The notes beneath the pieces are model-generated. The model searched no databases. It saw only the letters and a list, made by a program, of their open reading frames with translations, and had not been told where the DNA came from. The position numbers were made by a program, and so were the translations under genes. A stretch of 64,000 bases of DNA from Ignavibacteria bacterium (GTDB taxonomy: Bacteria > Bacteroidota > Ignavibacteria > Tepidaquicellales > OLB5), in assembly GCA_020852705.1 (NCBI GenBank), contig JADZAP010000012.1, forward strand, positions 1 through 64,000. Direction: 5' to 3'. Below are positions 1 through 64,000 of this stretch, piece by piece. The first letter of the stretch is position 1, and every line of letters starts with the position of its first letter.

Positions 1-129
1 AAGGCATTTAGTGGGCAATTGTCAGAATTAAGATTAGATGGATTAAAAGATGATAGGATTACAGAGAATAATAAAAATCAAATCCTAAAATCATCAAATC
101 TTATTAATCATAATTCAGACAATTTATGA
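1..129 (+). CDS. hsdS: Type I restriction specificity subunit HsdS, C-terminal end (partial)
   Basis: The frame is open from base 1 and stops at TGA 127-129. It begins KAFSGQL, which matches the AFSGEL/AFNGEL-type end common in HsdS subunits. HsdS carries the target-recognition domains of a type I restriction-modification complex. After that motif the remaining residues are encoded by an inverted repeat (20-60 and 81-121), so the protein tail seems to have been extended by the repeat. The stop overlaps the ATG of the next gene (ATGA), which suggests translational coupling. The gene runs off the left edge; hsdM would be expected upstream. The call rests on one short motif plus the adjacent hsdR. 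Confidence 0.6.
   Translation, partial: KAFSGQLSELRLDGLKDDRITENNKNQILKSSNLINHNSDNL
20..121. repeat. Inverted repeat, 41-nt arms with GATT periodicity
   Basis: The arms are 20-60 and 81-121, with a 20-nt loop. The left arm starts TGTCAGAATTAAGATT and the right arm ends TAATTCAGACA. Reverse-complementing the right arm gives the same pattern of TGTC(A/T)GAATTA followed by GATT cores at intervals of about 8-10 nt. The repeat sits exactly at the hsdS/GxxExxY junction, encodes the last HsdS residues and ends 4 nt before the GxxExxY ATG. The same family recurs at 522-562, 17184-17300, 18869-19010 and 19439-19480. Confidence 0.85.
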
Positions 130-545
130 AACACGAAGAAATTACACATAAAATAATTGGCTGTGCTATGAAAGTGCATAGCACCTTAGGCAATGGCTTT
201 CAAGAAGTGATTTATCAGCGGGCATTGGCTATTGAAATGGAAAAGCAAGGGTTGAGCTTTCAGCGTGAAATGGAAATGACGATTTTTTATGAAGGCATTG
301 ATATTGGCACTCGCAGGGTTGATTTTTTTGTAGAAGAAAACATAATGGTAGAGCTAAAAGCACTAATAAAATTGGAAGAAGTGCATTTGGCTCAAGCAAT
401 GAACTACTGCCAGGCATATAATTTACCTATAGGGTTATTGATAAATTTTGGAGCAAAAAGTTTGGAATTTAAAAGGGTGTATAATGTCAATCATCCTGAC
501 AATAAAGACTACATCAAGAATAATCCTAAAATCATCAAATCCTAA
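126..545 (+). CDS. GxxExxY family protein (PD-(D/E)XK nuclease-like)
   Basis: 139 residues. The family-defining motif appears as GNGFQEVIYQ (about residues 22-31), and a PD-(D/E)XK-like core follows: RRVDFFV then VELKA (D66, E76, K78 region), so a nuclease fold is likely. The biological role of the family is not established to my knowledge. The ATG overlaps the hsdS stop, and the gene lies between hsdS and hsdR of a type I restriction operon. Its last residues (PKIIKS) are encoded by the downstream repeat arm 522-562. A clear paralogue, about 60% identical by eye, sits in the second restriction locus at 18991-19416. Confidence 0.85.
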   Translation: MKHEEITHKIIGCAMKVHSTLGNGFQEVIYQRALAIEMEKQGLSFQREMEMTIFYEGIDIGTRRVDFFVEENIMVELKALIKLEEVHLAQAMNYCQAYNLPIGLLINFGAKSLEFKRVYNVNHPDNKDYIKNNPKIIKS

Positions 546-562
546 AAATCCTAATTCAGACA
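522..562. repeat. 41-nt repeat arm between GxxExxY and hsdR
   Basis: A close direct copy of 81-121: both start AATCCTAAAATCATCAAATC and end AATTCAGACA. The two direct copies bracket the GxxExxY gene. This copy encodes the end of the GxxExxY protein and finishes 2 nt before the hsdR ATG at 565. Confidence 0.85.
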
Positions 563-564
563 AA

Positions 565-2973
565 ATGAACGAAGCAGAAACAAGAGCAGAACTCATAGAC
601 CCAAAGCTAAAGGCTTGCGGTTGGGGCGTTGTGGAAGGCTCTAAAGTCCTTCGTGAACACAACATAACGGAAGGTAAAATTCAAACAGGCGGTGGCAGGG
701 GCAAAAGAGAAATTGCCGATTATGTGTTGGTTTACAAAGATATCAAGTTGGCGGTAGTAGAAGCAAAAAGTGATGAATTGGAAGTTGGCGAAGGCGTAAT
801 GCAAGCCAAGAAATATGCAGAGAAATTAAAATTAGAAACCACCTACAGCACCAACGGAAAAGCCATTTACCAAATCTGTATGAAATCAGGCGAAGAAGGT
901 TTGGTAACAAATTTTCTAAGTCCTGACGAACTTTGGAACAAAACCTTTACAGAGCAAAACGATTGGAGAGAAAAGTTTGCATCAGTTCCGTTTGAAGACA
1001 AAAGCGGAAGTTGGCAGTTAAGATATTATCAGGAAATTGCCGTTCAACGAACCGTTGAAGCCATTGCACAAAGCAAAGACAGAATTTTGCTGACCCTTGC
1101 CACAGGAACAGGAAAAACGGCAATCGCTTTTCAAATTGCGTGGAAACTGTTTCAAACAAGATGGAATCTTTCAAGGCGGAAACTGAGCGATGCCGAAGTG
1201 AACCGCAGACCGAGAATATTATTTTTAGCAGACAGAAACATATTAGCCGACCAGGCCTACAACTCATTTTCGGCATTTCCCGAAGATGCTTTGGTGCGGA
1301 TAAAACCCAATGAAATAAAGAAAAGCGGAAAAGTGCCAACCAACGGCAGCATTTTCTTTACCATTTTTCAAACCTTTATGAGTGGCACGGATGCAGAAGG
1401 AAAACCTGCACCCTACTTTGGCGAATATCCAGCCGACTATTTTGATTTCATTATCATTGACGAGTGCCACCGTGGCGGAGCAAATGACGAAAGCAATTGG
1501 AGAAGCATTTTAGAATATTTCAGTCCGGCAGTTCAATTGGGTTTAACCGCCACACCCAAGCGAAAAGACAATGTTGATACTTACAAATACTTTGGCGAAC
1601 CTGTTTACATCTATTCACTAAAAGAAGGAATCAATGACGGCTACTTAACGCCTTTCAAAGTTAAACGAATCAAAACCACTTTGGACGATTACCGCTATAC
1701 TTCGGATGATACCATTGTAGAAGGAGAAATTGAAGAAGGCAAGTTGTATGAAGAAAAAGACTTTAACCGCACCATTGAAATTGTAGAACGAGAAGCCAAG
1801 CGGGTAAATATCTTTTTAGACGAAGCCAACCAAAACGAAAAAGCGATAATCTTTTGTGCCAATCAAGCACACGCAGCATTGATAAGGGATTTAGTAAACC
1901 AATACGCCAAAAGTAAAGACCCTTTTTATTGCGTTCGTGTTACAGCCAATGACGGAGAAGAAGGCGAAAGATTGTTGCGAGAATTTCAGGACAACGAAAA
2001 AACAATTCCAACCATTCTTACTACTTCGCAAAAACTCTCTACGGGTGTTGATGCAAGAAACATTCGGAATATCGTTTTGCTTCGTCCTGTCAATTCAATG
2101 ATTGAGTTTAAGCAAATCGTTGGTCGTGGCACCCGTTTGTTTGATGGCAAAGAGTTTTTCACCATTTACGACTTTGTAGATGCATACAAGCATTTTTCAG
2201 ACCCTGAATGGGACGGAGAACCATTGGAAGAAGAACCTTGCAAAAAATGCGGACAAAATCCGTGTGAATGTGAATATGTTCCGCCAAGCCCTTGCCCTGT
2301 TTGCGGAGAAAGACCTTGCGTTTGCGAAAAACAACCGCCACAACCTTGTGAGAAATGCGGAGAGCGACCTTGTGTGTGCAAGAAGAAAGTAAAAATCAAA
2401 CTTAAAAACGGTAAGGAACGAGAAATCAAACATATGGTTTCTACTTCGTTTTGGAGTGCTGACGGCAAACCCATTTCGGCTGAAGAATTTTTAAATAATC
2501 TGTTTGGCGAGTTGCCTAAACTTTTCAAAGACGAAGAAGAATTGCGGAAACTTTGGAGCAATCCAATTACCCGAAAAGTTTTGTTAGAGAATTTAGAATC
2601 GGCAGGTTTCCCTAAAGACGATTTATTGACTTTACAAAAGTTGGTTGATATGGAAAAAAGCGACTTGTATGATGTATTGGAATACGTTTTCAATGGCGAC
2701 TATATTGCAATGACCAGAGAAGCCAGAGCCAAAGCAGCCGAAGCGACCATTTTTGCATTACTCAACGACAATCAAAAAGAGTTTATAACTTTCGTTTTGA
2801 GAAAATACATTGAAACAGGCGTGGACGAACTCGACCAAGAGAAACTACCCATCTTGCTGACAAACAAGTATCAATCATTGGAAGATGCAAAAAAAATTTT
2901 GGGAGATGCGGCAAATATCAGCAGACTGTTTATTGAATTTCAAAAACATCTTTACAAACAGATAGCAGCGTAA
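565..2973 (+). CDS. hsdR: Type I restriction enzyme R subunit (HsdR)
   Basis: 802 residues from ATG 565. The frame is open further upstream, but that part is GxxExxY and repeat sequence, so 565 is preferred. An N-terminal HSDR_N-type nuclease core is visible (D52, then E66-A-K68 in VVEAK). It is followed by an SF2 translocase with ATGTGKT (179-185), the DECH box (299-302), LGLTATPKR (about 325-333) and QIVGRGTR (about 517-524). The protein cleaves DNA after translocation when the site is unmethylated. Unusually, residues 559-605 hold three 18-residue repeats of the form PCxxCGxxPCxC with 12 cysteines, which look able to bind zinc. The C-terminal part resembles the EcoEI-type R C-terminal domain. 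Confidence 0.9.
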   Translation: MNEAETRAELIDPKLKACGWGVVEGSKVLREHNITEGKIQTGGGRGKREIADYVLVYKDIKLAVVEAKSDELEVGEGVMQAKKYAEKLKLETTYSTNGKAIYQICMKSGEEGLVTNFLSPDELWNKTFTEQNDWREKFASVPFEDKSGSWQLRYYQEIAVQRTVEAIAQSKDRILLTLATGTGKTAIAFQIAWKLFQTRWNLSRRKLSDAEVNRRPRILFLADRNILADQAYNSFSAFPEDALVRIKPNEIKKSGKVPTNGSIFFTIFQTFMSGTDAEGKPAPYFGEYPADYFDFIIIDECHRGGANDESNWRSILEYFSPAVQLGLTATPKRKDNVDTYKYFGEPVYIYSLKEGINDGYLTPFKVKRIKTTLDDYRYTSDDTIVEGEIEEGKLYEEKDFNRTIEIVEREAKRVNIFLDEANQNEKAIIFCANQAHAALIRDLVNQYAKSKDPFYCVRVTANDGEEGERLLREFQDNEKTIPTILTTSQKLSTGVDARNIRNIVLLRPVNSMIEFKQIVGRGTRLFDGKEFFTIYDFVDAYKHFSDPEWDGEPLEEEPCKKCGQNPCECEYVPPSPCPVCGERPCVCEKQPPQPCEKCGERPCVCKKKVKIKLKNGKEREIKHMVSTSFWSADGKPISAEEFLNNLFGELPKLFKDEEELRKLWSNPITRKVLLENLESAGFPKDDLLTLQKLVDMEKSDLYDVLEYVFNGDYIAMTREARAKAAEATIFALLNDNQKEFITFVLRKYIETGVDELDQEKLPILLTNKYQSLEDAKKILGDAANISRLFIEFQKHLYKQIAA

Positions 2974-3167
2974 TGACAGGACAACAATTGCCTAAAGAAT
3001 GATTTACCGGAAATGCATTTATACGGCCATTAGTAGCAAAAGAGAACAATAATGAGTTTTCGGCTGGTGTAGTAACTTTTGAACCTGGAGCAAGAACAAA
3101 CTGGCATACACATCCAAAAGGGCAGGTATTGGGAACACAAAACAATTTATATCACCATGGCTTTTAA
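2973..3167 (+). pseudogene. Broken cupin-domain gene
   Basis: The ATG shares one base with the hsdR stop (TAATG). Translation gives MTGQQLPKE, then TGA at 3000-3002, then a cupin-like stretch with GVVTFEPGARTNWHTHP and GQVL. The HTHP pair is the metal-binding cupin motif. The in-frame TGA falls where related cupins have Trp (KEWFTGNAF), so a TGG to TGA change is likely. The cupin similarity ends after GQVLG and the frame stops at 3165-3167, which leaves the rest of the fold missing. It is both nonsense-mutated and truncated. Confidence 0.65.
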
Positions 3168-3427
3168 CGCTTCGGTTGCAACTATCTCTCTGATTGGTTG
3201 CCCCAAAATTACTTTTTTGCTAGTGTTACTAACTGCTTTGTTGTGGTTCATACCAAATCATATCACTGGTAATAAAATAACAAAAGAAATATGAGAGTAT
3301 TAAGAGTTACTTCGGATAGAGTGTTTGCAACCATGGAGCTATACATCTGTGTTGAAAGAGTAAAACGGCACGTAACAAATCATTAAAGCCAAATAATATT
3401 TAACAACGAGAAAAATCTGACTAATAA
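3168..3427. other. Non-coding stretch after the cupin remnant
   Basis: About 260 bases with no convincing gene. A short hydrophobic frame (around 3150-3294) has no recognisable family and overlaps the cupin remnant. I read this as decayed sequence at the edge of the restriction locus. Confidence 0.4.
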
Positions 3428-3850
3428 ATGATGCACATCCATCGTATAGAAACAATACTGTATGTAAATGATCAGCAAGCAAGTGCAGAATTTTATTCAA
3501 AACTATTCCGGCAAAATCCCGATTTGAATGTTCCGGGGATGACAGAATTCAAACTTGCGGATAACTTCAAATTAGGTTTAATGCCTAACAAGGGAATTGC
3601 AAAAATTCTTACTGATAAGACACCACACCCTGACCAAGGAAACGGAATACCAAGATGCGAACTTTATTTTTACGTTCAAAACATAGATCTTGAATTTGAA
3701 AATGCGGTCAAAATCGGTGCAAAACTTATAAGCGAAATTGAAAACCGGGATTGGGGCGACAAAGTCTGCTATTTTTCCGACATTGACGGACACATCATTG
3801 CATTTGCTGAAAAAATTATTAACAAAAAAAATGATGACAATTCTGGATAA
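3428..3850 (+). CDS. VOC / glyoxalase-bleomycin resistance family protein
   Basis: 140 residues with the VOC fold pattern: an N-terminal beta strand plus FYSKLF helix (HRIETILYVNDQQASAEFY), then the second half with ELYFYVQNID and CYFSDIDGHIIAFAEK. VOC proteins are metal-dependent lyases, isomerases or dioxygenases, or antibiotic-binding proteins; the substrate cannot be told here. The start is one of two consecutive ATG codons (3428 or 3431). No operon partner is evident. Confidence 0.75.
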   Translation: MMHIHRIETILYVNDQQASAEFYSKLFRQNPDLNVPGMTEFKLADNFKLGLMPNKGIAKILTDKTPHPDQGNGIPRCELYFYVQNIDLEFENAVKIGAKLISEIENRDWGDKVCYFSDIDGHIIAFAEKIINKKNDDNSG

Positions 3851-4144
3851 TGCAAACATCGGTTTTGTGAAGTTGAGCTGTTGGAAACATTTGATCAACT
3901 GTAATTCTTTTTGGATTTTTCTACTAACTTTGAGTTGATGTATTTCAAAGCCCGAAATAACGAATAAACAAACCATTAATAGCAACTTCATTCAACTGAA
4001 ATTACTACTTTTAGTTGGATTGAGAAATTTATAAATTGCATAAATAGAAATCTATATATTGTTTTGAATACTCGTTTACATTTAAGTTTACATTATTAAT
4101 CGAAAATAGAAATTTCTCTTCCATTTCAAATAATTATATTTTTA
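3851..4144. other. Intergenic region with CAACT/AGTTG inverted repeats
   Basis: There is no gene here. Two imperfect inverted repeats share the same core: ATCAACT near 3893 pairs with AGTTGAT near 3932, and CAACTGAAA near 3995 pairs with TTTTAGTTG near 4008. They could be weak hairpins behind the VOC gene. The end of the region (4100-4144) is an open frame that probably belongs to the exchanger gene downstream. Confidence 0.4.
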
Positions 4145-5101
4145 GTGTCGGGTTTGGCTATATGGTATTTTTGCAATAAGCTTTCTGACGTTGTGGAATA
4201 TGTAGATGCCGCATTCGGTTTAGGCGATGCATTTGGAGGTACACTTATACTTTCAGTAATTACCAATCTTCCTGAAATTGCCATTGCAGTATCAGGTGCA
4301 ATTCAGAGAAACTATGATTTAGTTGCAGGCAATTTGCTTGGCGGAATAGCCCTGCAAACAATGCTTCTTATTATTTTTGATTTTGCAAATAAAAGCCCCC
4401 ATCCGCTTTCAACACTAATTTCATCAAAAGCAGGAATCTTTCAAGGCATATCACTTTTAATAATACTTTCTTTGTGCTTCATAGCAGGTATTTACAAAGA
4501 AACAACAACACCTTTAGGTGCGGGTATATCTGTGTGGCTGGTTTTAATAGTCTGGGTAAGCTCATTATTTTATTTAAAAAAAATTCAGAAAAATTCTCAC
4601 AGTAAAGTTATACCCTTTAATACTAAATATACAAAAAAAACTTCGCTTTGGTGGCTGGCTGGAATTTCTGTAATAGTATTATTTTTTGGTGTATTATTAG
4701 AGCGCAGCAGTGATGCTATTACCAATCATTTCCATTTATCCGGAATGTTTTTTGGAGCAACTTTCCTTGCTTTTGTAACTTCACTTCCTGAAATATCAAG
4801 TGGTTTGGAATTTTTAAAGAATAAAGATTATGAACCTATTATAAGCGATATTTTTGGAGGTAACGGATTTTTACCGGTTCTTTTTCTGCCTGCTTCAATT
4901 ATTGCTAATCAAAACATTATAACAAATGTTGGTTATAGCAATAATTTTCTGGCATTGCTTTCTATATTACTTGCATCCATTTTCATTTTGGGGATGTGGC
5001 GTAAAACCTCAAAAAAGTATGCAAAGTTAGGGTGGGATAATTGGTTAATGCTTCTTATTGGAATTTTAGGATTTACAATTTTATATTATATTTCAAAATA
5101 A
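4145..5101 (+). CDS. Sodium/calcium exchanger family (CaCA) membrane protein
   Basis: 318 residues from GTG 4145. Two alpha-repeats typical of CaCA antiporters are visible: GGTLILSVITNLPEIAIAVSG (about 31-51) and GATFLAFVTSLPEISSG (about 203-219), both with the conserved (T/S)xLPE. About ten membrane segments are expected. It likely exchanges Ca2+ or another cation against Na+ or H+ at the inner membrane. The frame continues upstream of the GTG for 15 codons to a stop at 4097-4099, and those codons (LPFQIIIFLVSG) look like part of the first membrane helix. No ATG, GTG or TTG exists there, so the true start may be non-standard (ATT/ATA) or the 5' end may be lost. Confidence 0.85.
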   Translation: MSGLAIWYFCNKLSDVVEYVDAAFGLGDAFGGTLILSVITNLPEIAIAVSGAIQRNYDLVAGNLLGGIALQTMLLIIFDFANKSPHPLSTLISSKAGIFQGISLLIILSLCFIAGIYKETTTPLGAGISVWLVLIVWVSSLFYLKKIQKNSHSKVIPFNTKYTKKTSLWWLAGISVIVLFFGVLLERSSDAITNHFHLSGMFFGATFLAFVTSLPEISSGLEFLKNKDYEPIISDIFGGNGFLPVLFLPASIIANQNIITNVGYSNNFLALLSILLASIFILGMWRKTSKKYAKLGWDNWLMLLIGILGFTILYYISK

Positions 5102-5111
5102 TCAAAATTAA

Positions 5112-5429
5112 ATGTCAACTAATAAAATTTCAACATATATGGCAACGCAAAACAAAAGATTAATTTTCATTATTGCAGCAATTTCTACCCTATTGCTTAT
5201 CCCCTTTATTGCAATGCAATTTAATAATAGCGTTAACTGGAAAACTTTAGACTTTGTAATTATGGGCACGCTATTATTTGGTACAGGTTTAGTTTGTGAG
5301 TTTATTCTAAGAAAAGTAAAAAGTACCAAGGGCAGAATTCTGATTTGCGGAATTGTTTTATTAGCTTTTCTAATTATTTGGGCAGAACTTGCTGTTGGAA
5401 TATTGGGTACTCCATTTGCAGGGAGTTAA
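5112..5429 (+). CDS. Small three-helix membrane protein, function unknown
   Basis: 105 residues with three hydrophobic segments (about 17-36, 47-66, 77-97). The pattern LLIPFIAMQF, a Trp after the first helix, and WAELAVGILGTPFAGS at the end resemble small uncharacterised membrane proteins found in Bacteroidota. The start lies 10 nt after the exchanger stop, so the two genes are probably co-transcribed. An alternative start is the internal ATG at residue 10. Confidence 0.65.
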   Translation: MSTNKISTYMATQNKRLIFIIAAISTLLLIPFIAMQFNNSVNWKTLDFVIMGTLLFGTGLVCEFILRKVKSTKGRILICGIVLLAFLIIWAELAVGILGTPFAGS

Positions 5430-5661
5430 AAATATTTATCAACTCTACTGGCAACAATGATTTACAAATACGGGACTTTACTTCTTCTTTAAAACTTTTG
5501 GACTAAAAATATCTGAGTCATAATTATCATTCTCAAATTCACTCGGTATGATTAAATACCCTATTTACTACAATTTTGAAAATCATTACAAATAGATTTT
5601 TTTATGACTATCATCATACTCTTTTATGATTGAAATCATTTTTTCTCAAACTTGGTATGTG

Positions 5662-5669
5662 TATTTTTG
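5662..5669 (+). promoter_or_regulatory. Bacteroidota-type -7 box before the DUF2231 gene
   Basis: TATTTTTG matches the TAnnTTTG -7 element, 22 nt before the ATG at 5692. I see no good -33 TTG at the right distance. The 5430-5691 gap also holds a short hairpin ATGATT-GA-AATCAT followed by a T run near 5625-5646. Confidence 0.4.
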
Positions 5670-5691
5670 AAATAAATAAATACATAATACA

Positions 5692-6177
5692 ATGAACCAG
5701 ACACATATTCACTTGCTCATAACCCATCTCCCAATTTTCGCTTCCATGTTAGGTGGATTAGTATTAGCTTACTCTATTTTGACAAAAAGCAATCAAACAA
5801 AAATTGCAGCATACTATATTTTTATAATTGCTGCAATTGGTGCTGGTATTGCATACCTGACCGGTGAAGCAGCTGAAGATACAGTTGAGAATATTCAAGG
5901 AATAACTAAAAATCTGATTGAAGAACACGAGGATTCTGCTATTTTCTCTCTAGTTTCATTAATCGTTCTCGGTGTAACTTCCATAGGCGGACTTTATCTA
6001 ACGTTTAAAAACTCGTCTTTGACACGAAAAACAGCATTTGTTATATTATTCATCTCTTTTATAAGTTTTGGATTGATTGCAAGGACAGGTTATCTGGGTG
6101 GACAAATCCGTCATACTGAAATTAACTCTGTAAATACAACACAACATCAAAATGGAGATCATGACGATGATGATTGA
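5692..6177 (+). CDS. DUF2231-like membrane protein
   Basis: 161 residues. It starts MNQTHIHLLITHLPIFASMLG, the usual opening of DUF2231 proteins (HxxxxHxP in the first helix). Four hydrophobic segments follow (about 12-32, 42-61, 86-105, 113-133). The tail is rich in His and Asp (HQNGDHDDDD), which could bind metal. The molecular function of the family is unknown. Confidence 0.75.
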   Translation: MNQTHIHLLITHLPIFASMLGGLVLAYSILTKSNQTKIAAYYIFIIAAIGAGIAYLTGEAAEDTVENIQGITKNLIEEHEDSAIFSLVSLIVLGVTSIGGLYLTFKNSSLTRKTAFVILFISFISFGLIARTGYLGGQIRHTEINSVNTTQHQNGDHDDDD

Positions 6178-6333
6178 AATTTATAACTTATATATTGAAA
6201 AAATTGACGAAGTGTAGTTTTATTAGAAATATCATGTGAATTTTCAATTGTTTTATCTATGATGTACAAAAATCTTTTGAATTTAAAAACAATTCAGATT
6301 CTCAATTGCCTCATAATTTCACATCAGTCTTAA

Positions 6334-7389
6334 TTACCTAAAAAACGTTCTGGCAACATTGTAAAAATCATCATCAACTACCTTTAAATTGCTGACTGCA
6401 TCATCTATCGGTATGTCCGTTATTTCAGCGCCTTTTAATGCTGCCATTCTGCCAAATTTACCGTTTTTAACCATATCAACAGCATATATACCAAACCTTG
6501 TGCCAAGTACCCTGTCATACGCGGTGGGTGAACCGCCACGCTGTATGTGTCCCAAAATAGTGGCTCTGGTTTCAACTCCCGTTTGTTTCTCAATTATTTC
6601 AGCTAGTAAATTGGCAATGCCGCCAAGTCTAACATGTCCAAATGCATCAATTTTCTGATCCTGCAAAACCATTTGCCCGGCTTTTTGATCTGATTCACTT
6701 ATTTTTGCCCCTTCTGAAACAACAATAATTGAAAATGTTCTGCCCCGCTTTTTCCTGTCATCCATTACTTTTAGAATTTCATCAATTTTAATTTCTTTTT
6801 CGGGAATTAATATCAAATCGGCTCCGCCAGCAATGCCTGCGTGCATTGCAATCCAACCGGCATGCCTTCCCATAACTTCTATTATCATTGCCCTGTGATG
6901 TGACTCGGCTGTAGTATGAATTCTGTCTATTGCATCCATTGCAATATTTACTGCTGTATCAAAGCCAAACGTATAATCAGTTCCGTTTAGGTCATTATCT
7001 ATAGTTTTTGGCACACCAACCACAGGAAATCCTTTTTTTGCAAGTTTATTTGCAACTCCAAGCGTATCTTCTCCGCCTATTGCTATTAATGCATCAAGTC
7101 CGATTTTATTTGCATTTTCAATTACCTTTTGCTCTCCACCATCAAGTTTATATGGGTTTGTTCTGGAGGTGCCAAGTATAGTGCCTCCCTTTTGCAGGAT
7201 CCCTGAAACTGAATTAATATCAAGCGGTCTAACAAATATATCCACCAAACCTTTCCATCCATTTTCTATTCCTATACACTCCCAGTTATATAAAATTGAT
7301 TTCCTGACAATCGCTCTTATCACGGCATTTAGTCCCGGGCAATCCCCTCCTCCTGTAAGCATTCCGATTTTCAAATTTTTAACCTCCAT
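6334..7389 (-). CDS. pfkA: 6-phosphofructokinase, probably pyrophosphate-dependent
   Basis: 351 residues. It has the N-terminal phosphate loop GMLTGGGDCPGLNAVIR, the catalytic TIDND (129-133) and MGRHAGW. It phosphorylates fructose 6-phosphate in glycolysis. The residues that set the phosphoryl donor read GGEDT (105-109) and PKTIDND (127-133). Asp and Lys at these places (E. coli positions 104 and 124) are the known signature of PPi-dependent enzymes, whereas ATP enzymes carry Gly. It would therefore work reversibly with pyrophosphate; this is a prediction from two residues. It lies 29 nt downstream of the GT9 gene on the same strand, so co-transcription is likely. Confidence 0.92.
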   Translation of the reverse strand: MEVKNLKIGMLTGGGDCPGLNAVIRAIVRKSILYNWECIGIENGWKGLVDIFVRPLDINSVSGILQKGGTILGTSRTNPYKLDGGEQKVIENANKIGLDALIAIGGEDTLGVANKLAKKGFPVVGVPKTIDNDLNGTDYTFGFDTAVNIAMDAIDRIHTTAESHHRAMIIEVMGRHAGWIAMHAGIAGGADLILIPEKEIKIDEILKVMDDRKKRGRTFSIIVVSEGAKISESDQKAGQMVLQDQKIDAFGHVRLGGIANLLAEIIEKQTGVETRATILGHIQRGGSPTAYDRVLGTRFGIYAVDMVKNGKFGRMAALKGAEITDIPIDDAVSNLKVVDDDFYNVARTFFR

Positions 7390-7418
7390 TATACATATCT
7401 AAAGAATAAAGCTTAATA

Positions 7419-8612
7419 TTAATTATTTAATTCAACAACATTTAAAAATAATTCCGGATGCAATACTTCTCTTATACGCAGATATACTTCATCCGGTGTA
7501 ATTTCCATCATACATGTAGGTTTATTGCAGCCGTAATCATGCCCAAGGTACAGGCAAGGTGAGCAAAACTTACTGCTTTGAATTGTAATAGCATTTTTAT
7601 TATAAGCACCCCATTTAACAGGGTTTGTTGGTCCATGCAAACCAATTGTGCGGGTTCCAACGCATGTACTTACATGTAAAATACCGGTATTACTGCAAAG
7701 CATCAATTCAGCATTTTCAACAAGTGCAGCACTTTGCTCTAATGTAAACTTTCCGGCAGTATTAATGCTGTAATCCTTTAATGTCTCATAAAGCGGGTCA
7801 CACAAATAACGCTCATAATTTGTACCTGTTATTAAAATTACAATATTTTTATCTGAATCATGCAGCCTTTTTCCAACTGAAATATAATTTTCCAAAGCCC
7901 ACTCCCTTGGTTTGCCGTTTTCACCGCATCCCGGGTGAAAACAAATAACAGTTTTATTTTCAAGATTATTTTTCATCCAGAAATCTTTACTAAATAAGCG
8001 GTGTTCTTTTGTTAGAAAAAATTCAAGCTGCAGGTCATCATAATCATATTCACCTGAAATTGGCACAATACCCAAAGGTATTAACAGATCCATAAAATTT
8101 TCAACTTCATGTTTTGTTCTGCTGTGTGCTGTTACTGCATCATTAACAACATGTTTCCATTGCCATTCAGTTCTGAATCCTATGGAATAATCACGTTTTG
8201 TAAAAATGGTAATAAGCGAATTTATTCTTTCCCATTGACCCGCATCAATTACAACTTCATACTTGGTTTTACGGAGTTCTTTCACAAATCTGTAAAAATT
8301 CATGGGATTTTTAAGGAAATCATATACTCTGCAGTTGATTATTTTATCTATATAGGGTATTTTTTCAATCACAGAAACATTAATATCACTGCACATAAAA
8401 GTTATTTTAGCATTTGGAAATGAGCTTTTTAGCTTTCGCAAGGTAGGAATAAGCAAAATAGCATCTCCAATAGCAGCAAGCTTTATAAACAGAATATTCT
8501 GTATATTTTCTATTGGTAAGCGTCTTTTACGGCGGGTAAATAATGCCAAAAACAGCACTATGGGAATTCCCAAATACCTGTCAAAAAACCGGAAGATCTT
8601 TTTTCTTCGCAT
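7419..8612 (-). CDS. Glycosyltransferase family 9 (heptosyltransferase-like)
   Basis: 397 residues. It has a GT-B fold pattern typical of ADP-heptose:LPS heptosyltransferases: FIKLAAIGDAILLIPTLRKLK near the N-terminus, VICFHPGCGE in the middle, and LCSNTGILHVSTCVGTRTIGLHGPTNP as the sugar-nucleotide site. The C-terminus has a Cys cluster (CSPCLYLGHDYGCNKPTC) seen in several GT9 proteins. It probably adds a heptose or related sugar to lipopolysaccharide core on the inner face of the cytoplasmic membrane. It is transcribed divergently from cdd. Confidence 0.88.
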   Translation of the reverse strand: MRRKKIFRFFDRYLGIPIVLFLALFTRRKRRLPIENIQNILFIKLAAIGDAILLIPTLRKLKSSFPNAKITFMCSDINVSVIEKIPYIDKIINCRVYDFLKNPMNFYRFVKELRKTKYEVVIDAGQWERINSLITIFTKRDYSIGFRTEWQWKHVVNDAVTAHSRTKHEVENFMDLLIPLGIVPISGEYDYDDLQLEFFLTKEHRLFSKDFWMKNNLENKTVICFHPGCGENGKPREWALENYISVGKRLHDSDKNIVILITGTNYERYLCDPLYETLKDYSINTAGKFTLEQSAALVENAELMLCSNTGILHVSTCVGTRTIGLHGPTNPVKWGAYNKNAITIQSSKFCSPCLYLGHDYGCNKPTCMMEITPDEVYLRIREVLHPELFLNVVELNN

Positions 8613-8712
8613 CAGTTGTTAAAGATAATTAAATATGTATTTTATATCAATTCAGCTATCTATATTGCATAAAATTATGCAGAAATATTTCTATTTTCCA
8701 ATAATTATAACA

Positions 8713-8747
8713 GGAATTATATAATTCCGTTCCGATTGTTATTTTTG
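8713..8747 (+). promoter_or_regulatory. Palindrome and -7 box upstream of cdd
   Basis: 8713-8728 reads GGAATTATATAATTCC, a perfect 16-bp palindrome. It ends 11 nt before a TATTTTTG box (8740-8747), which is 19 nt before the cdd ATG. The palindrome covers the expected -33 region, as an operator would. A second small palindrome TGCATAA-AA-TTATGCA lies at 8666-8681. The sites lie between divergent genes (GT9 and cdd). Confidence 0.45.
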
Positions 8748-8766
8748 CTAAATTTCATAGAATAAA

Positions 8767-9168
8767 ATGATAGGAAAAACCACAAAAATTAAATTAATTA
8801 GTACTGCTTTGGATGTAATGAAAAATTCTCATTCACCGCATTCAAAATTTAAGGTTGGCGCAGCTATTTTAAGCAAAAAAGGCAGGATTTTTAAAGGCAC
8901 AAATGTTGAATTTGATGCGTTAACACTAACGGTTTGCGCTGAAAGAACAGCATTATTCAGCGGAATTTCAGCAGGTGAAAAGAACTTTATTGCCTGCGCT
9001 ATTGCTGCTAATTCCAATGAATTTGTTTATCCATGCGGATTGTGCAGGCAGGCATTGGTTGAATTTAATCCGAATATGGAAATATTATTAATTGCTAAAG
9101 ATAAACGGACTAAAAGCTTTATATTAAAAGAAATTATCCCGGATTATTTTAAACTAAATATAGCATAA
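8767..9168 (+). CDS. cdd: Cytidine deaminase
   Basis: 133 residues, the usual length for the tetrameric zinc form. The zinc and catalytic residues are in VCAERTA (C57, E59) and PCGLCRQ (C90, C93); the substrate-binding stretch is FKGTNVEF. It deaminates cytidine and deoxycytidine to (deoxy)uridine in pyrimidine salvage. It is followed 5 nt later by thymidine kinase, so the two salvage genes form an operon. Confidence 0.93.
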
Positions 9169-9173
9169 CCAAT

Positions 9174-9749
9174 ATGACTATTATGAATGATATTGAAAAC
9201 AAAAAAATGACAGGTCAAATAGAGGTGATTTGCGGAAGTATGTTCAGCGGAAAGACCGAAGAACTAATTAGAAGGTTAAGAAGAGCGCAAATAGCAAAAC
9301 AAAAAGTAGAAATCTTTAAACCTAAAATTGATAACCGGTTTAGCGAATACGAAATTGTTTCGCACAGTGAACAGAAAATTCCAAGTACTGTAGTTGAAAC
9401 TGCCGAGCAAATACTGCTTTTTTCTGCTGAAGCTGATGTAATTGGTATTGATGAAGCACAATTTTTTGATTTATACTTAATTGAAGTATGCCAAAAACTT
9501 GCTGATATGGGAAAAAGAGTAATAATTGCCGGACTTGATACCGATTATCGCGGAATTCCGTTTGAACCTATCCCTCAGCTCCTTGCAATTGCAGAATATA
9601 TCACTAAAACCCTTGCAGTATGCGTAAAATGTGGTGCACCGGCTAACCGTACTCAAAGGATTTCTAATTCAGGCGATAGGGTTTTGGTTGGTGCAACAGA
9701 TCTTTACGAAGCTCGCTGCCGAAGCTGTTATGAAGTTCCCGAAGATTAA
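9174..9749 (+). CDS. tdk: Thymidine kinase (type II)
   Basis: Up to 191 residues. The core begins at [20 protein letters not shown] with the P-loop GSMFSGKT. It also has GIDEAQFF (Walker B-like) and four zinc-binding cysteines as CVKC (about 162-165) and CRSC (about 182-185). It phosphorylates thymidine to dTMP in salvage. Three in-frame ATG codons precede the core; the third (9207) gives the family-typical N-terminus, but 9174 is kept here because of the tight spacing to cdd. Confidence 0.93.
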
Positions 9750-9752
9750 ATT

Positions 9753-10268
9753 ATGGAAAAAATAATAACATCTTTTGGCTCAGCTTTTATTAGTATAAAT
9801 GAGACTTTATATAAACAGATTGAAGAAATAGGTAAAATCTGTGCTATTTCCGGATATTCTGTTTGTTCAGGGGGTTTTAACGGCTCAATGGAAGCTATTT
9901 CAAAAGGTGCACGAAATGTAAAGAGCAATGTTATTGGCGTAACCGTAAAAGGATGGAAAAACACTCCAAATAGTTATCTTAATAAAATTATTGAAACTGA
10001 AAATCTTTTTGAGCGAATTATGAAATTAATTAATCTGGGAAGTGCCTATATTATTTTTAAAGGAGGAACAGGAACATTACTTGAACTTTCTGCAGTTTTT
10101 GAACTTATGAACAAGGGTGTAATAAATGAAAAACCTGTCATCTTTTATACTAACTTTTGGAAAAGTATTGTTGAATTGTTGAAAAGTGATTCAGAAAAAT
10201 TAAAAGGTATAATTGATAAAAATGTACATTTTGTTAATACACCAGAAGAAATAAAAGCTATCATATAG
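9753..10268 (+). CDS. LOG-family (lysine decarboxylase-like / phosphoribohydrolase) protein
   Basis: 171 residues. The two LOG motifs are present in altered form: SGGFNGSMEAISKGA (about 39-53; usual PGGxxGxM) and FKGGTGTLLELSAVFE (about 98-113; usual PGGxGTxxE). Family members cleave nucleoside monophosphates such as cytokinin riboside phosphates to base and ribose phosphate. The position 3 nt after tdk suggests a nucleotide salvage role. Exact substrate unknown. Confidence 0.75.
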   Translation: MEKIITSFGSAFISINETLYKQIEEIGKICAISGYSVCSGGFNGSMEAISKGARNVKSNVIGVTVKGWKNTPNSYLNKIIETENLFERIMKLINLGSAYIIFKGGTGTLLELSAVFELMNKGVINEKPVIFYTNFWKSIVELLKSDSEKLKGIIDKNVHFVNTPEEIKAII

Positions 10269-10293
10269 TTTAATTTTAAAATATAAAATACTT

Positions 10294-10791
10294 TCATTTT
10301 CTAATATAAATTATTTCAGTTGCTTTTGCTTCCTCTCCATTGGGAGTTACGTTATATGCTGTTATAATTAAGTTATTTTCATCAAGAATATTAATTTCAC
10401 TTCTCCATCCCCATTTTGCAGTTCCATCTTCATTGGTATCATAATATCCCATGGCATTAAAATTATTGTAACCCGGTTTACCTTCCGAAAACATTATGGC
10501 TGTACCCATGTGAAAACTATCAATCCATGCAGACTGATACACCCCTTTTACACAGTCAAAGCCATAAATTGTAATGCCCTCAAATGGTTTACTATTCATA
10601 CTCCCTGAATATTCGTGAATCAGAAATCTGTTTCCTAATATACATCTCATTTTTCCGGTAATCTTTGATTCATCACCTAAAATTCCGGGCTCAAACCATG
10701 TTTTTGCTGTTCCTTCCCACTCCCCTTCAAGTGATTTAAGAGTTTTATGAGCACCTGATTCCAATGAATCAATAAATTTAAATTTAGCCAT
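10294..10791 (-). CDS. DUF1579 family protein
   Basis: 165 residues with the family pattern: LKSLEGEWEGTAKTW at the N-terminus, then GNRFLIHEYSGSM, FEGITIYGFDCVKGVYQSAWIDS and a C-terminal strand pair. DUF1579 proteins form a small beta barrel and have no assigned activity. It starts 11 nt downstream of the large protease/barrel gene and is probably co-transcribed with it. Confidence 0.8.
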   Translation of the reverse strand: MAKFKFIDSLESGAHKTLKSLEGEWEGTAKTWFEPGILGDESKITGKMRCILGNRFLIHEYSGSMNSKPFEGITIYGFDCVKGVYQSAWIDSFHMGTAIMFSEGKPGYNNFNAMGYYDTNEDGTAKWGWRSEINILDENNLIITAYNVTPNGEEAKATEIIYIRK

Positions 10792-10802
10792 AATACATTA
10801 AA

Positions 10803-13800
10803 TCAAAATCTTAAATTTTTAACACCCTCAACAAGGAAATCAAACCCAAAGAGCATTGTAAAATAAAATTGCCATTCTTTTCCATAAGTAACTTTTTTTT
10901 GTTCACCGGTGGTATTGGGAAATATTCTGGAAAACTTATCTAACCCATACGTTGCATTAAAGCTGAAAGCAGTTGGATAAACATAGTATGAATATGTTAA
11001 AAGTCTCAGTTCAAATCCGATATCTTTTTTAAAATCTTTAAACTTAGTTGATTTGCCGTTCCACGCATTGCCAATATCACCGTAAACAGAAAAATACAGC
11101 TTATCAAAATAGAATTGAAGGAAATTAAAATCAAGGTCAGTTGCTACAGGAAACCTGTATGTTAAGTTAGCGGTAGCATACCTGTTGCCGCCAATTGCAT
11201 AAAACGGATATCCTTTCATATTTGGAAATCCTGAAGCATAGAAATCAAAAAAGTTATCCTGCTGAGGTCCAAATATAGTACCACCGCGTAATCTTATACT
11301 TAGACTGTGTGAGTTGTTAAATAAACCAAACCCCTGAAGCAAATCTCCTTCTAAACGGTGAAACTTTGCTTTCTCAAAAGCTTCGGTTACGTTACCCTGA
11401 TCATCAACAACAAGCTGCGGATTAAGGTCGTTTATTTCATAATCATATTTTAACCTGAAGTAACGGCCTATTGGATTAATATCATCGTTTCTGTTTGGCA
11501 GAAAATTGCTGTATGAATATGCAAGTGAAAGATCCCTGCCTTTAAAATAATTTGTTGATGTTGCAGAAACCTGTCTGTTAATTGATGGGATAATGAAAGT
11601 ACTTAGTTTAGATGAATACGTTGAAAACGTAAAGCCGGCACGCATATTATGGTTTGAGTTTATTATTTTAAACGCCATACCAAACTCAAACTGAAGCAAA
11701 TCATAAGTAACATCAACACCAATTGTATCAAGTCCTGCAACAAGATCTGCATTTGTTTTTCTTGTAACATTATATCCTGCAAGCTGAAATGAGGGAACAA
11801 AACCAAGTTTTGTTAAAAATAATTTTTTAAAGAAGGGAACACCGTTATTGTAATCAAACTGCAGAAATAGATCCCGTTCAAGTTTACGGTTTATTGATGC
11901 ACCACCAAAAATACCCATTCTGCCAAGCACATCCTGTGAATAGAAATATAATCCGGGTTTTATAATATCAAGAAACTTTCCGTCTTTTGTGTAATTATCA
12001 AATCTTAAAACCGGAATAATAAATAAGGGGGTAGCAACATTGTTATACGAAGTTACTTTGTAGCTTTTTGTACTGTCATCATTAAAGTTCTTTAACTTTG
12101 TAAAGTCAAATTGATTCTTCGCGGCGGTTGAATTCTCCCGGTTTTCGTCAGCATATTTCTTTATAAGCCTCTCAGGTCTTATATAATTAGCATTATTTTG
12201 CGAGATCATAGAATCAATCACAGTAAAATCTTTCAATTCAGATATTTTATAACCGCTTGAGCTCCATGATGCAAAAACAAGGTCTTTATCAGATACATCA
12301 GGCATAAATGCCCCTCCAATAACATTTGTTATCTGCTGCATATAGGCAGTTGTACTTTCTTTTGACATCCTTGCATTATTTATCAAATCATACTTATAAA
12401 TATTATATATTCCGGTCTTATCTGACGCAAAATAAATAGATGCACCATCTTTTGAATAAACCGGTGAACGGAAATCTATTGATGGATCAGAAAAAAAGAA
12501 AGTTATCTCTTTTGAATCAACATTAATTTCAGCAATATTTCTGCAGCCTTCTTTTGAGTAATCAAAAACTATTGTGTTATTAACTGGTGACCATTTAGGT
12601 GCATATATTTGTTCACCATTGTTAAATGATGTAAGTTGTTTAATATTGTTTTTATCTAATTTTTTCCCGTTTGGAGCAGGTGCAATAAAAAGATTCTGTG
12701 TGCCGTCATTATTTCTTACAAAGCAAATCCATTTGCCGTCACCGCTGTATGCAGGTGCATGTGCCCTTAAACCGCTTGTAAGCTGCGTTTCTTCTTCTGT
12801 TGCAGTATTATATTCATACAGATCAAATACTACTGCATGGTGTATATTAGGTTTATTTCTCCGTGAAAAAATTATCTTTTTCCCGTCTGGTGACCATGAA
12901 TAACTGCCGCTTACCGAGGCAATCATTAATTCATCATCTTTTCCGCCTGATACATTATGCTTAAATAATGATGTTGACCCGTAATCATATTCTTTATTTG
13001 ATAGATATGTAACTGTTTTTCCGTCAGGTGAAATTTGCGGATAGTAATTTGCAAAACCAACATCTGCAATTATGTTACCTTTAACCTCATATTTTTTTAT
13101 AGGTTCTACTCTGTTTTTATAATCCTGTTTAAGATAAGTTTTCCATTCCTGATAAAGATCTGATCCATCTTTACCTATTGCCTTTTTAAAAGCACCTTCT
13201 GAGTTAAGCCGTGCTATATCACCCATATTGTTAGAAATTTCCTTTAGCTTATCTTCTCCATATTTTTCAGAAATATACCGAACCAATTCAAACCCTGAAT
13301 TATATATTGATTCTGCCTTATAAGTAGTAACCGATGCAAATTGTCCCATATCTTCCCAGGAAAGCATTTTATCATCAAGTACCCGCATTCTTAAAATCAT
13401 ATCTCTGTGAGCATCCCAGTAATCATATCCAAGTTGCTGCCTTTGATATTGTGCAGTACCTTCTGCATACCATGCCGGCACACCAACTCCGCTTATTGGA
13501 TATGAAATTATTGTGTTAGGATATCCGTATAAAACATCTGGTCTTCTTTCTTTTTCATAATTTAGAAACTGCAGATAAATTGAAGGTATTTTACGTGAAA
13601 ATTTCATTGATGCGGGGACCTGAATAACATGAGTAAATTCATGTGTGATAACATTTCTTAACCAGTTGTGTGTACCCCGAAGATCAAAATCCAGCGAAGC
13701 TGCTGCAATTTCAATCCTGTTGCCGTAATAATCTGTTGCACCATTGGAAATATCGGATTCATCATTTATTATCCATGAAGTTTTATCGGAAGGCTTATAA

Positions 13801-14000
13801 TTATAAAGTGATGTAATTGGACCATAAATTTCTTCTGCAATTTTTGCAGTAATTTTTGCAGTTCTTTCTGTCCCTTTATGGTAATGTATATAAAAATGAT
13901 CAGTTTCAATTGTAAACCATTCAAGTTCAGGATTTGGTTCAAATTGAGAAAATGTGTATGTACTTACAACAAGTAATAAAAACAGGATTCTGGATATCAT
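10803..14000 (-). CDS. Zinc metalloprotease-like / TolB-type propeller / outer-membrane barrel protein
   Basis: 1065 residues. Order of parts: a signal peptide (1-18, ending TFSQ); a peptidase MA-like domain with HEFTH (120-124); repeated PD40/WD40-like strands with SPDGKTV, SPDGKKIIFSRR, SGDGKWICFV, SPVNNTIVFDYS and SKDGASIYFASDK (about 310-560); and a C-terminal region (about 650-1065) rich in alternating aromatic strands ending VEGVKNLRF, like BamA/Omp85-type surface barrels. It is probably anchored in the outer membrane with the protease in the periplasm. Similar mixed proteins are seen in Bacteroidota and Ignavibacteria, but the substrate is not known. Confidence 0.75.
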   Translation of the reverse strand: MISRILFLLLVVSTYTFSQFEPNPELEWFTIETDHFYIHYHKGTERTAKITAKIAEEIYGPITSLYNYKPSDKTSWIINDESDISNGATDYYGNRIEIAAASLDFDLRGTHNWLRNVITHEFTHVIQVPASMKFSRKIPSIYLQFLNYEKERRPDVLYGYPNTIISYPISGVGVPAWYAEGTAQYQRQQLGYDYWDAHRDMILRMRVLDDKMLSWEDMGQFASVTTYKAESIYNSGFELVRYISEKYGEDKLKEISNNMGDIARLNSEGAFKKAIGKDGSDLYQEWKTYLKQDYKNRVEPIKKYEVKGNIIADVGFANYYPQISPDGKTVTYLSNKEYDYGSTSLFKHNVSGGKDDELMIASVSGSYSWSPDGKKIIFSRRNKPNIHHAVVFDLYEYNTATEEETQLTSGLRAHAPAYSGDGKWICFVRNNDGTQNLFIAPAPNGKKLDKNNIKQLTSFNNGEQIYAPKWSPVNNTIVFDYSKEGCRNIAEINVDSKEITFFFSDPSIDFRSPVYSKDGASIYFASDKTGIYNIYKYDLINNARMSKESTTAYMQQITNVIGGAFMPDVSDKDLVFASWSSSGYKISELKDFTVIDSMISQNNANYIRPERLIKKYADENRENSTAAKNQFDFTKLKNFNDDSTKSYKVTSYNNVATPLFIIPVLRFDNYTKDGKFLDIIKPGLYFYSQDVLGRMGIFGGASINRKLERDLFLQFDYNNGVPFFKKLFLTKLGFVPSFQLAGYNVTRKTNADLVAGLDTIGVDVTYDLLQFEFGMAFKIINSNHNMRAGFTFSTYSSKLSTFIIPSINRQVSATSTNYFKGRDLSLAYSYSNFLPNRNDDINPIGRYFRLKYDYEINDLNPQLVVDDQGNVTEAFEKAKFHRLEGDLLQGFGLFNNSHSLSIRLRGGTIFGPQQDNFFDFYASGFPNMKGYPFYAIGGNRYATANLTYRFPVATDLDFNFLQFYFDKLYFSVYGDIGNAWNGKSTKFKDFKKDIGFELRLLTYSYYVYPTAFSFNATYGLDKFSRIFPNTTGEQKKVTYGKEWQFYFTMLFGFDFLVEGVKNLRF

Positions 14001-14475
14001 ATAAAAATATTAATTACAGAATAAGTTCAATTTAAGAAAATAAATGCAAGATTAACTTAAAAGGTCAGTTAATTCAATGCAAAAAATGCAAATTTATAAA
14101 GAAATTAAATAAAACGGGTAGATTTACGCTATATATCGAAGTAAAATAGTTTGGCAAATTTATGCTTAATTATGAAAAAAGTAAAGGGACATAAAAATTC
14201 CGTCCATTTTAAAAAAAAGTATTAATTAATGCTGCACAGCAATAAAGATAAATTAAAATTTTCAACTGCGGTTTGGGTATTGGCGATGGTGGAGAATACG
14301 AAACACAAAACTGTCAACCAGCACTAAAGTTTGATAGAATTACAGCCGTTGAATTTAGTACAAATGTTTCATAGTAGCACTTCTGCCGCCATTTTGGCAA
14401 TACCGTGTTAGCGGTTCGTTCTTCTTTTTCTGTATGTTATTAGTCCGTTCATTTTGTCTGTCGTGGTGCGTTGGC
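14001..14475. other. Intergenic region at the left edge of the restriction island
   Basis: 475 bases without a supportable gene. It holds the left copy of the 84-bp direct repeat (14120-14203). The stretch 14250-14420 is richer in G+C than the flanking genes and contains ACCGTGTTAGCGG (about 14402-14414). From memory, this resembles a sequence that recurs between genes in Bacteroidota genomes, but I cannot confirm that here. Confidence 0.5.
14120..14203 (+). repeat. 84-bp direct repeat, left copy
   Basis: Aligned without gaps to 20453-20536, 72 of 84 positions match (86%, counted by hand). Both copies share AGATTTACGCTAT at the start and ATTCCGT at the end. The copies bracket the 6.2-kb restriction-modification island in the same orientation. 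Confidence 0.85.
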
Positions 14476-17043
14476 TTATTTTACAACGTTTTTAAATGTC
14501 AAATATTCTTGTCGTGTTAGTGTGGTGTCGTATAGACCGATGTCTTCACCAGCGTGTTTGTTAATGCCGGTATATTCCAAACTTGCGTCTTCGTAGCGTT
14601 TAAACTTGTAAACCGCATCGTTCATTAAGGCAGAATTGAAAACTCCTAAACTCACCAGCAATTCAAAGTCCTTTACCTTTAGTCCTGTCACTTTGCGGAA
14701 AAGTTTAGGTTCAAGTTTTGTAATTACATCTTTCAAACTGCGTTCACGGTAATCGGTTAAATACATAAAGATTGGAACCCGTGTCGCAAACTTGATAAGT
14801 TTTTCCTGAATTTGTTTTCGCAAATTCCTGTATTCTTTTTCTTCTTCAGTAAGTTCTTTTTTCTTCTTGTCGCTTAGTTTTTCTGTGCCTTCTTTTTTGG
14901 CTTTCTTAATTTTATCTGACTTATTAATGATGGTTTCAATATCTTGGTTTAAGTTACGGAAACCTTCAATGTTCATCAACGCTTTCATTGCTTCTTCATT
15001 GTTCATCAAACGCTGCAATGTGTTGTTATCCACGTTTACAAGCAAAGCACTTTCCCAGCGTCTGGCAAGCAGTGTTGCAGTTGTTCCGCTCATGGCAATA
15101 TCTAAAATTCCTGCCGCATCAATTTGTTTCATTGAACTGCCGTCATAAGCCAACACAGGCAGGAAGTTTATAAATTCTTCAACATTCTTTTCGGGATTGC
15201 TTTCATTGATGTTTAATTTGCAGGCATATTCAGCAATTTGTTTTAACGCACGGTTTGGTGCAAAGTCAAACACATAGCATTCTTCCTTCAAAATTTCTAC
15301 TTTGTTGGGCGATATGCTGTCAGGATTTTTGATAAACCAAGGTGTTTGCACACGAAATGCGGCTTGAAAATATGTTTCGGGACTTGATGAATTTCTGAGC
15401 ATAAAAATGCCTGTCCACGGTTTTACCGTAACGCCTGTTGTTAGTTTGCCGCAAGAAAGTGTAATGGTTTTTGATTGCAAGGGTTCGTCCATTCCGTTTA
15501 AAACAGGCTCCAATGCTTTTACACCAATTCCCGCTTCAGTGCCTGCTGCAATAATTACTTTGTAATCGTGATAAAACTGGTTGTTCCTTTTTTTCATCAA
15601 GTTTGCCATTGCATAACACGAAGCCACCGAAGGTAAAAACCAAAATGTATGATTCAACACGCTTTTAAGCCGTGCATCTGAATAAGGCAAAGGCGGTTTT
15701 TCTGTTTTCAGTTTCAGCGTATCAACAATTTGTTCGGAGAATGAACCACGAATTAAATCAAGCCATTTTTGCACATCATCTTCGTATTTAAAATGGGCTT
15801 TACTTCCTTCGCCTTCGGCTTTAAAAAATATGTTTAAGTCAAATCCGTCAAACTCACCCAGCTCCGCAACTTTGGTAATAGTTTCGGGAAGCTGGTAAGT
15901 AAGCATAACCATTCTCGGCAAACAGGTATAAGGATTTGTTCCGTCTTTTTTATTCCAGTTTTCTTTGGCTCGCTGTTCGTCTGAATATGTCCAATTGAAA
16001 ATTTGTTCTTCAATAAATTCACCCGAATTGATGGCACGGAAAGGCGTTCCAGACAAATACAAAAAGTGATTGGCTTTGATGGGCAATATATCTTCCAATA
16101 CATCTACTTTATCTTCGTCAGAAAAACCTTTCTTTTCTATTTCCTTAAAATCCTCAATTTCTTTTTCTGCTTCGCTGTCTTTACCAAATAAATCCTTGGC
16201 ATTTTCACGCCAAGCTCCAAAGTGGTATTCGTCAAACACAATACAATCCCATTCGGTATTATGTACCCACTCGTTTTTTACTTTTATGCTTCCGTCTTTT
16301 TGCGTGCCTAAATAATCCTGAAACGAACCGAAACACACTAAATTGGTTTTGGATAAATCAGTTTTCCCTTCGGCTTTGCTCAGGGCAGGCTTAGAAATAT
16401 TTTCTGCTTCATTTTTTGAGAAGAATGTCCACCCTTTAAAATCGGTATGGGTGTTTAAATCTTCACTCCAGGCAACTTCTACGGCTGGTTTAAACGTTAA
16501 GACCAATACCTTTTTCCATTTCATTTGCTTGGCAAGCTGATAGGTGGTAAAGGTTTTGCCGAAACGCATTTTTGCGTTCCATAAAAAGTGAGGTGTTTTG
16601 TTCGGGTTTTCTTTTTTGAAACTCTTATAGTAAGCAATGGTTTTGGTAACGGCTTCCTGCTGCTCAGCTCGCATACTAAAATTAAGCACCCTGTTTTCAT
16701 CGGTGTGCTCGCCTGTCTTAATTTCGTGTATGGCTTTGCGTAATTGGTTGAGTGTGCAAACAAACCATTCGCCTTCGGGATTTTTTATGTTGTCTCTACG
16801 CAGTAAGCCGTGAACCGCTTTGTCGGTAAAGCTGCTGCCGTCTGCCCGCATAGCACTTTCTTCAAACACAATTTTAAATTCGGCACGGGTGGCACCAATT
16901 TGTTCTTTAATGCGTGTATGTGCATCACGGTCGGTAAAACCGATTTTTATTTGCCCCCTGCGTTTGCTGTCGTTGGGCAGCTCATAAGCGTAAATGGTTG
17001 GATTTACACTTGGGCGTGGCGGAAAAAATTCTTTTTTACTCAT
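14476..17043 (-). CDS. GIY-YIG nuclease / DEAD-like helicase restriction protein
   Basis: 855 residues. An N-terminal GIY-YIG-type nuclease of the T5orf172/MUG113 kind is visible (TIYAYEL at 17-23, then IKIGFTDRDAHTR at about 32-44). It is followed by an SF2 helicase with P-loop NAKMRFGKTFTT, VFDEYHFGAW (DEYH box) and LYLSGTPFRA. A later Arg-rich stretch (AAFRVQTPWF) would be motif VI. The fusion of cutting and translocation with adjacent methyltransferases points to restriction. A foreign seven-residue piece, ALSKAEG (near residue 225), is encoded by a short repeat at 16366-16390. The start codon overlaps the stop of an upstream RhuM-like remnant. Confidence 0.82.
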   Translation of the reverse strand: MSKKEFFPPRPSVNPTIYAYELPNDSKRRGQIKIGFTDRDAHTRIKEQIGATRAEFKIVFEESAMRADGSSFTDKAVHGLLRRDNIKNPEGEWFVCTLNQLRKAIHEIKTGEHTDENRVLNFSMRAEQQEAVTKTIAYYKSFKKENPNKTPHFLWNAKMRFGKTFTTYQLAKQMKWKKVLVLTFKPAVEVAWSEDLNTHTDFKGWTFFSKNEAENISKPALSKAEGKTDLSKTNLVCFGSFQDYLGTQKDGSIKVKNEWVHNTEWDCIVFDEYHFGAWRENAKDLFGKDSEAEKEIEDFKEIEKKGFSDEDKVDVLEDILPIKANHFLYLSGTPFRAINSGEFIEEQIFNWTYSDEQRAKENWNKKDGTNPYTCLPRMVMLTYQLPETITKVAELGEFDGFDLNIFFKAEGEGSKAHFKYEDDVQKWLDLIRGSFSEQIVDTLKLKTEKPPLPYSDARLKSVLNHTFWFLPSVASCYAMANLMKKRNNQFYHDYKVIIAAGTEAGIGVKALEPVLNGMDEPLQSKTITLSCGKLTTGVTVKPWTGIFMLRNSSSPETYFQAAFRVQTPWFIKNPDSISPNKVEILKEECYVFDFAPNRALKQIAEYACKLNINESNPEKNVEEFINFLPVLAYDGSSMKQIDAAGILDIAMSGTTATLLARRWESALLVNVDNNTLQRLMNNEEAMKALMNIEGFRNLNQDIETIINKSDKIKKAKKEGTEKLSDKKKKELTEEEKEYRNLRKQIQEKLIKFATRVPIFMYLTDYRERSLKDVITKLEPKLFRKVTGLKVKDFELLVSLGVFNSALMNDAVYKFKRYEDASLEYTGINKHAGEDIGLYDTTLTRQEYLTFKNVVK
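16366..16390 (-). repeat. Short interspersed repeat read as PALSKAEG inside the helicase gene
   Basis: CCCTTCGGCTTTGCTCAGGG followed by CAGGC. An identical 21-base core occurs at 18301-18321 in the methyltransferase gene. It is in frame and in the same orientation in both genes, giving ALSKAEG. The core is partly palindromic (CCCT...AGGG). Confidence 0.85.
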
Positions 17044-17174
17044 TTGTCACTCTCAAAAAGAACAGACATCTGTTCCTGATTCAACCATACGGTGTCCTTA
17101 TCTAGGTTTACCATCAATTCAATCTTCCGGTCTGTTGTTTTAATATTTCGATATTGTTTTCCATTCTCATTTCT
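17040..17174 (-). pseudogene. N-terminal remnant of a RhuM-like DNA-binding protein
   Basis: On the minus strand a frame reads KTTDRKIELMVNLDKDTVW then LNQEQMSVLFESDK and stops. This matches the N-terminal DNA-binding start of RhuM/virulence-type proteins (DxxTVWLNQEQMxxLF). Only about 45 codons remain; the rest is missing because the frame stops at TGA 17042-17040, overlapping the ATG of the helicase gene. The remnant may be what is left of a gene replaced by the helicase, or it may serve as a leader peptide. ATG 17114 is the only normal start inside it. Confidence 0.5.
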
Positions 17175-17183
17175 TCCATTTTT

Positions 17184-17300
17184 TGTCAGAACTGTGATTT
17201 AGTTGATTATCGTCTGAACTGTGATTTGCTTGATTTTTTTGATTGCTGTGATTATAAATCATAGCTCATCATATAAATCACAAAAATCAAGGTTCTGACA
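17184..17300. repeat. Inverted repeat, GTGATT-type, between methyltransferase and helicase genes
   Basis: Left arm 17212-17253 starts GTCTGAACTGTGATTTGCTT. Right arm 17257-17300 ends AATCAAGGTTCTGACA. They are imperfect reverse complements with a 3-nt loop. A partial extra left copy (TGTCAGAACTGTGATT) lies at 17184-17209. The layout (TGTC(A/T)GAA then GATT cores every 7-10 nt) is the same as at the GxxExxY junctions, but with TGATT cores in place of GGATT. The right arm encodes the last residues (SEP) of the methyltransferase. Confidence 0.8.
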
Positions 17301-18867
17301 TTGGCCGTATCATACTTTCTATAAAAGCTATTTCCTCTTTTGTTAGCCCATATTTTTTATAAAGTTTTTCATCTGTCCATAATTCATTGAAGTCTTGCAT
17401 AGGAACAAACTGGTATACACCCTTTGCAGCGTGCTGAGTGTTTTTTCGTAACAAAACTAAAAACCTAAAAAACTTAGTTGTAATGTAAGAAAGAACATTC
17501 AATGTTCTCTTTTCGGACGAAAAAGGTCCTATAACAAGATAGGTCTCTGTGCAACAACTATTAGGCTCACCATAAAAAGGCTTGTTAATTATTTGGTGAG
17601 GAAAATCTTCGCCTGCACCATAAGCCATTGTTATATATATTTTATGTTCTTTTACCCAATCTTTATTTTGCACCACTTCATCAGGTGAAATATATCCAAC
17701 ACTTTTATTGCCATATATCTTAACTGAACCTTTGAAGGAATTGCTTTTACCTTTAAAAAAAGTTCTAAATCCAAATGGTTTTTGTGTGCTTACTAATTCA
17801 CTAAAAGACTTTTCATTGAGTGTCTTAACTTTCCTAAGGACTGAAATTGCTTCATTATATCTTACAAAGATGTCACTATTTTTTTCTAATAAAGGTCTGG
17901 TTAATACCGAAACCTTTTCACCACGTTTTGTTGTTACTTCGCATTGACCCTTGAAGTCTTTCTCCCATAAAAAGTAACATACACCGCCCTTAATTTCTAC
18001 ACCTGGGAAGCATTCTGATGAAACTGGATAATCAACAATTTTAGATATTCCGTTGTCATGCAACATTTCATCCCTAAATTCATCCAACCCCCTTCCCCCT
18101 GCAAACCAACGGGAAGGTATAATCATTGTTAAGTAATTTGGATTTAACTTTTTTGCTTGTTGAACAAATCTATGATAAAGAGGAATTGCACCACCCCTTG
18201 TTCTTGTTTCTTCATTATTATCACCACCATCACTCAACTGATAAGGCGGGTTTCCTATAATTACATCAAATTTCATTTCTTGTCCTTTTTTTAATTTCTT
18301 CCCTTCGGCTTTGCTCAGGGCATGGTTTGTATTTTTAAAAAGTTGTGCCGGGTTTTCGGTGTGTATAAAGTTGTAAGCATAGCTTTCGGCTTCATCGCCG
18401 CGGTCATACACTTCCTGGCTTGCTCCGCAGTGTGTGCATTTGCCATTTTCCCAACTGTGCTGCATACGTTCATAGCGTATGTTGCCTTGCATACTATCAA
18501 ACCTTTCGCATACCGCATATTTGCCGTTGGCGGTTTTGCTGCAATACACGCTTCTGCGGCTAAGCATTGCGGTTAATTCCGTAATGGCAATGCCATACAA
18601 TTGGTTTTCAAAAATGTGGTTGATGCGTTTTTGCTTATCGGGTATTTTCTTTTCTAAACCTGACATAAGTCGTTTGGCTATTTCACGCAAAAACACACCG
18701 CTTTTACATACAGGGTCTAAAAATGTAGTATCGGGGTTGCTCCAAAGTTCTTTTGGTAATAAATCCAATATATTATTTACCAAGCCGGGCGGTGTAAATA
18801 CCTCATCGTTGCTCAGGTTAGCCAGGCAGGTAAGCACATCGGGGTTGTAGTTAGTTGTCTGCATCAT
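17287..18867 (-). CDS. Eco57I/TaqI-like N6-adenine DNA methyltransferase
   Basis: 526 residues. It has EVFTPPGLV (22-30), SAM motif I as FLDPVCKSGVFL (49-60), and motif IV NPPY (206-209), so it should methylate adenine N6. A possible zinc knuckle CTHC lies at 144-147. The C-terminal half (about 260-500) should hold the target-recognition part. ALSKAEG at 183-189, just before motif IV, is encoded by a short repeat. The ATG follows the repeat arm ending CAGACA by one base, and the last residues come from another repeat. It lies between GxxExxY and the helicase gene. The start could also be the second of two ATG codons. Confidence 0.85.
   Translation of the reverse strand: MMQTTNYNPDVLTCLANLSNDEVFTPPGLVNNILDLLPKELWSNPDTTFLDPVCKSGVFLREIAKRLMSGLEKKIPDKQKRINHIFENQLYGIAITELTAMLSRRSVYCSKTANGKYAVCERFDSMQGNIRYERMQHSWENGKCTHCGASQEVYDRGDEAESYAYNFIHTENPAQLFKNTNHALSKAEGKKLKKGQEMKFDVIIGNPPYQLSDGGDNNEETRTRGGAIPLYHRFVQQAKKLNPNYLTMIIPSRWFAGGRGLDEFRDEMLHDNGISKIVDYPVSSECFPGVEIKGGVCYFLWEKDFKGQCEVTTKRGEKVSVLTRPLLEKNSDIFVRYNEAISVLRKVKTLNEKSFSELVSTQKPFGFRTFFKGKSNSFKGSVKIYGNKSVGYISPDEVVQNKDWVKEHKIYITMAYGAGEDFPHQIINKPFYGEPNSCCTETYLVIGPFSSEKRTLNVLSYITTKFFRFLVLLRKNTQHAAKGVYQFVPMQDFNELWTDEKLYKKYGLTKEEIAFIESMIRPMSEP
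18301..18325 (-). repeat. Short interspersed repeat read as ALSKAEG inside the methyltransferase gene
   Basis: CCCTTCGGCTTTGCTCAGGG then CATGG. It shares its first 21 bases with 16366-16386, in the same orientation and reading frame. It inserts ALSKAEG shortly before the NPPY motif. Confidence 0.85.
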
Positions 18868-18868
18868 T

Positions 18869-19010
18869 TGTCTGAATCAGGATTTGTGTGATTTTAGGAT
18901 TTTCAGGATTACTTTCATGTAATTCATCTTTTATTATATTTATTTTTTTATTTTTTTTCTTTACCAACCAATCCTGTTCATATTTTAATCCTACAAATCC
19001 TGATTCTGAC
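18869..19010. repeat. Inverted repeat, GGATT-type, between GxxExxY and methyltransferase genes
   Basis: Left arm 18869-18910 starts TGTCTGAATCAGGATTTGTG. Right arm 18970-19010 ends CAAATCCTGATTCTGAC. The arms are imperfect reverse complements of 41-42 nt around a 59-nt T-rich loop. On the minus strand the right arm encodes the last residues of the GxxExxY protein, and the left arm ends 1 nt before the methyltransferase ATG. Confidence 0.85.
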
Positions 19011-19416
19011 TTTTATTTGGATTTACAGGATTCAAGTTATATTTTGGATTGAAAATTTTCTTGAATTGCAGACTTGTTGAACCAAAATTGATAAGCAAAC
19101 CAATTGGTTTATCGTAAGCAACTACATAGTTTTTAGCTTGGGCAAGTTGTACATCTCCCAAATCAATAATTGCTTTTAATTCAACCACTATATCACTTTC
19201 AACAATAAAATCTGCTCTTCGAGTGCCAACGTGAATTCCGTCATAAAATATATCTTGCTCAATTTCTCTTCCAAAGCTCATGCCGGCTCTTTCTAATTCA
19301 ATGGCTAAACAACGCTGATATATCACTTCCTGAAAGCCATTGCCAAGTGTGTTATGTACTTTCATGGCGCAGCCATTAATTTTGTATGTTATATCATCAT
19401 ATTTATTCATCTTCAT
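18991..19416 (-). CDS. GxxExxY family protein, second copy
   Basis: 141 residues, about 60% identical by eye to the copy at 126-545. The motif GNGFQEVIYQ is unchanged, and the PD-(D/E)XK-like RRADFIV...VELKA is present. The C-terminal KSQNQDL is encoded by the repeat arm 18970-19010. It lies between two methyltransferase-type genes in the second restriction locus and is probably transcribed with them. Whether it takes part in restriction or only rides in the operon cannot be decided from sequence. Confidence 0.85.
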   Translation of the reverse strand: MKMNKYDDITYKINGCAMKVHNTLGNGFQEVIYQRCLAIELERAGMSFGREIEQDIFYDGIHVGTRRADFIVESDIVVELKAIIDLGDVQLAQAKNYVVAYDKPIGLLINFGSTSLQFKKIFNPKYNLNPVNPNKSQNQDL

Positions 19417-19438
19417 TATTTTTTAATCTTATCTAGCT

Positions 19439-19480
19439 AATCCTGTTAATCTTTAAATCCCGAAAATCCTGATTCTGACA
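19439..19480. repeat. 42-nt repeat arm between the small methyltransferase and GxxExxY genes
   Basis: It starts AATCCTGTTAATC and ends AATCCTGATTCTGACA, in the same orientation as 18970-19010, so the two form direct copies around the GxxExxY gene. On the minus strand it encodes the last residues (SESGFSGFKD) of the small methyltransferase protein. Confidence 0.85.
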
Positions 19481-20132
19481 GTTTTAAAAAATGCACTAAC
19501 GGAAAATCTTTTACCGGCTCATCAATGGCGTTGGCTTCGCCTTCATCATTAAAGAACGAGAACTGATGTGTTTTTTCTACCAAAAATTTAAACATATAAT
19601 CTCTGCGTTTCAGCATTGTTCCGTTTACGGCACTCCACTCACTGAAAATGATTGGCTGTTTTGTCTGCGGATTGGTAAAATCCAAAGCATCGCCCCACAA
19701 AATGTTTCGGTGCAAAAGAAAGTCCACACTACGCAGCACTTCGGGTTTGCATTTGCCGGCAAACAGGGCGTTGTAGCGTTCTTTAAAGATGTTGAATAAA
19801 CGCTTGCGGCATTCTTGGGCATTGTCTTCCAAAATATCCACTCCGTAAATATTGCAAACGGCAAGCACTGCGTAACGTTCCCACTCAATTTGGGTGTGGG
19901 CATATTTGTGTTCAACAACGTTTAGTTTTCTGTTCAGCACTTCTGCAAGGAAGTTGCCGTTACCGCAAGCAGGTTCAAGAAAGCGGCTGTCAATGCGTTC
20001 AGTTTCGTGTTTCACAAGGTCAAGCATAGCGTTTACTTCTCGTTGGTTTGTAAATACTTCGCCATGGTCTGCAACCCGTTTTTTGGATTTTACTTGCTTG
20101 TCTTGTTTTATTACTTCGTTCAATTCTATCAC
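19446..20132 (-). CDS. Small SAM-dependent methyltransferase-like restriction subunit
   Basis: 228 residues. It has VADHGEVFTNQREV (20-33) and a clear SAM motif I FLEPACGNGNFLAEVL (51-66). I see no NPPY/DPPY motif IV; the place is occupied by ILWGDALDF and FSEWSAV. It may therefore not catalyse on its own, and may instead pair with the 526-residue methyltransferase of the same operon, like a split enzyme. The last ten residues come from the adjacent repeat, which suggests the original C-terminus was altered. It is the first gene of the minus-strand restriction operon. Confidence 0.78.
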   Translation of the reverse strand: MIELNEVIKQDKQVKSKKRVADHGEVFTNQREVNAMLDLVKHETERIDSRFLEPACGNGNFLAEVLNRKLNVVEHKYAHTQIEWERYAVLAVCNIYGVDILEDNAQECRKRLFNIFKERYNALFAGKCKPEVLRSVDFLLHRNILWGDALDFTNPQTKQPIIFSEWSAVNGTMLKRRDYMFKFLVEKTHQFSFFNDEGEANAIDEPVKDFPLVHFLKLSESGFSGFKD

Positions 20133-20452
20133 TTAATTAATGCTTTTCAAAGTTAAAACATAATACCGATGTTCAGTCTGTTTTTGTCTAAAAGTCCACT
20201 TGTTCCATTGTCAGGGTAGTGGGTCGGGCTTGTGCGGCTGGCAATTCACCGTTTACGTGTCTGGTTTTTTCAAAATCTCACTCAACCTTCAAATTTACGC
20301 ATTGCGTCAATTTTTTACAATCTATTTTTCGCTAATATATTAATTTTGTATAGTTATAATTAAATTTTACCAAATTTGCCCAAATGCGTCAAGCAACATT
20401 TGTCAATATTTAAATGATTAGTAAAAGTCTGTAGGTTTAGTACATAATGATT

Positions 20453-20536
20453 AGATTTACGCTATTTATCGAAGTAAAATAGTTAAACAAATTTATAGTA
20501 AATTATAAAAAAAATAAAGGGAGAGAATAATTCCGT
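20453..20536 (+). repeat. 84-bp direct repeat, right copy
   Basis: Matches 14120-14203 at 72 of 84 positions without gaps. It ends about 38 nt before the start of the DinG-type helicase promoter elements. Confidence 0.85.
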
Positions 20537-20573
20537 AATAAGTTAAAATATCATAACATATATTTTGCATTTA

Positions 20574-20601
20574 TTGTAAATAACAATTTTATCTATTTTT
20601 G
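20574..20601 (+). promoter_or_regulatory. Promoter of the DinG-type helicase gene
   Basis: TTG (20574-20576), 17 nt, then TATTTTTG (20594-20601). The ATG at 20607 lies only 5 nt after the box, so transcription would start at or very near the start codon, giving a leaderless mRNA. No ribosome binding site is visible. Confidence 0.45.
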
Positions 20602-20606
20602 TAAAT

Positions 20607-22616
20607 ATGTCTGAATTTACAAATGAGATAAAAGAAATTTTTTCCCCTGACGGATTATTAAATAAGTTAGAAGGATTTGAATACCGTAAAGAACAGCAGC
20701 AAATGGCTGTTAGTATTGCAAATTCACTTGAAACCGGAGTGCATAACATCATAGAAGCTCCAACAGGTGTTGGAAAATCGTTGGCATATCTTGTACCTTC
20801 AATTTTATTTGCATTAAAAAATGAACGAAAAGCAATAATTTCTACCTGTACAATCAACCTTCAGGAACAGCTTATAAATAAAGATCTCCCTGCCCTTGCA
20901 AAAATACTTCCCGTTGAATTTAAATTTGAAATTTTAAAAGGCAGGAATAATTATATATGCAGTAAGCGTCTTAGTAAAGCTATGATTGAAAAAAGTTCAC
21001 TGTTCATGACAAGTGAACAGCAGGTTCTTCATAAAATTTATGATTTCTCAAACAAAGAAGGCAAAGGAACTAGGCAGGATATACCTTTTGCTGTAGATGA
21101 TAATGTATGGAGCGAAATATTTGCTGAAGAAGGGGTTTGCACACAAAAATCCTGCGGCGGAACTGATACAAATTGTTATTATCAGCAGGCAAAACAGAAA
21201 ATGAAGGATGCTGATCTGCTTGTTTTAAATCACCATTTATTTTTTACGTTATTCGGATTTTATGAACGCGATGCTGAGGGATATTTATACTTTAATGATT
21301 TTGTTATATTTGATGAAGCTCACAAAGCAGAGCAAATTGCGGCTGAAAGAGTATCTCCCTCTGTTTCAAAAGAACAAATTAGATTTTGGCTGAATAAATT
21401 ATATAATCCCCGCTCAGGTAAAGGTTTTTTTTCTCTAAAACAAGCTGATAGATTAAAAAAAACAATTGAATTTGTGTATCAAGATAATGAACATTTTTTT
21501 AAAATGCTGCATTTGCATGTTAATGAAAAATATAGTAACCAGTCTCATAAATCAGCAATAAGAATTAAAGAATCCGTTCAATTAGGAGATGAGCTTCTTA
21601 ACAGTCTGCTTGAGCTAACAATTGAACTTAAAAAATCAACACCCCTTGCAAAAAATGATATTGAAGAGGATGAGATTAAAAATTACTTTACTAAATTTAC
21701 AAGAATCAGAAATAATTTGATTTTTTTTCTTGAACAAAAAAGTGAAAAGTATGTTTACTGGATAGAATATAAAGGCAGGGCGAGAAATAATATTGATCTT
21801 TGTATTTCACCTATTGATATGGCTGAATATTTCCGCGGGAATATTTTTGCAAATAACCGACTCTGTGCTATGACTTCTGCAACACTTTCAACAAACCAAA
21901 ACCTTGAATTTTTTAAAAATACAATAGGTGCCAATAATATACAAGGCGAAATAATTGAATCACCTTTCAATTTCAGCCGGCAGATGAAAATTCATGTCTA
22001 TAAAAATATTCCTGAACCGGAAAAATCCGTAAAACAAAAAATAAGCGACCTTTTAAATGAAAGCAATTATGAAAAGATACTTAATGAAAAAATAAAGGAA
22101 TGTATTGAAATGACATCCGGCGGTGCCCTTGTGCTATTTACAAGCAATAAACTGCTTAAGAATATTTATCATAAACTTCTTGAAGATTTACTTGGTAAAG
22201 GAATAAATCTTTATGCTCAGCATAACGGAATGCCTAACAACAGAATACTTCAGGAATTCCGCAAAGATGAAAATTCAGTACTGCTTGGGGTAGATAGTTT
22301 CTGGATGGGAGTTGATATTCCCGGGCACAGTCTTAGAAATGTGATTGTTACTAAACTTCCGTTTGAAGTACCCGATCACCCTGTGATTGAAGCTAAACTG
22401 GAATTTATTCTGAATAACGGAGGCAATCCGTTTTTGGATTACTCATTGCCAACAGCAATTCTAAAATTTAAACAGGGTATAGGCAGACTGATAAGAAACA
22501 GAAATGATGAAGGGATAATTTGTATATTAGATAGCAGAATAATAAATAAACCTTATGGAAAACATTTTATTAACTCATTGCCGGAGTGCGAGATTGTAAT
22601 TGAAAGTGAAAATTAA
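20607..22616 (+). CDS. DinG/XPD-like ATP-dependent DNA helicase
   Basis: 669 residues. P-loop APTGVGKS (51-58), DEAH box (236-239), and a late motif VI region GIGRLIRN. Four cysteines (C118, C178, C183, C190) are spaced like the iron-sulfur cluster of XPD/DinG helicases. It should unwind DNA 5' to 3' and act on R-loops or repair intermediates. It lies just outside the restriction island and reads away from it. An internal ATG at residue 33 is less likely as start because residues 22-32 look conserved (FEYRKEQ). Confidence 0.88.
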   Translation: MSEFTNEIKEIFSPDGLLNKLEGFEYRKEQQQMAVSIANSLETGVHNIIEAPTGVGKSLAYLVPSILFALKNERKAIISTCTINLQEQLINKDLPALAKILPVEFKFEILKGRNNYICSKRLSKAMIEKSSLFMTSEQQVLHKIYDFSNKEGKGTRQDIPFAVDDNVWSEIFAEEGVCTQKSCGGTDTNCYYQQAKQKMKDADLLVLNHHLFFTLFGFYERDAEGYLYFNDFVIFDEAHKAEQIAAERVSPSVSKEQIRFWLNKLYNPRSGKGFFSLKQADRLKKTIEFVYQDNEHFFKMLHLHVNEKYSNQSHKSAIRIKESVQLGDELLNSLLELTIELKKSTPLAKNDIEEDEIKNYFTKFTRIRNNLIFFLEQKSEKYVYWIEYKGRARNNIDLCISPIDMAEYFRGNIFANNRLCAMTSATLSTNQNLEFFKNTIGANNIQGEIIESPFNFSRQMKIHVYKNIPEPEKSVKQKISDLLNESNYEKILNEKIKECIEMTSGGALVLFTSNKLLKNIYHKLLEDLLGKGINLYAQHNGMPNNRILQEFRKDENSVLLGVDSFWMGVDIPGHSLRNVIVTKLPFEVPDHPVIEAKLEFILNNGGNPFLDYSLPTAILKFKQGIGRLIRNRNDEGIICILDSRIINKPYGKHFINSLPECEIVIESEN

Positions 22617-22688
22617 ATACATCTTTAACAGTTTAAATATAATATGATTAATTATGCCGAATATCACGAGTTGCAAATATTTATAATA

Positions 22689-23096
22689 TTAATCCAACCT
22701 TACCCATTTCAATTGCATTGGACCGGCTGAAAGTATCATTTCATCATTTTCAAATCGATAATTGCGTATTTCTGTGCCACCTACCAGACTTTGTACAATT
22801 GCACCTTCTACATGATGTTTAATTTGCTGCATTTCTTCATCAATTTCATATTTCCCAAAATATCCCATATATCCAATATTCTTTAATGCCCATGCAAGAT
22901 CTTTTAAATTTAGTCCGTTTTCAGGCAAATGTTCTAATGATTTTTTAAGCGGCATCATAATCTGAACCGACATGTATAATTCATCATAGAATAATATTGC
23001 GTTAATTTCTCTTCCAAAAGGATAAATTACAGTATCGTCATATTTTACAATTATTGATTTTAATTTCCATCTGCCTAAAAATTTTTGTTTTATCAT
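22689..23096 (-). CDS. Lipocalin-like domain protein
   Basis: 135 residues. It opens FLGRWKLKS, a typical lipocalin-like GxW start, followed by short strands (AILFYDELYMSVQIM, GYFGKYEIDEEMQQIKHHVEGA). It resembles the bacterial lipocalin-like family that has no signal peptide. Ligand unknown. It stands alone, convergent with the helicase gene. Confidence 0.65.
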   Translation of the reverse strand: MIKQKFLGRWKLKSIIVKYDDTVIYPFGREINAILFYDELYMSVQIMMPLKKSLEHLPENGLNLKDLAWALKNIGYMGYFGKYEIDEEMQQIKHHVEGAIVQSLVGGTEIRNYRFENDEMILSAGPMQLKWVRLD

Positions 23097-23181
23097 ATTT
23101 TGAATTTATTGAATATTATCCATTAACATTATTATTTTAAATATAATTATCACATAATTCTTAAATAAATTTATATATATA

Positions 23182-24312
23182 TCATTCATTCAATATTATA
23201 TATATCTTATCATCCCCACCCTGTACTCTTCCTCTGCCATCACGGTTACTTGATGAAAAATATATACTGCCATCTGGACCTTCTGTGATTTCCCTTATTC
23301 TCCCGTAGTCCGTTTCAATTTTTTCGTACGAAATGTATTTAGTTTTATCATTTGGGTCCAGCTTTATGACCATTATCCCTTCACCTTTTAGGCAGCCAAA
23401 AAGAAAACAATCTTTAAACCGTTCAATTTTACCCGATTTATACATTAATCCAGATGCCGGTGCAATTGCAGGGGTAAATACCAAAAGCGGTGATTTCATT
23501 CCTACTTTTGATTCCAAATGAGAAACCTCAGGCCAGCCATAATTCTTGCCTTTTTCTATTACATTAACTTCATCACCTCCTCCAGGACCGTCAAATCCGC
23601 TGGGTCCGTGTTCAGTTTCCCACATTATTTCACTTCCCGGAACCCAATCTATTCCCTGCGGGTTACGATGCCCATAACTCCAAACTGGTGAATTCGGGAA
23701 AGGGTTATCAGAAGGTATACTGCCATCGGAATTTATCCTCAAAATTTTACCGTTTAATTTATTCAAATCTTGAGCTAACTCTTTTTTACCGGCATCACCT
23801 GTTGTAATGTAGAGTTTGCTATCCGGACCGAATTTTATTCTGCAGCCTGCATGAAATCTGGCAGCAGGAATGCTGTTAAATATCAACATTTCATCAGATA
23901 ATGCAGTACCTTTATCAGTAAATCTAACTACCTTATCTGTGAGTTCTCCATCATTAATATACGCATAACTTATATAAATGAATTTATTATTGCTGTATGC
24001 TGGGTCAAGTGCTAACCCCATTAATCCTTCTTCTGAATTACTTGAAACATCATCAAAAGTCCGTAATGGGGTTTCCAATAACTTACCATTTTCAATCACT
24101 CTTAGTCTGCCAGGTCTTTCATTTACCAGCATTCTCTCCGGTGAAGTAAAAACCATGCTCCATGGTACTACTAAACCACTTACAAATATTTCAGTCCTTA
24201 CTCCTTTTACTTTATTAAATGAAACATTGTTTTTATTGCCTGAATCTTTATTGCCACAGCCTGCTGTAATTGCAATAAGAATTGTCAATATAAAATTAAA
24301 TGTATAGCCCAT
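23182..24312 (-). CDS. PQQ-dependent sugar dehydrogenase-like (GSDH) lipoprotein
   Basis: 376 residues. It has a lipoprotein signal (hydrophobic 4-17, lipobox ITAGC with Cys 19). The propeller shows the GSDH pattern: LVVPWSMVF, EEGLMGLALDP, HAGCRIKFGPDSKLYITTGDAG, YGHRNPQGID, WETEHGPSGFDGPGGGDEVN and NYGWPEV. Related proteins (YliI-type aldose sugar dehydrogenases) oxidise sugars with PQQ. I see no PQQ synthesis genes in the window, so the cofactor would come from elsewhere. Probably bound to a membrane facing the periplasm. Confidence 0.85.
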   Translation of the reverse strand: MGYTFNFILTILIAITAGCGNKDSGNKNNVSFNKVKGVRTEIFVSGLVVPWSMVFTSPERMLVNERPGRLRVIENGKLLETPLRTFDDVSSNSEEGLMGLALDPAYSNNKFIYISYAYINDGELTDKVVRFTDKGTALSDEMLIFNSIPAARFHAGCRIKFGPDSKLYITTGDAGKKELAQDLNKLNGKILRINSDGSIPSDNPFPNSPVWSYGHRNPQGIDWVPGSEIMWETEHGPSGFDGPGGGDEVNVIEKGKNYGWPEVSHLESKVGMKSPLLVFTPAIAPASGLMYKSGKIERFKDCFLFGCLKGEGIMVIKLDPNDKTKYISYEKIETDYGRIREITEGPDGSIYFSSSNRDGRGRVQGGDDKIYIILNE

Positions 24313-24466
24313 AAATGTAATAATTTTAATGTAAAATATACTAAACTATTGAAAGTATCTAATAAAAAAGTTATCTACAATGTATAAGTTGATTCAATTT
24401 ATTGTATTTGATTAATCCTTATTTATAAAAATTTTTAATAATTGACTTATATTTTGAAACTTAAAA

Positions 24467-24508
24467 CGGTATTTTAACGTCTTATACAATAAATAATACC
24501 GCTTTTTT
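24467..24508 (+). promoter_or_regulatory. Hairpin plus T run in the leader of the export operon
   Basis: CGGTATT (24467-24473) pairs with AATACCG (24495-24501), followed by six T (24503-24508), 12 nt before the tolC-like ATG. A TATATTTTG element (24449-24457) is placed so that the hairpin would lie in the first transcribed bases. It could be an attenuator. The loop is long (21 nt), so this is uncertain. Confidence 0.3.
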
Positions 24509-24519
24509 ACATTCATTTT

Positions 24520-25863
24520 ATGAAATTATCAAAATTTTTAATCATTACAGTAATTCTAGTATTTACCACAACTATAATTTCACAGGAAATATCAATTTCC
24601 TTAAAAGATGCAGTTACTAATGCATTTAAAAACGATCCGGATATTAATAAACTAGAAAATACTATTGAACTGCAGGAAAGCAACATCAGACAAAGCTATG
24701 GAAACCTGTTCCCTGACCTTACTTTTTCAACCGGATGGCAGCGGACTAATCAGGTAATTAACAAATCATTTATAAACCAAAATGGAATACCAATTCCGGA
24801 AAGTAACCAAACTACCGATTATTTTTCACTTTCTTTAAGAAGTGATGTTACACTTTTTGACGGATTAACAAGTTATGATAAAGTTGATCTTGCAAAACAA
24901 ACACAAACCCAATACCTTATTCAGCTTAATCAGCTTAAACAGGATCTTGCAATAAAAATAATAAACAGCTACATAACAGTTTTAAAAAACCGGCAGATAG
25001 TTAAAATTAATGAAGCAACTTTGCAAGATTCCCAAGCACAGCTTGAAAAAATAAAAATTTTTGTTGAGGTTGGAAAGAAGACAAAATTAGATATATTGCA
25101 GCAGGATGTTCTTGTTGCTCAAAATGAATTAGCAGTTGAACAGGCTAAAAATAATCTGAAAAAATCTATTAGTGATCTTGCTTATAACTCAAACCTTCCG
25201 CTGAATAAAAATTATTCGGTTATAGGTAATGAGTTTAATCCTGAATTAAGCAATGAACAGCTTGAATCGTATGTGTTGTTGAACCAAAACTCTGAAAGAC
25301 TTACAAACAATGCATTTAACAACAGGCAGGATATTAAAGCATCAATTCAAAATCAGGACCTATTACAAACAAATATTGATATAGCCAAAGGTATTCAGTA
25401 CTTCCCCACTATAAGCGGTTTTGGTCAGTATTCAATGAGCGGTTACAAAATTGATAATGTTACAAATCAGCGGACTTTTACAATTGGGCTTACATTATCA
25501 TATCCAATATTTTCTAATTTCCAGCAGGATAACCAGAGGCAAATTGCCCTTATAAACTACCGGCAGTCTTTAGAAGATACGCGTGCCTTGAAAAACAAAA
25601 TTGAAGTACAAATTGATAAAGCTGTTCAGGATCTGAAATCATTATTAAAGCAAATAGAAATTTCAGACAGAAGTTTAACAAATGCTGAAGAGAACAAATT
25701 ACTTGCAGAAGAATCTTACAAAGTTGGTTTGGGAACCCTGCTTGATGTTAATACAGCAACTACTAATCTGAATAACATTAAAGTTACTAAATCAAACTTA
25801 ATATATGATTTTATTAATGCACAAAAAACACTTGAATATTATCAGGGAATAGTGAATTACTGA
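24520..25863 (+). CDS. TolC-family outer membrane efflux protein
   Basis: 447 residues with a signal peptide (1-21, ending ISQ). Two long coiled-coil halves follow the TolC pattern: residues 27-230 (with NLFPDLTFSTGWQRTNQ and SDVTLFDGL) and 270-440 (with YFPTISGFGQYSMSG, LSYPIFSNF and the late ESYKVGLGTLLDVNTATTNL). It should form the trimeric outer-membrane channel for the transporter encoded by the next genes. First gene of the export operon. Confidence 0.9.
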   Translation: MKLSKFLIITVILVFTTTIISQEISISLKDAVTNAFKNDPDINKLENTIELQESNIRQSYGNLFPDLTFSTGWQRTNQVINKSFINQNGIPIPESNQTTDYFSLSLRSDVTLFDGLTSYDKVDLAKQTQTQYLIQLNQLKQDLAIKIINSYITVLKNRQIVKINEATLQDSQAQLEKIKIFVEVGKKTKLDILQQDVLVAQNELAVEQAKNNLKKSISDLAYNSNLPLNKNYSVIGNEFNPELSNEQLESYVLLNQNSERLTNNAFNNRQDIKASIQNQDLLQTNIDIAKGIQYFPTISGFGQYSMSGYKIDNVTNQRTFTIGLTLSYPIFSNFQQDNQRQIALINYRQSLEDTRALKNKIEVQIDKAVQDLKSLLKQIEISDRSLTNAEENKLLAEESYKVGLGTLLDVNTATTNLNNIKVTKSNLIYDFINAQKTLEYYQGIVNY

Positions 25864-25927
25864 ATATTTAAATAAAGAAGTAACAATCATTATAAAAATT
25901 TATCTGGAATTAATATAATTTTTTAAA

Positions 25928-27283
25928 ATGTCACAAGAACAAAAAGATACTATAAACCAGCAACCTGTTAATACTGAAGTAAAACCAAAAACGGTTACCA
26001 AAAAGAAAAAGAAAAGTAAAAAGATACTTTTGTTTACGATAATTGGAGCAGTCATTCTGCTTATAATTGTTGCTGTAGTATTTTCAGGTAAAAAAGATAA
26101 AATTGTTACCGTTCAAACAGAAAAAGTATCTAAGCGGAATATTACTCAGGTAGTATCTGGAACAGGAACAATAAATCCTGAGACAAAAGTTGATATAAGC
26201 GCTGAAATTAGCGGTGAAATCGTTCAGTTGCCTTTTAAAGAAGGAGATACTGTTAAAAAAGGTGATCTTCTTGTTAAAATTAAAGCTGAAACTTACGGTG
26301 CAAGAATAAATCAACAGCAAGCAGGCGTACAGTATTCAAGAACTCAGGTCGAAGTTGCTGAAAACAATCTGAAAAAAGCAGAGCTTGAGCTGCAAAGAAC
26401 GGAACAGCTTTTTCAGCGGGGTCTTGTCCCCCAGTCAGATTTGGATAATGCAAGGATACAATACGAAGTAGCAGTTTCTAATGTTAAAAGTTCAAACGCA
26501 AATGTCAGACAAAACCTTGCCCTGCTTCAGCAAAGTTCGCAGGATCTTTCTAAAGCTACAATTCGCTCAAACATGGATGGAATTGTTACTGCTATGAATA
26601 ATGAAGTTGGCGAAAAGGTTGTTGGTACTCAGCAAATGGCTGGCAGTGTAATTATGACCGTTTCAGATCTTTCTGTTATGGATGCTGAAATAGAAGTAAG
26701 TGAAACTGATATTACAAATGTTAAACTTGGCGATACCGCCGATGTTGAAGTTGATGCTTTCCCTGATAAAATAATTAAGGGGTATGTTTATGAAATAAGT
26801 AATTCTGCCAAATCAAAAGGAACAGGAACACAGGAACAAGTAATTAATTTTATTGTAAAAATCAGAATTATAGACCAGGATGTTCAGTTAAAGCCGGGTA
26901 TGAGCTGCAATGCAGATATAAAAGTGAATTCCAAATCAGATGTAATTTCAATTCCAATTCAATGTGTAACTGCTCGTGACGAAGAAAAAAAGGATGAAGA
27001 ATCCGATGATGAGGTTAAACGTCTTTCCGAGGAGAATTTAAAGAAAAAAGAAAAACCAAAAGAAGTTGTGTTTATTGTGGAAGATGGTTCTCCTGCAAAA
27101 GTTAAAATGATACCTGTTAAAACCGGAATTAGTGATGACAGATACATTGAAGTTACCGAAGGTTTAACACCTGAAATGACAATTGTAAAGGGACCCTATA
27201 AAGCTATTAGTAAGGAGCTTGAAGAAGGTTCTGTGGTGAAAATTGATAACGAAATTAAAAAAAAGGATGATAAGGAAGAGTAA
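25928..27283 (+). CDS. MacA/HlyD-type periplasmic adaptor protein
   Basis: 451 residues. A Lys-rich cytoplasmic start (22-34), one membrane segment (35-54), a lipoyl/barrel-sandwich half (VDISAEISGEIVQLPFKEGDTVKKGDLLVKI), a coiled-coil hairpin (about 120-205), the second lipoyl half (IRSNMDGIVTAMNNEVGE) and a beta-barrel domain. A charged insert rich in Lys, Glu and Asp lies at about 348-380, and the tail is also charged. It links the inner-membrane ABC permease with the TolC channel. Confidence 0.9.
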   Translation: MSQEQKDTINQQPVNTEVKPKTVTKKKKKSKKILLFTIIGAVILLIIVAVVFSGKKDKIVTVQTEKVSKRNITQVVSGTGTINPETKVDISAEISGEIVQLPFKEGDTVKKGDLLVKIKAETYGARINQQQAGVQYSRTQVEVAENNLKKAELELQRTEQLFQRGLVPQSDLDNARIQYEVAVSNVKSSNANVRQNLALLQQSSQDLSKATIRSNMDGIVTAMNNEVGEKVVGTQQMAGSVIMTVSDLSVMDAEIEVSETDITNVKLGDTADVEVDAFPDKIIKGYVYEISNSAKSKGTGTQEQVINFIVKIRIIDQDVQLKPGMSCNADIKVNSKSDVISIPIQCVTARDEEKKDEESDDEVKRLSEENLKKKEKPKEVVFIVEDGSPAKVKMIPVKTGISDDRYIEVTEGLTPEMTIVKGPYKAISKELEEGSVVKIDNEIKKKDDKEE

Positions 27284-27286
27284 TCA

Positions 27287-28012
27287 TTGGAAGAAATAAT
27301 AAAAACCAGTGATATAGTTAAACTCTACGTTATGGGTAACGAAGAACTTTATGCACTAAAGGGGGTATCCATGACGATTCATAAAAATGAATACGTTGCA
27401 ATTATGGGTCCCTCGGGTTCGGGTAAATCAACATTTATGAATATCATTGGATGCCTTGATACACCTACATCTGGATTGTATGAACTAAACGGGCAAAATG
27501 TAAGTGATATGGATGATAATGAGCTTGCTGCAGTACGTAATAAGGAAATCGGCTTTGTATTCCAAACTTTCAATCTGCTCCCCCGTTCAAATGCTTTGCA
27601 TAATGTTGAACTGCCATTAATATATAGCGGTATGCCTAAAAAAATACGCCTTGAACTTGCTGAAGAAGCATTAAATAAAGTTGGTTTGCAGGATAGAATG
27701 ATGCATAAACCTAACGAGCTATCCGGAGGACAGCGTCAGCGTGTCGCAATTGCAAGAGCACTTGTCAATAAACCTTCAATAATTCTTGCAGATGAGCCAA
27801 CTGGCAATTTAGATTCAAAAACCGGTGATGAAATTATGGAACTTTTTGATAACCTTCAAACACAAGGAAATACTATAATTCTGGTTACACACGAAGATTT
27901 TATTGCTGAACATGCTCACAGGATTATTAGACTTAGAGATGGTTTAATCGAATCTGACCAAATAACTCAAAAGGGATTAAAATATCAAAGTATTAAAACA
28001 ATAACAGCTTAA
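27287..28012 (+). CDS. MacB/LolD-type ABC transporter ATPase
   Basis: 241 residues from TTG 27287, preceded by AGGAAGAG. Walker A GPSGSGKS (41-48), Q-loop [11 protein letters not shown], signature [15 protein letters not shown], Walker [13 protein letters not shown] and the switch His in LVTHE. It powers the two FtsX/MacB-type permeases encoded downstream. Here the ATPase is separate from the permeases, unlike the single-chain MacB of enterobacteria. It starts 3 nt after the adaptor gene. Confidence 0.92.
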
Positions 28013-28044
28013 AAATATTTAATAATTGTTAATGAGGTAAATTA

Positions 28045-29559
28045 TTGAGAAAGAATTTTGTAATAATCATAATTATTTCTGTATTTTCCTTTAATATTTT
28101 TTCACAGGATTTTGGCAAAGTACATGAATTAATTATACAGGGTATTGATGCGGAATACAATATGGATTTTCCGCTTGCTCTTCAAAAATTCCAGGAAGCA
28201 AAAAATATTGCACCAAATGATCTTCGCGGTCATTTTTTTGAACAAACAATTTTTTACTGGAAAGCAATGCTTACAAAAAATAAATCAGATTTTGAAACCT
28301 TTATGAATTTAAGTGATAAACTTGTTGAAAAATGCGAAAATGTTGTTGATAAAAACGAAAACGATCTTGATGCAAGGCTTTATCTTGGATGGACTAATAT
28401 TATTCGTGCATTTGCTTTGGGCTATATGGGTGAAAATTATTTAAAAGCTGCTTCAGAAATTAAAGACGGTAATAATAATTTATCTTTTGTTTTGGAAAAA
28501 AACCCAAATTACTATGATGCCGCTCTGGGTCTTGGTGTTTATAATTATCTTGCAAGTTTTATTCCTAAAAAACTTAAATGGCTAACTGATATTTTGGGAT
28601 TTTCCGGCAATCGGGAAGAAGGTAAAAGACTCTTAAAGTTAGCAAGCGATAAAGGTACTTATACAACAAACGAAGCAAAGTTTTACTTAACACTTATGCT
28701 CTGGCGTGAAGAATCTTACCCTGAAGCTGAAGTTTATGCTCAATCTTTAAAATCAAAATATCCTCAAAGCCCGGCTGTTTGGATGCTATGGGGAGGATTG
28801 CTTTCTCAGCAGGATAAAATGCAGGAAGCTATTGATGCCTATGAAATGTCACTAAATTATAATAAAGGGAAAGAATCAGAGATTATATTAAGAGTTGCTT
28901 ACGGTGCTTTAGCTAATGCATATTTCAGAATGAATATGTACGAAAAATCTTCTGAATTTGGAAGTAAATATTTAGCATTACTGACAAAAGATGATAATCA
29001 GAACAACAGACTCTATAGTACCGGAGTATCGCTTGAATTAATGGGCAACAGAAATGCAGCACTTGAATATTATAAACGGGCTAGAACCGATATAAAGGAT
29101 GAAAATGAATGGGAAAAATACTGGCTAAGAAAACTAAGAGAACGTGAAGCTGCACCTTTAACAAAAACAGATTCTTTGCTTATTGCTGCAGATAATAACC
29201 GAGCTACAGGTAAGCTGAATGATGCTGCTAGAGATTACGCATCTCTTACCTCAGCATCTGGTATAAATTATAATGATGATGTTAAGGTACAAATTAATCA
29301 CGGATTGGGACTATTGAGCTATAAGCAAAAAGATTACAACAAAGCAATAGAATACTTCAAATTAAACACTTCTCTTAATCCCGCAAACGAAAAATGGCTA
29401 GTACCTGAAGCTTATTTCCAAATAGGTAAATGTTATTTAAAACTTGGCAATAAGTCAGAAGCTCAAAAATATTTTGATATGGCATTAGATATTGGGTATG
29501 ATTATGATTTTAAAGATGCAATGGACGGAAAAATTAAAAATGAGCTCTCCAAATATTAA
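28045..29559 (+). CDS. Secreted TPR-repeat protein within the export operon
   Basis: 504 residues from TTG 28045, with GAGGT 8 nt upstream. Signal peptide 1-21 (ending IFSQ). TPR-like helix pairs occur at about 32-60, 150-185, 205-290, 320-345 and 415-500 (for example LGLLSYKQKDYNKAIEYFKLN). It likely sits in the periplasm and binds a partner or cargo of the exporter. The location between ATPase and permease genes supports a linked function. No catalytic motif seen. Confidence 0.78.
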   Translation: MRKNFVIIIIISVFSFNIFSQDFGKVHELIIQGIDAEYNMDFPLALQKFQEAKNIAPNDLRGHFFEQTIFYWKAMLTKNKSDFETFMNLSDKLVEKCENVVDKNENDLDARLYLGWTNIIRAFALGYMGENYLKAASEIKDGNNNLSFVLEKNPNYYDAALGLGVYNYLASFIPKKLKWLTDILGFSGNREEGKRLLKLASDKGTYTTNEAKFYLTLMLWREESYPEAEVYAQSLKSKYPQSPAVWMLWGGLLSQQDKMQEAIDAYEMSLNYNKGKESEIILRVAYGALANAYFRMNMYEKSSEFGSKYLALLTKDDNQNNRLYSTGVSLELMGNRNAALEYYKRARTDIKDENEWEKYWLRKLREREAAPLTKTDSLLIAADNNRATGKLNDAARDYASLTSASGINYNDDVKVQINHGLGLLSYKQKDYNKAIEYFKLNTSLNPANEKWLVPEAYFQIGKCYLKLGNKSEAQKYFDMALDIGYDYDFKDAMDGKIKNELSKY

Positions 29560-29575
29560 TTTGTTTAAAATTTAA

Positions 29576-30802
29576 TTGAATTTATTTACTGAGATAAGGG
29601 AAAGTATAATAATTTCACTGAATTCAATCAGAGCCAATAAAGCACGCTCATTTTTAGCTACCCTTGGCATTGTTATCGGAATTATGACCGTAACAACTCT
29701 TCAAACTGCAATTGAAGGAATTAACCGTGCTTTTGAAAAAAGCATTGCTGCTGTAGGTGCTGATGTTTTATATATACAAAAGTTTGAATGGTTTGGAAAA
29801 GATGACTGGGAAGTTTACCGTAACAGACGGGATATAAAATGGCAGGAATATGAATATGTTGAACGAAATATGAATAATGCAGAATCAATTTGCCCTACAG
29901 TAAGCACATCAGCGCTTGTTACTTATCAAGATTTCACAAGTGAAAATGTACCGGTTTTTGGTACTACTGAAGAATACCAAAGAACTTTAGGGATGGATGT
30001 TGCCGATGGAAGATTTTTTACCAAACGTGAAAGTGATGGTGGTTGGGCAGTTTGTGTTATTGGGTATGATATTAAAGAATCTTTTTTTCAGGGAATTGAT
30101 CCCCTTGGTAAAGTAATACAGGTAAACGGTCATAATTTTAAAATCATTGGCATGTATAAAAAAATGGGGTCTATGCTTGGTCTCTTTAGTCTTGATAACA
30201 GGATAATAATTCCAATTAATAAATTCTTTAAAATATTTGGTACTCGCAGATCATTAACTATTAACGTAAAAGCTTTAAGTGTTGACGCATTGGAAGATAC
30301 TAAAGAAGAGGTTAAAGCTGTAATGAAGCGTGCAAGACATATTCCCGTTGGGGGAAAAGAAGATTTTGGTATAAATCAGCAGGAAGCTTTCAAACAGACT
30401 TACGAATCTCTTACAGGTTTGATAAAAACAATTGGTACAGCCATTACTTTGTTATCTCTTATAGTGGGTTCAATTGGTATTGCTAATATTATGTTTGTAA
30501 GTGTTAAGGAACGTACAAAAGAAATTGGTATTAGGAAAGCTATCGGGGCAAAGCGTTCAACAATTTTACTCCAATTTCTGATTGAAGCAGTAACAATTTG
30601 CGTTGTTGGAGGTTTAATTGGATTGATTATAGCCTTTCCTATAAGTCTTGTTATAAATGCAGTACTGCTTCCTACAGCAATGCCGTTATGGGTGGTTATA
30701 ATAGCGCTTGTTATTTCAGCTTTTGCCGGAATAATTGCCGGGTTCTTCCCTGCTCTTTCAGCATCAAAATTAGACCCGGTTGATGCATTGAGATATGAAT
30801 AA
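29576..30802 (+). CDS. MacB/FtsX-type ABC permease, first copy
   Basis: 408 residues from TTG 29576. The N-terminus (ESIIISLNSIRANKARSFLATLGIVIGI) is the standard MacB/FtsX start with the first membrane helix. A periplasmic MacB_PCD domain follows (about 45-275), then three membrane helices (about 285-305, 335-358, 368-392) with VKERTKEIGIRKAIGAKRS between, and an ending SASKLDPVDALRYE. No Shine-Dalgarno motif is visible before this start. It should pair with the second permease as a heterodimer. Confidence 0.9.
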   Translation: MNLFTEIRESIIISLNSIRANKARSFLATLGIVIGIMTVTTLQTAIEGINRAFEKSIAAVGADVLYIQKFEWFGKDDWEVYRNRRDIKWQEYEYVERNMNNAESICPTVSTSALVTYQDFTSENVPVFGTTEEYQRTLGMDVADGRFFTKRESDGGWAVCVIGYDIKESFFQGIDPLGKVIQVNGHNFKIIGMYKKMGSMLGLFSLDNRIIIPINKFFKIFGTRRSLTINVKALSVDALEDTKEEVKAVMKRARHIPVGGKEDFGINQQEAFKQTYESLTGLIKTIGTAITLLSLIVGSIGIANIMFVSVKERTKEIGIRKAIGAKRSTILLQFLIEAVTICVVGGLIGLIIAFPISLVINAVLLPTAMPLWVVIIALVISAFAGIIAGFFPALSASKLDPVDALRYE

Positions 30803-30885
30803 ATTTAATTGATATCAGGGTGCATTTTCTAAAGTGTGATTAATAAATTTTTGTATTTATGTAAATAAAAGGTTAAGGTTTTTGG

Positions 30886-31299
30886 TTGATTAATTATTTT
30901 TTTATTTTCGTTCTTTTATTTTCAGTAAATTTTCTTTACTCGCAAACAATTGATACTGATACGAGTGATGTAGTTATCAGACGCACTAAAAAAGATATTC
31001 CTTCTGAATATAATATAAGTGATGTTATTATAAAGCTGGATAAATTACAAACAAAATACATTATTCGTGTTGACTTGGATATACCATTAAAAACAACATT
31101 AAGGCTTAATGTAAGTGATACTAACAGTAATATACTGATGTATCTTATAAATGACCAAACCCTAAAAGCTGGTGTATTTAGAGTTAAATGGTATATGGAA
31201 TTCTGCCGGTCTAATAACTGTACATATCCCCCCGGTAGATATCTGTGTGAGTTTGAAACCGACCAGTTCATTTTTCAAAGAGATTTTTATTTAAAGTAA
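30886..31299 (+). CDS. Small secreted protein between the two permeases, function unknown
   Basis: 137 residues from TTG 30886 with TAAGG about 8 nt upstream. Signal peptide 1-19 (ending LYSQ). The rest looks like a single beta-sandwich: GVFRVKWYMEFCRSNNCTYPPGRYLCEFETDQFIFQRDFYLK at the end recalls FlgD-like Ig folds, with two Cys that could form a disulphide. The position between two permease genes suggests a periplasmic accessory role. I do not recognise a named family. Confidence 0.6.
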   Translation: MINYFFIFVLLFSVNFLYSQTIDTDTSDVVIRRTKKDIPSEYNISDVIIKLDKLQTKYIIRVDLDIPLKTTLRLNVSDTNSNILMYLINDQTLKAGVFRVKWYMEFCRSNNCTYPPGRYLCEFETDQFIFQRDFYLK

Positions 31300-31363
31300 C
31301 AAAAATAAAAGCACATTAATTAAAATCAGCACTATAAGGGAAAACCGTAATAATTCATCATAA

Positions 31364-32599
31364 ATGAATATCAAAGAAGCATTCATATCAGCATTAAACT
31401 CAATACGCGCTAATAAATTGCGGGCATCTCTTACTTTACTTGGGATAATTATCGGTGTATTTTCAATAATTGGCGTAATGACATTGCTTGATGCATTACA
31501 AAAAGGTATAGATAGCGGTTTAAGTCAGCTTGGTACAAGTACATTTCAGGTTCAGAAATGGCCTGCAACATTTGTCAGCGGACCGGGTAAATGGCGTAAA
31601 TATGAAAAGCGTAAACCTATTACAATTGAAGAAGGATACAGATTAAAGGAGCTTGCAGTACTTCCAAAACTGATCGGGCTTGAAGACTGGTCAGGCGGTA
31701 AAACGGTTAAATATGGTAGTGAGCAGACAAACCCTAATTTTCAATTGGCAGGCGTTACAACAGAATTTTTAGCTGCAAACAATCGTACTTTAAATGAAGG
31801 CAGATTTTTTACCGAAGAGGAAATTAAATCAACCCGTTATATTGCTGTTATTGGTATGGAAGTTGTAGATAGACTTTTCCCATTCACAACACCTATTGAT
31901 AAACAAATAGAAATTGATGGTAACCGTTTTACTGTAATTGGAATACTCACTGCAAAAGGTGAAAACATGGGACAAAGTCAAGATAATATCATACTTATTC
32001 CGTTATATACAATGGATAAGATTTACGGTGCAAGAAAAGACCGTTCAATTAACATAACGGTATCTGCTTATAGTAAATCAAAACTTGATGAAACACAGGA
32101 AGAAGTAATTGGATTAATGAGGCAGATACGTAAAGTCCCCCCGGGAGAAGAAAACGATTTTGATATCTGGTCTAATGAATCGCTTGTAAGAGAAGCAAAC
32201 AGTTTCACTGTTTATTTTAAATACGGAGCAGGAGTTATATCATTTATATCATTAATTGCTGCAGGTATTGGGATTATGAATATTATGCTTGTAACGGTTA
32301 CTGAGCGAACTAAAGAAATTGGAATCAGAATGGCAATTGGTGCAAAACGAAGCAATATTTTAACTCAATTTCTTTTTGAGGCAATTGTACTTTGTGAACT
32401 GGGAGGATTGATTGGTATTGCAGTTGGAATTGGTATAGGCAACTTGCTTGGCTCTATTTTTAACTTTCCTGTAAGTATTCCTTATGACTGGGTGATAATT
32501 GGTTTAATAGTATGCTCATTGATTGGTATAATATTTGGAACCTACCCTGCTTTTAAAGCTGCGAAACTCAATCCAATTGATGCTTTAAGATACGAATAA
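31364..32599 (+). CDS. MacB/FtsX-type ABC permease, second copy
   Basis: 411 residues from ATG. The same layout as the first permease: ALNSIRANKLRASLTLLGIIIGVFSIIG, a periplasmic domain, VTERTKEIGIRMAIGAKRSN between late helices, and KAAKLNPIDALRYE at the end. It ends the export operon. The two permeases share the ends almost word for word but differ in the periplasmic domain, as expected for a heterodimer or two substrates. Confidence 0.9.
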   Translation: MNIKEAFISALNSIRANKLRASLTLLGIIIGVFSIIGVMTLLDALQKGIDSGLSQLGTSTFQVQKWPATFVSGPGKWRKYEKRKPITIEEGYRLKELAVLPKLIGLEDWSGGKTVKYGSEQTNPNFQLAGVTTEFLAANNRTLNEGRFFTEEEIKSTRYIAVIGMEVVDRLFPFTTPIDKQIEIDGNRFTVIGILTAKGENMGQSQDNIILIPLYTMDKIYGARKDRSINITVSAYSKSKLDETQEEVIGLMRQIRKVPPGEENDFDIWSNESLVREANSFTVYFKYGAGVISFISLIAAGIGIMNIMLVTVTERTKEIGIRMAIGAKRSNILTQFLFEAIVLCELGGLIGIAVGIGIGNLLGSIFNFPVSIPYDWVIIGLIVCSLIGIIFGTYPAFKAAKLNPIDALRYE

Positions 32600-32897
32600 T
32601 TTAAGAAGATTTATTTAATTTGTTTTAAATTTCTATTCTGTTTTTCAATTTAATTAATTATTGCAAAAGCGTTTAATTAATCTTTGTAATTTAATTTATC
32701 AATAAATATTTGGGTTAACATGCTAATCTGTATTATTTTGTATAGATTAATTTTATGATTTAATTGACATTTCAAACAAATATCCTTAATTTTACCTTAT
32801 CAATCATAAATAATTGAATATAATTCTCCAAATAAAATTATTCTTAAAATCAGAAATCATAGCCAAGATAATTTGGGTATTGAATAATTTTCTTACA

Positions 32898-33254
32898 ATG
32901 GAGTTTTACAGAAAACTTTGCAATAATCTTTACTGGAAAAAACTTGCACCCCACACTGCAAGCTATAACACAAGATTCTGGATGATAATATTTACAGCTA
33001 TATCAATGATATGGCTTGCGTTTTACTACAATCCCGCAGATCCTGCAAATTCAAACTCCTCCGGTTTTATTATTCTTTTGTTTGCCCTAATCTTTAAACG
33101 CTCGGGAATTTCATTCTGCTTATTTGTTAAAAATTTATCAAAATCTGTTGACCACAAAATAGAACTGATAACCTTCCGCATTCTTGATTCTCTGAATATT
33201 TCTCTTTGGCGCAGCCATAGGTCATATTTACAGAAATCTGCACTTATTATCTAA
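32898..33254 (+). CDS. Small membrane protein, uncertain
   Basis: 118 residues from ATG 32898; the frame is open further upstream to a TTG at 32814 but the added part looks non-coding. Hydrophobic stretches occur at about 27-44 and 56-75. The start MEFYRKLCNNLYWKKLAPHT is plausible, but no family is recognised and the base use is not strongly coding-like. It precedes the squalene genes. Confidence 0.4.
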   Translation: MEFYRKLCNNLYWKKLAPHTASYNTRFWMIIFTAISMIWLAFYYNPADPANSNSSGFIILLFALIFKRSGISFCLFVKNLSKSVDHKIELITFRILDSLNISLWRSHRSYLQKSALII

Positions 33255-33373
33255 TTTAAAATAATTTCATAAATTATTCACCTGCATTTTCCTGAAATTG
33301 TAATTTGCAGGCAATAATTATTTACAGCTAGAAAGATATACTTTTGTATTATTTCTTGTTGTGAATTAAATAA

Positions 33374-34303
33374 ATGAAAAACGATACTAATATACAAAAA
33401 AAAAACAGTTTAGTTAATAAACACAGTCTTTTTAATAAAGATGATTTAATAAATAGTTCTTTTAAATACTGTGAAGAGATTGCAAAAAATCACTATGAAA
33501 ATTTTCCTGTTGCATCACTTTTGCTGCCAAAGGAAAAACGTAAATACATTTATGCAATTTATGCTTATGCAAGGGCAGCAGATGATTTTGCTGATGAAGA
33601 AGGCATATTAGGAGGCAAATCCAAACGCCTTGCCCTGCTTGATGAATGGAATGAAAAATTAAAAGATTGTTACAAGGCAAAGGCTTATGACCCAATTTTT
33701 ATTGCATTAAGTGAAACAGTAAAGAATAACAGTATTCCAATTGAAACTTTAGAAGCATTGCTAAATGCATTTAGGCAGGATGTAGTTAAAAACAGATATG
33801 ATACTTTTGATGAAGTGATTGCTTATTGCAGAAATTCTGCAAACCCGATAGGCAGATTGGTTTTAATGATATTTGGCATTAAAGACCCTCAATATTTTGA
33901 ATATTCTGATCATATCTGCACTGCACTGCAATTAACAAATTTCTGGCAGGATGTTGTAGTTGATTTGAAGAAAAATAGAATCTATCTGCCAAAAGAAGAT
34001 ATAGAAAAATTTGGTTATTCATACACAGAACTTTCATTAAAACAAGTTAACAAAAACTTCATCGATTTAATGAAGTTTGAAGTAACTAGAACTAGAAAAA
34101 TATTTGATAAAGGCAAAAAATTGATTGAACTTACAGCATCGGACAGCAGGAACAAGAAATTATCCAAAGAATTAAAATTAACATGGCTGGGCGGAAATAC
34201 AATTCTTAATAAAATTGAAGCAATAAATTATGATGTTTTAAGCACTAGACCAAAGATCAAAACCGGTGATAAAGTAAAAATATTTTTATACTCAAGATTC
34301 TAA
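33374..34303 (+). CDS. hpnC: Hydroxysqualene/squalene synthase HpnC-like
   Basis: 309 residues. It has the trans-isoprenyl diphosphate synthase (head-to-head) motifs YARAADDFADEEG and LQLTNFWQDVVVDLKKNRIYLP. The wording LTNFWQDV is typical of HpnC. In the HpnCDE route, HpnC turns presqualene diphosphate into hydroxysqualene. The three genes lie in the order C-D-E as in known hopanoid operons. A TACTTTTG -7 box at 33339-33346 lies 28 nt before the ATG. Confidence 0.85.
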   Translation: MKNDTNIQKKNSLVNKHSLFNKDDLINSSFKYCEEIAKNHYENFPVASLLLPKEKRKYIYAIYAYARAADDFADEEGILGGKSKRLALLDEWNEKLKDCYKAKAYDPIFIALSETVKNNSIPIETLEALLNAFRQDVVKNRYDTFDEVIAYCRNSANPIGRLVLMIFGIKDPQYFEYSDHICTALQLTNFWQDVVVDLKKNRIYLPKEDIEKFGYSYTELSLKQVNKNFIDLMKFEVTRTRKIFDKGKKLIELTASDSRNKKLSKELKLTWLGGNTILNKIEAINYDVLSTRPKIKTGDKVKIFLYSRF

Positions 34304-34317
34304 ATTTAAATCATTTG

Positions 34318-35157
34318 ATGCAAAATCAACATATTGAAATTACACGAAACAGTAAAACAAATTTTCTATATTCATTTGCATTGCTGCCAAAAGATAAATT
34401 TGATGCTATAAATACTGTTTATGCTTTTTGCAGACAGACTGATGACATAGTTGATAACGAAACAGATTCAACTGATATAAAATTTAAAAAAATAAGGCAT
34501 TGGCGTAATGAGTTTGAAATGGCGTTAAAGGATACATCAAATTATACACTTTTAAATCAAGTAACAAAAATTATAAAAACTTTCAATATTCCGGTTGAAC
34601 CATTTTTTGAACTAATTAAAGGAATGGAATCTGATCTGCAAATTTCAAGATACAAGGATTTTAACACATTATATCAGTATTGCTTTAGAGCAGCAGCAAC
34701 CGTTGGATTAATGTGCATTGAAATATTTGGATATAAAACTGAAAACGCCAAACAATATGCTGTTAACCTCGGAATTGCAATGCAGCTGACAAATATTTTA
34801 AGAGATATCAAGTTTGATGCTTTAAACGGAAGGATATATATCCCTCAGGAAGATATGGAGAAGTTCAATTATACCGAAGATGATCTTTTGAATTTCAAAT
34901 ATAATGAATCTTTTGTTGAACTTATGAAATTTCAATGCAAAAGAGCTAGAGAGTATTTTGAAAAAGCAAATGATTCCTTTTCAAATGAAGACAGGAAACT
35001 ATTATTTCCGGCACGGATAATGCAAAAGATATATTTTAATATTCTTGAAAAAATTGAGAAAATGAACTACAATGTTTTTCAAAAAAAAGCAAAAATCTCA
35101 AAATTTAAAAAACTATATTTCACCTTTGGTGTATATGTTAAATACAAGCTTGCTTAA
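34318..35157 (+). CDS. hpnD: Presqualene diphosphate synthase HpnD-like
   Basis: 279 residues from ATG 34318. It has the two Asp-rich motifs as AFCRQTDDIVDNE and AMQLTNILRDIKFDALNGRIYIP; LTNILRD is the HpnD form. It joins two farnesyl diphosphates into presqualene diphosphate. It begins 14 nt after hpnC. Phytoene synthase (CrtB) is the alternative, but the neighbouring hpnC and hpnE speak for squalene. Confidence 0.85.
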   Translation: MQNQHIEITRNSKTNFLYSFALLPKDKFDAINTVYAFCRQTDDIVDNETDSTDIKFKKIRHWRNEFEMALKDTSNYTLLNQVTKIIKTFNIPVEPFFELIKGMESDLQISRYKDFNTLYQYCFRAAATVGLMCIEIFGYKTENAKQYAVNLGIAMQLTNILRDIKFDALNGRIYIPQEDMEKFNYTEDDLLNFKYNESFVELMKFQCKRAREYFEKANDSFSNEDRKLLFPARIMQKIYFNILEKIEKMNYNVFQKKAKISKFKKLYFTFGVYVKYKLA

Positions 35158-35178
35158 TAATTTAAAAAGCAGGCAATT

Positions 35179-36510
35179 ATGCAGGATTTATACAGAAATA
35201 AAAGTGTAACTGTAATTGGGGGCGGTTTAGCCGGTCTCTCATCAGCTGTTTTTCTGGCTGAAAAAGGTTTTAATGTTTCAATTTATGAAGCAGCTCCAAA
35301 ATTTGGAGGCAGAGTTTATTCGTTCTTTGATAAAATAAATGGTTTAAAAATTGATAACGGTCAGCATATTCTGGCAAGTTGGTATCTTAATACCTTCGAT
35401 TACCTTAAAATCATTGGCAGCAGCAAGTTAATATTTCAAGAACAATTGGAGGTTAATTTTGCTGATAAATGTGGTTCTAAATTTACACTAAAAGCTGTTA
35501 ATCTGCCACCTCCTCTTCATCTTGCCGGAGGTATTATGGGTTTTAAAGCACTTGGATTGAATGATAAACTTGCAATAATAAAACTAATTAATTCTATAAA
35601 AAAAGGTAAGTTTACTATTTCCGAATTAAGTAAATATAATACTGATAAGTTATTCAAGATATCCAAGCAAACTTATAGATCAATTGAATATTTTTGGAAA
35701 CCGTTTATAATAGCCGTATTTAATGCAGTACCAGGCAGCACTTCGGCTATGATGTTTACTGATATGATTAAATCAGGATTCATTAAAAAAGGAAATTCAA
35801 ATCTTGTTCTGCCAGATGGATATTTAAGTGATATATTTATTGATCCCGCAATAAGCTTTTTACAAAGTAAAAATGCATCCATTAAATCAAATTGCGGCAT
35901 TGAAAAAATAAACATTAAAAATAACACTGTAACTTCAATTATTCTTGAAAATAAGACAGAAATTAAAAGTGATTTTTATGTATGTGCAGTGCCATTTTAT
36001 TCTTTAAAAAATATGTTTAATGAGCAAATATTAAACGAACATATTAATTTGGTATTTGGACTAAAACCATCTCCAATTGTTAATATTCATTTAAAATTTA
36101 ATGAAAAGATTGATAAAATCTTCACAAACGGATTTTTTGGATTACTTGGCACAGTTTCTCAATGGGCATTTAAAGTTACAGATGATCAGATTTGCATTGT
36201 GGTTAGTGCCGCAGATAAGGTAGCGGAAATGGATAAACATGAAATTATAAAAATTGCAGTCAATGACTTAAACAATTGTTTACCCGAAATGAAAAAATAC
36301 AATGTAATTTATTCAAAGGTTATTAAGGAAATGAGAGCAACTTTTGTACCTGATACAGATTCATTGCAAAACAGACCTGATACAAAGACAAAAATCAATA
36401 ATTTACTTCTTGCGGGCGACTGGACTAATACAGGACTTCCTGCTACTATTGAAGGTGCTGTAAAAAGCGGCAAATCATCTGCAAATGCAATAATGGAATT
36501 ATTACAATGA
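35179..36510 (+). CDS. hpnE: Hydroxysqualene dehydroxylase HpnE-like (FAD)
   Basis: 443 residues. FAD-binding GGGLAGLSSAVFLAEKGFNVSIYEA (about 14-38), GGRVYSF, and DNGQH (about 60-64), which separates HpnE from carotenoid desaturases. The C-terminal LLAGDWTNTGLPATIEGAVKSG closes the FAD site. It reduces hydroxysqualene to squalene. No squalene-hopene cyclase lies in the window, so the end product (hopanoid, other lipid, or squalene itself) is open. Confidence 0.87.
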   Translation: MQDLYRNKSVTVIGGGLAGLSSAVFLAEKGFNVSIYEAAPKFGGRVYSFFDKINGLKIDNGQHILASWYLNTFDYLKIIGSSKLIFQEQLEVNFADKCGSKFTLKAVNLPPPLHLAGGIMGFKALGLNDKLAIIKLINSIKKGKFTISELSKYNTDKLFKISKQTYRSIEYFWKPFIIAVFNAVPGSTSAMMFTDMIKSGFIKKGNSNLVLPDGYLSDIFIDPAISFLQSKNASIKSNCGIEKINIKNNTVTSIILENKTEIKSDFYVCAVPFYSLKNMFNEQILNEHINLVFGLKPSPIVNIHLKFNEKIDKIFTNGFFGLLGTVSQWAFKVTDDQICIVVSAADKVAEMDKHEIIKIAVNDLNNCLPEMKKYNVIYSKVIKEMRATFVPDTDSLQNRPDTKTKINNLLLAGDWTNTGLPATIEGAVKSGKSSANAIMELLQ

Positions 36511-36592
36511 TAGTTTCCAATAAAATGAAATAAAATTAAAAGTAAATTTAACACAAATAACCAAATTTAATACCTATAGGAAGGGTAAAAAA

Positions 36593-38398
36593 ATGGGATA
36601 TAAAAATCAGAGCAGCGATTCATCAACGGTAAGTGCGCCGGTTAGCATTAGTTTAAAAAAATCCGAAAGCAAAGAAGCTGAAATTCAGCGTCTTTTGCTG
36701 GAAGAAAGAATGAGGCTAGAAAAAGAATATGGTGTAGAATCTAAGCCTATTGATCATTTTAAACGTCCGTTTGAAAATACTTTCACAAAAGACCAACGTG
36801 CAAATACAACTATCCTTTTTGGCGGATTAACATGGAAACATGAAAAACTTATTCGGGGAGTACTTGAAGGATTGGGCTACAAAGCCCTTGAAATACCTAC
36901 TCCCAATAAAAAAGCATTCCAGCTTGGTAAGGAGTACGGAAACAACGGACAATGTAATCCAACCTATTTTACAGTTGGTAATTTAGTTCAGTACCTTCAG
37001 GATCTCGAAAAATCAGGTTTAACCAAAGAACAAATAATTAATGATTATGTATTCTTCACTGCCGGAGCATGCGGACCCTGCCGTTTTGGTATGTATGAAG
37101 CTGAATACAGGCTTGCTTTAAGGAATTCAGGATTTGAAGGTTTCAGGGTACTTATTTTCCAGCAAACCGGCGGACTTGAACAGGAAGAAATGGAAGCAGG
37201 TTTAGAAATGAATCTTGATTTCTTCCTTGGAATTCTTAATGCTATGAATATTGGCGATATAATTAATGATGTAGCTTATCAAATAAGACCGTTTGAAGTT
37301 AATCACGGTGAAACAGACAAAGTATTGAATGAATGTATGGATATAATGTATGAAAGAATGAAGACTAAAAAATATTTTGATTTTAATTCTAAAATCGGTT
37401 CATTTTTAAGTAAAGTTCCGGGCTCAAATTACATTCAGAGATTTGTTGATCAGGTAATGAGCGATTACTATATTGAAACTCTTCAGCAAATCCATGATAA
37501 ATTCAATTCAATAAAGATTGATAGAACCAGAGTTAAACCGATTTGTAAAGTTACAGGTGAGTTCTGGGCACAAACTACCGAAGGAGACGGCAATTTTAAT
37601 ATGTTCCCGTTCCTTGAAAGAGAAGGTGCACAGCTGCTTGTTGAACCTATTGCAACATGGATACTGTATATGCTTCATCAGGCAAAAAATATGTATAATG
37701 ACCGCAAAGGTATTAAAGAAGGCGAAGAAGCACCTAAATCCTATCAGGTTTTAAAAAAATTAAAAAGCTACAAAGACTATAAGCAGACTGTTGCAATATT
37801 AACCATAGCTGAAAATGTATTTGACAGGGAATATAACCGTATCAGAAAAGTATTTAAAAATATTCCGCATGAACTTGCAAGTCAGCTTGAAATGCAAAGA
37901 TTAGGACATCCATTTTACAACAGCAGAGTTGAAGGAGGTGAAGGTCACCTTGAAGTAGCAAAGAACATTTATTACGTAAACAAAGACCTTTGCCACATGG
38001 TTCTTTCGCTTAAACCTTTTGGTTGTATGCCCTCAACACAGTCAGATGGAGTTCAGTCAGCAGTAACATCAATGTTCAAGGATATGATATTTATTCCGAT
38101 TGAAACCTCGGGCGAAGGTGATGTAAACGCTCACTCAAGAGTGCAGATGGCTCTTGGTGAAGCAAAGGCAAAAGCCAAAGCTGAATTCAAAAAATGTCTG
38201 GATGAAACAGGATATTCATTGGATGAAATTAAAGCCTATATTGAGTCAAACAAATACCTTCAAAAACCATTTTATCAGGTTGCTCACAAAAAAGGTGTAA
38301 TTGGTGTTGCAGCTAATTTTGTTCTTGATGTTGCTGATAAAATGAAAAATGAAGGAATAAAAACTGTTTTAGATAAAAAATCAACTGTAATTGCATAA
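36593..38398 (+). CDS. 2-Hydroxyacyl-CoA dehydratase-like protein
   Basis: 601 residues, preceded by AGGAAGGG. Cysteines in GQCNPTYF (C121) and GACGPCRFG (C160, C163) and ENVFDREYNRIRK are as in the HgdB/HgdC-linked CoA dehydratase superfamily; GCMPST occurs late. The N-terminal 50 residues are a charged extension. In known systems such proteins carry iron-sulfur clusters and are switched on by an ATP-dependent activase, which here is the next gene. The substrate is not known; a CoA-ester dehydration is not proven. Confidence 0.75.
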   Translation: MGYKNQSSDSSTVSAPVSISLKKSESKEAEIQRLLLEERMRLEKEYGVESKPIDHFKRPFENTFTKDQRANTTILFGGLTWKHEKLIRGVLEGLGYKALEIPTPNKKAFQLGKEYGNNGQCNPTYFTVGNLVQYLQDLEKSGLTKEQIINDYVFFTAGACGPCRFGMYEAEYRLALRNSGFEGFRVLIFQQTGGLEQEEMEAGLEMNLDFFLGILNAMNIGDIINDVAYQIRPFEVNHGETDKVLNECMDIMYERMKTKKYFDFNSKIGSFLSKVPGSNYIQRFVDQVMSDYYIETLQQIHDKFNSIKIDRTRVKPICKVTGEFWAQTTEGDGNFNMFPFLEREGAQLLVEPIATWILYMLHQAKNMYNDRKGIKEGEEAPKSYQVLKKLKSYKDYKQTVAILTIAENVFDREYNRIRKVFKNIPHELASQLEMQRLGHPFYNSRVEGGEGHLEVAKNIYYVNKDLCHMVLSLKPFGCMPSTQSDGVQSAVTSMFKDMIFIPIETSGEGDVNAHSRVQMALGEAKAKAKAEFKKCLDETGYSLDEIKAYIESNKYLQKPFYQVAHKKGVIGVAANFVLDVADKMKNEGIKTVLDKKSTVIA

Positions 38399-38434
38399 AC
38401 ATAATGGAAAAATAAAATTGTAATTTAAAACTAT

Positions 38435-41400
38435 ATGTCAGACAATTTAAACAAAACTCCCCTCTTTATCGGCTTTGATGTCGGTTCCACAACCGTGAAA
38501 GCGGTTGTAATGGATATTGACAACGATAAAATACTGTGGTCAGATTATCAAAGGCATGATACAAAACAGCCGGAAAAATCTCTTGAGCTGTTAAAGAATA
38601 TTGAAGCAACTGTAGGAAGTGATGCACTAAAGGATGCCAGAATATTTATTACAGGTTCAGGCGGAAGCAATATCGGTAGATTTCTTGGTGCAAAATTTGT
38701 TCAGGAAGTTAATGCTGTATCTTTAGCAGTTGAGAAATTTTATCCAAAAACACTTTCTGTAATTGAGTTAGGCGGACAGGATGCAAAGATAATTGTGTTC
38801 AAAGAAGACCCGGAAACCGGGAAAAAGAAAAAGATCCCTTCAATGAACGATAAATGCGCCGGCGGTACAGGTGCAGTAATTGATAAGATCAATGCTAAAT
38901 TAAAAATTCCCGCTGCTGAGCTATGCAATATGGGATATTATGGCTTAAAGCTCCACCCTGTTGCAGGCAAATGCGGTGTATTTGCCGAAACTGATATAAA
39001 CGGATTGCAAAAATCAGGAGTACCCGCAGATGAACTTATGGCAAGTTTATTTGAATCTATAATTCAGCAGAATCTTTCAGTTTTAACTCGAGGGCATACC
39101 TTAAAACCTGAAGTTTTACTGCTCGGCGGACCAAACTGCTATATTAAAGGTATGCGTGACTGCTGGAGAGCTAATATTCCAAAAATGTGGGATGAAAGAA
39201 ATGTTCCCTATGATAAAAACGAGCCGATTGAAAATTTAATCAGGGTTCCGGAAAATGCTCAATACTTTGCTGCAATTGGTGCAATTGAATACGGCAAAGA
39301 AGAAGAACCTGAAATTGGAGTTTACAGGGGTTATGGTGATTTGGAGTATTATATAAATGTAGGACGAGCAGAGGAAAAGAAGAAATTAATGAAACTTCAG
39401 GGCGGAGGCGGTCTATACAAAGATGACGATGAGCTAAAAAGTTTCAAAGAAAGATATAAGATACCTAAATTCACACCTGCATCATTTAAGCCGGGTGAAG
39501 TTGTTAGCGGATTTATTGGATTAGATGGCGGTTCAACATCTACTAAAGCAGCACTTATTTCAAAAGATAAAAAAGTACTTGTTAAATCTTATCAGCTTTC
39601 CAAAGGAAATCCAATTGAAGATACAGTTGAAATACTGCAGAAATTACGGGATCAGGTTGAGGAACAGGGAGCTACTTTAGAAATTCTTGGAATTGGTACA
39701 ACCGGTTATGCTAAAGATATTTTAAAAGATGTACTTCACGGAGATGTTGCTCTTGTTGAAACAGTTGCACATACACAGGCAGCACTTCATTTCTATCCCG
39801 ATACTGATGTTATTGTTGATGTAGGGGGACAGGATATAAAACTTATTATACTTGATCAGGGACGTGTTACTGATTTCAAATTAAATACACAATGTTCAGC
39901 AGGCAACGGTTACTTCCTGCAGTCAACTGCACAGGGATTTGGGTATGCTGTTGAAGATTTTGCAGATGTTGCATTTTCAGCTAAACAGTATCCCTCATTT
40001 GGTTATGGTTGTGCAGTATTTATGCAGTCTGATATAGTTGATTTTCAAAGGCAGGGATGGAAACCTGAGGAAATTATGGCGGGACTTGCTAATGTTTTGC
40101 CAAAAAATATATGGCTTTATGTATCACAAATTCCTAACCTTGCAAAACTTGGTGAAAACTTTGTACTGCAAGGCGGTACTCAGCATAATCTGGCTGCTGT
40201 TAAAACACAGGTAGATTTTATTACTGATAGATTTAAAGGAAGCGGAATAGAACCAAATGTGTTTGTACACAAACACACCGGTGAAGCCGGTGCAATTGGC
40301 TGCGGAATTGAAGCTGCAAGATTATATGAAAATGGAATGCGTACTCAGTTTATAGGATTAGATAAAGTTGCAAAAATTGTATTTAAAACAACCAGAAACG
40401 AATCAACACGGTGTTACTTCTGCAAAAATAAATGTCTTAGAACATTTATTGATGTTGCAACAGATGAAAAAGCTATTCCGTTCGTAAAAAATGAATCAGC
40501 TGAACTTCCAAAGGAAAAAATTGTAAATCCAGATTCTAAAGTTCCATTGGTTGATGGTACTCAGCGTCTTATTATTGCAACATGTGAAAAAGGGACAGTG
40601 GAAGATTTAAGCTCTATGAAAGATATTAAAAAGGGCTTAGATGCTATAAAAGATATGACACCAAATTTAGTTGAGCATGCAGCTACGGAAGTTTGGAAAT
40701 CACAAATGCCTGAAAAAGTTTTTGACAAAATACCAGCTCTTAGCAAGATGGATGAATTAAAGATGAAGTTTGATAAAAAAGCAAAAGAATCTTATGAAAA
40801 ACGCATTGAATTAATGAACAAAAGGGGAAAAATTGTAATTGCAATTCCAAGAGTACTTAATATGTATGCTCAAACTCCTTTCTTTACTGCTTATTTTGAA
40901 GCTCTAGGAATAAATCCCGGAAATATTATTTTCTCAGAATATACCAGTGAAGAAATGTACAAAGAAGGTGCTAAACGCGGTGCAATTGATCCGTGCTTCC
41001 CTTCCAAGATTGGAATTCCGCATATTCATAACCTTATTTATAAAATACACAAAAAGAAAAAAATAGACTATATTTTCTTTCCAATTGTGGATACTATTCC
41101 TTCTGACCTTATTTATGCACAGCAGCATCACGCCTGCCCCACTGTTACAGCTACTGCTGAAGCAGCTAAAGCTGCTTTTATCAAGGAAAGTGATCTTTTT
41201 AAAGAAAACGGTATTGAATATGTGAATACATATTTATATATGACTGAACCAAAATTATGCGCAAAACAAATGTTTGAAGAATGGGGACCTAAATTAGGAT
41301 TAAGCAAAGAAGAAAACGATAGGGCAATTGATGAAGGTTATAAAGCTTTTGATAAATATAATAAAGTAATGAGATCACATGCCCGTAAAGCATTGGAACA

Positions 41401-42103
41401 GCTTGAAAAAGATAACAAGATTGGAATAGTTGTGCTTGCAAGGCCTTATCACAACGATCCTGGTTTGAATCATGAAATACTTGAAGAATTCCAGAAACTT
41501 GGTTATCCTGTTTTTAATCAGGATGCATTGCCAACTGATGATGATATTCTTGAAAGGCTGTTTGGCGATGAGATTAAAGCAGGTTTAATTAAAGGAGGTA
41601 TGGATGTGAGCGATGTTTGGAAGAATTCATACAGTGAAAATACAACAAGAAAGGTTTGGGCTGCAAAATATACTGCAAGACATCCAAACCTTGTTGCTTT
41701 GGAACTTTCTTCATTTAAATGCGGACATGATGCACCCATTTACACAGTTGTTGAAGAAATAGTTTCCAACAGCGGTACTCCATATTTTTCATTTAAAGAT
41801 ATTGATGAAAATAAACCTACCGGTTCAATAAAAATCCGTGTTGAAACCATACATTATTTCCTGAAACGCTATAGAGAGGATATGGTGGCAAAACAAAAGA
41901 AATTATTGACAATTGAAGAAAGAATGAATGAATTTGAAGAAAAAATAAGAAAACAATATGAACTGAAGGAAAAGCTGGATTCAATTCATAAATTGCAGGG
42001 AACTGCACAATATTCAGGAAGCATTAATTCTAATGCAATTGAAATTGACTTAAGTAAGATTAAGAAACCTAAGACTGAAAAACCTGAACATGTTGAAATT
42101 TAA
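38435..42103 (+). CDS. Large CoA-dehydratase activase: two BcrAD/BadFG ATPase domains plus DUF2229
   Basis: 1222 residues. First ASKHA ATPase half starts GFDVGSTTVKAVVMD (13-27) with cluster cysteines C141 (NDKCAGGTG) and C180 (GKCGVF). The second starts GLDGGSTSTKAALIS (362-376) with C487 (NTQCSAGNG) and C526 (GYGCAVF). A DUF2229 region follows (about 795 onward: IAIPRVLNMYAQTPFFTAYF) with DPCFPSKIGIPH and HHACPT. It should hydrolyse ATP to push a low-potential electron into the dehydratase-like partner encoded 36 nt upstream. The C-terminus is a charged coiled-coil-like tail. Confidence 0.87.
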   Translation: MSDNLNKTPLFIGFDVGSTTVKAVVMDIDNDKILWSDYQRHDTKQPEKSLELLKNIEATVGSDALKDARIFITGSGGSNIGRFLGAKFVQEVNAVSLAVEKFYPKTLSVIELGGQDAKIIVFKEDPETGKKKKIPSMNDKCAGGTGAVIDKINAKLKIPAAELCNMGYYGLKLHPVAGKCGVFAETDINGLQKSGVPADELMASLFESIIQQNLSVLTRGHTLKPEVLLLGGPNCYIKGMRDCWRANIPKMWDERNVPYDKNEPIENLIRVPENAQYFAAIGAIEYGKEEEPEIGVYRGYGDLEYYINVGRAEEKKKLMKLQGGGGLYKDDDELKSFKERYKIPKFTPASFKPGEVVSGFIGLDGGSTSTKAALISKDKKVLVKSYQLSKGNPIEDTVEILQKLRDQVEEQGATLEILGIGTTGYAKDILKDVLHGDVALVETVAHTQAALHFYPDTDVIVDVGGQDIKLIILDQGRVTDFKLNTQCSAGNGYFLQSTAQGFGYAVEDFADVAFSAKQYPSFGYGCAVFMQSDIVDFQRQGWKPEEIMAGLANVLPKNIWLYVSQIPNLAKLGENFVLQGGTQHNLAAVKTQVDFITDRFKGSGIEPNVFVHKHTGEAGAIGCGIEAARLYENGMRTQFIGLDKVAKIVFKTTRNESTRCYFCKNKCLRTFIDVATDEKAIPFVKNESAELPKEKIVNPDSKVPLVDGTQRLIIATCEKGTVEDLSSMKDIKKGLDAIKDMTPNLVEHAATEVWKSQMPEKVFDKIPALSKMDELKMKFDKKAKESYEKRIELMNKRGKIVIAIPRVLNMYAQTPFFTAYFEALGINPGNIIFSEYTSEEMYKEGAKRGAIDPCFPSKIGIPHIHNLIYKIHKKKKIDYIFFPIVDTIPSDLIYAQQHHACPTVTATAEAAKAAFIKESDLFKENGIEYVNTYLYMTEPKLCAKQMFEEWGPKLGLSKEENDRAIDEGYKAFDKYNKVMRSHARKALEQLEKDNKIGIVVLARPYHNDPGLNHEILEEFQKLGYPVFNQDALPTDDDILERLFGDEIKAGLIKGGMDVSDVWKNSYSENTTRKVWAAKYTARHPNLVALELSSFKCGHDAPIYTVVEEIVSNSGTPYFSFKDIDENKPTGSIKIRVETIHYFLKRYREDMVAKQKKLLTIEERMNEFEEKIRKQYELKEKLDSIHKLQGTAQYSGSINSNAIEIDLSKIKKPKTEKPEHVEI

Positions 42104-42116
42104 CTGAAATTAATAG

Positions 42117-42140
42117 AAAAACCGGTTTTAACCGGTTTTT
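42117..42140. terminator. Bidirectional terminator between activase and GT39 genes
   Basis: AAAAACCGG (42117-42125), a 6-nt loop, CCGGTTTTT (42132-42140). The stem has a T run on both strands and lies between convergent genes. Confidence 0.85.
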
Positions 42141-43613
42141 CTATTTTGTTTTTATAAATCGATATAATTCTACCTTTGATGGTGCTAAAAAATATGTAGT
42201 CATTTCATCAAGTGTGAAATTTTGTTTCATGTTTGAAATACGATTGTGGTAGTCCAGGGTATCTATTGAGCTGTAATCCATTACAAGCCAAAATCTTTCT
42301 GGTTTTTGAGTATTTAAAGAATCCATCAATTCATTCCATCCATAACGCAAATAAACCGGATCTGTAATATTAATTTTATTCTGCTTTTTATAATAATTTA
42401 TCACCCATCCATTATAATTTGGTTCAACATAAATCCTATCCCCCGTTAAATATTCTCTGTTAATCCTTTTTATAAGGTCTCTGTAATCATCATTTTTGAA
42501 ATTAAATGAATAATGAATCCTCATACCGTATATATTCACAATAAGCAGAAGCATTAATATTGGATAAAAAATATACTTCCTGCCCCACTTATTTAAACCA
42601 TAAACAATAAAAAATGAATAATATGGCACCAAAATACTTAAATATCTATAGAATTCAATTCTTTGTTTAAATGAGATAATCCCAGCAAGTATTAATGGGA
42701 TAAACAATAAAAAAATTAATAAAATAGGTTTTTCATTATTTTCAATATTTTTGAAAAATATTCCCGTAAAGGCTAAAATTACTGCAATTGCTGAAAAATA
42801 TGTTATATAACCTACTATTTTTAAATCAGTATAATAATAATATAACCCAAGGTTTAAATCTCTAATAAAATTCACATATTCATGAAGAACATCATATAAT
42901 CTTTGCGGGCTTCGCCATGATTGTCCTCTGTTAATATGAGTAATAAAATCAGGAATCCAAAATAAATAAAGTATAAAAATTGCAGTGAACAGAATTATAA
43001 ATGGAATAATTCTCTTTGGGGTTTTTAAATAACTATAAATTATAAATAACAGTTCACCAGCTAAGATAAAGAATGAAAAATAATGTGTGTATATTCCTGC
43101 AGCTGTAAAAATTACAAATAATATTGAATACCTGTCCTTAAAAATTCTGTGATAATTGTGCGGCTTATCCATTAGTTTGAGCAGAAAAAATGCCGAACCA
43201 ATGTTCCAGAACAAATTCATACCTGCCATCCGGACTTCCTGACTGTAATAAATATTTAATGGGGAAACTATATACAACATTAAAACAAATACTGAATTAT
43301 TAAAATCAAGGTATCTTCTGCTAATTGGGTAGAGAAAAAATACAGAAGATGATGTTAAAACAGCCGAAAGAAACCGCATAGAAGTAACCGAATCTCCGAA
43401 AACATAATTCCAGATTTTTAGAAGAAAATAAAAAAGCGGGGGGTGAATATCATTTGCTGTTTGAACAATTATTGTATAAAAGGATTCTAGACTTAAATGC
43501 CATGAAAATACTTCATCAAACCAAAGGTTTTTTTGGGAAATAAACACAACCCGCAATGTAAGGCAAAGTACAAAAAGCAGGTAAACTGTAATTTTTTCTG
43601 TTTTTTGATTCAT
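42141..43613 (-). CDS. GT39-type membrane glycosyltransferase (ArnT/PMT-like)
   Basis: 490 residues, about ten or more membrane helices. It has LWFDEVFSWHLS (Asp-Glu of the first loop) and NDIHPPLFYFLLKIW, the classical GT39 motifs. It should transfer a sugar from a polyprenyl-phosphate carrier to a lipid or protein outside the cytoplasm. It overlaps the yjbQ stop by 4 nt (ATGA). Confidence 0.83.
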   Translation of the reverse strand: MNQKTEKITVYLLFVLCLTLRVVFISQKNLWFDEVFSWHLSLESFYTIIVQTANDIHPPLFYFLLKIWNYVFGDSVTSMRFLSAVLTSSSVFFLYPISRRYLDFNNSVFVLMLYIVSPLNIYYSQEVRMAGMNLFWNIGSAFFLLKLMDKPHNYHRIFKDRYSILFVIFTAAGIYTHYFSFFILAGELLFIIYSYLKTPKRIIPFIILFTAIFILYLFWIPDFITHINRGQSWRSPQRLYDVLHEYVNFIRDLNLGLYYYYTDLKIVGYITYFSAIAVILAFTGIFFKNIENNEKPILLIFLLFIPLILAGIISFKQRIEFYRYLSILVPYYSFFIVYGLNKWGRKYIFYPILMLLLIVNIYGMRIHYSFNFKNDDYRDLIKRINREYLTGDRIYVEPNYNGWVINYYKKQNKINITDPVYLRYGWNELMDSLNTQKPERFWLVMDYSSIDTLDYHNRISNMKQNFTLDEMTTYFLAPSKVELYRFIKTK

Positions 43614-44029
43614 TCACCTATAAACTGAAAAGTTACTTTTCTTGTTCTGGGTCTTTCATCAAAATCAATTAATACAACCTGTTGCCACGTTCCAAGCAAA
43701 AAGCTATTATCAGTAAATGGTATAGTTTGAGAACAACCAAACAAAGTTGAACGGAGATGAGAGTGTCCGTTGTGGTCACCCCATGTATCATTATGATGAT
43801 ACTTTTTCTTTGCCGGTATTAATTTTTCAAGTATTTCGGGAAGATCTTTCTTTAAACCGGGTTCAAATTCAATTGTACTTATAGAAGCAGTTGAACCTGC
43901 GACAAAAACTATTACATTCCCATTTGTCATCTTTGATTTTTCTAATGACTCAAATAATTTATCAGACAAATTGATCAAATCACAATTACCTTTTGTCTTA
44001 AATGTATGATTTTCAGTTAAAACCTTCAT
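43610..44029 (-). CDS. yjbQ: YjbQ / UPF0047 family protein
   Basis: 139 residues with the family motif HHNDTWGDHNGHSHLRSTLFG (about 88-108), GTWQQVVLIDFDERPR and a His-rich metal site. YjbQ proteins have weak thiamine phosphate synthase activity; the true role is uncertain. It overlaps the coaX stop by 4 nt and the GT39 start by 4 nt, so the three genes are translationally coupled. Confidence 0.9.
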   Translation of the reverse strand: MKVLTENHTFKTKGNCDLINLSDKLFESLEKSKMTNGNVIVFVAGSTASISTIEFEPGLKKDLPEILEKLIPAKKKYHHNDTWGDHNGHSHLRSTLFGCSQTIPFTDNSFLLGTWQQVVLIDFDERPRTRKVTFQFIGE

Positions 44030-44799
44030 AAAATTGCAGATTTAATTTTTTGGTAATTTAATATATAATTAATACCGTAGAGTACTGTATTTTCGCAATA
44101 TTTATATCTAAAACTATTCGAATTTTTTATAAATTTCGCTGACCCTCCGCTTAAATAAATCCTTAATTTCCCGGGATAGTTTATTTTGATATTTTTTACT
44201 ATCCCTTCTATTGCTGCTTTCATATAATTTATTAGCCCTGATTGAATTGCTTCATATGTATTTTTTCCTATTAACGGTGCATTTGATTTTAAATTTTCTA
44301 TATTTACCATTGGCAGTTTGCTTGTTTTTAAATTTAATGCTATTGCTGATATATTTAAACCTGGTGCAATAATTCCGCCAATATAAATGCCATTTTTAAT
44401 TAATAGATCAAATTTATTTGCAGTACCTAAATCAATTACCAGAACATTTGTTTTATCTTTATTTTGATAATAACCAAATACTGCATTACAAATTCTGTCA
44501 CTTCCTAAAGTACGGGAATTTTCTACTTTTATTCTTATAGGTAAGTTTGTTTTATTATTAATAATTAACGGAGTAATTTTAAAGTATTTTTTAATAAACA
44601 CTCTAACATATTTATTTAAATTTGGCTTCACGGAAGATATGCCTATTTTTGTAACACTATAAGTTTTAGAAATACTCCGTATATTAGATAAAAATTTAAT
44701 TTTATCTTCCGAAGAAAATGATATAGTTTTAACTATTTTAATATCCTTAAAAACAGCTATATGCGTAAAACTATTTCCAATATCTATTGCCAGATTCAT
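44026..44799 (-). CDS. coaX: Type III pantothenate kinase
   Basis: 257 residues: AIDIGNSFTHIAVF (4-17), GSDRICNAVFGY, DLGTANKFDLL and GGIIAPGLN are the CoaX motifs. It phosphorylates pantothenate as the first step of coenzyme A synthesis. coaBC of the same pathway lies at 62121-63338. First gene of a three-gene operon with yjbQ and GT39. Confidence 0.92.
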   Translation of the reverse strand: MNLAIDIGNSFTHIAVFKDIKIVKTISFSSEDKIKFLSNIRSISKTYSVTKIGISSVKPNLNKYVRVFIKKYFKITPLIINNKTNLPIRIKVENSRTLGSDRICNAVFGYYQNKDKTNVLVIDLGTANKFDLLIKNGIYIGGIIAPGLNISAIALNLKTSKLPMVNIENLKSNAPLIGKNTYEAIQSGLINYMKAAIEGIVKNIKINYPGKLRIYLSGGSAKFIKNSNSFRYKYCENTVLYGINYILNYQKIKSAIL

Positions 44800-44830
44800 A
44801 TTAGTTATATAAATATTACCAATTTAAAAT

Positions 44831-44858
44831 AAAAATGCCTGTATAAACAGGCATTTTT
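44831..44858 (-). terminator. Terminator after the etfB-etfA-nuclease operon
   Basis: AAAAATGCCTG (44831-44841), loop TATAAA, CAGGCATTTTT (44848-44858): a perfect 11-bp stem ending in a T run on either strand. It lies 22 nt past the stop of the bifunctional nuclease gene. Confidence 0.9.
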
Positions 44859-44880
44859 AAAGAATTATTTAATGTTTTAA

Positions 44881-45495
44881 TTATCTGCTTAGTTCTAATT
44901 TTTTTATTTCATCTCTGATAGAAGCAGCTTTTTCATAATCTTCTCTATCAATTGCACTTTTAAGGTCAGTTTGCAGTTTATTTAATTTTCTTGTAAAAGG
45001 GTCTGAAGGTTCATCTGTTAACTGTTCTGACTCTGATTTTGATAAAAACTCATCTTCTGTATTTTCTTCTTCACCTTCCTTATCCGGTAAAAATGCCACT
45101 TCATTCATTACATCTTCATTAACATATATAGGGACGGAAAATTTTAACGCTAATGCAATTGCATCAGATGGGCGAGAATCAATCTCATCTACACTTCCTA
45201 CATCTACTTTTATTTTGGCAAAAAAAGTTCCATCGCGAAGTTCATTTATATAAACATAAGATATAGAAAATCCCAATTGTTCAATAATATTTTTAATCAG
45301 GTCATGTGTTAACGGTCTGGGTGGTTTTATACCTTCTAGTTCAAGTGCAATATGCTGTGCTTCAAAACTTCCAATAATAATAGGAAGGCGTCTTTCTCCG
45401 CCAACTTCTTTAAGTATTAGCGCATATCCTGACCCACTTGGTGCAGGTGAGGGCGAAAGCCCAAGTATATCAACCTGAATTTTATCGTTATCCAT
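44881..45495 (-). CDS. Bifunctional nuclease (DUF151) domain protein with C-terminal UVR motif
   Basis: 204 residues. DUF151/BFN part at 1-135 (LPIIIGSFEAQHIALELEG, RPLTHDLI, DSRPSDAIALALKFSVPIYV). An acidic linker follows (138-165), then a UvrB/UvrC-type motif (about 170-203: KLNKLQTDLKSAIDREDYEKAASIRDEIKKLE). Plant and bacterial relatives cut RNA and DNA, and the UVR helix pair usually binds protein partners. It starts 14 nt after etfA. Confidence 0.88.
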   Translation of the reverse strand: MDNDKIQVDILGLSPSPAPSGSGYALILKEVGGERRLPIIIGSFEAQHIALELEGIKPPRPLTHDLIKNIIEQLGFSISYVYINELRDGTFFAKIKVDVGSVDEIDSRPSDAIALALKFSVPIYVNEDVMNEVAFLPDKEGEEENTEDEFLSKSESEQLTDEPSDPFTRKLNKLQTDLKSAIDREDYEKAASIRDEIKKLELSR

Positions 45496-45509
45496 TAATT
45501 ATGTGTTTT

Positions 45510-46487
45510 TTAACTTGTAAGTACCTTTTTGCACTCTTCAATTAAAACAGGCATTATTTCAAGTGCATCACCAACTATACCATAATCAGCAATTTGGAAA
45601 ATTGGAGCATCTTTATCTTTATTTATTGCAACTATACATTTAGATGAAGACATTCCTGCAAGATGCTGGATAGCTCCGCTGATTCCAACTGCAATATATA
45701 GATTTGGGGCTACTGTTTTACCTGTTTGTCCAACCTGATCTGAATGCGGTCTCCAACCTGCATCAACAATTGCCCTCGAAGCACCAGAGGCGCCTCCCAG
45801 AACTTTAGCAAGATCTTCAACTAAATAAAAGTTTTCAGGTCCTTTCAATCCTCTTCCTCCTGAAACAACTACATTCGCTTCGGTAACATCAATCTTTTCG
45901 CTGCTTACAACAATTTCCTTAACTTTTACATTAAAATCAGCATCATTTAAATCTATATCAAGTTTTTCAATTTCTGCTGAAATACCTTCAACTTTAATAG
46001 ATTTAAAAACATTAGGTCTTAATGTAAATATCTTTATTTGTGAGGTTACTTTTAATTCAATGTATGCCTTTCCGGCATAAACAGGACGTTTTGCTATTAT
46101 GTTTCCATCTTGTGCTAAAATTTCGGTACAATCAGATGCCAAACCAGCTTCAAGTTTTGCAGAAAGTCTTGGGGCTATATCCTTACCCATTGCTGTTGCA
46201 GAAAGTATAATAAAATCAGCTCCGCGCTGCTTTGCAGCTTCAGCAGCAACTTTTGAATAAGCTGTAGTGGAATATTTTTCAAGTCTCGGGTCATCGGCAA
46301 TCAGAATTTTTTTTATTCCGTACGCACTTAATTCACCAGCAACGGCATTTACACCATTTCCTATTAAAAGAACTTCTACTTCAGCACCTATATCATTAGC
46401 TAATTTTAATGCAGTAGATGCTGTTTCAAAACCTGAATTTTTAATTTTATTATCTCTTGATTCAATAAAAGCTAGTATTTTACTCAT
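45510..46487 (-). CDS. etfA: Electron transfer flavoprotein alpha subunit
   Basis: 325 residues. C-terminal FAD domain with [57 protein letters not shown] and [20 protein letters not shown], all ETF-alpha signatures. It pairs with EtfB to carry electrons from acyl-CoA dehydrogenases to the membrane pool. The start overlaps the etfB stop by one base. The CoA-dehydratase pair nearby is on the other strand, so a link is only suggestive. Confidence 0.95.
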
Positions 46488-47233
46488 TAAATCACCTTTG
46501 CTTCCTCTCTCAGGAGTTTGACCAACTCAGGAACCGCAGATGCATCAGTACCCAATATTTTTCCTTTTGCTTTTGGTTTTGGCAAAGTCATAGAAATTAC
46601 TTCAGTCTTATTTTCAGTATATGTGGGTTGTCTTTCTTCAATTTGTCTTGATTTAGCAGCCATAATACCTTTTAAATTTGGGTATCTTGGAGTATTAAGT
46701 CCACGCTGTGCACAAATAGCAACAGGTAAGCTTGATTCAACAATTTCCTTGCCTCCTTCTATTTCTCTTTCGCAAGTTATTTTGCTGCCATCAATATCAA
46801 TTGATACAACAACACTAATTGATGGAATTCCAAGCAACTCAGCAGTCAGATTGCCGACTTGTGAATCATCATAATCTATTGATTGCTTTCCGAATAATAC
46901 AATATCAGGGTTAATTTCTTTCAATACATCAGCTAAATTTCTTGATACTGTATATGAATCCATTTCAGATTCTGATTTTATCAAGATTCCTTTTTCAATA
47001 CCCATTGCGTAAGATTTCTTGATTGCTTCCTTATTCCTTTCGCTGCCTGCAGATACTACAATAGTTTCACCACCGTGTTTTTCTTTTAACTGCAAAGCAG
47101 CTTCTACTGCAAATTCGTCATATGGATTTATAATATAAGTAACCCCTGCAGGGTCAATTGATTTTCCATCAGCAGCTACTTTAACCTTAGTAGTAGTATC
47201 AGGAACCTGTGAAACACAAACGGCAATTTTCAT
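46487..47233 (-). CDS. etfB: Electron transfer flavoprotein beta subunit
   Basis: 248 residues. MKIAVCVSQVPDTTTKV, INPYDEFAVEAALQL and FGKQSIDYDDSQVGNLTAELLGIPSIS (AMP-site region) place it in the EtfB family, apparently the canonical non-bifurcating type. Shine-Dalgarno AGGAAGG lies about 8 nt before the ATG. A good Bacteroidota-type promoter precedes the gene. Confidence 0.95.
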   Translation of the reverse strand: MKIAVCVSQVPDTTTKVKVAADGKSIDPAGVTYIINPYDEFAVEAALQLKEKHGGETIVVSAGSERNKEAIKKSYAMGIEKGILIKSESEMDSYTVSRNLADVLKEINPDIVLFGKQSIDYDDSQVGNLTAELLGIPSISVVVSIDIDGSKITCEREIEGGKEIVESSLPVAICAQRGLNTPRYPNLKGIMAAKSRQIEERQPTYTENKTEVISMTLPKPKAKGKILGTDASAVPELVKLLREEAKVI

Positions 47234-47274
47234 TGTTTTCCTTCCTAAATATCATGAATTTATGCTATAATTTA

Positions 47275-47305
47275 CAAAAATAATGCGATTTTGTGAATTT
47301 TTCAA
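47275..47305 (-). promoter_or_regulatory. Promoter of the etf operon
   Basis: On the minus strand: TTG (47305-47303), 20 nt, TATTTTTG (47282-47275), 41 nt before the etfB ATG. The spacing and box are the same as at the tmRNA promoter. Confidence 0.6.
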
Positions 47306-47385
47306 TTACTTAAAAATTACCGGGTAAATTAACTATTATTTACTGATAATTAATTTTAATTCATTCTAAAAAATTTAATATAAAT

Positions 47386-48168
47386 TTACTTTTTGTAATT
47401 TTTCATTATTTCTTCCATTTCCTTAGTTTTATCTTTAAGATCCTGAAGATTCTTACCGTTTTTTTGATCACCCATTTTCTTCATGTCCTCAAGCATATTG
47501 GTCATATCTATATATTTTACATCTTCAGGAGCTTTAAACATATCAGGAGTTGTTTTAACATCCTTCTCAAATTTAATTGCCTTCATATAAGTTTTACCAT
47601 CAGCCGAACCCATTCTTAAAGGAACAGTTTTATCATATAGACTTACTGTAAAGTTCTTATCCTTATGTTTGTAAATATCACATTTGTATCCAAGAATTTC
47701 TTCTTCGCCAATTTTTTCCATCTGGTCAAGATAATCACGGTAAGTATTTACATCAAAATTATCTTTTGAATCGCTGAATTTCTTTTTATCAAATTTCATT
47801 CCCATTTTTACACCAGCAACTTCTGATACGGTGTAAACAACATCTCCTCCATCAAAATAAGCAGTTGCTGAAAACTTTTTACCGTCAGTATCAAATTTAG
47901 TTGTCGAACGGCATTTTTTACCGTCATAAATTGCTTCAATTGTGCCCTTACCTTTCTCGCCTCCGGTTACTTCAAACTCTACCATAAAAGGTTTATCTTT
48001 AGAAAATGTTGCGTTGTCGTTTGAATTGTTGTTATCAGTTGATTCTGTTTTATTGTCATCGGATTTTGATGTTGAATCATCTTTTTTACCGCATCCGTTT
48101 AAAAATAAAATTGCGAGTAATAAAATTAATATTAAGTTAATTTTATAAATACTTCTGAGATTTTTCAT
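47386..48168 (-). CDS. Lipoprotein with DUF4412-like domain
   Basis: 260 residues. Lipoprotein signal with LAILFLNGC (lipobox, Cys 26), then an Asp/Ser/Asn-rich linker (30-57). The folded part has FEVTGGEKGKGTIEAIYDGKKCRSTTKF and GYKCDIYKHKDKNFTVSLYDKTVPLRM, the DUF4412 style of periplasmic beta-sheet protein. The C-terminus (215-260) is a Lys/Met-rich helix. Role unknown. Confidence 0.7.
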   Translation of the reverse strand: MKNLRSIYKINLILILLLAILFLNGCGKKDDSTSKSDDNKTESTDNNNSNDNATFSKDKPFMVEFEVTGGEKGKGTIEAIYDGKKCRSTTKFDTDGKKFSATAYFDGGDVVYTVSEVAGVKMGMKFDKKKFSDSKDNFDVNTYRDYLDQMEKIGEEEILGYKCDIYKHKDKNFTVSLYDKTVPLRMGSADGKTYMKAIKFEKDVKTTPDMFKAPEDVKYIDMTNMLEDMKKMGDQKNGKNLQDLKDKTKEMEEIMKNYKK

Positions 48169-48194
48169 TTTTAGTTTGTTTAAGTTTTTAGAAA

Positions 48195-48917
48195 TTATTG
48201 TATGAATTCTGGATAAGTATAATATTTTATTGGATCTTTTATCCCTGATTCGTTAAATCCTTTAAGTCTTAATACACATGAATCACATTCACCGCATGCA
48301 ATTTCTTCGTTTTGGTAACATGACCACGACAATTCAAATGGGGCATTTAATTCTGCCCCAATCTTAATTATTTCTGATTTTTTCTTATGTATTATTGGTG
48401 TTTCTATCATTATATTTGTTTCAGGTTTGGTCCCTAACTCAATTATTTTGTTAAATGCATTGTAAAATACTTCTCTGCAATCAGGATACCCGCTTGAATC
48501 TTCTTCTACAGCACCAATAAAAATTTTTTCAGCTTTTAATACCTCCGACCAGCTTACTGCAATTGCAAGAATATTTGCATTCCTAAAGGGAACATAAGAT
48601 GTTGGAATACCATTAAATTCAAGGTCAGCTTTGGTTACTTTGACACTTTTATCTGTTAAAGATGAACCCCCTATTTTGGAAAGATAATCAACATCAACTG
48701 TTAATCGTTCTGAAACTTTATAATGATCTGCAATATCATTAAATGCCTTCATCTCACGGTTTTGTGTTCTTTGACCATAATTTATATGGAGGAAAGCTAA
48801 CTTATATTGTTTAGCTGCAATTGCAGCTGTTACTAATGAATCCATACCCCCACTGACTAAAATAACACCCGTTTTGTTTCCGCTTAAATGTAAATTATTA
48901 TTTTCTATTAATGTCAC
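48195..48917 (-). CDS. queC: 7-Cyano-7-deazaguanine synthase QueC
   Basis: 240 residues. ATP-binding SGGMDSL (about 22-28), [10 protein letters not shown], and four zinc cysteines ending in [18 protein letters not shown]. It makes preQ0 from 7-carboxy-7-deazaguanine. queD, queE and queC run in pathway order on the minus strand; folE and queF are not seen here. Confidence 0.95.
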
Positions 48918-49031
48918 AATAATATATGAAATGTGAATTGAAAGTTAAGATATGAAAGTTAATTTTTTGGGAATACTAGTACTGCATATTATATTTTTAA
49001 ATCAATATTCAATCGTTTTACGAAAAATAAA

Positions 49032-49712
49032 TTAAACACCTCTTGTTTCGGGCTCCCAGATATATTTATGCAGCTGAAGCTGCAAGCGGACATTTAGTTT
49101 ATCTTCAAGTATCCAGTTTGCAAGTTCAATATTTTCAACTTTTTCAAAAACTGGTGAAAATAACACCTGCTGTACTTTGATTGTAAGGTCATATTCATTA
49201 ATTTTTTCCTTTGCCCAGTCATAATCTTCTCTTGAACCTATTACAAATTTTACTTCATCTGTTGTTTTAAGGTATTTTAAATTTTCATAACGATTTTTCT
49301 TTTCCATCCCGCTGTATGGTGTTTTTAAGTCCATAATCACTTTAACTCGTTTATCAACATTTTTAATTGGTAATGAACCTCCTGTTTCCAACATTACTTC
49401 AAATCCTTCATCACATAATTTTTTCATCAACTGATGAACATTACGCTGAAACAAAGGTTCACCGCCTGTTACTTCAACTAGTTTGCAATTAAATTTTTTT
49501 ACATCATTTATAATATCTTCTATTAAGTAATCAGTTCCTTCAAAAAAAGCATACTCTGTATCACAGTAAACACATCTTACATTACAATATGTCAATCTGA
49601 TAAATACGCAAGGCAGCCCGGCTTTAGTTGATTCACCCTGAATTGAATAGAATATTTCGTTTATTTTAATTTTTCCATCTTCAATACTGATGGGAGTATT
49701 ATTTTCAATCAT
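49032..49712 (-). CDS. queE: 7-Carboxy-7-deazaguanine synthase QueE
   Basis: 226 residues, a radical SAM enzyme. The cluster motif is TYCNVRCVYCDTEYAF (CxxxCxxC), followed by EVTGGEPLFQ. It contracts carboxytetrahydropterin to the deazaguanine ring. The N-terminal IFYSIQGESTKAGLPCVFIRL is typical. Confidence 0.95.
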   Translation of the reverse strand: MIENNTPISIEDGKIKINEIFYSIQGESTKAGLPCVFIRLTYCNVRCVYCDTEYAFFEGTDYLIEDIINDVKKFNCKLVEVTGGEPLFQRNVHQLMKKLCDEGFEVMLETGGSLPIKNVDKRVKVIMDLKTPYSGMEKKNRYENLKYLKTTDEVKFVIGSREDYDWAKEKINEYDLTIKVQQVLFSPVFEKVENIELANWILEDKLNVRLQLQLHKYIWEPETRGV

Positions 49713-49748
49713 TCCAATAAAATTTTAAAATCTTTTTATTATGAATAT

Positions 49749-50189
49749 TTACAAAAACAAACCTTTGTTCATTAATCTGGATTTTTCAGCAAAACTGTTT
49801 GGACTTTCGTATATTTTAACTGTAAGTTCCTCAAATTTATGACCTTTAATATCAAGCAGTTTATTGGTAAGCTTATCTAACAAATCACTGCAAATATTTT
49901 CAACTGTTGAGTGATAATCAACAACTACTTTTTTCATTTTATTGCGAGTTAGAAAATTAAGAACATTTTTATCACCTTTCCAGCATAAAAATGCATGATC
50001 ATATTTTTCAATAATGGGTTTAACAATTTTATTTAAGTCAAAAAAATCAATAACCATACCTTTTGAATCCAATCCTCCTGTAATTTCAACAAACATCTTG
50101 TATGAATGTCCGTGTATATTTCTGCATAACCCTTTATGAAATGGCAGTCGGTGACCCATTTCCCACCTGTATTCTTTAGAAATTTTCAT
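49749..50189 (-). CDS. queD: 6-Carboxytetrahydropterin synthase QueD
   Basis: 146 residues from ATG 50189 (an upstream TTG is less likely). Zinc histidines in MGHRLP and NIHGHSYK, catalytic residues in CRNIHG and DYHSTVEN. It converts dihydroneopterin triphosphate in the queuosine/preQ0 pathway. I looked for a preQ1 riboswitch upstream and saw none. Confidence 0.93.
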   Translation of the reverse strand: MKISKEYRWEMGHRLPFHKGLCRNIHGHSYKMFVEITGGLDSKGMVIDFFDLNKIVKPIIEKYDHAFLCWKGDKNVLNFLTRNKMKKVVVDYHSTVENICSDLLDKLTNKLLDIKGHKFEELTVKIYESPNSFAEKSRLMNKGLFL

Positions 50190-50357
50190 AATGAACAAAG
50201 TTAATTAAATTAGAAAGTAATTTAAAGGAAAATAGTTAATATGGTATAAAATTAATAATTTAAGTAGATAAAATTAATTCAATAATTCTTATAATTAATA
50301 TTTTTAAAATAAATTGAAAATATTTTAAAGATATAACAATATCATTTATTTATGGAA

Positions 50358-50388
50358 TTGTTTAGAAATACATAATGTTATATTTTTG
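50358..50388 (+). promoter_or_regulatory. Promoter of the tmRNA gene
   Basis: TTG (50358-50360), 20 nt, TATTTTTG (50381-50388). The processed 5' end of tmRNA is 32 nt downstream. Confidence 0.65.
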
Positions 50389-50419
50389 TACACATTCAAT
50401 GTGTTTTTGTTCTTTTAAT

Positions 50420-50782
50420 GGGGATGAATTTGGTTTCGACGGGAATGTAGATGTTTAAGATAGCATTCCGTGTTCTCAGCAAAGCACGTTAAAAAGGCTG
50501 AAAAGTCAAAATAAACGACAACTATAATTACGCTTTAGCTGCTTAATAAATAAGCCGCTCGTCTTTTACCGCTTCCACTGCCCACTTGGAAGGTAAAGGG
50601 CGCCAAAATTGTGGGCTGGCCGCAAAGTTTACTTGAGCTAAACGGTGAGAAATCTTCAAGTGTAGGTTTTGTACCGCTACGTTAGCGAGGCTGTGCAAAA
50701 ACCGAAATCTAAACGCTGACTATGAATGTAGGCGTCTTAATGGTCTTGTTTTCGGACCCGGGTTCGACTCCCGGCATCTCCA
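50420..50782 (+). ncRNA. ssrA: tmRNA (SsrA)
   Basis: The 5' end GGGGATGAATTTGGTTTCGA pairs with CATCTCC at the 3' end (50775-50781) to form the acceptor stem. GGTTCGACTCC is the T arm and A50782 the discriminator; CCA is not encoded (CTA follows). The tag frame after GTC reads KINDNYNYALAA then two TAA (50508-50549). It rescues stalled ribosomes with SmpB and tags the peptides for proteolysis. The first tag codon is inferred by comparison with the E. coli tmRNA. Confidence 0.95.
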
Positions 50783-50847
50783 CTAATTTTTATCCTGCAA
50801 AATCTTCAATTTTATAAATAGCTGCAATTTGAAAAATAAAAATATAA

Positions 50848-50872
50848 AAATGGCGGTTTAAGACCGCCATTT
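50848..50872 (-). terminator. Terminator after yidC
   Basis: AAATGGCGGT (50848-50857), loop TTAAG, ACCGCCATTT (50863-50872), with a T-rich run on the minus strand. It serves the yidC operon and may also stop tmRNA transcription. Confidence 0.85.
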
Positions 50873-50889
50873 AATTTATTTAAATAATA

Positions 50890-52728
50890 CTATTTCTTGC
50901 CTTTATTTTTAATTACAGTTTTTTGCTTCTCCAAAATTGCTTCTTCCTCACCTTCTTTCTTACCTTTTCTTTGTACAAAATACTGCTCAATAATTGAAAG
51001 AAGATTATACATAAAGTAGTACAGGTTCAGACCCGCCGGCAGTGTTGTGAAAAGGAATGTAAGCATTACGGGCATAATATACACCATTGCCATTTGTTTG
51101 GGGTCTTTAACAGTCATTTTCTGCTGAATAAACATTGTAACTCCCATTAACAGTGCAAGCCCTGAGAGATAATCAACTCCAAACAACGGAATTTTAAACG
51201 GAAGATGCATAATAATATCTGGCACAGATAGATCATGAATCCACAAACCAAAATATGCCTGTCTTAATTCAATAGTTGAGTTAAATACGCCAAATAAAGC
51301 ATATAGTATAGGCAGCTGAAGCAGCATAGGAAGACATCCTCCAGCTGGGTTTATTTTTTCTTCCCTGTAAAGTTTCATCAGCATCTGCTGTTGTTTCTGC
51401 GGATCATCCTTATACTTTTCTTTTAAAGCATTCATCTTTGGCTGCAGTTCACCCATTTTCTTCATGGATTTCATTTGATATCTGGTAAAAGGTGTTAATA
51501 TCACTTTCATTATGATACTGAAAATAATAATTACAATTCCCCAATTTGCAATAAAATTGTGCAGAAACAAAAAGAAAGGGAGTATTGCATATTGCGCAAT
51601 TGGTCTTACAATGAAATCAAGAGAAAACCTCATGGTTGACTGAAGATTCATATCATAACTTTTCAATATCTCATAATCAACAGGACCAAGGTAGATATTA
51701 AAACGGTTTTTCTCTAACTTTTCGTTTTTAATCTGCATTTTAAGGGCAATTGAATAATCTTTTTCATGTCCATTATTTGGCAGGTCATTATATGTACCGG
51801 TGATATAAGAACCGTCTGCTTTTTTGCCGTCTGTAATAAGAAAAACCGCAAAATATTTTATTCTGGAGCAAACCCAGCTTGTTTGTCCATTTAGGTCAGA
51901 TTTTATAGGTTCATCTTTCTTAGTTACATCAAGAACCTCAAGTTCATCTCCAATTTCAGAAAATGCATGAGCATGTCCCCCTTCTGCATCACTTCGGTAC
52001 TCAGTAAGTTTTAATGAATTTTCCCATGCAAGCTGATATTCAAAATTACCTATAAATCTATTTGAGTTTTCAAGTCCAATTTCCACATTAAACATATATG
52101 TATCATTTTTGAAAGTATATGTTTTGGTAATTTTTGCTCCGTTAGAATCAACAGGCATTTCATAAGTAATTTTAAATTCATCTCCTCCGCTAACATTTAC
52201 TCTATCCCACGGCTTGTATGTTGAATTAAAATAGAGATCTTTTGTATTTATCAGCTTTCCTTCGGTAGAATTGAAAATCAGATTAAGCTCACCGCCTTTG
52301 TTCAGATAAAGCAGCTGAACAGGAAAACCATCCCATGTTTTAAACCCTTTAACTTCATATTTTATTAAAGCTCCTCCTTTTGTAGAAAATTCAGCATAAT
52401 ATTTATCTGTTTCTACAATCAGAATTTTATCTTCACCTTTTTCAAATTTTCCAAACAATGATCCGTATTTTTCTGAAACTACAGGATTTTTCATGTTTAA
52501 GGTATCATTCCCTGTTTTTTTAGTTGTATCTATGTTCTGCTGGGTGATTGTTTTCTGTGAGTCTTGCTGCTGATTATTTTGCTGAAGCTTTTTTAAACTA
52601 TCTTGTACAAGCTTTTCATTAATTTTTTCATCTTTTTTTGGAGGCGGTGCATTTTTATTCTGAAAATAAAGCCATCCTATAAGTATAACCCCGATTAAAA
52701 TAAAACCAATTATTGAATTTTTATCCAT
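50890..52728 (-). CDS. yidC: Membrane protein insertase YidC
   Basis: 612 residues, long Gram-negative form: N-terminal helix (6-22), a Gln/Lys-rich linker, a large periplasmic domain (about 85-370), and a C-terminal five-helix insertase domain with FTRYQMKSMKKMGELQPKMNALKEKYKDDPQKQQQMLMKLY and GGCLPMLLQLPILYALF. It inserts membrane proteins alone or with Sec. It follows yidD by 2 nt. Confidence 0.95.
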   Translation of the reverse strand: MDKNSIIGFILIGVILIGWLYFQNKNAPPPKKDEKINEKLVQDSLKKLQQNNQQQDSQKTITQQNIDTTKKTGNDTLNMKNPVVSEKYGSLFGKFEKGEDKILIVETDKYYAEFSTKGGALIKYEVKGFKTWDGFPVQLLYLNKGGELNLIFNSTEGKLINTKDLYFNSTYKPWDRVNVSGGDEFKITYEMPVDSNGAKITKTYTFKNDTYMFNVEIGLENSNRFIGNFEYQLAWENSLKLTEYRSDAEGGHAHAFSEIGDELEVLDVTKKDEPIKSDLNGQTSWVCSRIKYFAVFLITDGKKADGSYITGTYNDLPNNGHEKDYSIALKMQIKNEKLEKNRFNIYLGPVDYEILKSYDMNLQSTMRFSLDFIVRPIAQYAILPFFLFLHNFIANWGIVIIIFSIIMKVILTPFTRYQMKSMKKMGELQPKMNALKEKYKDDPQKQQQMLMKLYREEKINPAGGCLPMLLQLPILYALFGVFNSTIELRQAYFGLWIHDLSVPDIIMHLPFKIPLFGVDYLSGLALLMGVTMFIQQKMTVKDPKQMAMVYIMPVMLTFLFTTLPAGLNLYYFMYNLLSIIEQYFVQRKGKKEGEEEAILEKQKTVIKNKGKK

Positions 52729-52730
52729 TT

Positions 52731-52985
52731 TTATATTACACTTTTATCACTTACTGAGTAAAATTTGTTAAAATCATTATTTTTGTATTTCTTCTCAGGA
52801 ACCGGGTCATATCCGCCATGAGAGAAAGGATTGCATTTTAAAATTCTAATTGCAGAAAGATATATACCTTTGAAAAACCCATGCAGCTGCAGTGCTTCAA
52901 TAGTGTACTGGGAACAAGTTGGAGAATATCTGCAAGATGGCGGAAACAAAGGAGATATAAAATATTTATATCCCTTTACTAACAA
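52731..52985 (-). CDS. yidD: Membrane protein insertion efficiency factor YidD
   Basis: 84 residues from TTG 52985. The family core is clear: [24 protein letters not shown] and [12 protein letters not shown]. The frame is open upstream for about 29 more codons, and those read [16 protein letters not shown], which looks like the natural N-terminus. No ATG, GTG or TTG is found there; an ATC stands where ATG would be expected (about 53030). The start is either this ATC (rare or an error) or the TTG. Confidence 0.88.
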
Positions 52986-53059
52986 AATCAGAATATATTT
53001 TGGGTTCAGATATTTTAAATAATTTTTGATAGTGTACTCTTTAAAGACGTAAAAGATGA

Positions 53060-53472
53060 TTAATTATTTTTCTGCGTTACTTTGCTTAATATCTTTATAA
53101 TTAATTCCTGCATATCAGAAGAAATTATGCTAAAATTAATTTCCTGATGATTTTTGTATGCTGTATTAGATAGGGTAAAAAGAATTCTTAATTTCTGCTT
53201 ACTTTGAATTGAAAAATTAACCAGTTCTGTTTTGTGCAGTCTGTATAATTCTCTTAATATTCTTTTTAATCTGTTTCGTTCAGTAGATTTTTTAATTTTT
53301 TTTTTGATATTAAAAAACCGACTTTAACAGGAAAGCCGGTTTTATCATCAGAATAATTTACAAATGAATTTAAGCTACCGGAATCAATTTTAAAAGATGA
53401 TGAAAGAATTTCTTCAAAAACTCCAAAACCCCTGATAATTTCATTTCGTTTTAATGTATAAATCCTGTTCAA
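53060..53472 (-). CDS. rnpA: RNase P protein component, readable only across a frameshift
   Basis: From ATG 53472 the frame reads [19 protein letters not shown] ... [11 protein letters not shown], then goes out of frame at a run of ten A (53296-53305, T on the plus strand) and stops at 53266. With one base added at the run, it continues [18 protein letters not shown] and on to TAA 53062-53060, giving about 136 residues. [11 protein letters not shown] is the RnpA signature RNRxKR. RNase P protein helps the RNA cut tRNA leaders and is essential. Either the assembly lost an A, or slippage on the A run makes the full protein. Confidence 0.85.
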
Positions 53473-53518
53473 AATAAATTAAAGTTAAATTATAAACTTA
53501 AAAACCGGACTTAAATAA

Positions 53519-53677
53519 TTATCTGGTGAATTTCTTTTCATCGCTTACAGTCAGTTTTTTTCTGCCTTTTGCTCTGCGTGAAGAAATTACGGCTCTGCCG
53601 TTCTTTGTACTCATTCTTTCTCTGAAACCATGCTTATTTTTGCGTTTTGTATTACTTGGCTGAAACGTTCTTTTCAC
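53519..53677 (-). CDS. rpmH: Ribosomal protein L34
   Basis: 52 residues from GTG 53677 with GGAG about 7 nt upstream. It reads [19 protein letters not shown] then [20 protein letters not shown], the L34 sequence. Placed upstream of rnpA-yidD-yidC as in most bacteria. I saw no DnaA box cluster or dnaA beside it. Confidence 0.95.
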
Positions 53678-53784
53678 AACAACTCCTATTACCTAATCTC
53701 AGGTAAAATTAAAATTTCTATATTAACAAAACGCTAAAATAATGAAAAATTTAAAGATATTCAAGGTTTGTTATAATATACACA

Positions 53785-54906
53785 TCACTTTTTAGTAATT
53801 TTACCATCCTTTTCAATTATCAATGCAGTTTCAGGAAAATCGCTTTCTGTAACTCTTTTCATTAATTCTATTGCTGAATATTCCTCATCAAAAACAGGAA
53901 ATCCTCTTTTTATCTGTTTAAAAGGGAATATTCTGCCATGCGAAAAATTACCGTTTTTTTCGATATATACTTTTAATAATGGAGCCAGTCCAAGGTTATC
54001 GCTTAAGCCAAATTTTCCGTATGTACAAAAATTACCCAGGCTGTAAGCTATAATTTTATTTTTATAAAGCTCTATTCCGCGGGGCACATGCGGACCTTGT
54101 CCAAAAACAACATCCGCTCCGGCATCTATCATTTCATGTGAAAATTTGTAAACATCCCCCCTATCTTCACCTAAATAAAATTCTCGTTTTTTAGGAACGT
54201 GAATAGAACCTGAACCTTCCGCTCCTCCATGAAAAGCTACAATTAAAATATCACAAGTCTTTTTTAATTCAGTAACAATATTAGCCGCAGCTTTATGATC
54301 ATTTATATTTAATGTTCCAATATTAGGTGCAAATCCAGTGAAACCAAATCTGATTCCATCTTTAACAAATATACATGTTGGTGCTGTTAATTGACCTCCA
54401 TACATTATACCATATCTTTTAAGTGTTTCCTGTGTTGATTTTCGTCCAATATCACCCATATCACCGCTATGATTATTGGCAAGATTCATAATATCAAAAC
54501 CTGTATTTTTTATATATTCAGCATAATGCTCAGGCATTCTGAAAGCAACACAATTTGATGGATTGGCACATTTTTTTGGAGTACCTCCTTTATCAAGAAG
54601 CGTTCCTTCTAAGTTACCAATTGTAACATCTGCCGAAAGAAGAATATCGGCTGGATCAGACAATATATCTTTACCATCATCAGGCGGAAGCGAAGCTGAA
54701 GAAGGATAGTTAGTACCAAGCATCATATCACCAACCATAATAATTGAATATAATGAGTCGGTCTCTCTGTTCTTTTGAGAAAGGATACTATCCTGTTTCT
54801 TATCGTTGGTGTTATTTTTATCAACTGAAGGGTCATTTTTGCTGCACATAAAAGCAAAAGTAAAGAATATTGAAACTAAAATATATAATAAAATCTGCTT
54901 TTTCAA
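53785..54906 (-). CDS. CapA-like (PGA_cap) lipoprotein
   Basis: 373 residues. Lipoprotein signal ending FTFAFMC (Cys 21). The metallophosphatase-like CapA fold shows MVGDMMLGTNYP, GNLEGTLLDKG, MNLANNHSGDMG, VAFHGGAEGSG and FGQGPHVPRGIELY. CapA proteins take part in poly-gamma-glutamate capsule formation, but most free-standing homologues have no proven role. It lies 3 nt downstream of lgt. Confidence 0.85.
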   Translation of the reverse strand: MKKQILLYILVSIFFTFAFMCSKNDPSVDKNNTNDKKQDSILSQKNRETDSLYSIIMVGDMMLGTNYPSSASLPPDDGKDILSDPADILLSADVTIGNLEGTLLDKGGTPKKCANPSNCVAFRMPEHYAEYIKNTGFDIMNLANNHSGDMGDIGRKSTQETLKRYGIMYGGQLTAPTCIFVKDGIRFGFTGFAPNIGTLNINDHKAAANIVTELKKTCDILIVAFHGGAEGSGSIHVPKKREFYLGEDRGDVYKFSHEMIDAGADVVFGQGPHVPRGIELYKNKIIAYSLGNFCTYGKFGLSDNLGLAPLLKVYIEKNGNFSHGRIFPFKQIKRGFPVFDEEYSAIELMKRVTESDFPETALIIEKDGKITKK

Positions 54907-54909
54907 AAT

Positions 54910-55791
54910 TTACTTTGCTGATTTATTAGATTGCTTTGTTTTAACTTTTTCTTTTAACATAAAAGTTGTTGGTTTACGCATATATAACCATATTCCCAAT
55001 CCGATAAGAACAATTGAAATTAATTGTGCTTCGGAAAGTCCAAAAAGATATCTAGGATTAAGTCTTATAAATTCTACCAAAAGTCGTGAGGCACCTGAAA
55101 GTATTAAATAAAGACCAAATAATTTACCGTCACCTAAGAAGACCTCTCTTTTTTTCCATAACAGCCAGAATATAAGTGCCCCAAAAATAAATTCATAAAC
55201 TGGTGTAGGGTGGCATAAAGTATTATCGGGTACAACTCCGCCAAATTTTGCTGCTATATCACTTCCCCTAAATGCTATAGATGGAGGTAAAGTACCTTTT
55301 GAGTAATCTGTTCCCCAAGGAACCCAGGACATAAATTCAGATACTGGTAAACCATAATCACCATCACCTGAAAGGTGACAGCCAATTCTTGCTATACCAT
55401 AACCAATTGCAAGCGAAGGAGCAGCTGCATCGCATATTCTTAAAAAAGGTATTTTTTTTGAACGGCTGTAAAAATAAATAAGCGCTGTTGCCAGAATTAA
55501 CCCCCCGTAGAATGTTAATCCGGCAGGCGAAAAAAGTCCATCAGTTGAAAATATTTTTGAAGCAGGCATTGAAGTTATTGATTTCCATTCTTCAATAACA
55601 TACAGCAATTTTGAGCCAACTACACCTCCTACCAGGGCAATAAATGTAATATTTACCGCAGTTCCTTCTTCTAATTTTTTTCTTTTAAATTCTCGCTGAA
55701 GGAGCCAGCTGGCAACTATAAAACAAATACCAAGCATTAATCCGTAACTATAAACCGGTATTGGACCAAGCTGAAATAATTTTGGGATCAT
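54910..55791 (-). CDS. lgt: Prolipoprotein diacylglyceryl transferase
   Basis: 293 residues, seven membrane helices. The Lgt signature appears as GIARIGCHLSGDGDYG, with HPTPVYEF and YSYGLMLGICF near the start. It adds the lipid to the Cys of prolipoproteins, such as those encoded at 47386, 53785 and 23182. The tail (275-293) is basic. Confidence 0.92.
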   Translation of the reverse strand: MIPKLFQLGPIPVYSYGLMLGICFIVASWLLQREFKRKKLEEGTAVNITFIALVGGVVGSKLLYVIEEWKSITSMPASKIFSTDGLFSPAGLTFYGGLILATALIYFYSRSKKIPFLRICDAAAPSLAIGYGIARIGCHLSGDGDYGLPVSEFMSWVPWGTDYSKGTLPPSIAFRGSDIAAKFGGVVPDNTLCHPTPVYEFIFGALIFWLLWKKREVFLGDGKLFGLYLILSGASRLLVEFIRLNPRYLFGLSEAQLISIVLIGLGIWLYMRKPTTFMLKEKVKTKQSNKSAK

Positions 55792-56217
55792 TTAATATTG
55801 AGATATATTTTCTGTTTTAATTTCTATAAAACTTTTTCTTGATATGTGTGATAACTTTATAGGCGATACTTTTGATCTTAAAATACTCATTCTGAATTTG
55901 GTTTTATCAGAATCCTTTTTATCAACTGTAATACAGTATTCTGTGTTTTTAAAGTCATACATTCTGTATTCGTATCCAGCAAATCCGCTGTTTGAAAGGT
56001 CACTTACAGGTGCTGAAAAACCAAGTATATTAAAGAACAGATTTTTATTTTCTTGTTCTTGCTCTATTTTTAATAAATACTTAAAAGTTAAAAATTCTTT
56101 TGTAGTTTGAAACCTAAAAGAAATAAAATCCATTTTTTTTACTTCATCATATTCCTTAGAAATTGTTAGTTTATATTCAAACCTTTTTGGAGGTGGTTTT
56201 ACTTTCTTGGTTCTCAT
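55792..56217 (-). CDS. Hypothetical protein between hisS and lgt
   Basis: 141 residues, basic N-terminus (RTKKVKPPPKRFEYKLTISKEY), mixed alpha/beta, no signal or membrane segment. No family recognised. It overlaps the hisS stop by 4 nt and abuts the lgt start, so it is part of the operon. Confidence 0.6.
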   Translation of the reverse strand: MRTKKVKPPPKRFEYKLTISKEYDEVKKMDFISFRFQTTKEFLTFKYLLKIEQEQENKNLFFNILGFSAPVSDLSNSGFAGYEYRMYDFKNTEYCITVDKKDSDKTKFRMSILRSKVSPIKLSHISRKSFIEIKTENISQY

Positions 56218-57476
56218 TTGTTAAATTCCAATAATTTTTCTGCTAGTTCGCTAAAAGGTACACTATATTGAGAGCTGTTTTCCATATTTTTAAGCTGACC
56301 GGCATTTTTTTCAAGTTCATCATCGCCAACTATGTAAACAAACTGAACACCAAGCCTGTTTGCATCTCTCATTTGTGCTTTAAAGCTGCGATTCAACAGG
56401 TCAATTTCGCTAGGAATATTTTTTGCTCTTAATTCATTCATAATTTCATACGATTTCATTCTGGCAATATCATTTAAAGCAATAAAATAGATTAGTGGTT
56501 TATTTATTTTACCAAAAGTAAAACCATTTTTTTCTGCTGCAATTATTATTCTTTCTATACCGCTGCCAAAACCTGCACCAGGCGTTTCCTTGCCTCCAAG
56601 TTGTTCAATAAGCATATCATATCTCCCGCCACCGCCAATTGCATCTTGTGAACCAAGAGATTGCGATACAAATTCAAATGTTGTATCGGTATAATAATCA
56701 AGTCCCCTAACAAGCCGAAAATCTATTTCATAATTAATCTTGAGATTTTCGAGTTCATTTATTACTTTATTAAATCTTAATTTTGATTCCTCACCAAGAG
56801 TATCAAGTATTTTGGGAGCATTTTCAGTAATTTGTCTGTCGTTTTTATCTTTTGAATCAAGTATTCTTAAAGTATTTGTTTCAAAACGTCTTTTAGAATC
56901 TTCTGAAAGATCATTTATGTAATTTGCTAAAAAATCTTTTAATACATTAATATAATGTTTCCTTTCATTAGGTTTTCCAATTGAATTTATCTTAATTGTA
57001 TAATTCTCTATTCCGCATCGGTTGTAAACTTCTTTTGCCATTAAAATCAACTCAACATCTGTATAAAAACTATTGCTTCCAATAATTTCAGCACCAAACT
57101 GTGTATGTTCTCGGAATCTTCCGGCTTGGGGTTTTTCGTGCCGGAACATATTTGTTATATAAAACAATTTGTGAAATGGGGATTCGTTAATCATAGAGTT
57201 TTCAATTAAAGCCCGCATTACAGGTGCAGTACCTTCAGGTTTTAGAGTCATTGAATCGCCGCTTTTATCCTCAAATGTATACATTTCTTTGCCAACAATA
57301 TCAGTATCATTGCCTACTCCCCTTTTAAAAAGTTCGGTATTTTCAAAAGTAGGTGTTCTAATTTCAGAAAAGTTAAATACTGCTGAAACTTCTCTTATGA
57401 TACGCTCAATATAATGCCATTTATAAATGTCCTTTGGCAATATGTCTTTTGTACCTTTTGGCTTTTTGAAATTCAT
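56214..57476 (-). CDS. hisS: Histidyl-tRNA synthetase
   Basis: 420 residues. Class II motifs: PKGTKDILP at the start, motif 2 FRHEKPQAGRFREHTQFGAEIIG, histidine-binding LVRGLDYYTDTTFEF and GGGRYD, motif 3 GAGFGSGIERI. The C-terminal anticodon-binding domain follows. It charges tRNA-His. Confidence 0.96.
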   Translation of the reverse strand: MNFKKPKGTKDILPKDIYKWHYIERIIREVSAVFNFSEIRTPTFENTELFKRGVGNDTDIVGKEMYTFEDKSGDSMTLKPEGTAPVMRALIENSMINESPFHKLFYITNMFRHEKPQAGRFREHTQFGAEIIGSNSFYTDVELILMAKEVYNRCGIENYTIKINSIGKPNERKHYINVLKDFLANYINDLSEDSKRRFETNTLRILDSKDKNDRQITENAPKILDTLGEESKLRFNKVINELENLKINYEIDFRLVRGLDYYTDTTFEFVSQSLGSQDAIGGGGRYDMLIEQLGGKETPGAGFGSGIERIIIAAEKNGFTFGKINKPLIYFIALNDIARMKSYEIMNELRAKNIPSEIDLLNRSFKAQMRDANRLGVQFVYIVGDDELEKNAGQLKNMENSSQYSVPFSELAEKLLEFNK

Positions 57477-57545
57477 TTTCCTCTAAATTTTATAAAGCAA
57501 TATAGTTTTCATATTCCGCAAAATCTATGAAAAACAGCATATATT

Positions 57546-57570
57546 TTATGAATTTTCTTAAAATTCATAA
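57546..57570. promoter_or_regulatory. Perfect inverted repeat between hisS and the HAD gene
   Basis: TTATGAATTTT-CTT-AAAATTCATAA, 11-bp arms with a 3-nt spacer, in the 182-bp gap between divergent genes. It has operator-like symmetry; there is no T tail on either side. Confidence 0.4.
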
Positions 57571-57658
57571 ATTACTATATTGTTTAAGTTTCCTCTCAAA
57601 CAAACCAGTAAAATATATATAATATTTAAAAATTTATTTATTAAATAAAAATTTCTTT

Positions 57659-58342
57659 ATGATAAAAGCTGTAATATTTGATCTAGATAATACACTCATA
57701 GATTTCATGAGAATGAAAAATACTGCTGTTGAAGCTGCAATAAAAGCAATGATAGATGCGGGGCTTGATTTTTCATATAATGAAATACGAACTAAAATTG
57801 ATGAAATTTATTCCGAGAAAGGTATTGAATACCAGCAAGTATTTGATAATCTTCTTAATCATTTTATTGGGAAAGTTGACTATAAAATTCTTTCAGCAGG
57901 TGTGGTAGCATACAGAACAGCTCGCGAAGCAGAACTTAATACTTATCCAAAAGTGATACCTACTTTAATTAAACTTATTAAAAATGGTGTAAAATTAGGA
58001 GTAGTAAGCGATGCACCCAGTAAAGAAGCATGGCTTAGACTTACCTACATTGGGCTGCATCACATGTTTGATGCTATTGTTACATTTGATGATTCATTAG
58101 AAAGAAAACCTGCCCCCGGTCCGTTTAAGCTTGTATTAAAAAAACTTGAAGTTGAACCTGAAAATGCTTTAATGGTAGGCGACTGGGCTGAGCGGGATGT
58201 TGTTGGAGCTAAAAGTGTTGGTATGAAAACAGCATTTGCCCGCTATGGAGATACATTTGATACACAAAAACATGAAGCTGATTACGAGATAAACTCAGTT
58301 GCAGAAATTTTGGAAATTGTGAAAAAGGAGAATGGAAAATGA
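57659..58342 (+). CDS. HAD-superfamily hydrolase
   Basis: 227 residues. Motif I DLDNTLIDF (8-16), motif II VVSDAPS, motif III with RKPAPGPF, motif IV VGDWAERDVVGA. A helical cap lies between motifs I and II. It is probably a small-molecule phosphatase; substrate unknown. Its stop overlaps the acpS start by 4 nt (ATGA). Confidence 0.87.
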   Translation: MIKAVIFDLDNTLIDFMRMKNTAVEAAIKAMIDAGLDFSYNEIRTKIDEIYSEKGIEYQQVFDNLLNHFIGKVDYKILSAGVVAYRTAREAELNTYPKVIPTLIKLIKNGVKLGVVSDAPSKEAWLRLTYIGLHHMFDAIVTFDDSLERKPAPGPFKLVLKKLEVEPENALMVGDWAERDVVGAKSVGMKTAFARYGDTFDTQKHEADYEINSVAEILEIVKKENGK

Positions 58343-58701
58343 TAAAAGGTATAGGAATAGATATAATAGAAGTTAGCCGGATTAAAAATTTAATGGATAA
58401 ATACGGCGATAAGTTTTTTAATCGTATTTTAACTGAAAATGAAATTGCTTATTGTAAAAAATTCAGTGATTCTGAACTTCATTTCGCCGGCAGATTTGCT
58501 TCTAAAGAAGCATATAGCAAAGCTATTGGGACAGGTATTTCAAAGGATTTTGGATGGAAAGATGTAGAAATACTTAATGATAATAGAGGAAAACCATATA
58601 TTAATCACACCAAAGATACATCTTACTCACAATTAAAATTTCATATCAGCATTTCACATACAAAACAATATGCAAGTGCAGTTGTTGTTTGTGAAGAATA
58701 A
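58339..58701 (+). CDS. acpS: Holo-[acyl-carrier-protein] synthase
   Basis: 120 residues. IGIDIIEVSRIKNLM (5-19) and RFASKEAYSKAIGTG are the AcpS motifs, with HISISHTKQYASAVVV at the end. It moves phosphopantetheine from CoA to ACP. It is coupled to the HAD gene and ends one base before the convergent DUF1460 gene, without a visible terminator. Confidence 0.94.
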   Translation: MIKGIGIDIIEVSRIKNLMDKYGDKFFNRILTENEIAYCKKFSDSELHFAGRFASKEAYSKAIGTGISKDFGWKDVEILNDNRGKPYINHTKDTSYSQLKFHISISHTKQYASAVVVCEE

Positions 58702-58702
58702 T

Positions 58703-59587
58703 TTAGATCTCCATCGGTCTGGCTATCATAATGCCTGTTTTCTTTGAATCTGATGCTACGTAATCCTGCAATTCCTCATTTGAAATGATGACTTTTTTGC
58801 TTTTACTTGATGCATGCATAAAAAATGTTCCACCGTTTTCCTTGTAAATATAACCTGTATGAGTTACATCTAAACCCTTTATATTTGTAGTTGTTGCAAT
58901 AATATCCCCTGTTTTCATAAGGTCGTATAATCTTGAAATATCATTTGTCGGAATGAAATAGTAATTTCTGGAATTAATTGCTTCTTCAGCGGCTTTTACA
59001 CCATCAAGCTCAGTTGAGTTTGCTAATTGTTTATATGCTTTTGTATGAGTTGTCATAAAATTAATATTTTTACTGTACTCAACTCCACCAATTTCTGCAG
59101 TAATATTTTTTACTATACCTTTTGCTTCATTATCCCAAATCCAGTCACAAAAATAATGTAAACGGCTGGAATAACCATCAATTAAACCATCACGATACCT
59201 AATTTTCTTCAATTCAGACTTGTAATCATCAAATGTTGTTTTATCTAGTTTAATACAACGGGCAAAAGTTAGACAGTTTTCTACAAATGTTACACAATCT
59301 AGTCCTGTTAAATCAATTACTAAGCTTTCGCTCATATTTTTATCAAGAGTTCCGGCAACATAATCCGTATCAATAAAAGATTTGCCTACCTCAGCAATCA
59401 CATCGCCAATTGGCTCAGATTTTATTCCTGCATCAATAAATGCCTTAAATTTCTTTTTGCATAAAATCTCATCATAATCATCCCAAAATGGTCTATTAAA
59501 TGATTTTAATGTTTGCGGTATTGCACTTAAAAATATAGCACTTAATGCTGAAGATTTAATGAATTTTCTGCGTGATATTTTTGACAT
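58703..59587 (-). CDS. DUF1460 (amidase-like) exported protein
   Basis: 294 residues. A twin-arginine-like signal (SRRKFIKSSALSAIFLSAIP) opens the protein. The NlpC/P60-like DUF1460 fold has TGLDCVTFVENCLTFARC (catalytic Cys) and VTHTGYIYKENGGTFFMHASS (His). Related proteins cleave N-acetylmuramoyl-L-alanine bonds in the cell wall. It lies 16 nt after dnaB. Confidence 0.83.
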   Translation of the reverse strand: MSKISRRKFIKSSALSAIFLSAIPQTLKSFNRPFWDDYDEILCKKKFKAFIDAGIKSEPIGDVIAEVGKSFIDTDYVAGTLDKNMSESLVIDLTGLDCVTFVENCLTFARCIKLDKTTFDDYKSELKKIRYRDGLIDGYSSRLHYFCDWIWDNEAKGIVKNITAEIGGVEYSKNINFMTTHTKAYKQLANSTELDGVKAAEEAINSRNYYFIPTNDISRLYDLMKTGDIIATTTNIKGLDVTHTGYIYKENGGTFFMHASSKSKKVIISNEELQDYVASDSKKTGIMIARPMEI

Positions 59588-59603
59588 TACAATTTAATAT
59601 AAA

Positions 59604-61061
59604 TTAAAACGGTGAATCATTCGGAACATAGTATGAAGGTACTTCTTCAAATGCCCTATTTTCAAATTTAGCATAATTATTAATAAACGTTAGTTTAGTT
59701 TCGCCAATAGGACCATTTCGTTGTTTGCCAACAATAATTTCAGCTAAACCTTGTACTTCATGATATTTGGGATCATCTTTGCTTATATAAACCTCAGGTC
59801 GGTTTATAAATATAACCACATCAGCATCCTGCTCAATAGCACCTGACTCTCTTAGATCCGAAAGCTGAGGCCGCTTTTCCTTCCCTGCACGTTCTTCAAC
59901 TTTTCGGCTCAACTGTGATAATGCAATTACTGGTATATTCAGTTCCTTAGCTAATTGTTTTAATCCGCGGGTTATGTATGCTATTTCAAGATGTCTATCT
60001 AAGTTTCCTTTGTTTGAAACTTCCATAAGCTGAAGGTAATCAACTATTATCATATCAATATTTTCCAAAGTTTTCATTCTTCTGGCTTTTGAACGTAATT
60101 CCAGAAGACTTAAGGGGGAGGACTCATCAATTATTAAGTTAATTTTATTACCCATAAGCCGAGGGGTTTGTTTTGCAATTTTATTCCAGTCAGATTCAGG
60201 CAGTCTGCCAGTTTTTAACTTTGCAATATCAACTCTAGACTCCAGACAAATAAATCTTAATGAAAGCTCACGGTTGCTCATTTCAATAGAAAAAATACCT
60301 ATATTTTTGCCATGATCAATTGCAGCATTTCTTGCAAAATTAAGTGCCAGCGCAGTTTTACCATGTGAAGGTCTGCCGGCAATAATAATAAGTTCAGAAT
60401 TTTGAAATCCTCCGGTTAATGCATCAATTTTTTCGTAACCGCTTGGTACACCAAAAACGGTGGAACCTTTTTCATGTCTTTCGTGAATTGATTCAACATA
60501 ATCCATAGTAGCACGGACTTCATCTTTAATATATGAATAATTCTTTTTTTGAAGATAATTAGTAACTTCAAGTATCTCCTGCTGAGCTTTATCTAGCAAA
60601 TTTTCTGTATTTACTGTGGGATCATAACACTTTTCATTAAGAGAATATGTCAGCAAAATCATATCACGTTTTATCCAGTACTCTAATATCTTATGTGCAG
60701 AGTATACTATACTTTCTTGAGATGAAAACGCAGTTGAAAGCTCTGCAAGGTAATACGGTCCGCCAACAGCATCAAGCTCCCCTCTTGATTTTAGCTCCTC
60801 TGTTAAAGTAATAATATCAACAGGTTCGTTTCTATCCTTTAGTTCACTTATAGCTTTAAATATTAGCCCGTTTGCCTGAACATAAAAGTGTTTTGGTGTT
60901 AAAATAGTATTTACTGCATCAATTAAAGCATTATCAATTATCATACCTCCAAGAATATTCATTTCTAGCTCACGGCTATGCGGGGGAACTTTTCCACCGT
61001 AAAGAACTTCTTCGGGTATATTTTTAAGCTCAGTTATATTTGAATTTTTCAGTCTAGCCAT
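59604..61061 (-). CDS. dnaB: Replicative DNA helicase DnaB
   Basis: 485 residues. N-terminal helical domain (PPHSRELEMNILGGMIIDN), then a RecA-type ATPase with AGRPSHGKTALALNFA, MIIVDYLQLM, PVIALSQLSRKVEER and DLRESGAIEQDADVVIFI. It unwinds DNA at the fork. No intein is seen. Confidence 0.96.
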   Translation of the reverse strand: MARLKNSNITELKNIPEEVLYGGKVPPHSRELEMNILGGMIIDNALIDAVNTILTPKHFYVQANGLIFKAISELKDRNEPVDIITLTEELKSRGELDAVGGPYYLAELSTAFSSQESIVYSAHKILEYWIKRDMILLTYSLNEKCYDPTVNTENLLDKAQQEILEVTNYLQKKNYSYIKDEVRATMDYVESIHERHEKGSTVFGVPSGYEKIDALTGGFQNSELIIIAGRPSHGKTALALNFARNAAIDHGKNIGIFSIEMSNRELSLRFICLESRVDIAKLKTGRLPESDWNKIAKQTPRLMGNKINLIIDESSPLSLLELRSKARRMKTLENIDMIIVDYLQLMEVSNKGNLDRHLEIAYITRGLKQLAKELNIPVIALSQLSRKVEERAGKEKRPQLSDLRESGAIEQDADVVIFINRPEVYISKDDPKYHEVQGLAEIIVGKQRNGPIGETKLTFINNYAKFENRAFEEVPSYYVPNDSPF

Positions 61062-61271
61062 TGAAGTAGATGGTAATTAACATTTTCAATTATGTTGTTA
61101 ACATTTTGAACCGTGTTTATTCACATTAATTAACCAAAAATTGACAAAATTTGTTTTATAAATATAAGAGAATATATAGAAAAATAATATTAATTAAAAC
61201 ATATCAGTGGTAATTAAATTAAATTATTTCATAATTTTTATAATGATTTTTAAGTAATATAATATATAAAT

Positions 61272-62114
61272 TTAGTTACTCCCGTGTGTATTTAGCGTTT
61301 TTCCGGTATCTGCTTCATATATTTTTTTGAATTGAAGCATATCTTCCCACGTCAGACGTTTCCAATGGGGATTCCTTAAAAGTGCTGCAGGGTGAAATGT
61401 AACTCTAACTTTCCATCCTTTATATTCATGTGTTTTGCAGCGAATTTTATTTAATGGGTCTTTTGTTTTTAATATTGATTCTGCTGCAACTTTACCCAGT
61501 AATAGAATTAACTTTGGATTTAAAAGTTTAAGCTGTTTATCAAGGTAAGGACGGCATAATTCAACCTCATCGGGAGCGGGATTCCGGTTCCCCGGCGGGC
61601 GGCATTTCAAAATATTACAAATATAAACTTCTTCTCTTTGAAACCCTGTTGCAATAAGTATCTTGTTTAGTAATTGACCTGCTTTACCCACAAATGGCTC
61701 TCCTTGTGCATCTTCATCAGCTCCCGGTGCTTCTCCTATTATTACAACATCCGCATTTTGATTTCCGGTACCAAAAACAAAATTAGTTCGCATTTTACCC
61801 AATCCGCATTTCATACAGGTATTTATCTTACTGTTTAACTCTTCAAGTGTTTCAGAAAATTCCCATTCTTCACGTTTAATATTTTCATTGCCAAATATAT
61901 CTATTTCAGCAATTGCAGCTTTATTGTTAATTTTATTCAGATTATTAACACTTCGTTTGGCATTAACTTTATTCTGCACCGGTTCATTTATTGTTAATTT
62001 ATATCCATCCGGCAGGTTTTTATCTAAATAGAGTTTATCTGAGTAAAACCTGTTAAAGGTTTTTACATATTGTTCAGTATCTGAAATTATTTTTTGTAAT
62101 TTATCGTTGCTCAA
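61272..62114 (-). CDS. Family 4 uracil-DNA glycosylase (iron-sulfur)
   Basis: 280 residues, of which the first 75-80 are a family-unusual extension rich in Lys and Asn. The core has CMKCGLGKMR, GEAPGADEDAQGEPFVGKAGQLLN, CNILKCRPPGNRNP and HPAALLRNP, with four cysteines for the cluster. It removes uracil from DNA. It begins 6 nt after coaBC. Confidence 0.92.
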   Translation of the reverse strand: MSNDKLQKIISDTEQYVKTFNRFYSDKLYLDKNLPDGYKLTINEPVQNKVNAKRSVNNLNKINNKAAIAEIDIFGNENIKREEWEFSETLEELNSKINTCMKCGLGKMRTNFVFGTGNQNADVVIIGEAPGADEDAQGEPFVGKAGQLLNKILIATGFQREEVYICNILKCRPPGNRNPAPDEVELCRPYLDKQLKLLNPKLILLLGKVAAESILKTKDPLNKIRCKTHEYKGWKVRVTFHPAALLRNPHWKRLTWEDMLQFKKIYEADTGKTLNTHGSN

Positions 62115-62120
62115 AATGAA

Positions 62121-63338
62121 TTATAAACCATTAATAATTTTATCAAATATTATCATTGACGCCTCAAATTTTGTCATTAAATTAAATGACCTGGTTTTCA
62201 TTTTTTTATCAATTAATGAAAATACATTTGTATCTGTACCAAAACCTGCACCTTTTATTTTTGGATTGTTTACAACAATCAAATCCAGATTTTTACGCTT
62301 CATTTTTTCTTTGGCATATTTTATTTCATTCTTTGTTTCAAGTGCAAAACCTACAAGTTTAAATTTTTTCTTATTTTTCCCAAGATACTCCAGAATATCA
62401 ACAGTTTTTTCGGTTTCGATCTTTAAATCATTATCATTTTTTTTAATTTTTTCAGATTTAATATATTTCGGTTTAAAATCAGCAACCGCAGCTGACATAA
62501 TTACAATATCAATACCATTTAAATTTTCTTTCACAGCTTTAAACATTTCTGCTGCTGTATTTACATAAATTCTGTTAATTCTTCGGGGTGTTTTTAGTAA
62601 GGTAGGTCCGCTTACCAATGTAACTTCAGCACCTCGTTGCGAAGCAGCTTTTGCTAATGCAAAACCCATTTTCCCGCTTGAGTAATTCCCAATAAATCTT
62701 ACCGAATCTATCGGTTCATAAGTTGGTCCGGCTGTAATAAGTACTTTTTTGCCTTTCAGGTCTTTTTTTACACCGTTTAAATGCTTTAAAGTTTCTTTAT
62801 AAATCGTTTCTGCCTCAGGCAGTCTGCCTATACCACTTAAACCGCTTGCAAGTTCACCGGCTTCAGGTTCAATCACCCAATACCCCAATTCTTTAAGGTC
62901 AGATACATTTCTTGCCGTAACCTCATTCAGATACATATCTTCATCCATAGCCGGTGAAATTATAACCGGGCAACGGGCAGAAAGGACTGCAGCAGTCAAA
63001 AAATTATCGCTAATTCCAAATACCAGCTTTGCAATTGTATTTGCTGTTGCTGGAGCAACTACAAATATATCAGCCCATAAACCGGTATTTACATGATATG
63101 TTTTGGTCTCAACTGTTTCAATATTTTCAGGGGTAACTTCCGGAAACATTTTTACAAATACTTCATTCCCTGATAAAACAGAAAGAGTAACTGGAGATAC
63201 AAAATTTAAAGCGGAAGGAGTCATAATAACTTTGACTTCCGCTCCGCTTTTTTTATATAATCTTACAAGTTCACAGCATTTATAGGCTGCAATTCCACCG
63301 GTAATTCCCAGCAGTATTTTCTTTCCGTTAAGTTCCAT
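62121..63338 (-). CDS. coaBC: Bifunctional phosphopantothenoylcysteine decarboxylase/synthase
   Basis: 405 residues. CoaC part: LGITGGIAAYKCCELVR, PAMDEDMY. CoaB part: ITAGPTYEPIDSVRFIGNYSSGKMG, AAVADFKP. It makes 4'-phosphopantetheine from phosphopantothenate and cysteine. The gene order gmk-rpoZ-coaBC is a common conserved block. Confidence 0.95.
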   Translation of the reverse strand: MELNGKKILLGITGGIAAYKCCELVRLYKKSGAEVKVIMTPSALNFVSPVTLSVLSGNEVFVKMFPEVTPENIETVETKTYHVNTGLWADIFVVAPATANTIAKLVFGISDNFLTAAVLSARCPVIISPAMDEDMYLNEVTARNVSDLKELGYWVIEPEAGELASGLSGIGRLPEAETIYKETLKHLNGVKKDLKGKKVLITAGPTYEPIDSVRFIGNYSSGKMGFALAKAASQRGAEVTLVSGPTLLKTPRRINRIYVNTAAEMFKAVKENLNGIDIVIMSAAVADFKPKYIKSEKIKKNDNDLKIETEKTVDILEYLGKNKKKFKLVGFALETKNEIKYAKEKMKRKNLDLIVVNNPKIKGAGFGTDTNVFSLIDKKMKTRSFNLMTKFEASMIIFDKIINGL

Positions 63339-63417
63339 GCAAATATACTTAAATTTAAAATGCCGGTAGAAGAGATTAAACAGAAATTATAACCTGATTT
63401 AATGAAGTATATAAATA

Positions 63418-63723
63418 TTAATCTTCTTCCGCATCTTCAGATCTGACTCTGAATTCAAGTTCATTATCTAAAAGTTCATCAAGACCCTTTTCTGTTGGTT
63501 TTGGTCGAGTTTCAAACTCTACACTGATATTCATCTTATCTTTGCTAACAACTGTATCATCAGCTTCTTCATCGGCTTTTATTAACGGCTCAACACGCTG
63601 GTTATATTCAAGTTTCTGTTCATCATTTATTTGTCTTGCACGTTTTGCTGCTACAACTACAGCTTCGTAAATATTACCTGCTTTTGATTCTACTTCTTCA
63701 ATTTCAAGTGGGGTAATTTTCAT
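63418..63723 (-). CDS. rpoZ: RNA polymerase omega subunit
   Basis: 101 residues. The omega core is AGNIYEAVVVAAKRARQIN at 16-34, followed by an acidic C-terminal tail. It stabilises the beta' subunit. It lies between gmk and coaBC, as in many genomes of this group. Confidence 0.85.
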   Translation of the reverse strand: MKITPLEIEEVESKAGNIYEAVVVAAKRARQINDEQKLEYNQRVEPLIKADEEADDTVVSKDKMNISVEFETRPKPTEKGLDELLDNELEFRVRSEDAEED

Positions 63724-63742
63724 TTTAATTGCTCCTTAATGT

Positions 63743-64000
63743 TTATATTTTATTTTTAATATATTTTCTTATAATTGACTCAGTTTCTTTTACTGCTTTT
63801 TTAAGTCCATTGCTGTTATCCACAATATAATCAAACTTAACTTTTAATTCTGACTCCATTTTAAATCGGGATGCACGTTTTTCTATCTCTTCGGGTGATT
63901 CAGTATTTCTGTTCTTTAATCTTGTAAGTAAAACATCAAAAGGTACGTCAATGAAAATCAGAACAGATTGCGGAAACATCTTTTTTATTGAAAGACCGCC
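63743..64000 (-). CDS. gmk: Guanylate kinase, C-terminal part (partial)
   Basis: The frame is open to the window edge and covers about 85 codons. It reads FPQSVLIFIDVPFDVLLTRL then RNTESPEEIEKRASRF, the lid and C-terminal region of Gmk. It phosphorylates GMP to GDP. The P-loop lies outside the window. Confidence 0.9.
   Translation of the reverse strand, partial: GGLSIKKMFPQSVLIFIDVPFDVLLTRLKNRNTESPEEIEKRASRFKMESELKVKFDYIVDNSNGLKKAVKETESIIRKYIKNKI

What the first reader, a model, noticed from the sequence alone, without database searches (positions are those of the whole stretch)
19446..19480. Repeat DNA supplies protein C-termini at five stop codons
HsdS, both GxxExxY proteins, the small methyltransferase (ending SESGFSGFKD) and the 526-residue methyltransferase (ending SEP) all finish inside a repeat arm. 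Insertion at or just before stop codons, with tails replaced rather than genes broken, implies a preferred landing site or strong purifying selection.
Basis: seen in the sequence. Interest (0 to 1): 0.55.

Follow-up and report, generated by a model that had tools for sequence, protein, structure and literature searches.

The report
Repeat-flanked nuclease elements at gene junctions
Short inverted DNA arms, often carrying a small nuclease gene, have slipped in exactly where one bacterial gene ends and the next begins, and the arms themselves supply the new stop codon and sometimes the new start codon, so neither gene is broken.

Summary
Four of the five named proteins stop inside a repeat arm; the fifth, HsdS, reads through a 100-nt hairpin and stops just past it. 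Relatives without the repeat end differently, and their similarity stops at the arm's first base. In empty relatives the two methyltransferase genes overlap or touch; in occupied ones the arm begins at the same base, replaces the upstream tail and stop codon, and in some relatives also supplies the next start codon. The arms are the ends of elements whose usual cargo is GxxExxY, a PD-(D/E)XK nuclease with a RecB/Cas4-like fold. GxxExxY genes lie between inverted arms built of 8-11-nt units in 51 of 89 loci, against 2 of 120 control genes, and arm type follows nuclease subfamily. All nine arms of this genome lie in two restriction-modification loci. One junction holds 86%-identical elements in 58%-identical host genes, and different contents in 80-87%-identical relatives. 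This favours recurrent, position-specific arrival, helped by purifying selection in compact operons. No transposase, bounding RAYT or target duplication was found, so what moves the element is inferred. Ten library searches found no paper describing it.

The parts
1..129 (+). 3' end of HsdS; native end KAFSGQL at 1-21, then 35 codons (SELRLDGL...NSDNL) from the hairpin and its edge; stop TGA 127-129
   Evidence: relatives end KAFSGEL*, KAFAGELG*
21..120 (.). two-arm hairpin, translated as the HsdS tail
   Evidence: fold -22.8 kcal/mol, z -5.1
126..545 (+). GxxExxY-1 (139 aa), PD-(D/E)XK nuclease; start overlaps HsdS stop (ATGA)
   Evidence: TIGR04256 140 bits, PF13366 138 bits
520..561 (-). 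right arm after GxxExxY-1; holds its stop codon
565..2973 (+). HsdR (EcoAI type), ATG 3 nt after the arm edge
   Evidence: NF046051 798 bits for the longer ORF from 448
14476..17043 (-). T5orf172/helicase-like restriction subunit (855 aa), downstream gene of locus B
   Evidence: PF10544; PADLOC type IIG
17185..17299 (.). three-arm hairpin between the 526-aa methyltransferase and the helicase
   Evidence: fold -29.2 kcal/mol, z -4.2
17287..18867 (-). Eco57I-type methyltransferase (526 aa), native end RPM then arm-coded SEP*
   Evidence: PF07669; relatives end otherwise
18870..18911 (+). outer right arm of the GxxExxY-2 element, 2 nt before the ATG of the 526-aa methyltransferase
18970..19010 (-). 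inner arm; holds the stop codon of GxxExxY-2 and pairs with 18870-18911
   Evidence: fold of 18870-19010 z -6.0
18991..19416 (-). GxxExxY-2 (141 aa), PD-(D/E)XK nuclease
   Evidence: TIGR04256 126 bits, PF13366 121 bits; AlphaFold2 pLDDT 88.8
19438..19479 (-). left arm of the GxxExxY-2 element; holds the stop codon of the 228-aa methyltransferase
   Evidence: base-exact insertion edge
19446..20132 (-). small methyltransferase (228 aa), native part to HFLKL then arm-coded SESGFSGFKD*

Best explanation
The repeat arms are the two ends of a family of small mobile elements. An element is two inverted arms of about 45 nt, each about four units spaced 8-9 nt, with little between them (a hairpin of 50-200 nt) or with cargo, most often a GxxExxY nuclease gene. 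Elements sit where one cistron ends and the next begins. SHOWN: the left arm replaces the last native codons and gives a new tail and stop; the right arm ends at, or supplies, the next start codon; the same base at the methyltransferase junction is occupied by different elements in different lineages; arm type goes with nuclease subfamily. INFERRED: (1) elements move between chromosomes independently of the host gene; (2) entry prefers short junction sites, and insertions elsewhere are removed by selection; (3) junction insertions persist because the arms carry stop codons in more than one frame, so both proteins survive; (4) GxxExxY, a RecB/Cas4-like nuclease, recognises or processes its own arms. 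Step 4 is the least certain (about 0.35).
For: Empty against occupied site in relatives whose flanking DNA is 80-87% identical: L083 reads TTAAAACT-TGGTGATAATGATACAGCAG-AACTATAATCCC; L079 reads TTAAAACT-[GTCAGAATC...CCAGAC]-AAATTATAATCCC; L085 reads CTAAAACT-[GTCCGAAC...TCCAGAC]-AATTATAATCCA. Left edge at the same base in WIN, L075, L079, L085, L391-L394. The element moves apart from its host gene: WIN and L079 nuclease 86% and methyltransferase 58% identical, DNA 88% in the arm bin and 44-52% in the two bins just outside it; WIN and L075 the reverse, methyltransferase 90% but nuclease 54% with another arm type. Start codon supplied by the arm in L075, L085, L087 and L393. Flanking inverted repeats: 51 of 89 GxxExxY genes, 2 of 120 control ORFs. 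Arms near 26 of 68 homologs of GxxExxY-1 picked by protein alone, control pattern 1 of 68, and 47 of 80 homologs of GxxExxY-2, control 1 of 80; no GTC arm in the 70 rows outside that clade. Tree: GTC against other repeat labels needs 1 change once 'none' rows are dropped, 2 with them, shuffled mean 14. Inward pairs 350-800 nt apart: 6 GxxExxY and 1 RhuM-like of 7. Fold nearest SSO0001, Z 9.6; D68, E78, K80, Q92, Y96 invariant in 45 rows.
Against: No target-site duplication over 99 elements. No transposase between arms. Arm-rich genomes exist without the nuclease: G196 with 29 pattern matches and G023 with 11 had no TIGR04256 match. 42 of 68 homologs lack a strict arm, though some carry variant units. 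The tree rows with GTC arms were found mostly through arms; only searches are free of that bias. Recent duplicate copies of one GxxExxY element in one genome were not shown. Site reuse could partly be one old insertion whose content was exchanged. Elements also lie away from junctions: 7 of 30 upstream stops are more than 20 nt before the arm.
Confidence: 0.68

Rival explanations
1. Insertion is random. The elements are passive MITE-like repeats moved in trans by an unrelated enzyme; GxxExxY, RhuM and others are passengers, and only junction insertions survive because operons are compact.
For: All three frames are used for in-arm stops (15/10/5). Native junctions overlap, so a tolerated insertion must lie near both codons. 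Other cargo occurs at the same junctions: RhuM-like, KilA-N-like, four-helix-bundle-like (these names are recalled from the sequences, not from a family search of those loci). Arm-rich genomes can lack GxxExxY.
Against: The same base at the methyltransferase junction in 8 of 8 loci with a left arm, with different contents. Arm type goes with nuclease subfamily.
Confidence: 0.4
2. The arms are REP sequences moved by RAYT (TnpA-REP) transposases.
For: Most arm-rich genomes carry Y1_Tnp genes (19 of 21). REPs are known to give stop codons to genes (PMC3733652, passages read). RAYT or RAYT-like genes sit at the HsdS-HsdR junction in L192, L193 and L197 (L193 named by sequence likeness).
Against: None of 30 RAYT loci has arms on both sides; strict matches in 2 of 30, one inside the RAYT frame and one 1.4 kb away (the 30 include weak partial hits). 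No GTAG or CGTC tag as a rule: the base before GTC is T in 77% and C in 11%.
Confidence: 0.08
3. The arms act in RNA: they pair, RNase III cuts out the cargo message, and the element is a between-gene counterpart of rRNA intervening sequences.
For: Strong hairpins (z -4.2 to -6.1 in 4 of 5 folded stretches; the fifth, a single-arm stretch, -1.95). A four-helix-bundle-like gene lies at the same junction in L087.
Against: Arms 400-600 nt apart need not pair in the message; no transcript data; does not explain movement or the unit spacing.
Confidence: 0.08
4. The arms are recombination points for shuffling restriction-modification genes.
For: Arms lie between such genes; the 526-aa methyltransferase is only 62% identical between WIN and L075 while its neighbours are 90% and 87%.
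Against: The fall in identity lies inside the methyltransferase (82-95% over the first 160 residues, 20-32% around residues 320-440), not at an arm.
Confidence: 0.05

Closest known systems
REP / REPIN elements with RAYT transposases
   Same: Short palindromic chromosomal repeats near gene ends that can supply a stop codon (PMC3733652, passages read)
   Different: No GTAG tag, no bounding RAYT, longer arms of about four 8-9-nt units, nuclease cargo
Rickettsia palindromic elements (RPE)
   Same: Palindromic repeats translated in frame as part of host proteins (recalled; RPE named as CGTC-tagged in PMC3733652)
   Different: Here at gene ends and starts, with stop and start supplied; no CGTC tag as a rule; protein-coding cargo
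MITEs
   Same: Non-autonomous hairpins with terminal inverted repeats; 63 of 99 elements are under 200 nt
   Different: No target-site duplication and no matching transposase found
GxxExxY proteins (TIGR04256 / PF13366)
   Same: Both window nucleases pass the curated cut-offs
   Different: No paper linking this family with flanking arms was found in the searches listed in the report
TAACTGA heptamer arrays of Beggiatoaceae
   Same: Short-unit arrays just upstream of start codons, shared by Cyanobacteria and Bacteroidetes (PMC4679880, passages read)
   Different: Another motif, direct not inverted, no bounded element

Membership tests
TIGR04256 GxxExxY | score over the curated cut-off of 35 bits | tested here: met
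   140.3 and 126.2 bits
PD-(D/E)XK nuclease, RecB/Cas4-like | conserved D, E-x-K and Q-x-x-x-Y residues and fold | tested here: met
   D68, E78, K80, Q92, Y96 invariant in 45 rows; nearest fold SSO0001 Z 9.6, rmsd 3.1, 99 aligned; activity not tested; the motif set is recalled
REP element of RAYT | GTAG or CGTC tag at one end | tested here: not met
   end consensus AATTGTC; C before GTC in 11%
REP element of RAYT | RAYT gene bounded by the repeats | tested here: not met
   0 of 30 RAYT loci with arms on both sides
MITE | terminal inverted repeats | tested here: met
   99 inward pairs; hairpins z down to -6.1
MITE | target-site duplication | tested here: not met
   shared k-mers at the edges near the shuffled mean for k 4-5; 5 against a mean of 1.4 (max 5) for k 6
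Insertion sequence | transposase gene between the ends | tested here: not met
   6 GxxExxY and 1 RhuM-like in 7 inward pairs of 350-800 nt
Homing-type nuclease element | nuclease cuts the empty site and not the occupied one | not testable with these tools
   needs purified protein

The most novel reading that the evidence does not exclude
GxxExxY elements are an undescribed class of mobile DNA in which a RecB/Cas4-like nuclease, not a transposase, recognises its own inverted arrays of 8-11-nt units and re-enters the genome at cistron junctions, where the arms act as ready-made stop and start codons. The CACAGAG-type arms around the other GxxExxY clade would be a second branch of the same class.
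Probability: 0.3. Interest if true: 0.85.

Novelty: new variant of a known kind. Interest (0 to 1): 0.64.

Why it matters
It would give a function to a very common orphan nuclease family (in 152 of 296 Bacteroidota genomes sampled), explain many odd protein tails and starts in this phylum, and show a way for DNA to enter tightly packed operons without breaking a gene. It makes a direct test possible: does the nuclease bind or cut its own arms?

Tried and rejected
RAYT association: rejected after 30 loci. Target-site duplication: not found. Arms as shuffling points: identity falls inside the methyltransferase instead. Rfam: only tmRNA in the window at the gathering threshold. Plasmids and phages as carriers: 7 of 72,556 plasmid records, all under 60% identity, and 0 of 50,697 phage records match the nuclease. 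Empty site of the whole 6-kb locus B in same-genus genomes: G271 and G306 have the right-hand helicase gene (88% identical), but the window's left flank was not found within 1.5 kb, so uninformative. A general arm-like target motif: the resemblance of the methyltransferase start (ATGATNCAGACAA) to the arm end (TGATTCAGACAA) did not recur, by eye, in the other right flanks. Fold search: apart from SSO0001 at Z 9.6 all listed rows are under Z 8, so no closer family is claimed. Literature: ten searches gave no paper that ties GxxExxY to flanking arms; of the two papers holding 'GxxExxY' I read one passage of one.

Full report
What is in the window. Two restriction-modification loci carry the arms. 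Locus A (1-2973): HsdS end, hairpin, GxxExxY-1, arm, HsdR. Locus B (14476-20132, minus strand): 228-aa methyltransferase, arm, GxxExxY-2, two arms, 526-aa Eco57I-type methyltransferase, three-arm hairpin, T5orf172/helicase protein. The window begins at the start of contig C18. In the whole genome (2,943,393 bases, 75 contigs) the arm pattern occurs 9 times, all in these two loci, and the reversed control 0 times. A same-genus genome, G271, has none. The genome has six GxxExxY genes; only the two in the window have these arms. The arms therefore most likely came in with the loci (inference). Supporting this for locus B, MAGs named Crocinitomicaceae, Flavobacteriales and Bacteroidetes carry the small methyltransferase at 94-96% identity, and two of them the helicase at 92-94%, one as a C-terminal part only.

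Where native similarity ends. For the 228-aa methyltransferase I fetched 16 relatives (one search matched 26 of 395 genomes, own included). Twelve of the 16 are empty at the junction (L076-L078, L080-L084, L086, L088-L090), three are occupied (L075, L079, L085) and one, L087, has a right arm only. In L076 the native end reads HFLKLGEDDTNEL*, with the next start inside it. In the window the protein reads HFLKL and then SESGFSGFKD* from the arm. For the 526-aa methyltransferase, relatives without the arm there end RPM plus varied tails (DLSQNDGTDE, ELNDEQ, EAVNE and others) and overlap the helicase start by 8-11 nt in five of them; the window and L075 read RPM then SEP* from an arm. For HsdS, relatives end KAFSGEL* or KAFAGELG* (L199, L197) and the window reads KAFSGQL and then 35 residues coded by the hairpin and its edge. 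For the nucleases the family model ends at residue 118 of 139 and 121 of 141, and the last 11 residues of GxxExxY-2 are disordered in the model (pLDDT under 50).

Arms also supply starts. In L075 the downstream methyltransferase starts MNHSSDI and then NYNPD, in L085 MNQRNHQNHSPD and then NYNPD, in L087 MNHSSD and then SYNPD: the ATG and first residues are arm DNA (read). In L393 the arm ends in ATGATTCAGAC. In the window itself the downstream gene keeps its own ATG, 2 nt from the arm.

Empty against occupied, in close relatives. L083, L079, L085 and L087 have 80.5-86.5% identical DNA over the small methyltransferase and 83-87% over the start of the next. L083 is empty. L079 has a GxxExxY element, L085 a hairpin of about 140 nt, L087 a four-helix-bundle-like gene with only a right arm. 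L079 and L085 start at the same base, after AAAACT, and about 20 nt of the empty junction are replaced (or 8 nt if the arm-like native start in L079 is counted as kept). A tree of the small methyltransferase needs 3 changes between arms and empty, of which starred branches force 2 (9 occupied rows including L087, 12 empty; five distant rows not counted). The left edge is at the same base in all eight loci with a left arm there (WIN, L075, L079, L085, L391-L394).

Elements move apart from their hosts. WIN and L079 nucleases are 86% identical and their methyltransferases 58%; along the DNA, 50-nt bins read 44-52% just outside the left arm, 88% in it, 72-84% in the nuclease. WIN and L075 are the reverse: methyltransferase 90%, nuclease 54%, another arm type (CAGGATT against TGTGATT), same base. 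Both are hard to explain by inheritance with the host gene alone; exchange of the content of one old insertion remains possible.

How general it is. In 99 fetched regions plus the window and four relatives, 182 arms were placed against a crude ORF map. These regions were chosen because they hold the pattern. After removing duplicates and two chance matches (L157, L160), 68 arms had a gene's 3' end within 150 nt: the stop is inside the arm in 30, 3-30 nt before it in 18, at the edge in 1, further in 19. In-arm stops use frames in the ratio 15/10/5. In 80 loci chosen by nuclease protein alone, a left arm was found in 40, a right arm in 31, both in 24, any in 47, control pattern in 1. Of 30 left arms with a same-strand gene upstream, the stop is inside the arm in 16, within 20 nt before it in 7, further in 7; of 23 right arms with a same-strand gene downstream, the start is inside the arm edge in 4, within 3 nt after it in 6, 4-30 nt after it in 7, elsewhere in 6. 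Neighbours: 15 of 68 upstream proteins match HsdS (Methylase_S), 4 the MmeI-type methyltransferase, 6 acyl-CoA dehydrogenase; 6 of 56 downstream proteins match HSDR_N and 6 AHSA1. So restriction loci are common but not the only hosts.

The nuclease and the arms belong together. Of 89 GxxExxY genes with flanks, 51 have inverted repeats above all 50 shuffles by at least 2 points; the same test on 120 of 212 control ORFs gave 2. The arms of other GxxExxY genes are made of CACAGAG, CGCAAAG or CGCAGATT units. Labels by unit: CAGAG 59, GTC 15, CRGATT 5, none 10. On the nuclease tree the GTC label needs 2 changes (1 if 'none' rows are dropped; shuffled mean 14.0, 0 of 500 as low). Because those 15 were found mostly through arms, I repeated it with protein alone: 26 of 68 homologs of GxxExxY-1 have GTC arms, control 1 (69 loci given, one without a hit), and 38 of 68 have significant inverted repeats, several with unit variants kept the same in both arms, such as CAGAATT in L343 and L371. 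Unit spacing is 8-11 nt in 758 of 896 GATT intervals and 237 of 326 CAGAG intervals.

What the cargo is. AlphaFold2 gives a confident single domain (mean pLDDT 88.8, 45 sequences). The best solved match is SSO0001 (Foldseek E 4.4e-4; VIA Z 9.6, rmsd 3.1, 99 aligned); that SSO0001 is a Cas4-type protein is recalled. Lambda exonuclease, Cas4-family and Holliday-junction resolvase chains follow at weaker scores. D68, E78, K80, Q92 and Y96 are invariant, the set expected of a RecB-type nuclease (recalled). Nothing here shows that it acts on the arms.

Reading of the mechanism. Random insertion with purifying selection explains junction location and mixed frames. It does not by itself explain the same base in separate lineages with different contents, nor the match of arm type to nuclease type. 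I therefore favour a mobile element with some site preference, kept at junctions by selection, with the nuclease as its likely but unproven partner. Evidence against that partner role: arm-rich genomes without the nuclease (G196, G023), no target duplication, no copies caught in the act.

Known or not. Papers seen: PMC3733652 and PMC6006769 (start of abstracts and passages), PMC4679880 (start of abstract and passages), PMC8934634 (one passage); others in search listings only. REP stop-codon supply is in print (PMC3733652). Nothing in ten library searches links GxxExxY with flanking arms; most subscription papers and preprints are not held, so this is not proof of absence.

Noticed in passing
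window 14119-14203 and 20452-20536: 85-nt direct repeats, 86% identical, flank locus B and occur nowhere else in the genome; they may mark how the 6-kb locus entered.
   Followed up: partly
L192, L193, L197 (HsdS-HsdR junction): A RAYT or RAYT-like gene sits between HsdS and HsdR in three relatives, at the junction where the window has GxxExxY-1.
   Followed up: no
L251-L320 flanks: GxxExxY genes of the other clade are flanked by inverted arrays of CACAGAG or CGCAAAG units, a different arm family.
   Followed up: partly
L343, L354, L371, L448, L461, L466: Within one element the units carry the same variant (GAATT instead of GATT) in both arms, as if units are kept alike inside an element.
   Followed up: no
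L392: The 526-aa methyltransferase is missing and only the C-terminal part of the helicase follows the nuclease.
   Followed up: no
L396, L413, L450, L459, L468: In several HsdS-like genes the arm begins 10-11 nt after the same conserved glycine codon of the C-terminus (read by eye), a possible second reused site.
   Followed up: no
window 50420-50785 +: tmRNA gene.
   Followed up: no
L391-L470 neighbours: Acyl-CoA dehydrogenase upstream (6 of 68) and AHSA1 downstream (6 of 56) of the nuclease point to a fixed old insertion in one group; aconitase-type domains upstream (2) and downstream (2) may be a leuC-leuD junction. Not checked locus by locus.
   Followed up: no

Follow-up and report, generated by a model that had tools for sequence, protein, structure and literature searches.

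The gene for the RNase P protein (rnpA) in one family of Ignavibacteria almost certainly carries a real programmed frameshift, at the junction between the residues SKKK and IKK, where a run of exactly ten A (A10) coincides with a change of reading frame. The site lies in the 64,000-nt stretch of DNA analysed here (the window: positions 1 to 64,000 of contig JADZAP010000012.1, assembly GCA_020852705.1), and the identical arrangement is found in all 15 species genomes of the family, which represent three genera and include the window genome. As read from the two frames, full-length RnpA with its RNR motif is predicted to need a net slip of one base (a -1 frame change). The agent of this slip is probably RNA polymerase, adding one A.

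Two reading frames at the rnpA locus

The gene order around rnpA is the usual one, rpmH - rnpA - yidD - yidC, all on the minus strand: rpmH (ribosomal protein L34; 53519-53677) is upstream, the rnpA locus as a whole occupies 53060-53472, and yidD (52731-52985) and yidC (50890-52728) follow downstream. Each of the three neighbours is an open reading frame with homologues in 15 of 15 family genomes. The first part of rnpA (53297-53472) starts with a TTG codon at 53472 and encodes, in frame 0, the N-terminal half of RnpA as far as SKKK; the second part (53060-53296) encodes, in the -1 frame, the C-terminal half, which ends in QKNN before a TAA stop (53062-53060). The RnpA reading switches from one to the other on A10 (53296-53305; sense codons TCA AAA AAA AAA, then (A)TT). 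On the plus strand these positions are exactly ten T and the run is no longer, so that the initial annotation was right to place the shift precisely here.

Left in frame 0, the reading continues past A10 for nine codons (LKNLLNETD) to a TAA at 53268-53266. This tail (53266-53295) corresponds to one of 5-19 codons, without conservation of sequence, in the 15 family genomes. The RNR motif (53270-53278, within ERNRLKR), identified by translation and structure alignment, is encoded only past the shift, in the -1 frame. Unslipped translation is thus predicted to yield a stub of ~60-80 residues without the motif, and since this product would lack it, RnpA production would depend on the slip. The start codon of RnpA is TTG or GTG in every family genome and never ATG (n = 15); it lies 167 nt 5′ of A10 in 14 of 15 species, and in the other (genome G013) the earliest start codon is 170 nt from the run.

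Where it has been studied in bacteria, the RNase P protein is essential. In a profile search against PF00825 (family cut-off 22.3 bits), the joined RnpA of the window scores 50 bits, compared to 12.6 for the first part alone and 32.2 for the second, and it aligns without gaps over the shift to E. coli-type RNase P protein chains (7uo1, 2ljp). The split gene is the sole RnpA match in the window genome, which also has an RNase P RNA gene. These observations bear on the possibility that rnpA is dead or dispensable here, with RNase P working without RnpA or replaced by another enzyme. Frame 0 does stop before the RNR motif, but with the only RnpA match of the genome accompanied by RNase P RNA, no further decay of the frame change in any of the 15 species, and selection acting on both halves (below), this explanation is extremely improbable. 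It is no more credible that the gene has undergone fission, its halves being made as separate proteins that assemble. There are two overlapping open reading frames, as this would suppose, but from the point where the -1 frame opens up to the RN motif, none of the 15 genomes has an ATG, GTG, or TTG in that frame; only ATT/ATC-type codons would remain.

Conservation and selection at the frame-change site

In 15 of 15 family species, rnpA is split at exactly A10, followed by TY (TT or TC) and a second invariant tract of six A (A6; 53288-53293 in the window). A search of 59 relatives with PF00825 found the match partial or broken by a stop in all 14 other genomes of the same genus or family, and rnpA as one open frame, of 105-196 amino acids, in 43 of 43 matches from other families. 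The comparison with close relatives that the initial annotation had called for separates the family from these other families. Among 391 genomes of the class, the A10-TY-A6 site in rnpA is confined to these 15, with no true case in the other 376; two further motif matches are by chance and lack the run. When PF00825 was searched more widely across the class, no further internal stops in rnpA appeared among the matches listed. Compared with the joined RnpA of the window genome, those of the other family members are identical at 33-65% of residues, and the split arrangement is therefore old.

One order-level relative (genome G043, locus L024) has rnpA as an intact gene, which at the corresponding codons reads A11-TA-A6 in frame. 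This A11 site is the natural in-frame equivalent of the family's A10 site: a net gain of one base brings the family sequence to the length seen in intact relatives such as this one.

The initial annotation had regarded an indel in the assembly as the simpler choice. Homopolymers are indeed error-prone, the family genomes are apparently drafts or assembled from metagenomes, and the draft assembly to which the window belongs has 75 contigs. A sequencing or assembly error is nonetheless refuted by the same A10 and frame change in 15 separately assembled species genomes, one of them a two-contig, 100%-complete assembly; the A11 of L024 was assembled in frame, and there is codon-level selection for AAA at the site. 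The probability left to such an error is vanishingly small. Phase variation, in which replication slippage in A10 would switch RnpA ON and OFF, would account for a homopolymer inside a coding region, but all 15 species would have to share one OFF state of identical length, and an essential gene is a poor target; we consider it very unlikely.

The selection on codons is pronounced. The five lysine columns at the junction (KKK-I-KK) are AAA in 75 of 75 cases in the 15 genomes, and the serine before A10 is TCA in all 15. Lysine codons in yidC, yidD, and rpmH of the family genomes, by comparison, are 43-79% AAA and 21-57% AAG, and not one of 51 conserved lysine columns in these neighbour genes keeps a single codon. 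A sliding-window scan of the four genes places the strongest synonymous conservation on the A10 site. At the protein level, six closer species pairs have dN clearly below dS both before the junction (frame 0) and after it (-1 frame); with the second part read in frame 0 instead, dN is mostly at or above dS. Read as RnpA, both halves of the gene evolve under purifying selection.

Polymerase or ribosome as the slipping agent

The initial annotation had also suggested that RNA polymerase slippage might yield some transcripts from which the complete protein could be made. As the best-supported mechanism this proposal stands; as something proven it does not, and -1 ribosomal frameshifting is also viable. 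In the polymerase reading, RNA polymerase would slip on A10, so that a fraction of the mRNAs would have A11 or another length of the same phase, and these would then be translated normally into complete RnpA. In the ribosomal one, the mRNA would keep its A10 and tRNA-Lys would slip back one base on A_AAA_AAA within it or on the A_AAA_AA(G/T) that follows. The latter is possible but the less probable of the two.

Several features are as a ribosomal slip would have them. Direction and phase both fit; the A10 length is fixed modulo 3, as a one-directional -1 slip requires; and heptamers of the X_XXY_YYZ type are present in frame 0, as A_AAA_AAA in A10 and A_AAA_AA(G/T) after it. In six family species the second (A6) site reads A_AAA_AAG, which is the heptamer of E. 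coli dnaX. The slip at A6 would give nearly the same protein, because frame 0 there reads A_AAA_AAT (as in the window) or A_AAA_AAG, and the two invariant tracts could in this way serve as tandem slip sites. The stimulators of -1 frameshifting, usually a 3′ structure or a Shine-Dalgarno-like element, are optional at some sites. Against this, the 60 nt 3′ of A10 have no consensus structure in the 15 sequences, no purine-rich Shine-Dalgarno-like element was seen by eye within 20 nt 5′ of A10, and a hairpin on the 5′ side, such as is found here, does not usually act as a -1 stimulator. The third lysine codon of A10 is never AAG, although A_AAA_AAG is slippery for ribosomes, and the window genome has tRNA-Lys genes for AAA and for AAG alike. 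Sliding of ribosomes on poly-A in E. coli, finally, needed at least 11 A (PMC4363877).

Slippage by RNA polymerase is favoured because a pure A10 is kept where A_AAA_AAG would suffice for ribosomes; because the hairpin is 5′ and not 3′ of A10, as in the Roseiflexus IS630 transposase (below); because no downstream structure is conserved; and because long A runs are avoided, in the window and in the genome. In the window, no A9 run is observed where 11 are expected from a dinucleotide model, and in the window genome there are 11 runs of exactly A10, compared to 45-205 expected, depending on the model. By the argument of PMC1088944, from run avoidance to slipperiness, this suggests that such runs are harmful here, that is, slippery. 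The family genomes contain 2-23 exact A10 runs each, one of which is in every case the rnpA site. No recurrent gene with a frame change was found at the others (63 sites in 13 other genomes, together with those of the window genome, G000; genome G003 was left out): several are in genes and are read straight through, and others are intergenic or in a repeat.

Some of these other sites may be mentioned individually. The window itself has a second exact A10 at 33396-33405, close to the start of a different open reading frame that is read through with no frame change. In the window genome, a gene for a xerC/xerD-like recombinase (L075 ~1501, contig C2:165628) has an in-frame A10 (AAT ATT AAA AAA AAA ATT), which should also be slippery. 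Three family genomes (loci L193, L196, L198, L202, and L236) have several exact A10 that belong to an intergenic repeat, which recurs and has units such as ATGAGAATCATAATGAG. The dnaX gene was considered as a second slippage gene of the family and rejected: it is one open frame, with no run of at least nine seen inside the gene.

The hairpin has 12 bp and a 6-nt loop (53314-53343), and ends 8 nt 5′ of A10. Its arms keep 10-12 of the 12 pairs in 14 of the 15 family genomes and four in the remaining one (G014); in 27 intact relatives, the corresponding positions have a mean of 4.9 pairs and a maximum of nine. It was this arm-specific pairing that discriminated; folding energy was uninformative, intact relatives having similar values over a 60-nt stretch, and a terminator scan did not list the hairpin. 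Most stem changes in the family alignment involve G-U pairs and none is a double compensatory change, so that covariation does not prove the hairpin.

There are also observations that count against parts of the polymerase reading. The downstream A6 is as invariant as A10; of the conserved parts it alone is left unaccounted for by polymerase slippage, and a second ribosomal slip site would explain it. A9 or A12 should be tolerated as well, yet only A10 is seen (15 of 15). The known stem-loop case yields a deletion, whereas rnpA needs a net insertion. For the hairpin in particular, its absence in G014 and the lack of any double compensatory stem change speak against a role. RNA polymerase and the ribosome may both contribute to the slip.

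If the polymerase does slip on A10, the RNA hairpin 5′ of the run might tune how often it does so. The effect would probably be a fixed low ratio of RnpA to L34, YidD, and YidC, the products of the neighbour genes; the simplest role for the slip, together with the weak TTG or GTG start, would be to hold RnpA at a low level compared with L34 and YidC. Regulation of RnpA through the slip is possible; no signal for it is evident. The whole of this, an obligate transcriptional slippage shared by the family, controlled by a hairpin in the nascent RNA, and setting and perhaps regulating the amount of RnpA, is put forward tentatively, as a model in which some part may well prove wrong.

Comparison with known systems and significance

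Release factor 2 (prfB) is made through a +1 programmed ribosomal frameshift at a stop codon, and is autoregulated. The rnpA of this family resembles it in that an essential protein would be made only through a frameshift; it differs in the direction (-1), in the poly-A run at the site, and in the absence of any visible sensor.

Among cases of transcriptional slippage, tssM1 of Citrobacter rodentium, with slippage on A11 resulting in 20-25% full-length protein (PMC4256274), is similar in having poly-A in lysine codons and a genomic frame that is truncated, with slippage needed for the full-length form. In tssM1, however, both forms are needed, and it is a secretion gene that few species have; rnpA, on the other hand, is essential wherever it has been studied in bacteria, its short form is without the RNR motif, and its site is fixed across a family and accompanied, in 14 of the 15 genomes, by a 5′ hairpin. 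The dnaX gene of Thermus thermophilus, with slippage on nine A/T (PMC5009743), is likewise a housekeeping gene with a slippery homopolymer, but there the genomic frame gives the full protein and slippage the short one, the reverse of rnpA. In the Roseiflexus IS630 transposase, as far as it is described in PMC5009743 (citing Penno 2015), transcriptional slippage is stem-loop-mediated and enhanced by a 5′ hairpin. To the extent covered there, that system has an inverted repeat immediately before its slip site, as rnpA does in 14 of the 15 family genomes; the transposase has U5C5 and a one-base deletion, and rnpA, a chromosomal housekeeping gene, has A10 and would have a net gain of one base. Rescue of frameshifted genes by slippage at poly-A runs, as proposed for rnpA, is also known from Buchnera and Blochmannia (PMC5009743). 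In these the sites are scattered over reduced endosymbiont genomes, unlike the one fixed rnpA site in genomes of 2-4 Mb that otherwise avoid such runs. No published report of an rnpA frameshift was found in a literature search.

Annotation pipelines would call this rnpA broken or miss the gene, and the case illustrates that what looks like a homopolymer error in a metagenome assembly can be genuine. With free-living Ignavibacteria of an entire family making RnpA only by a slip, a core enzyme would depend on an obligate frameshift, of which natural examples are rare. If the proposed mechanism is true, an essential housekeeping enzyme encoded on the chromosome would owe its production wholly to slippage by RNA polymerase, and the family would offer a direct test of how polymerase slippage gets fixed, tuned, and used, and of the role of a 5′ hairpin at a homopolymer.
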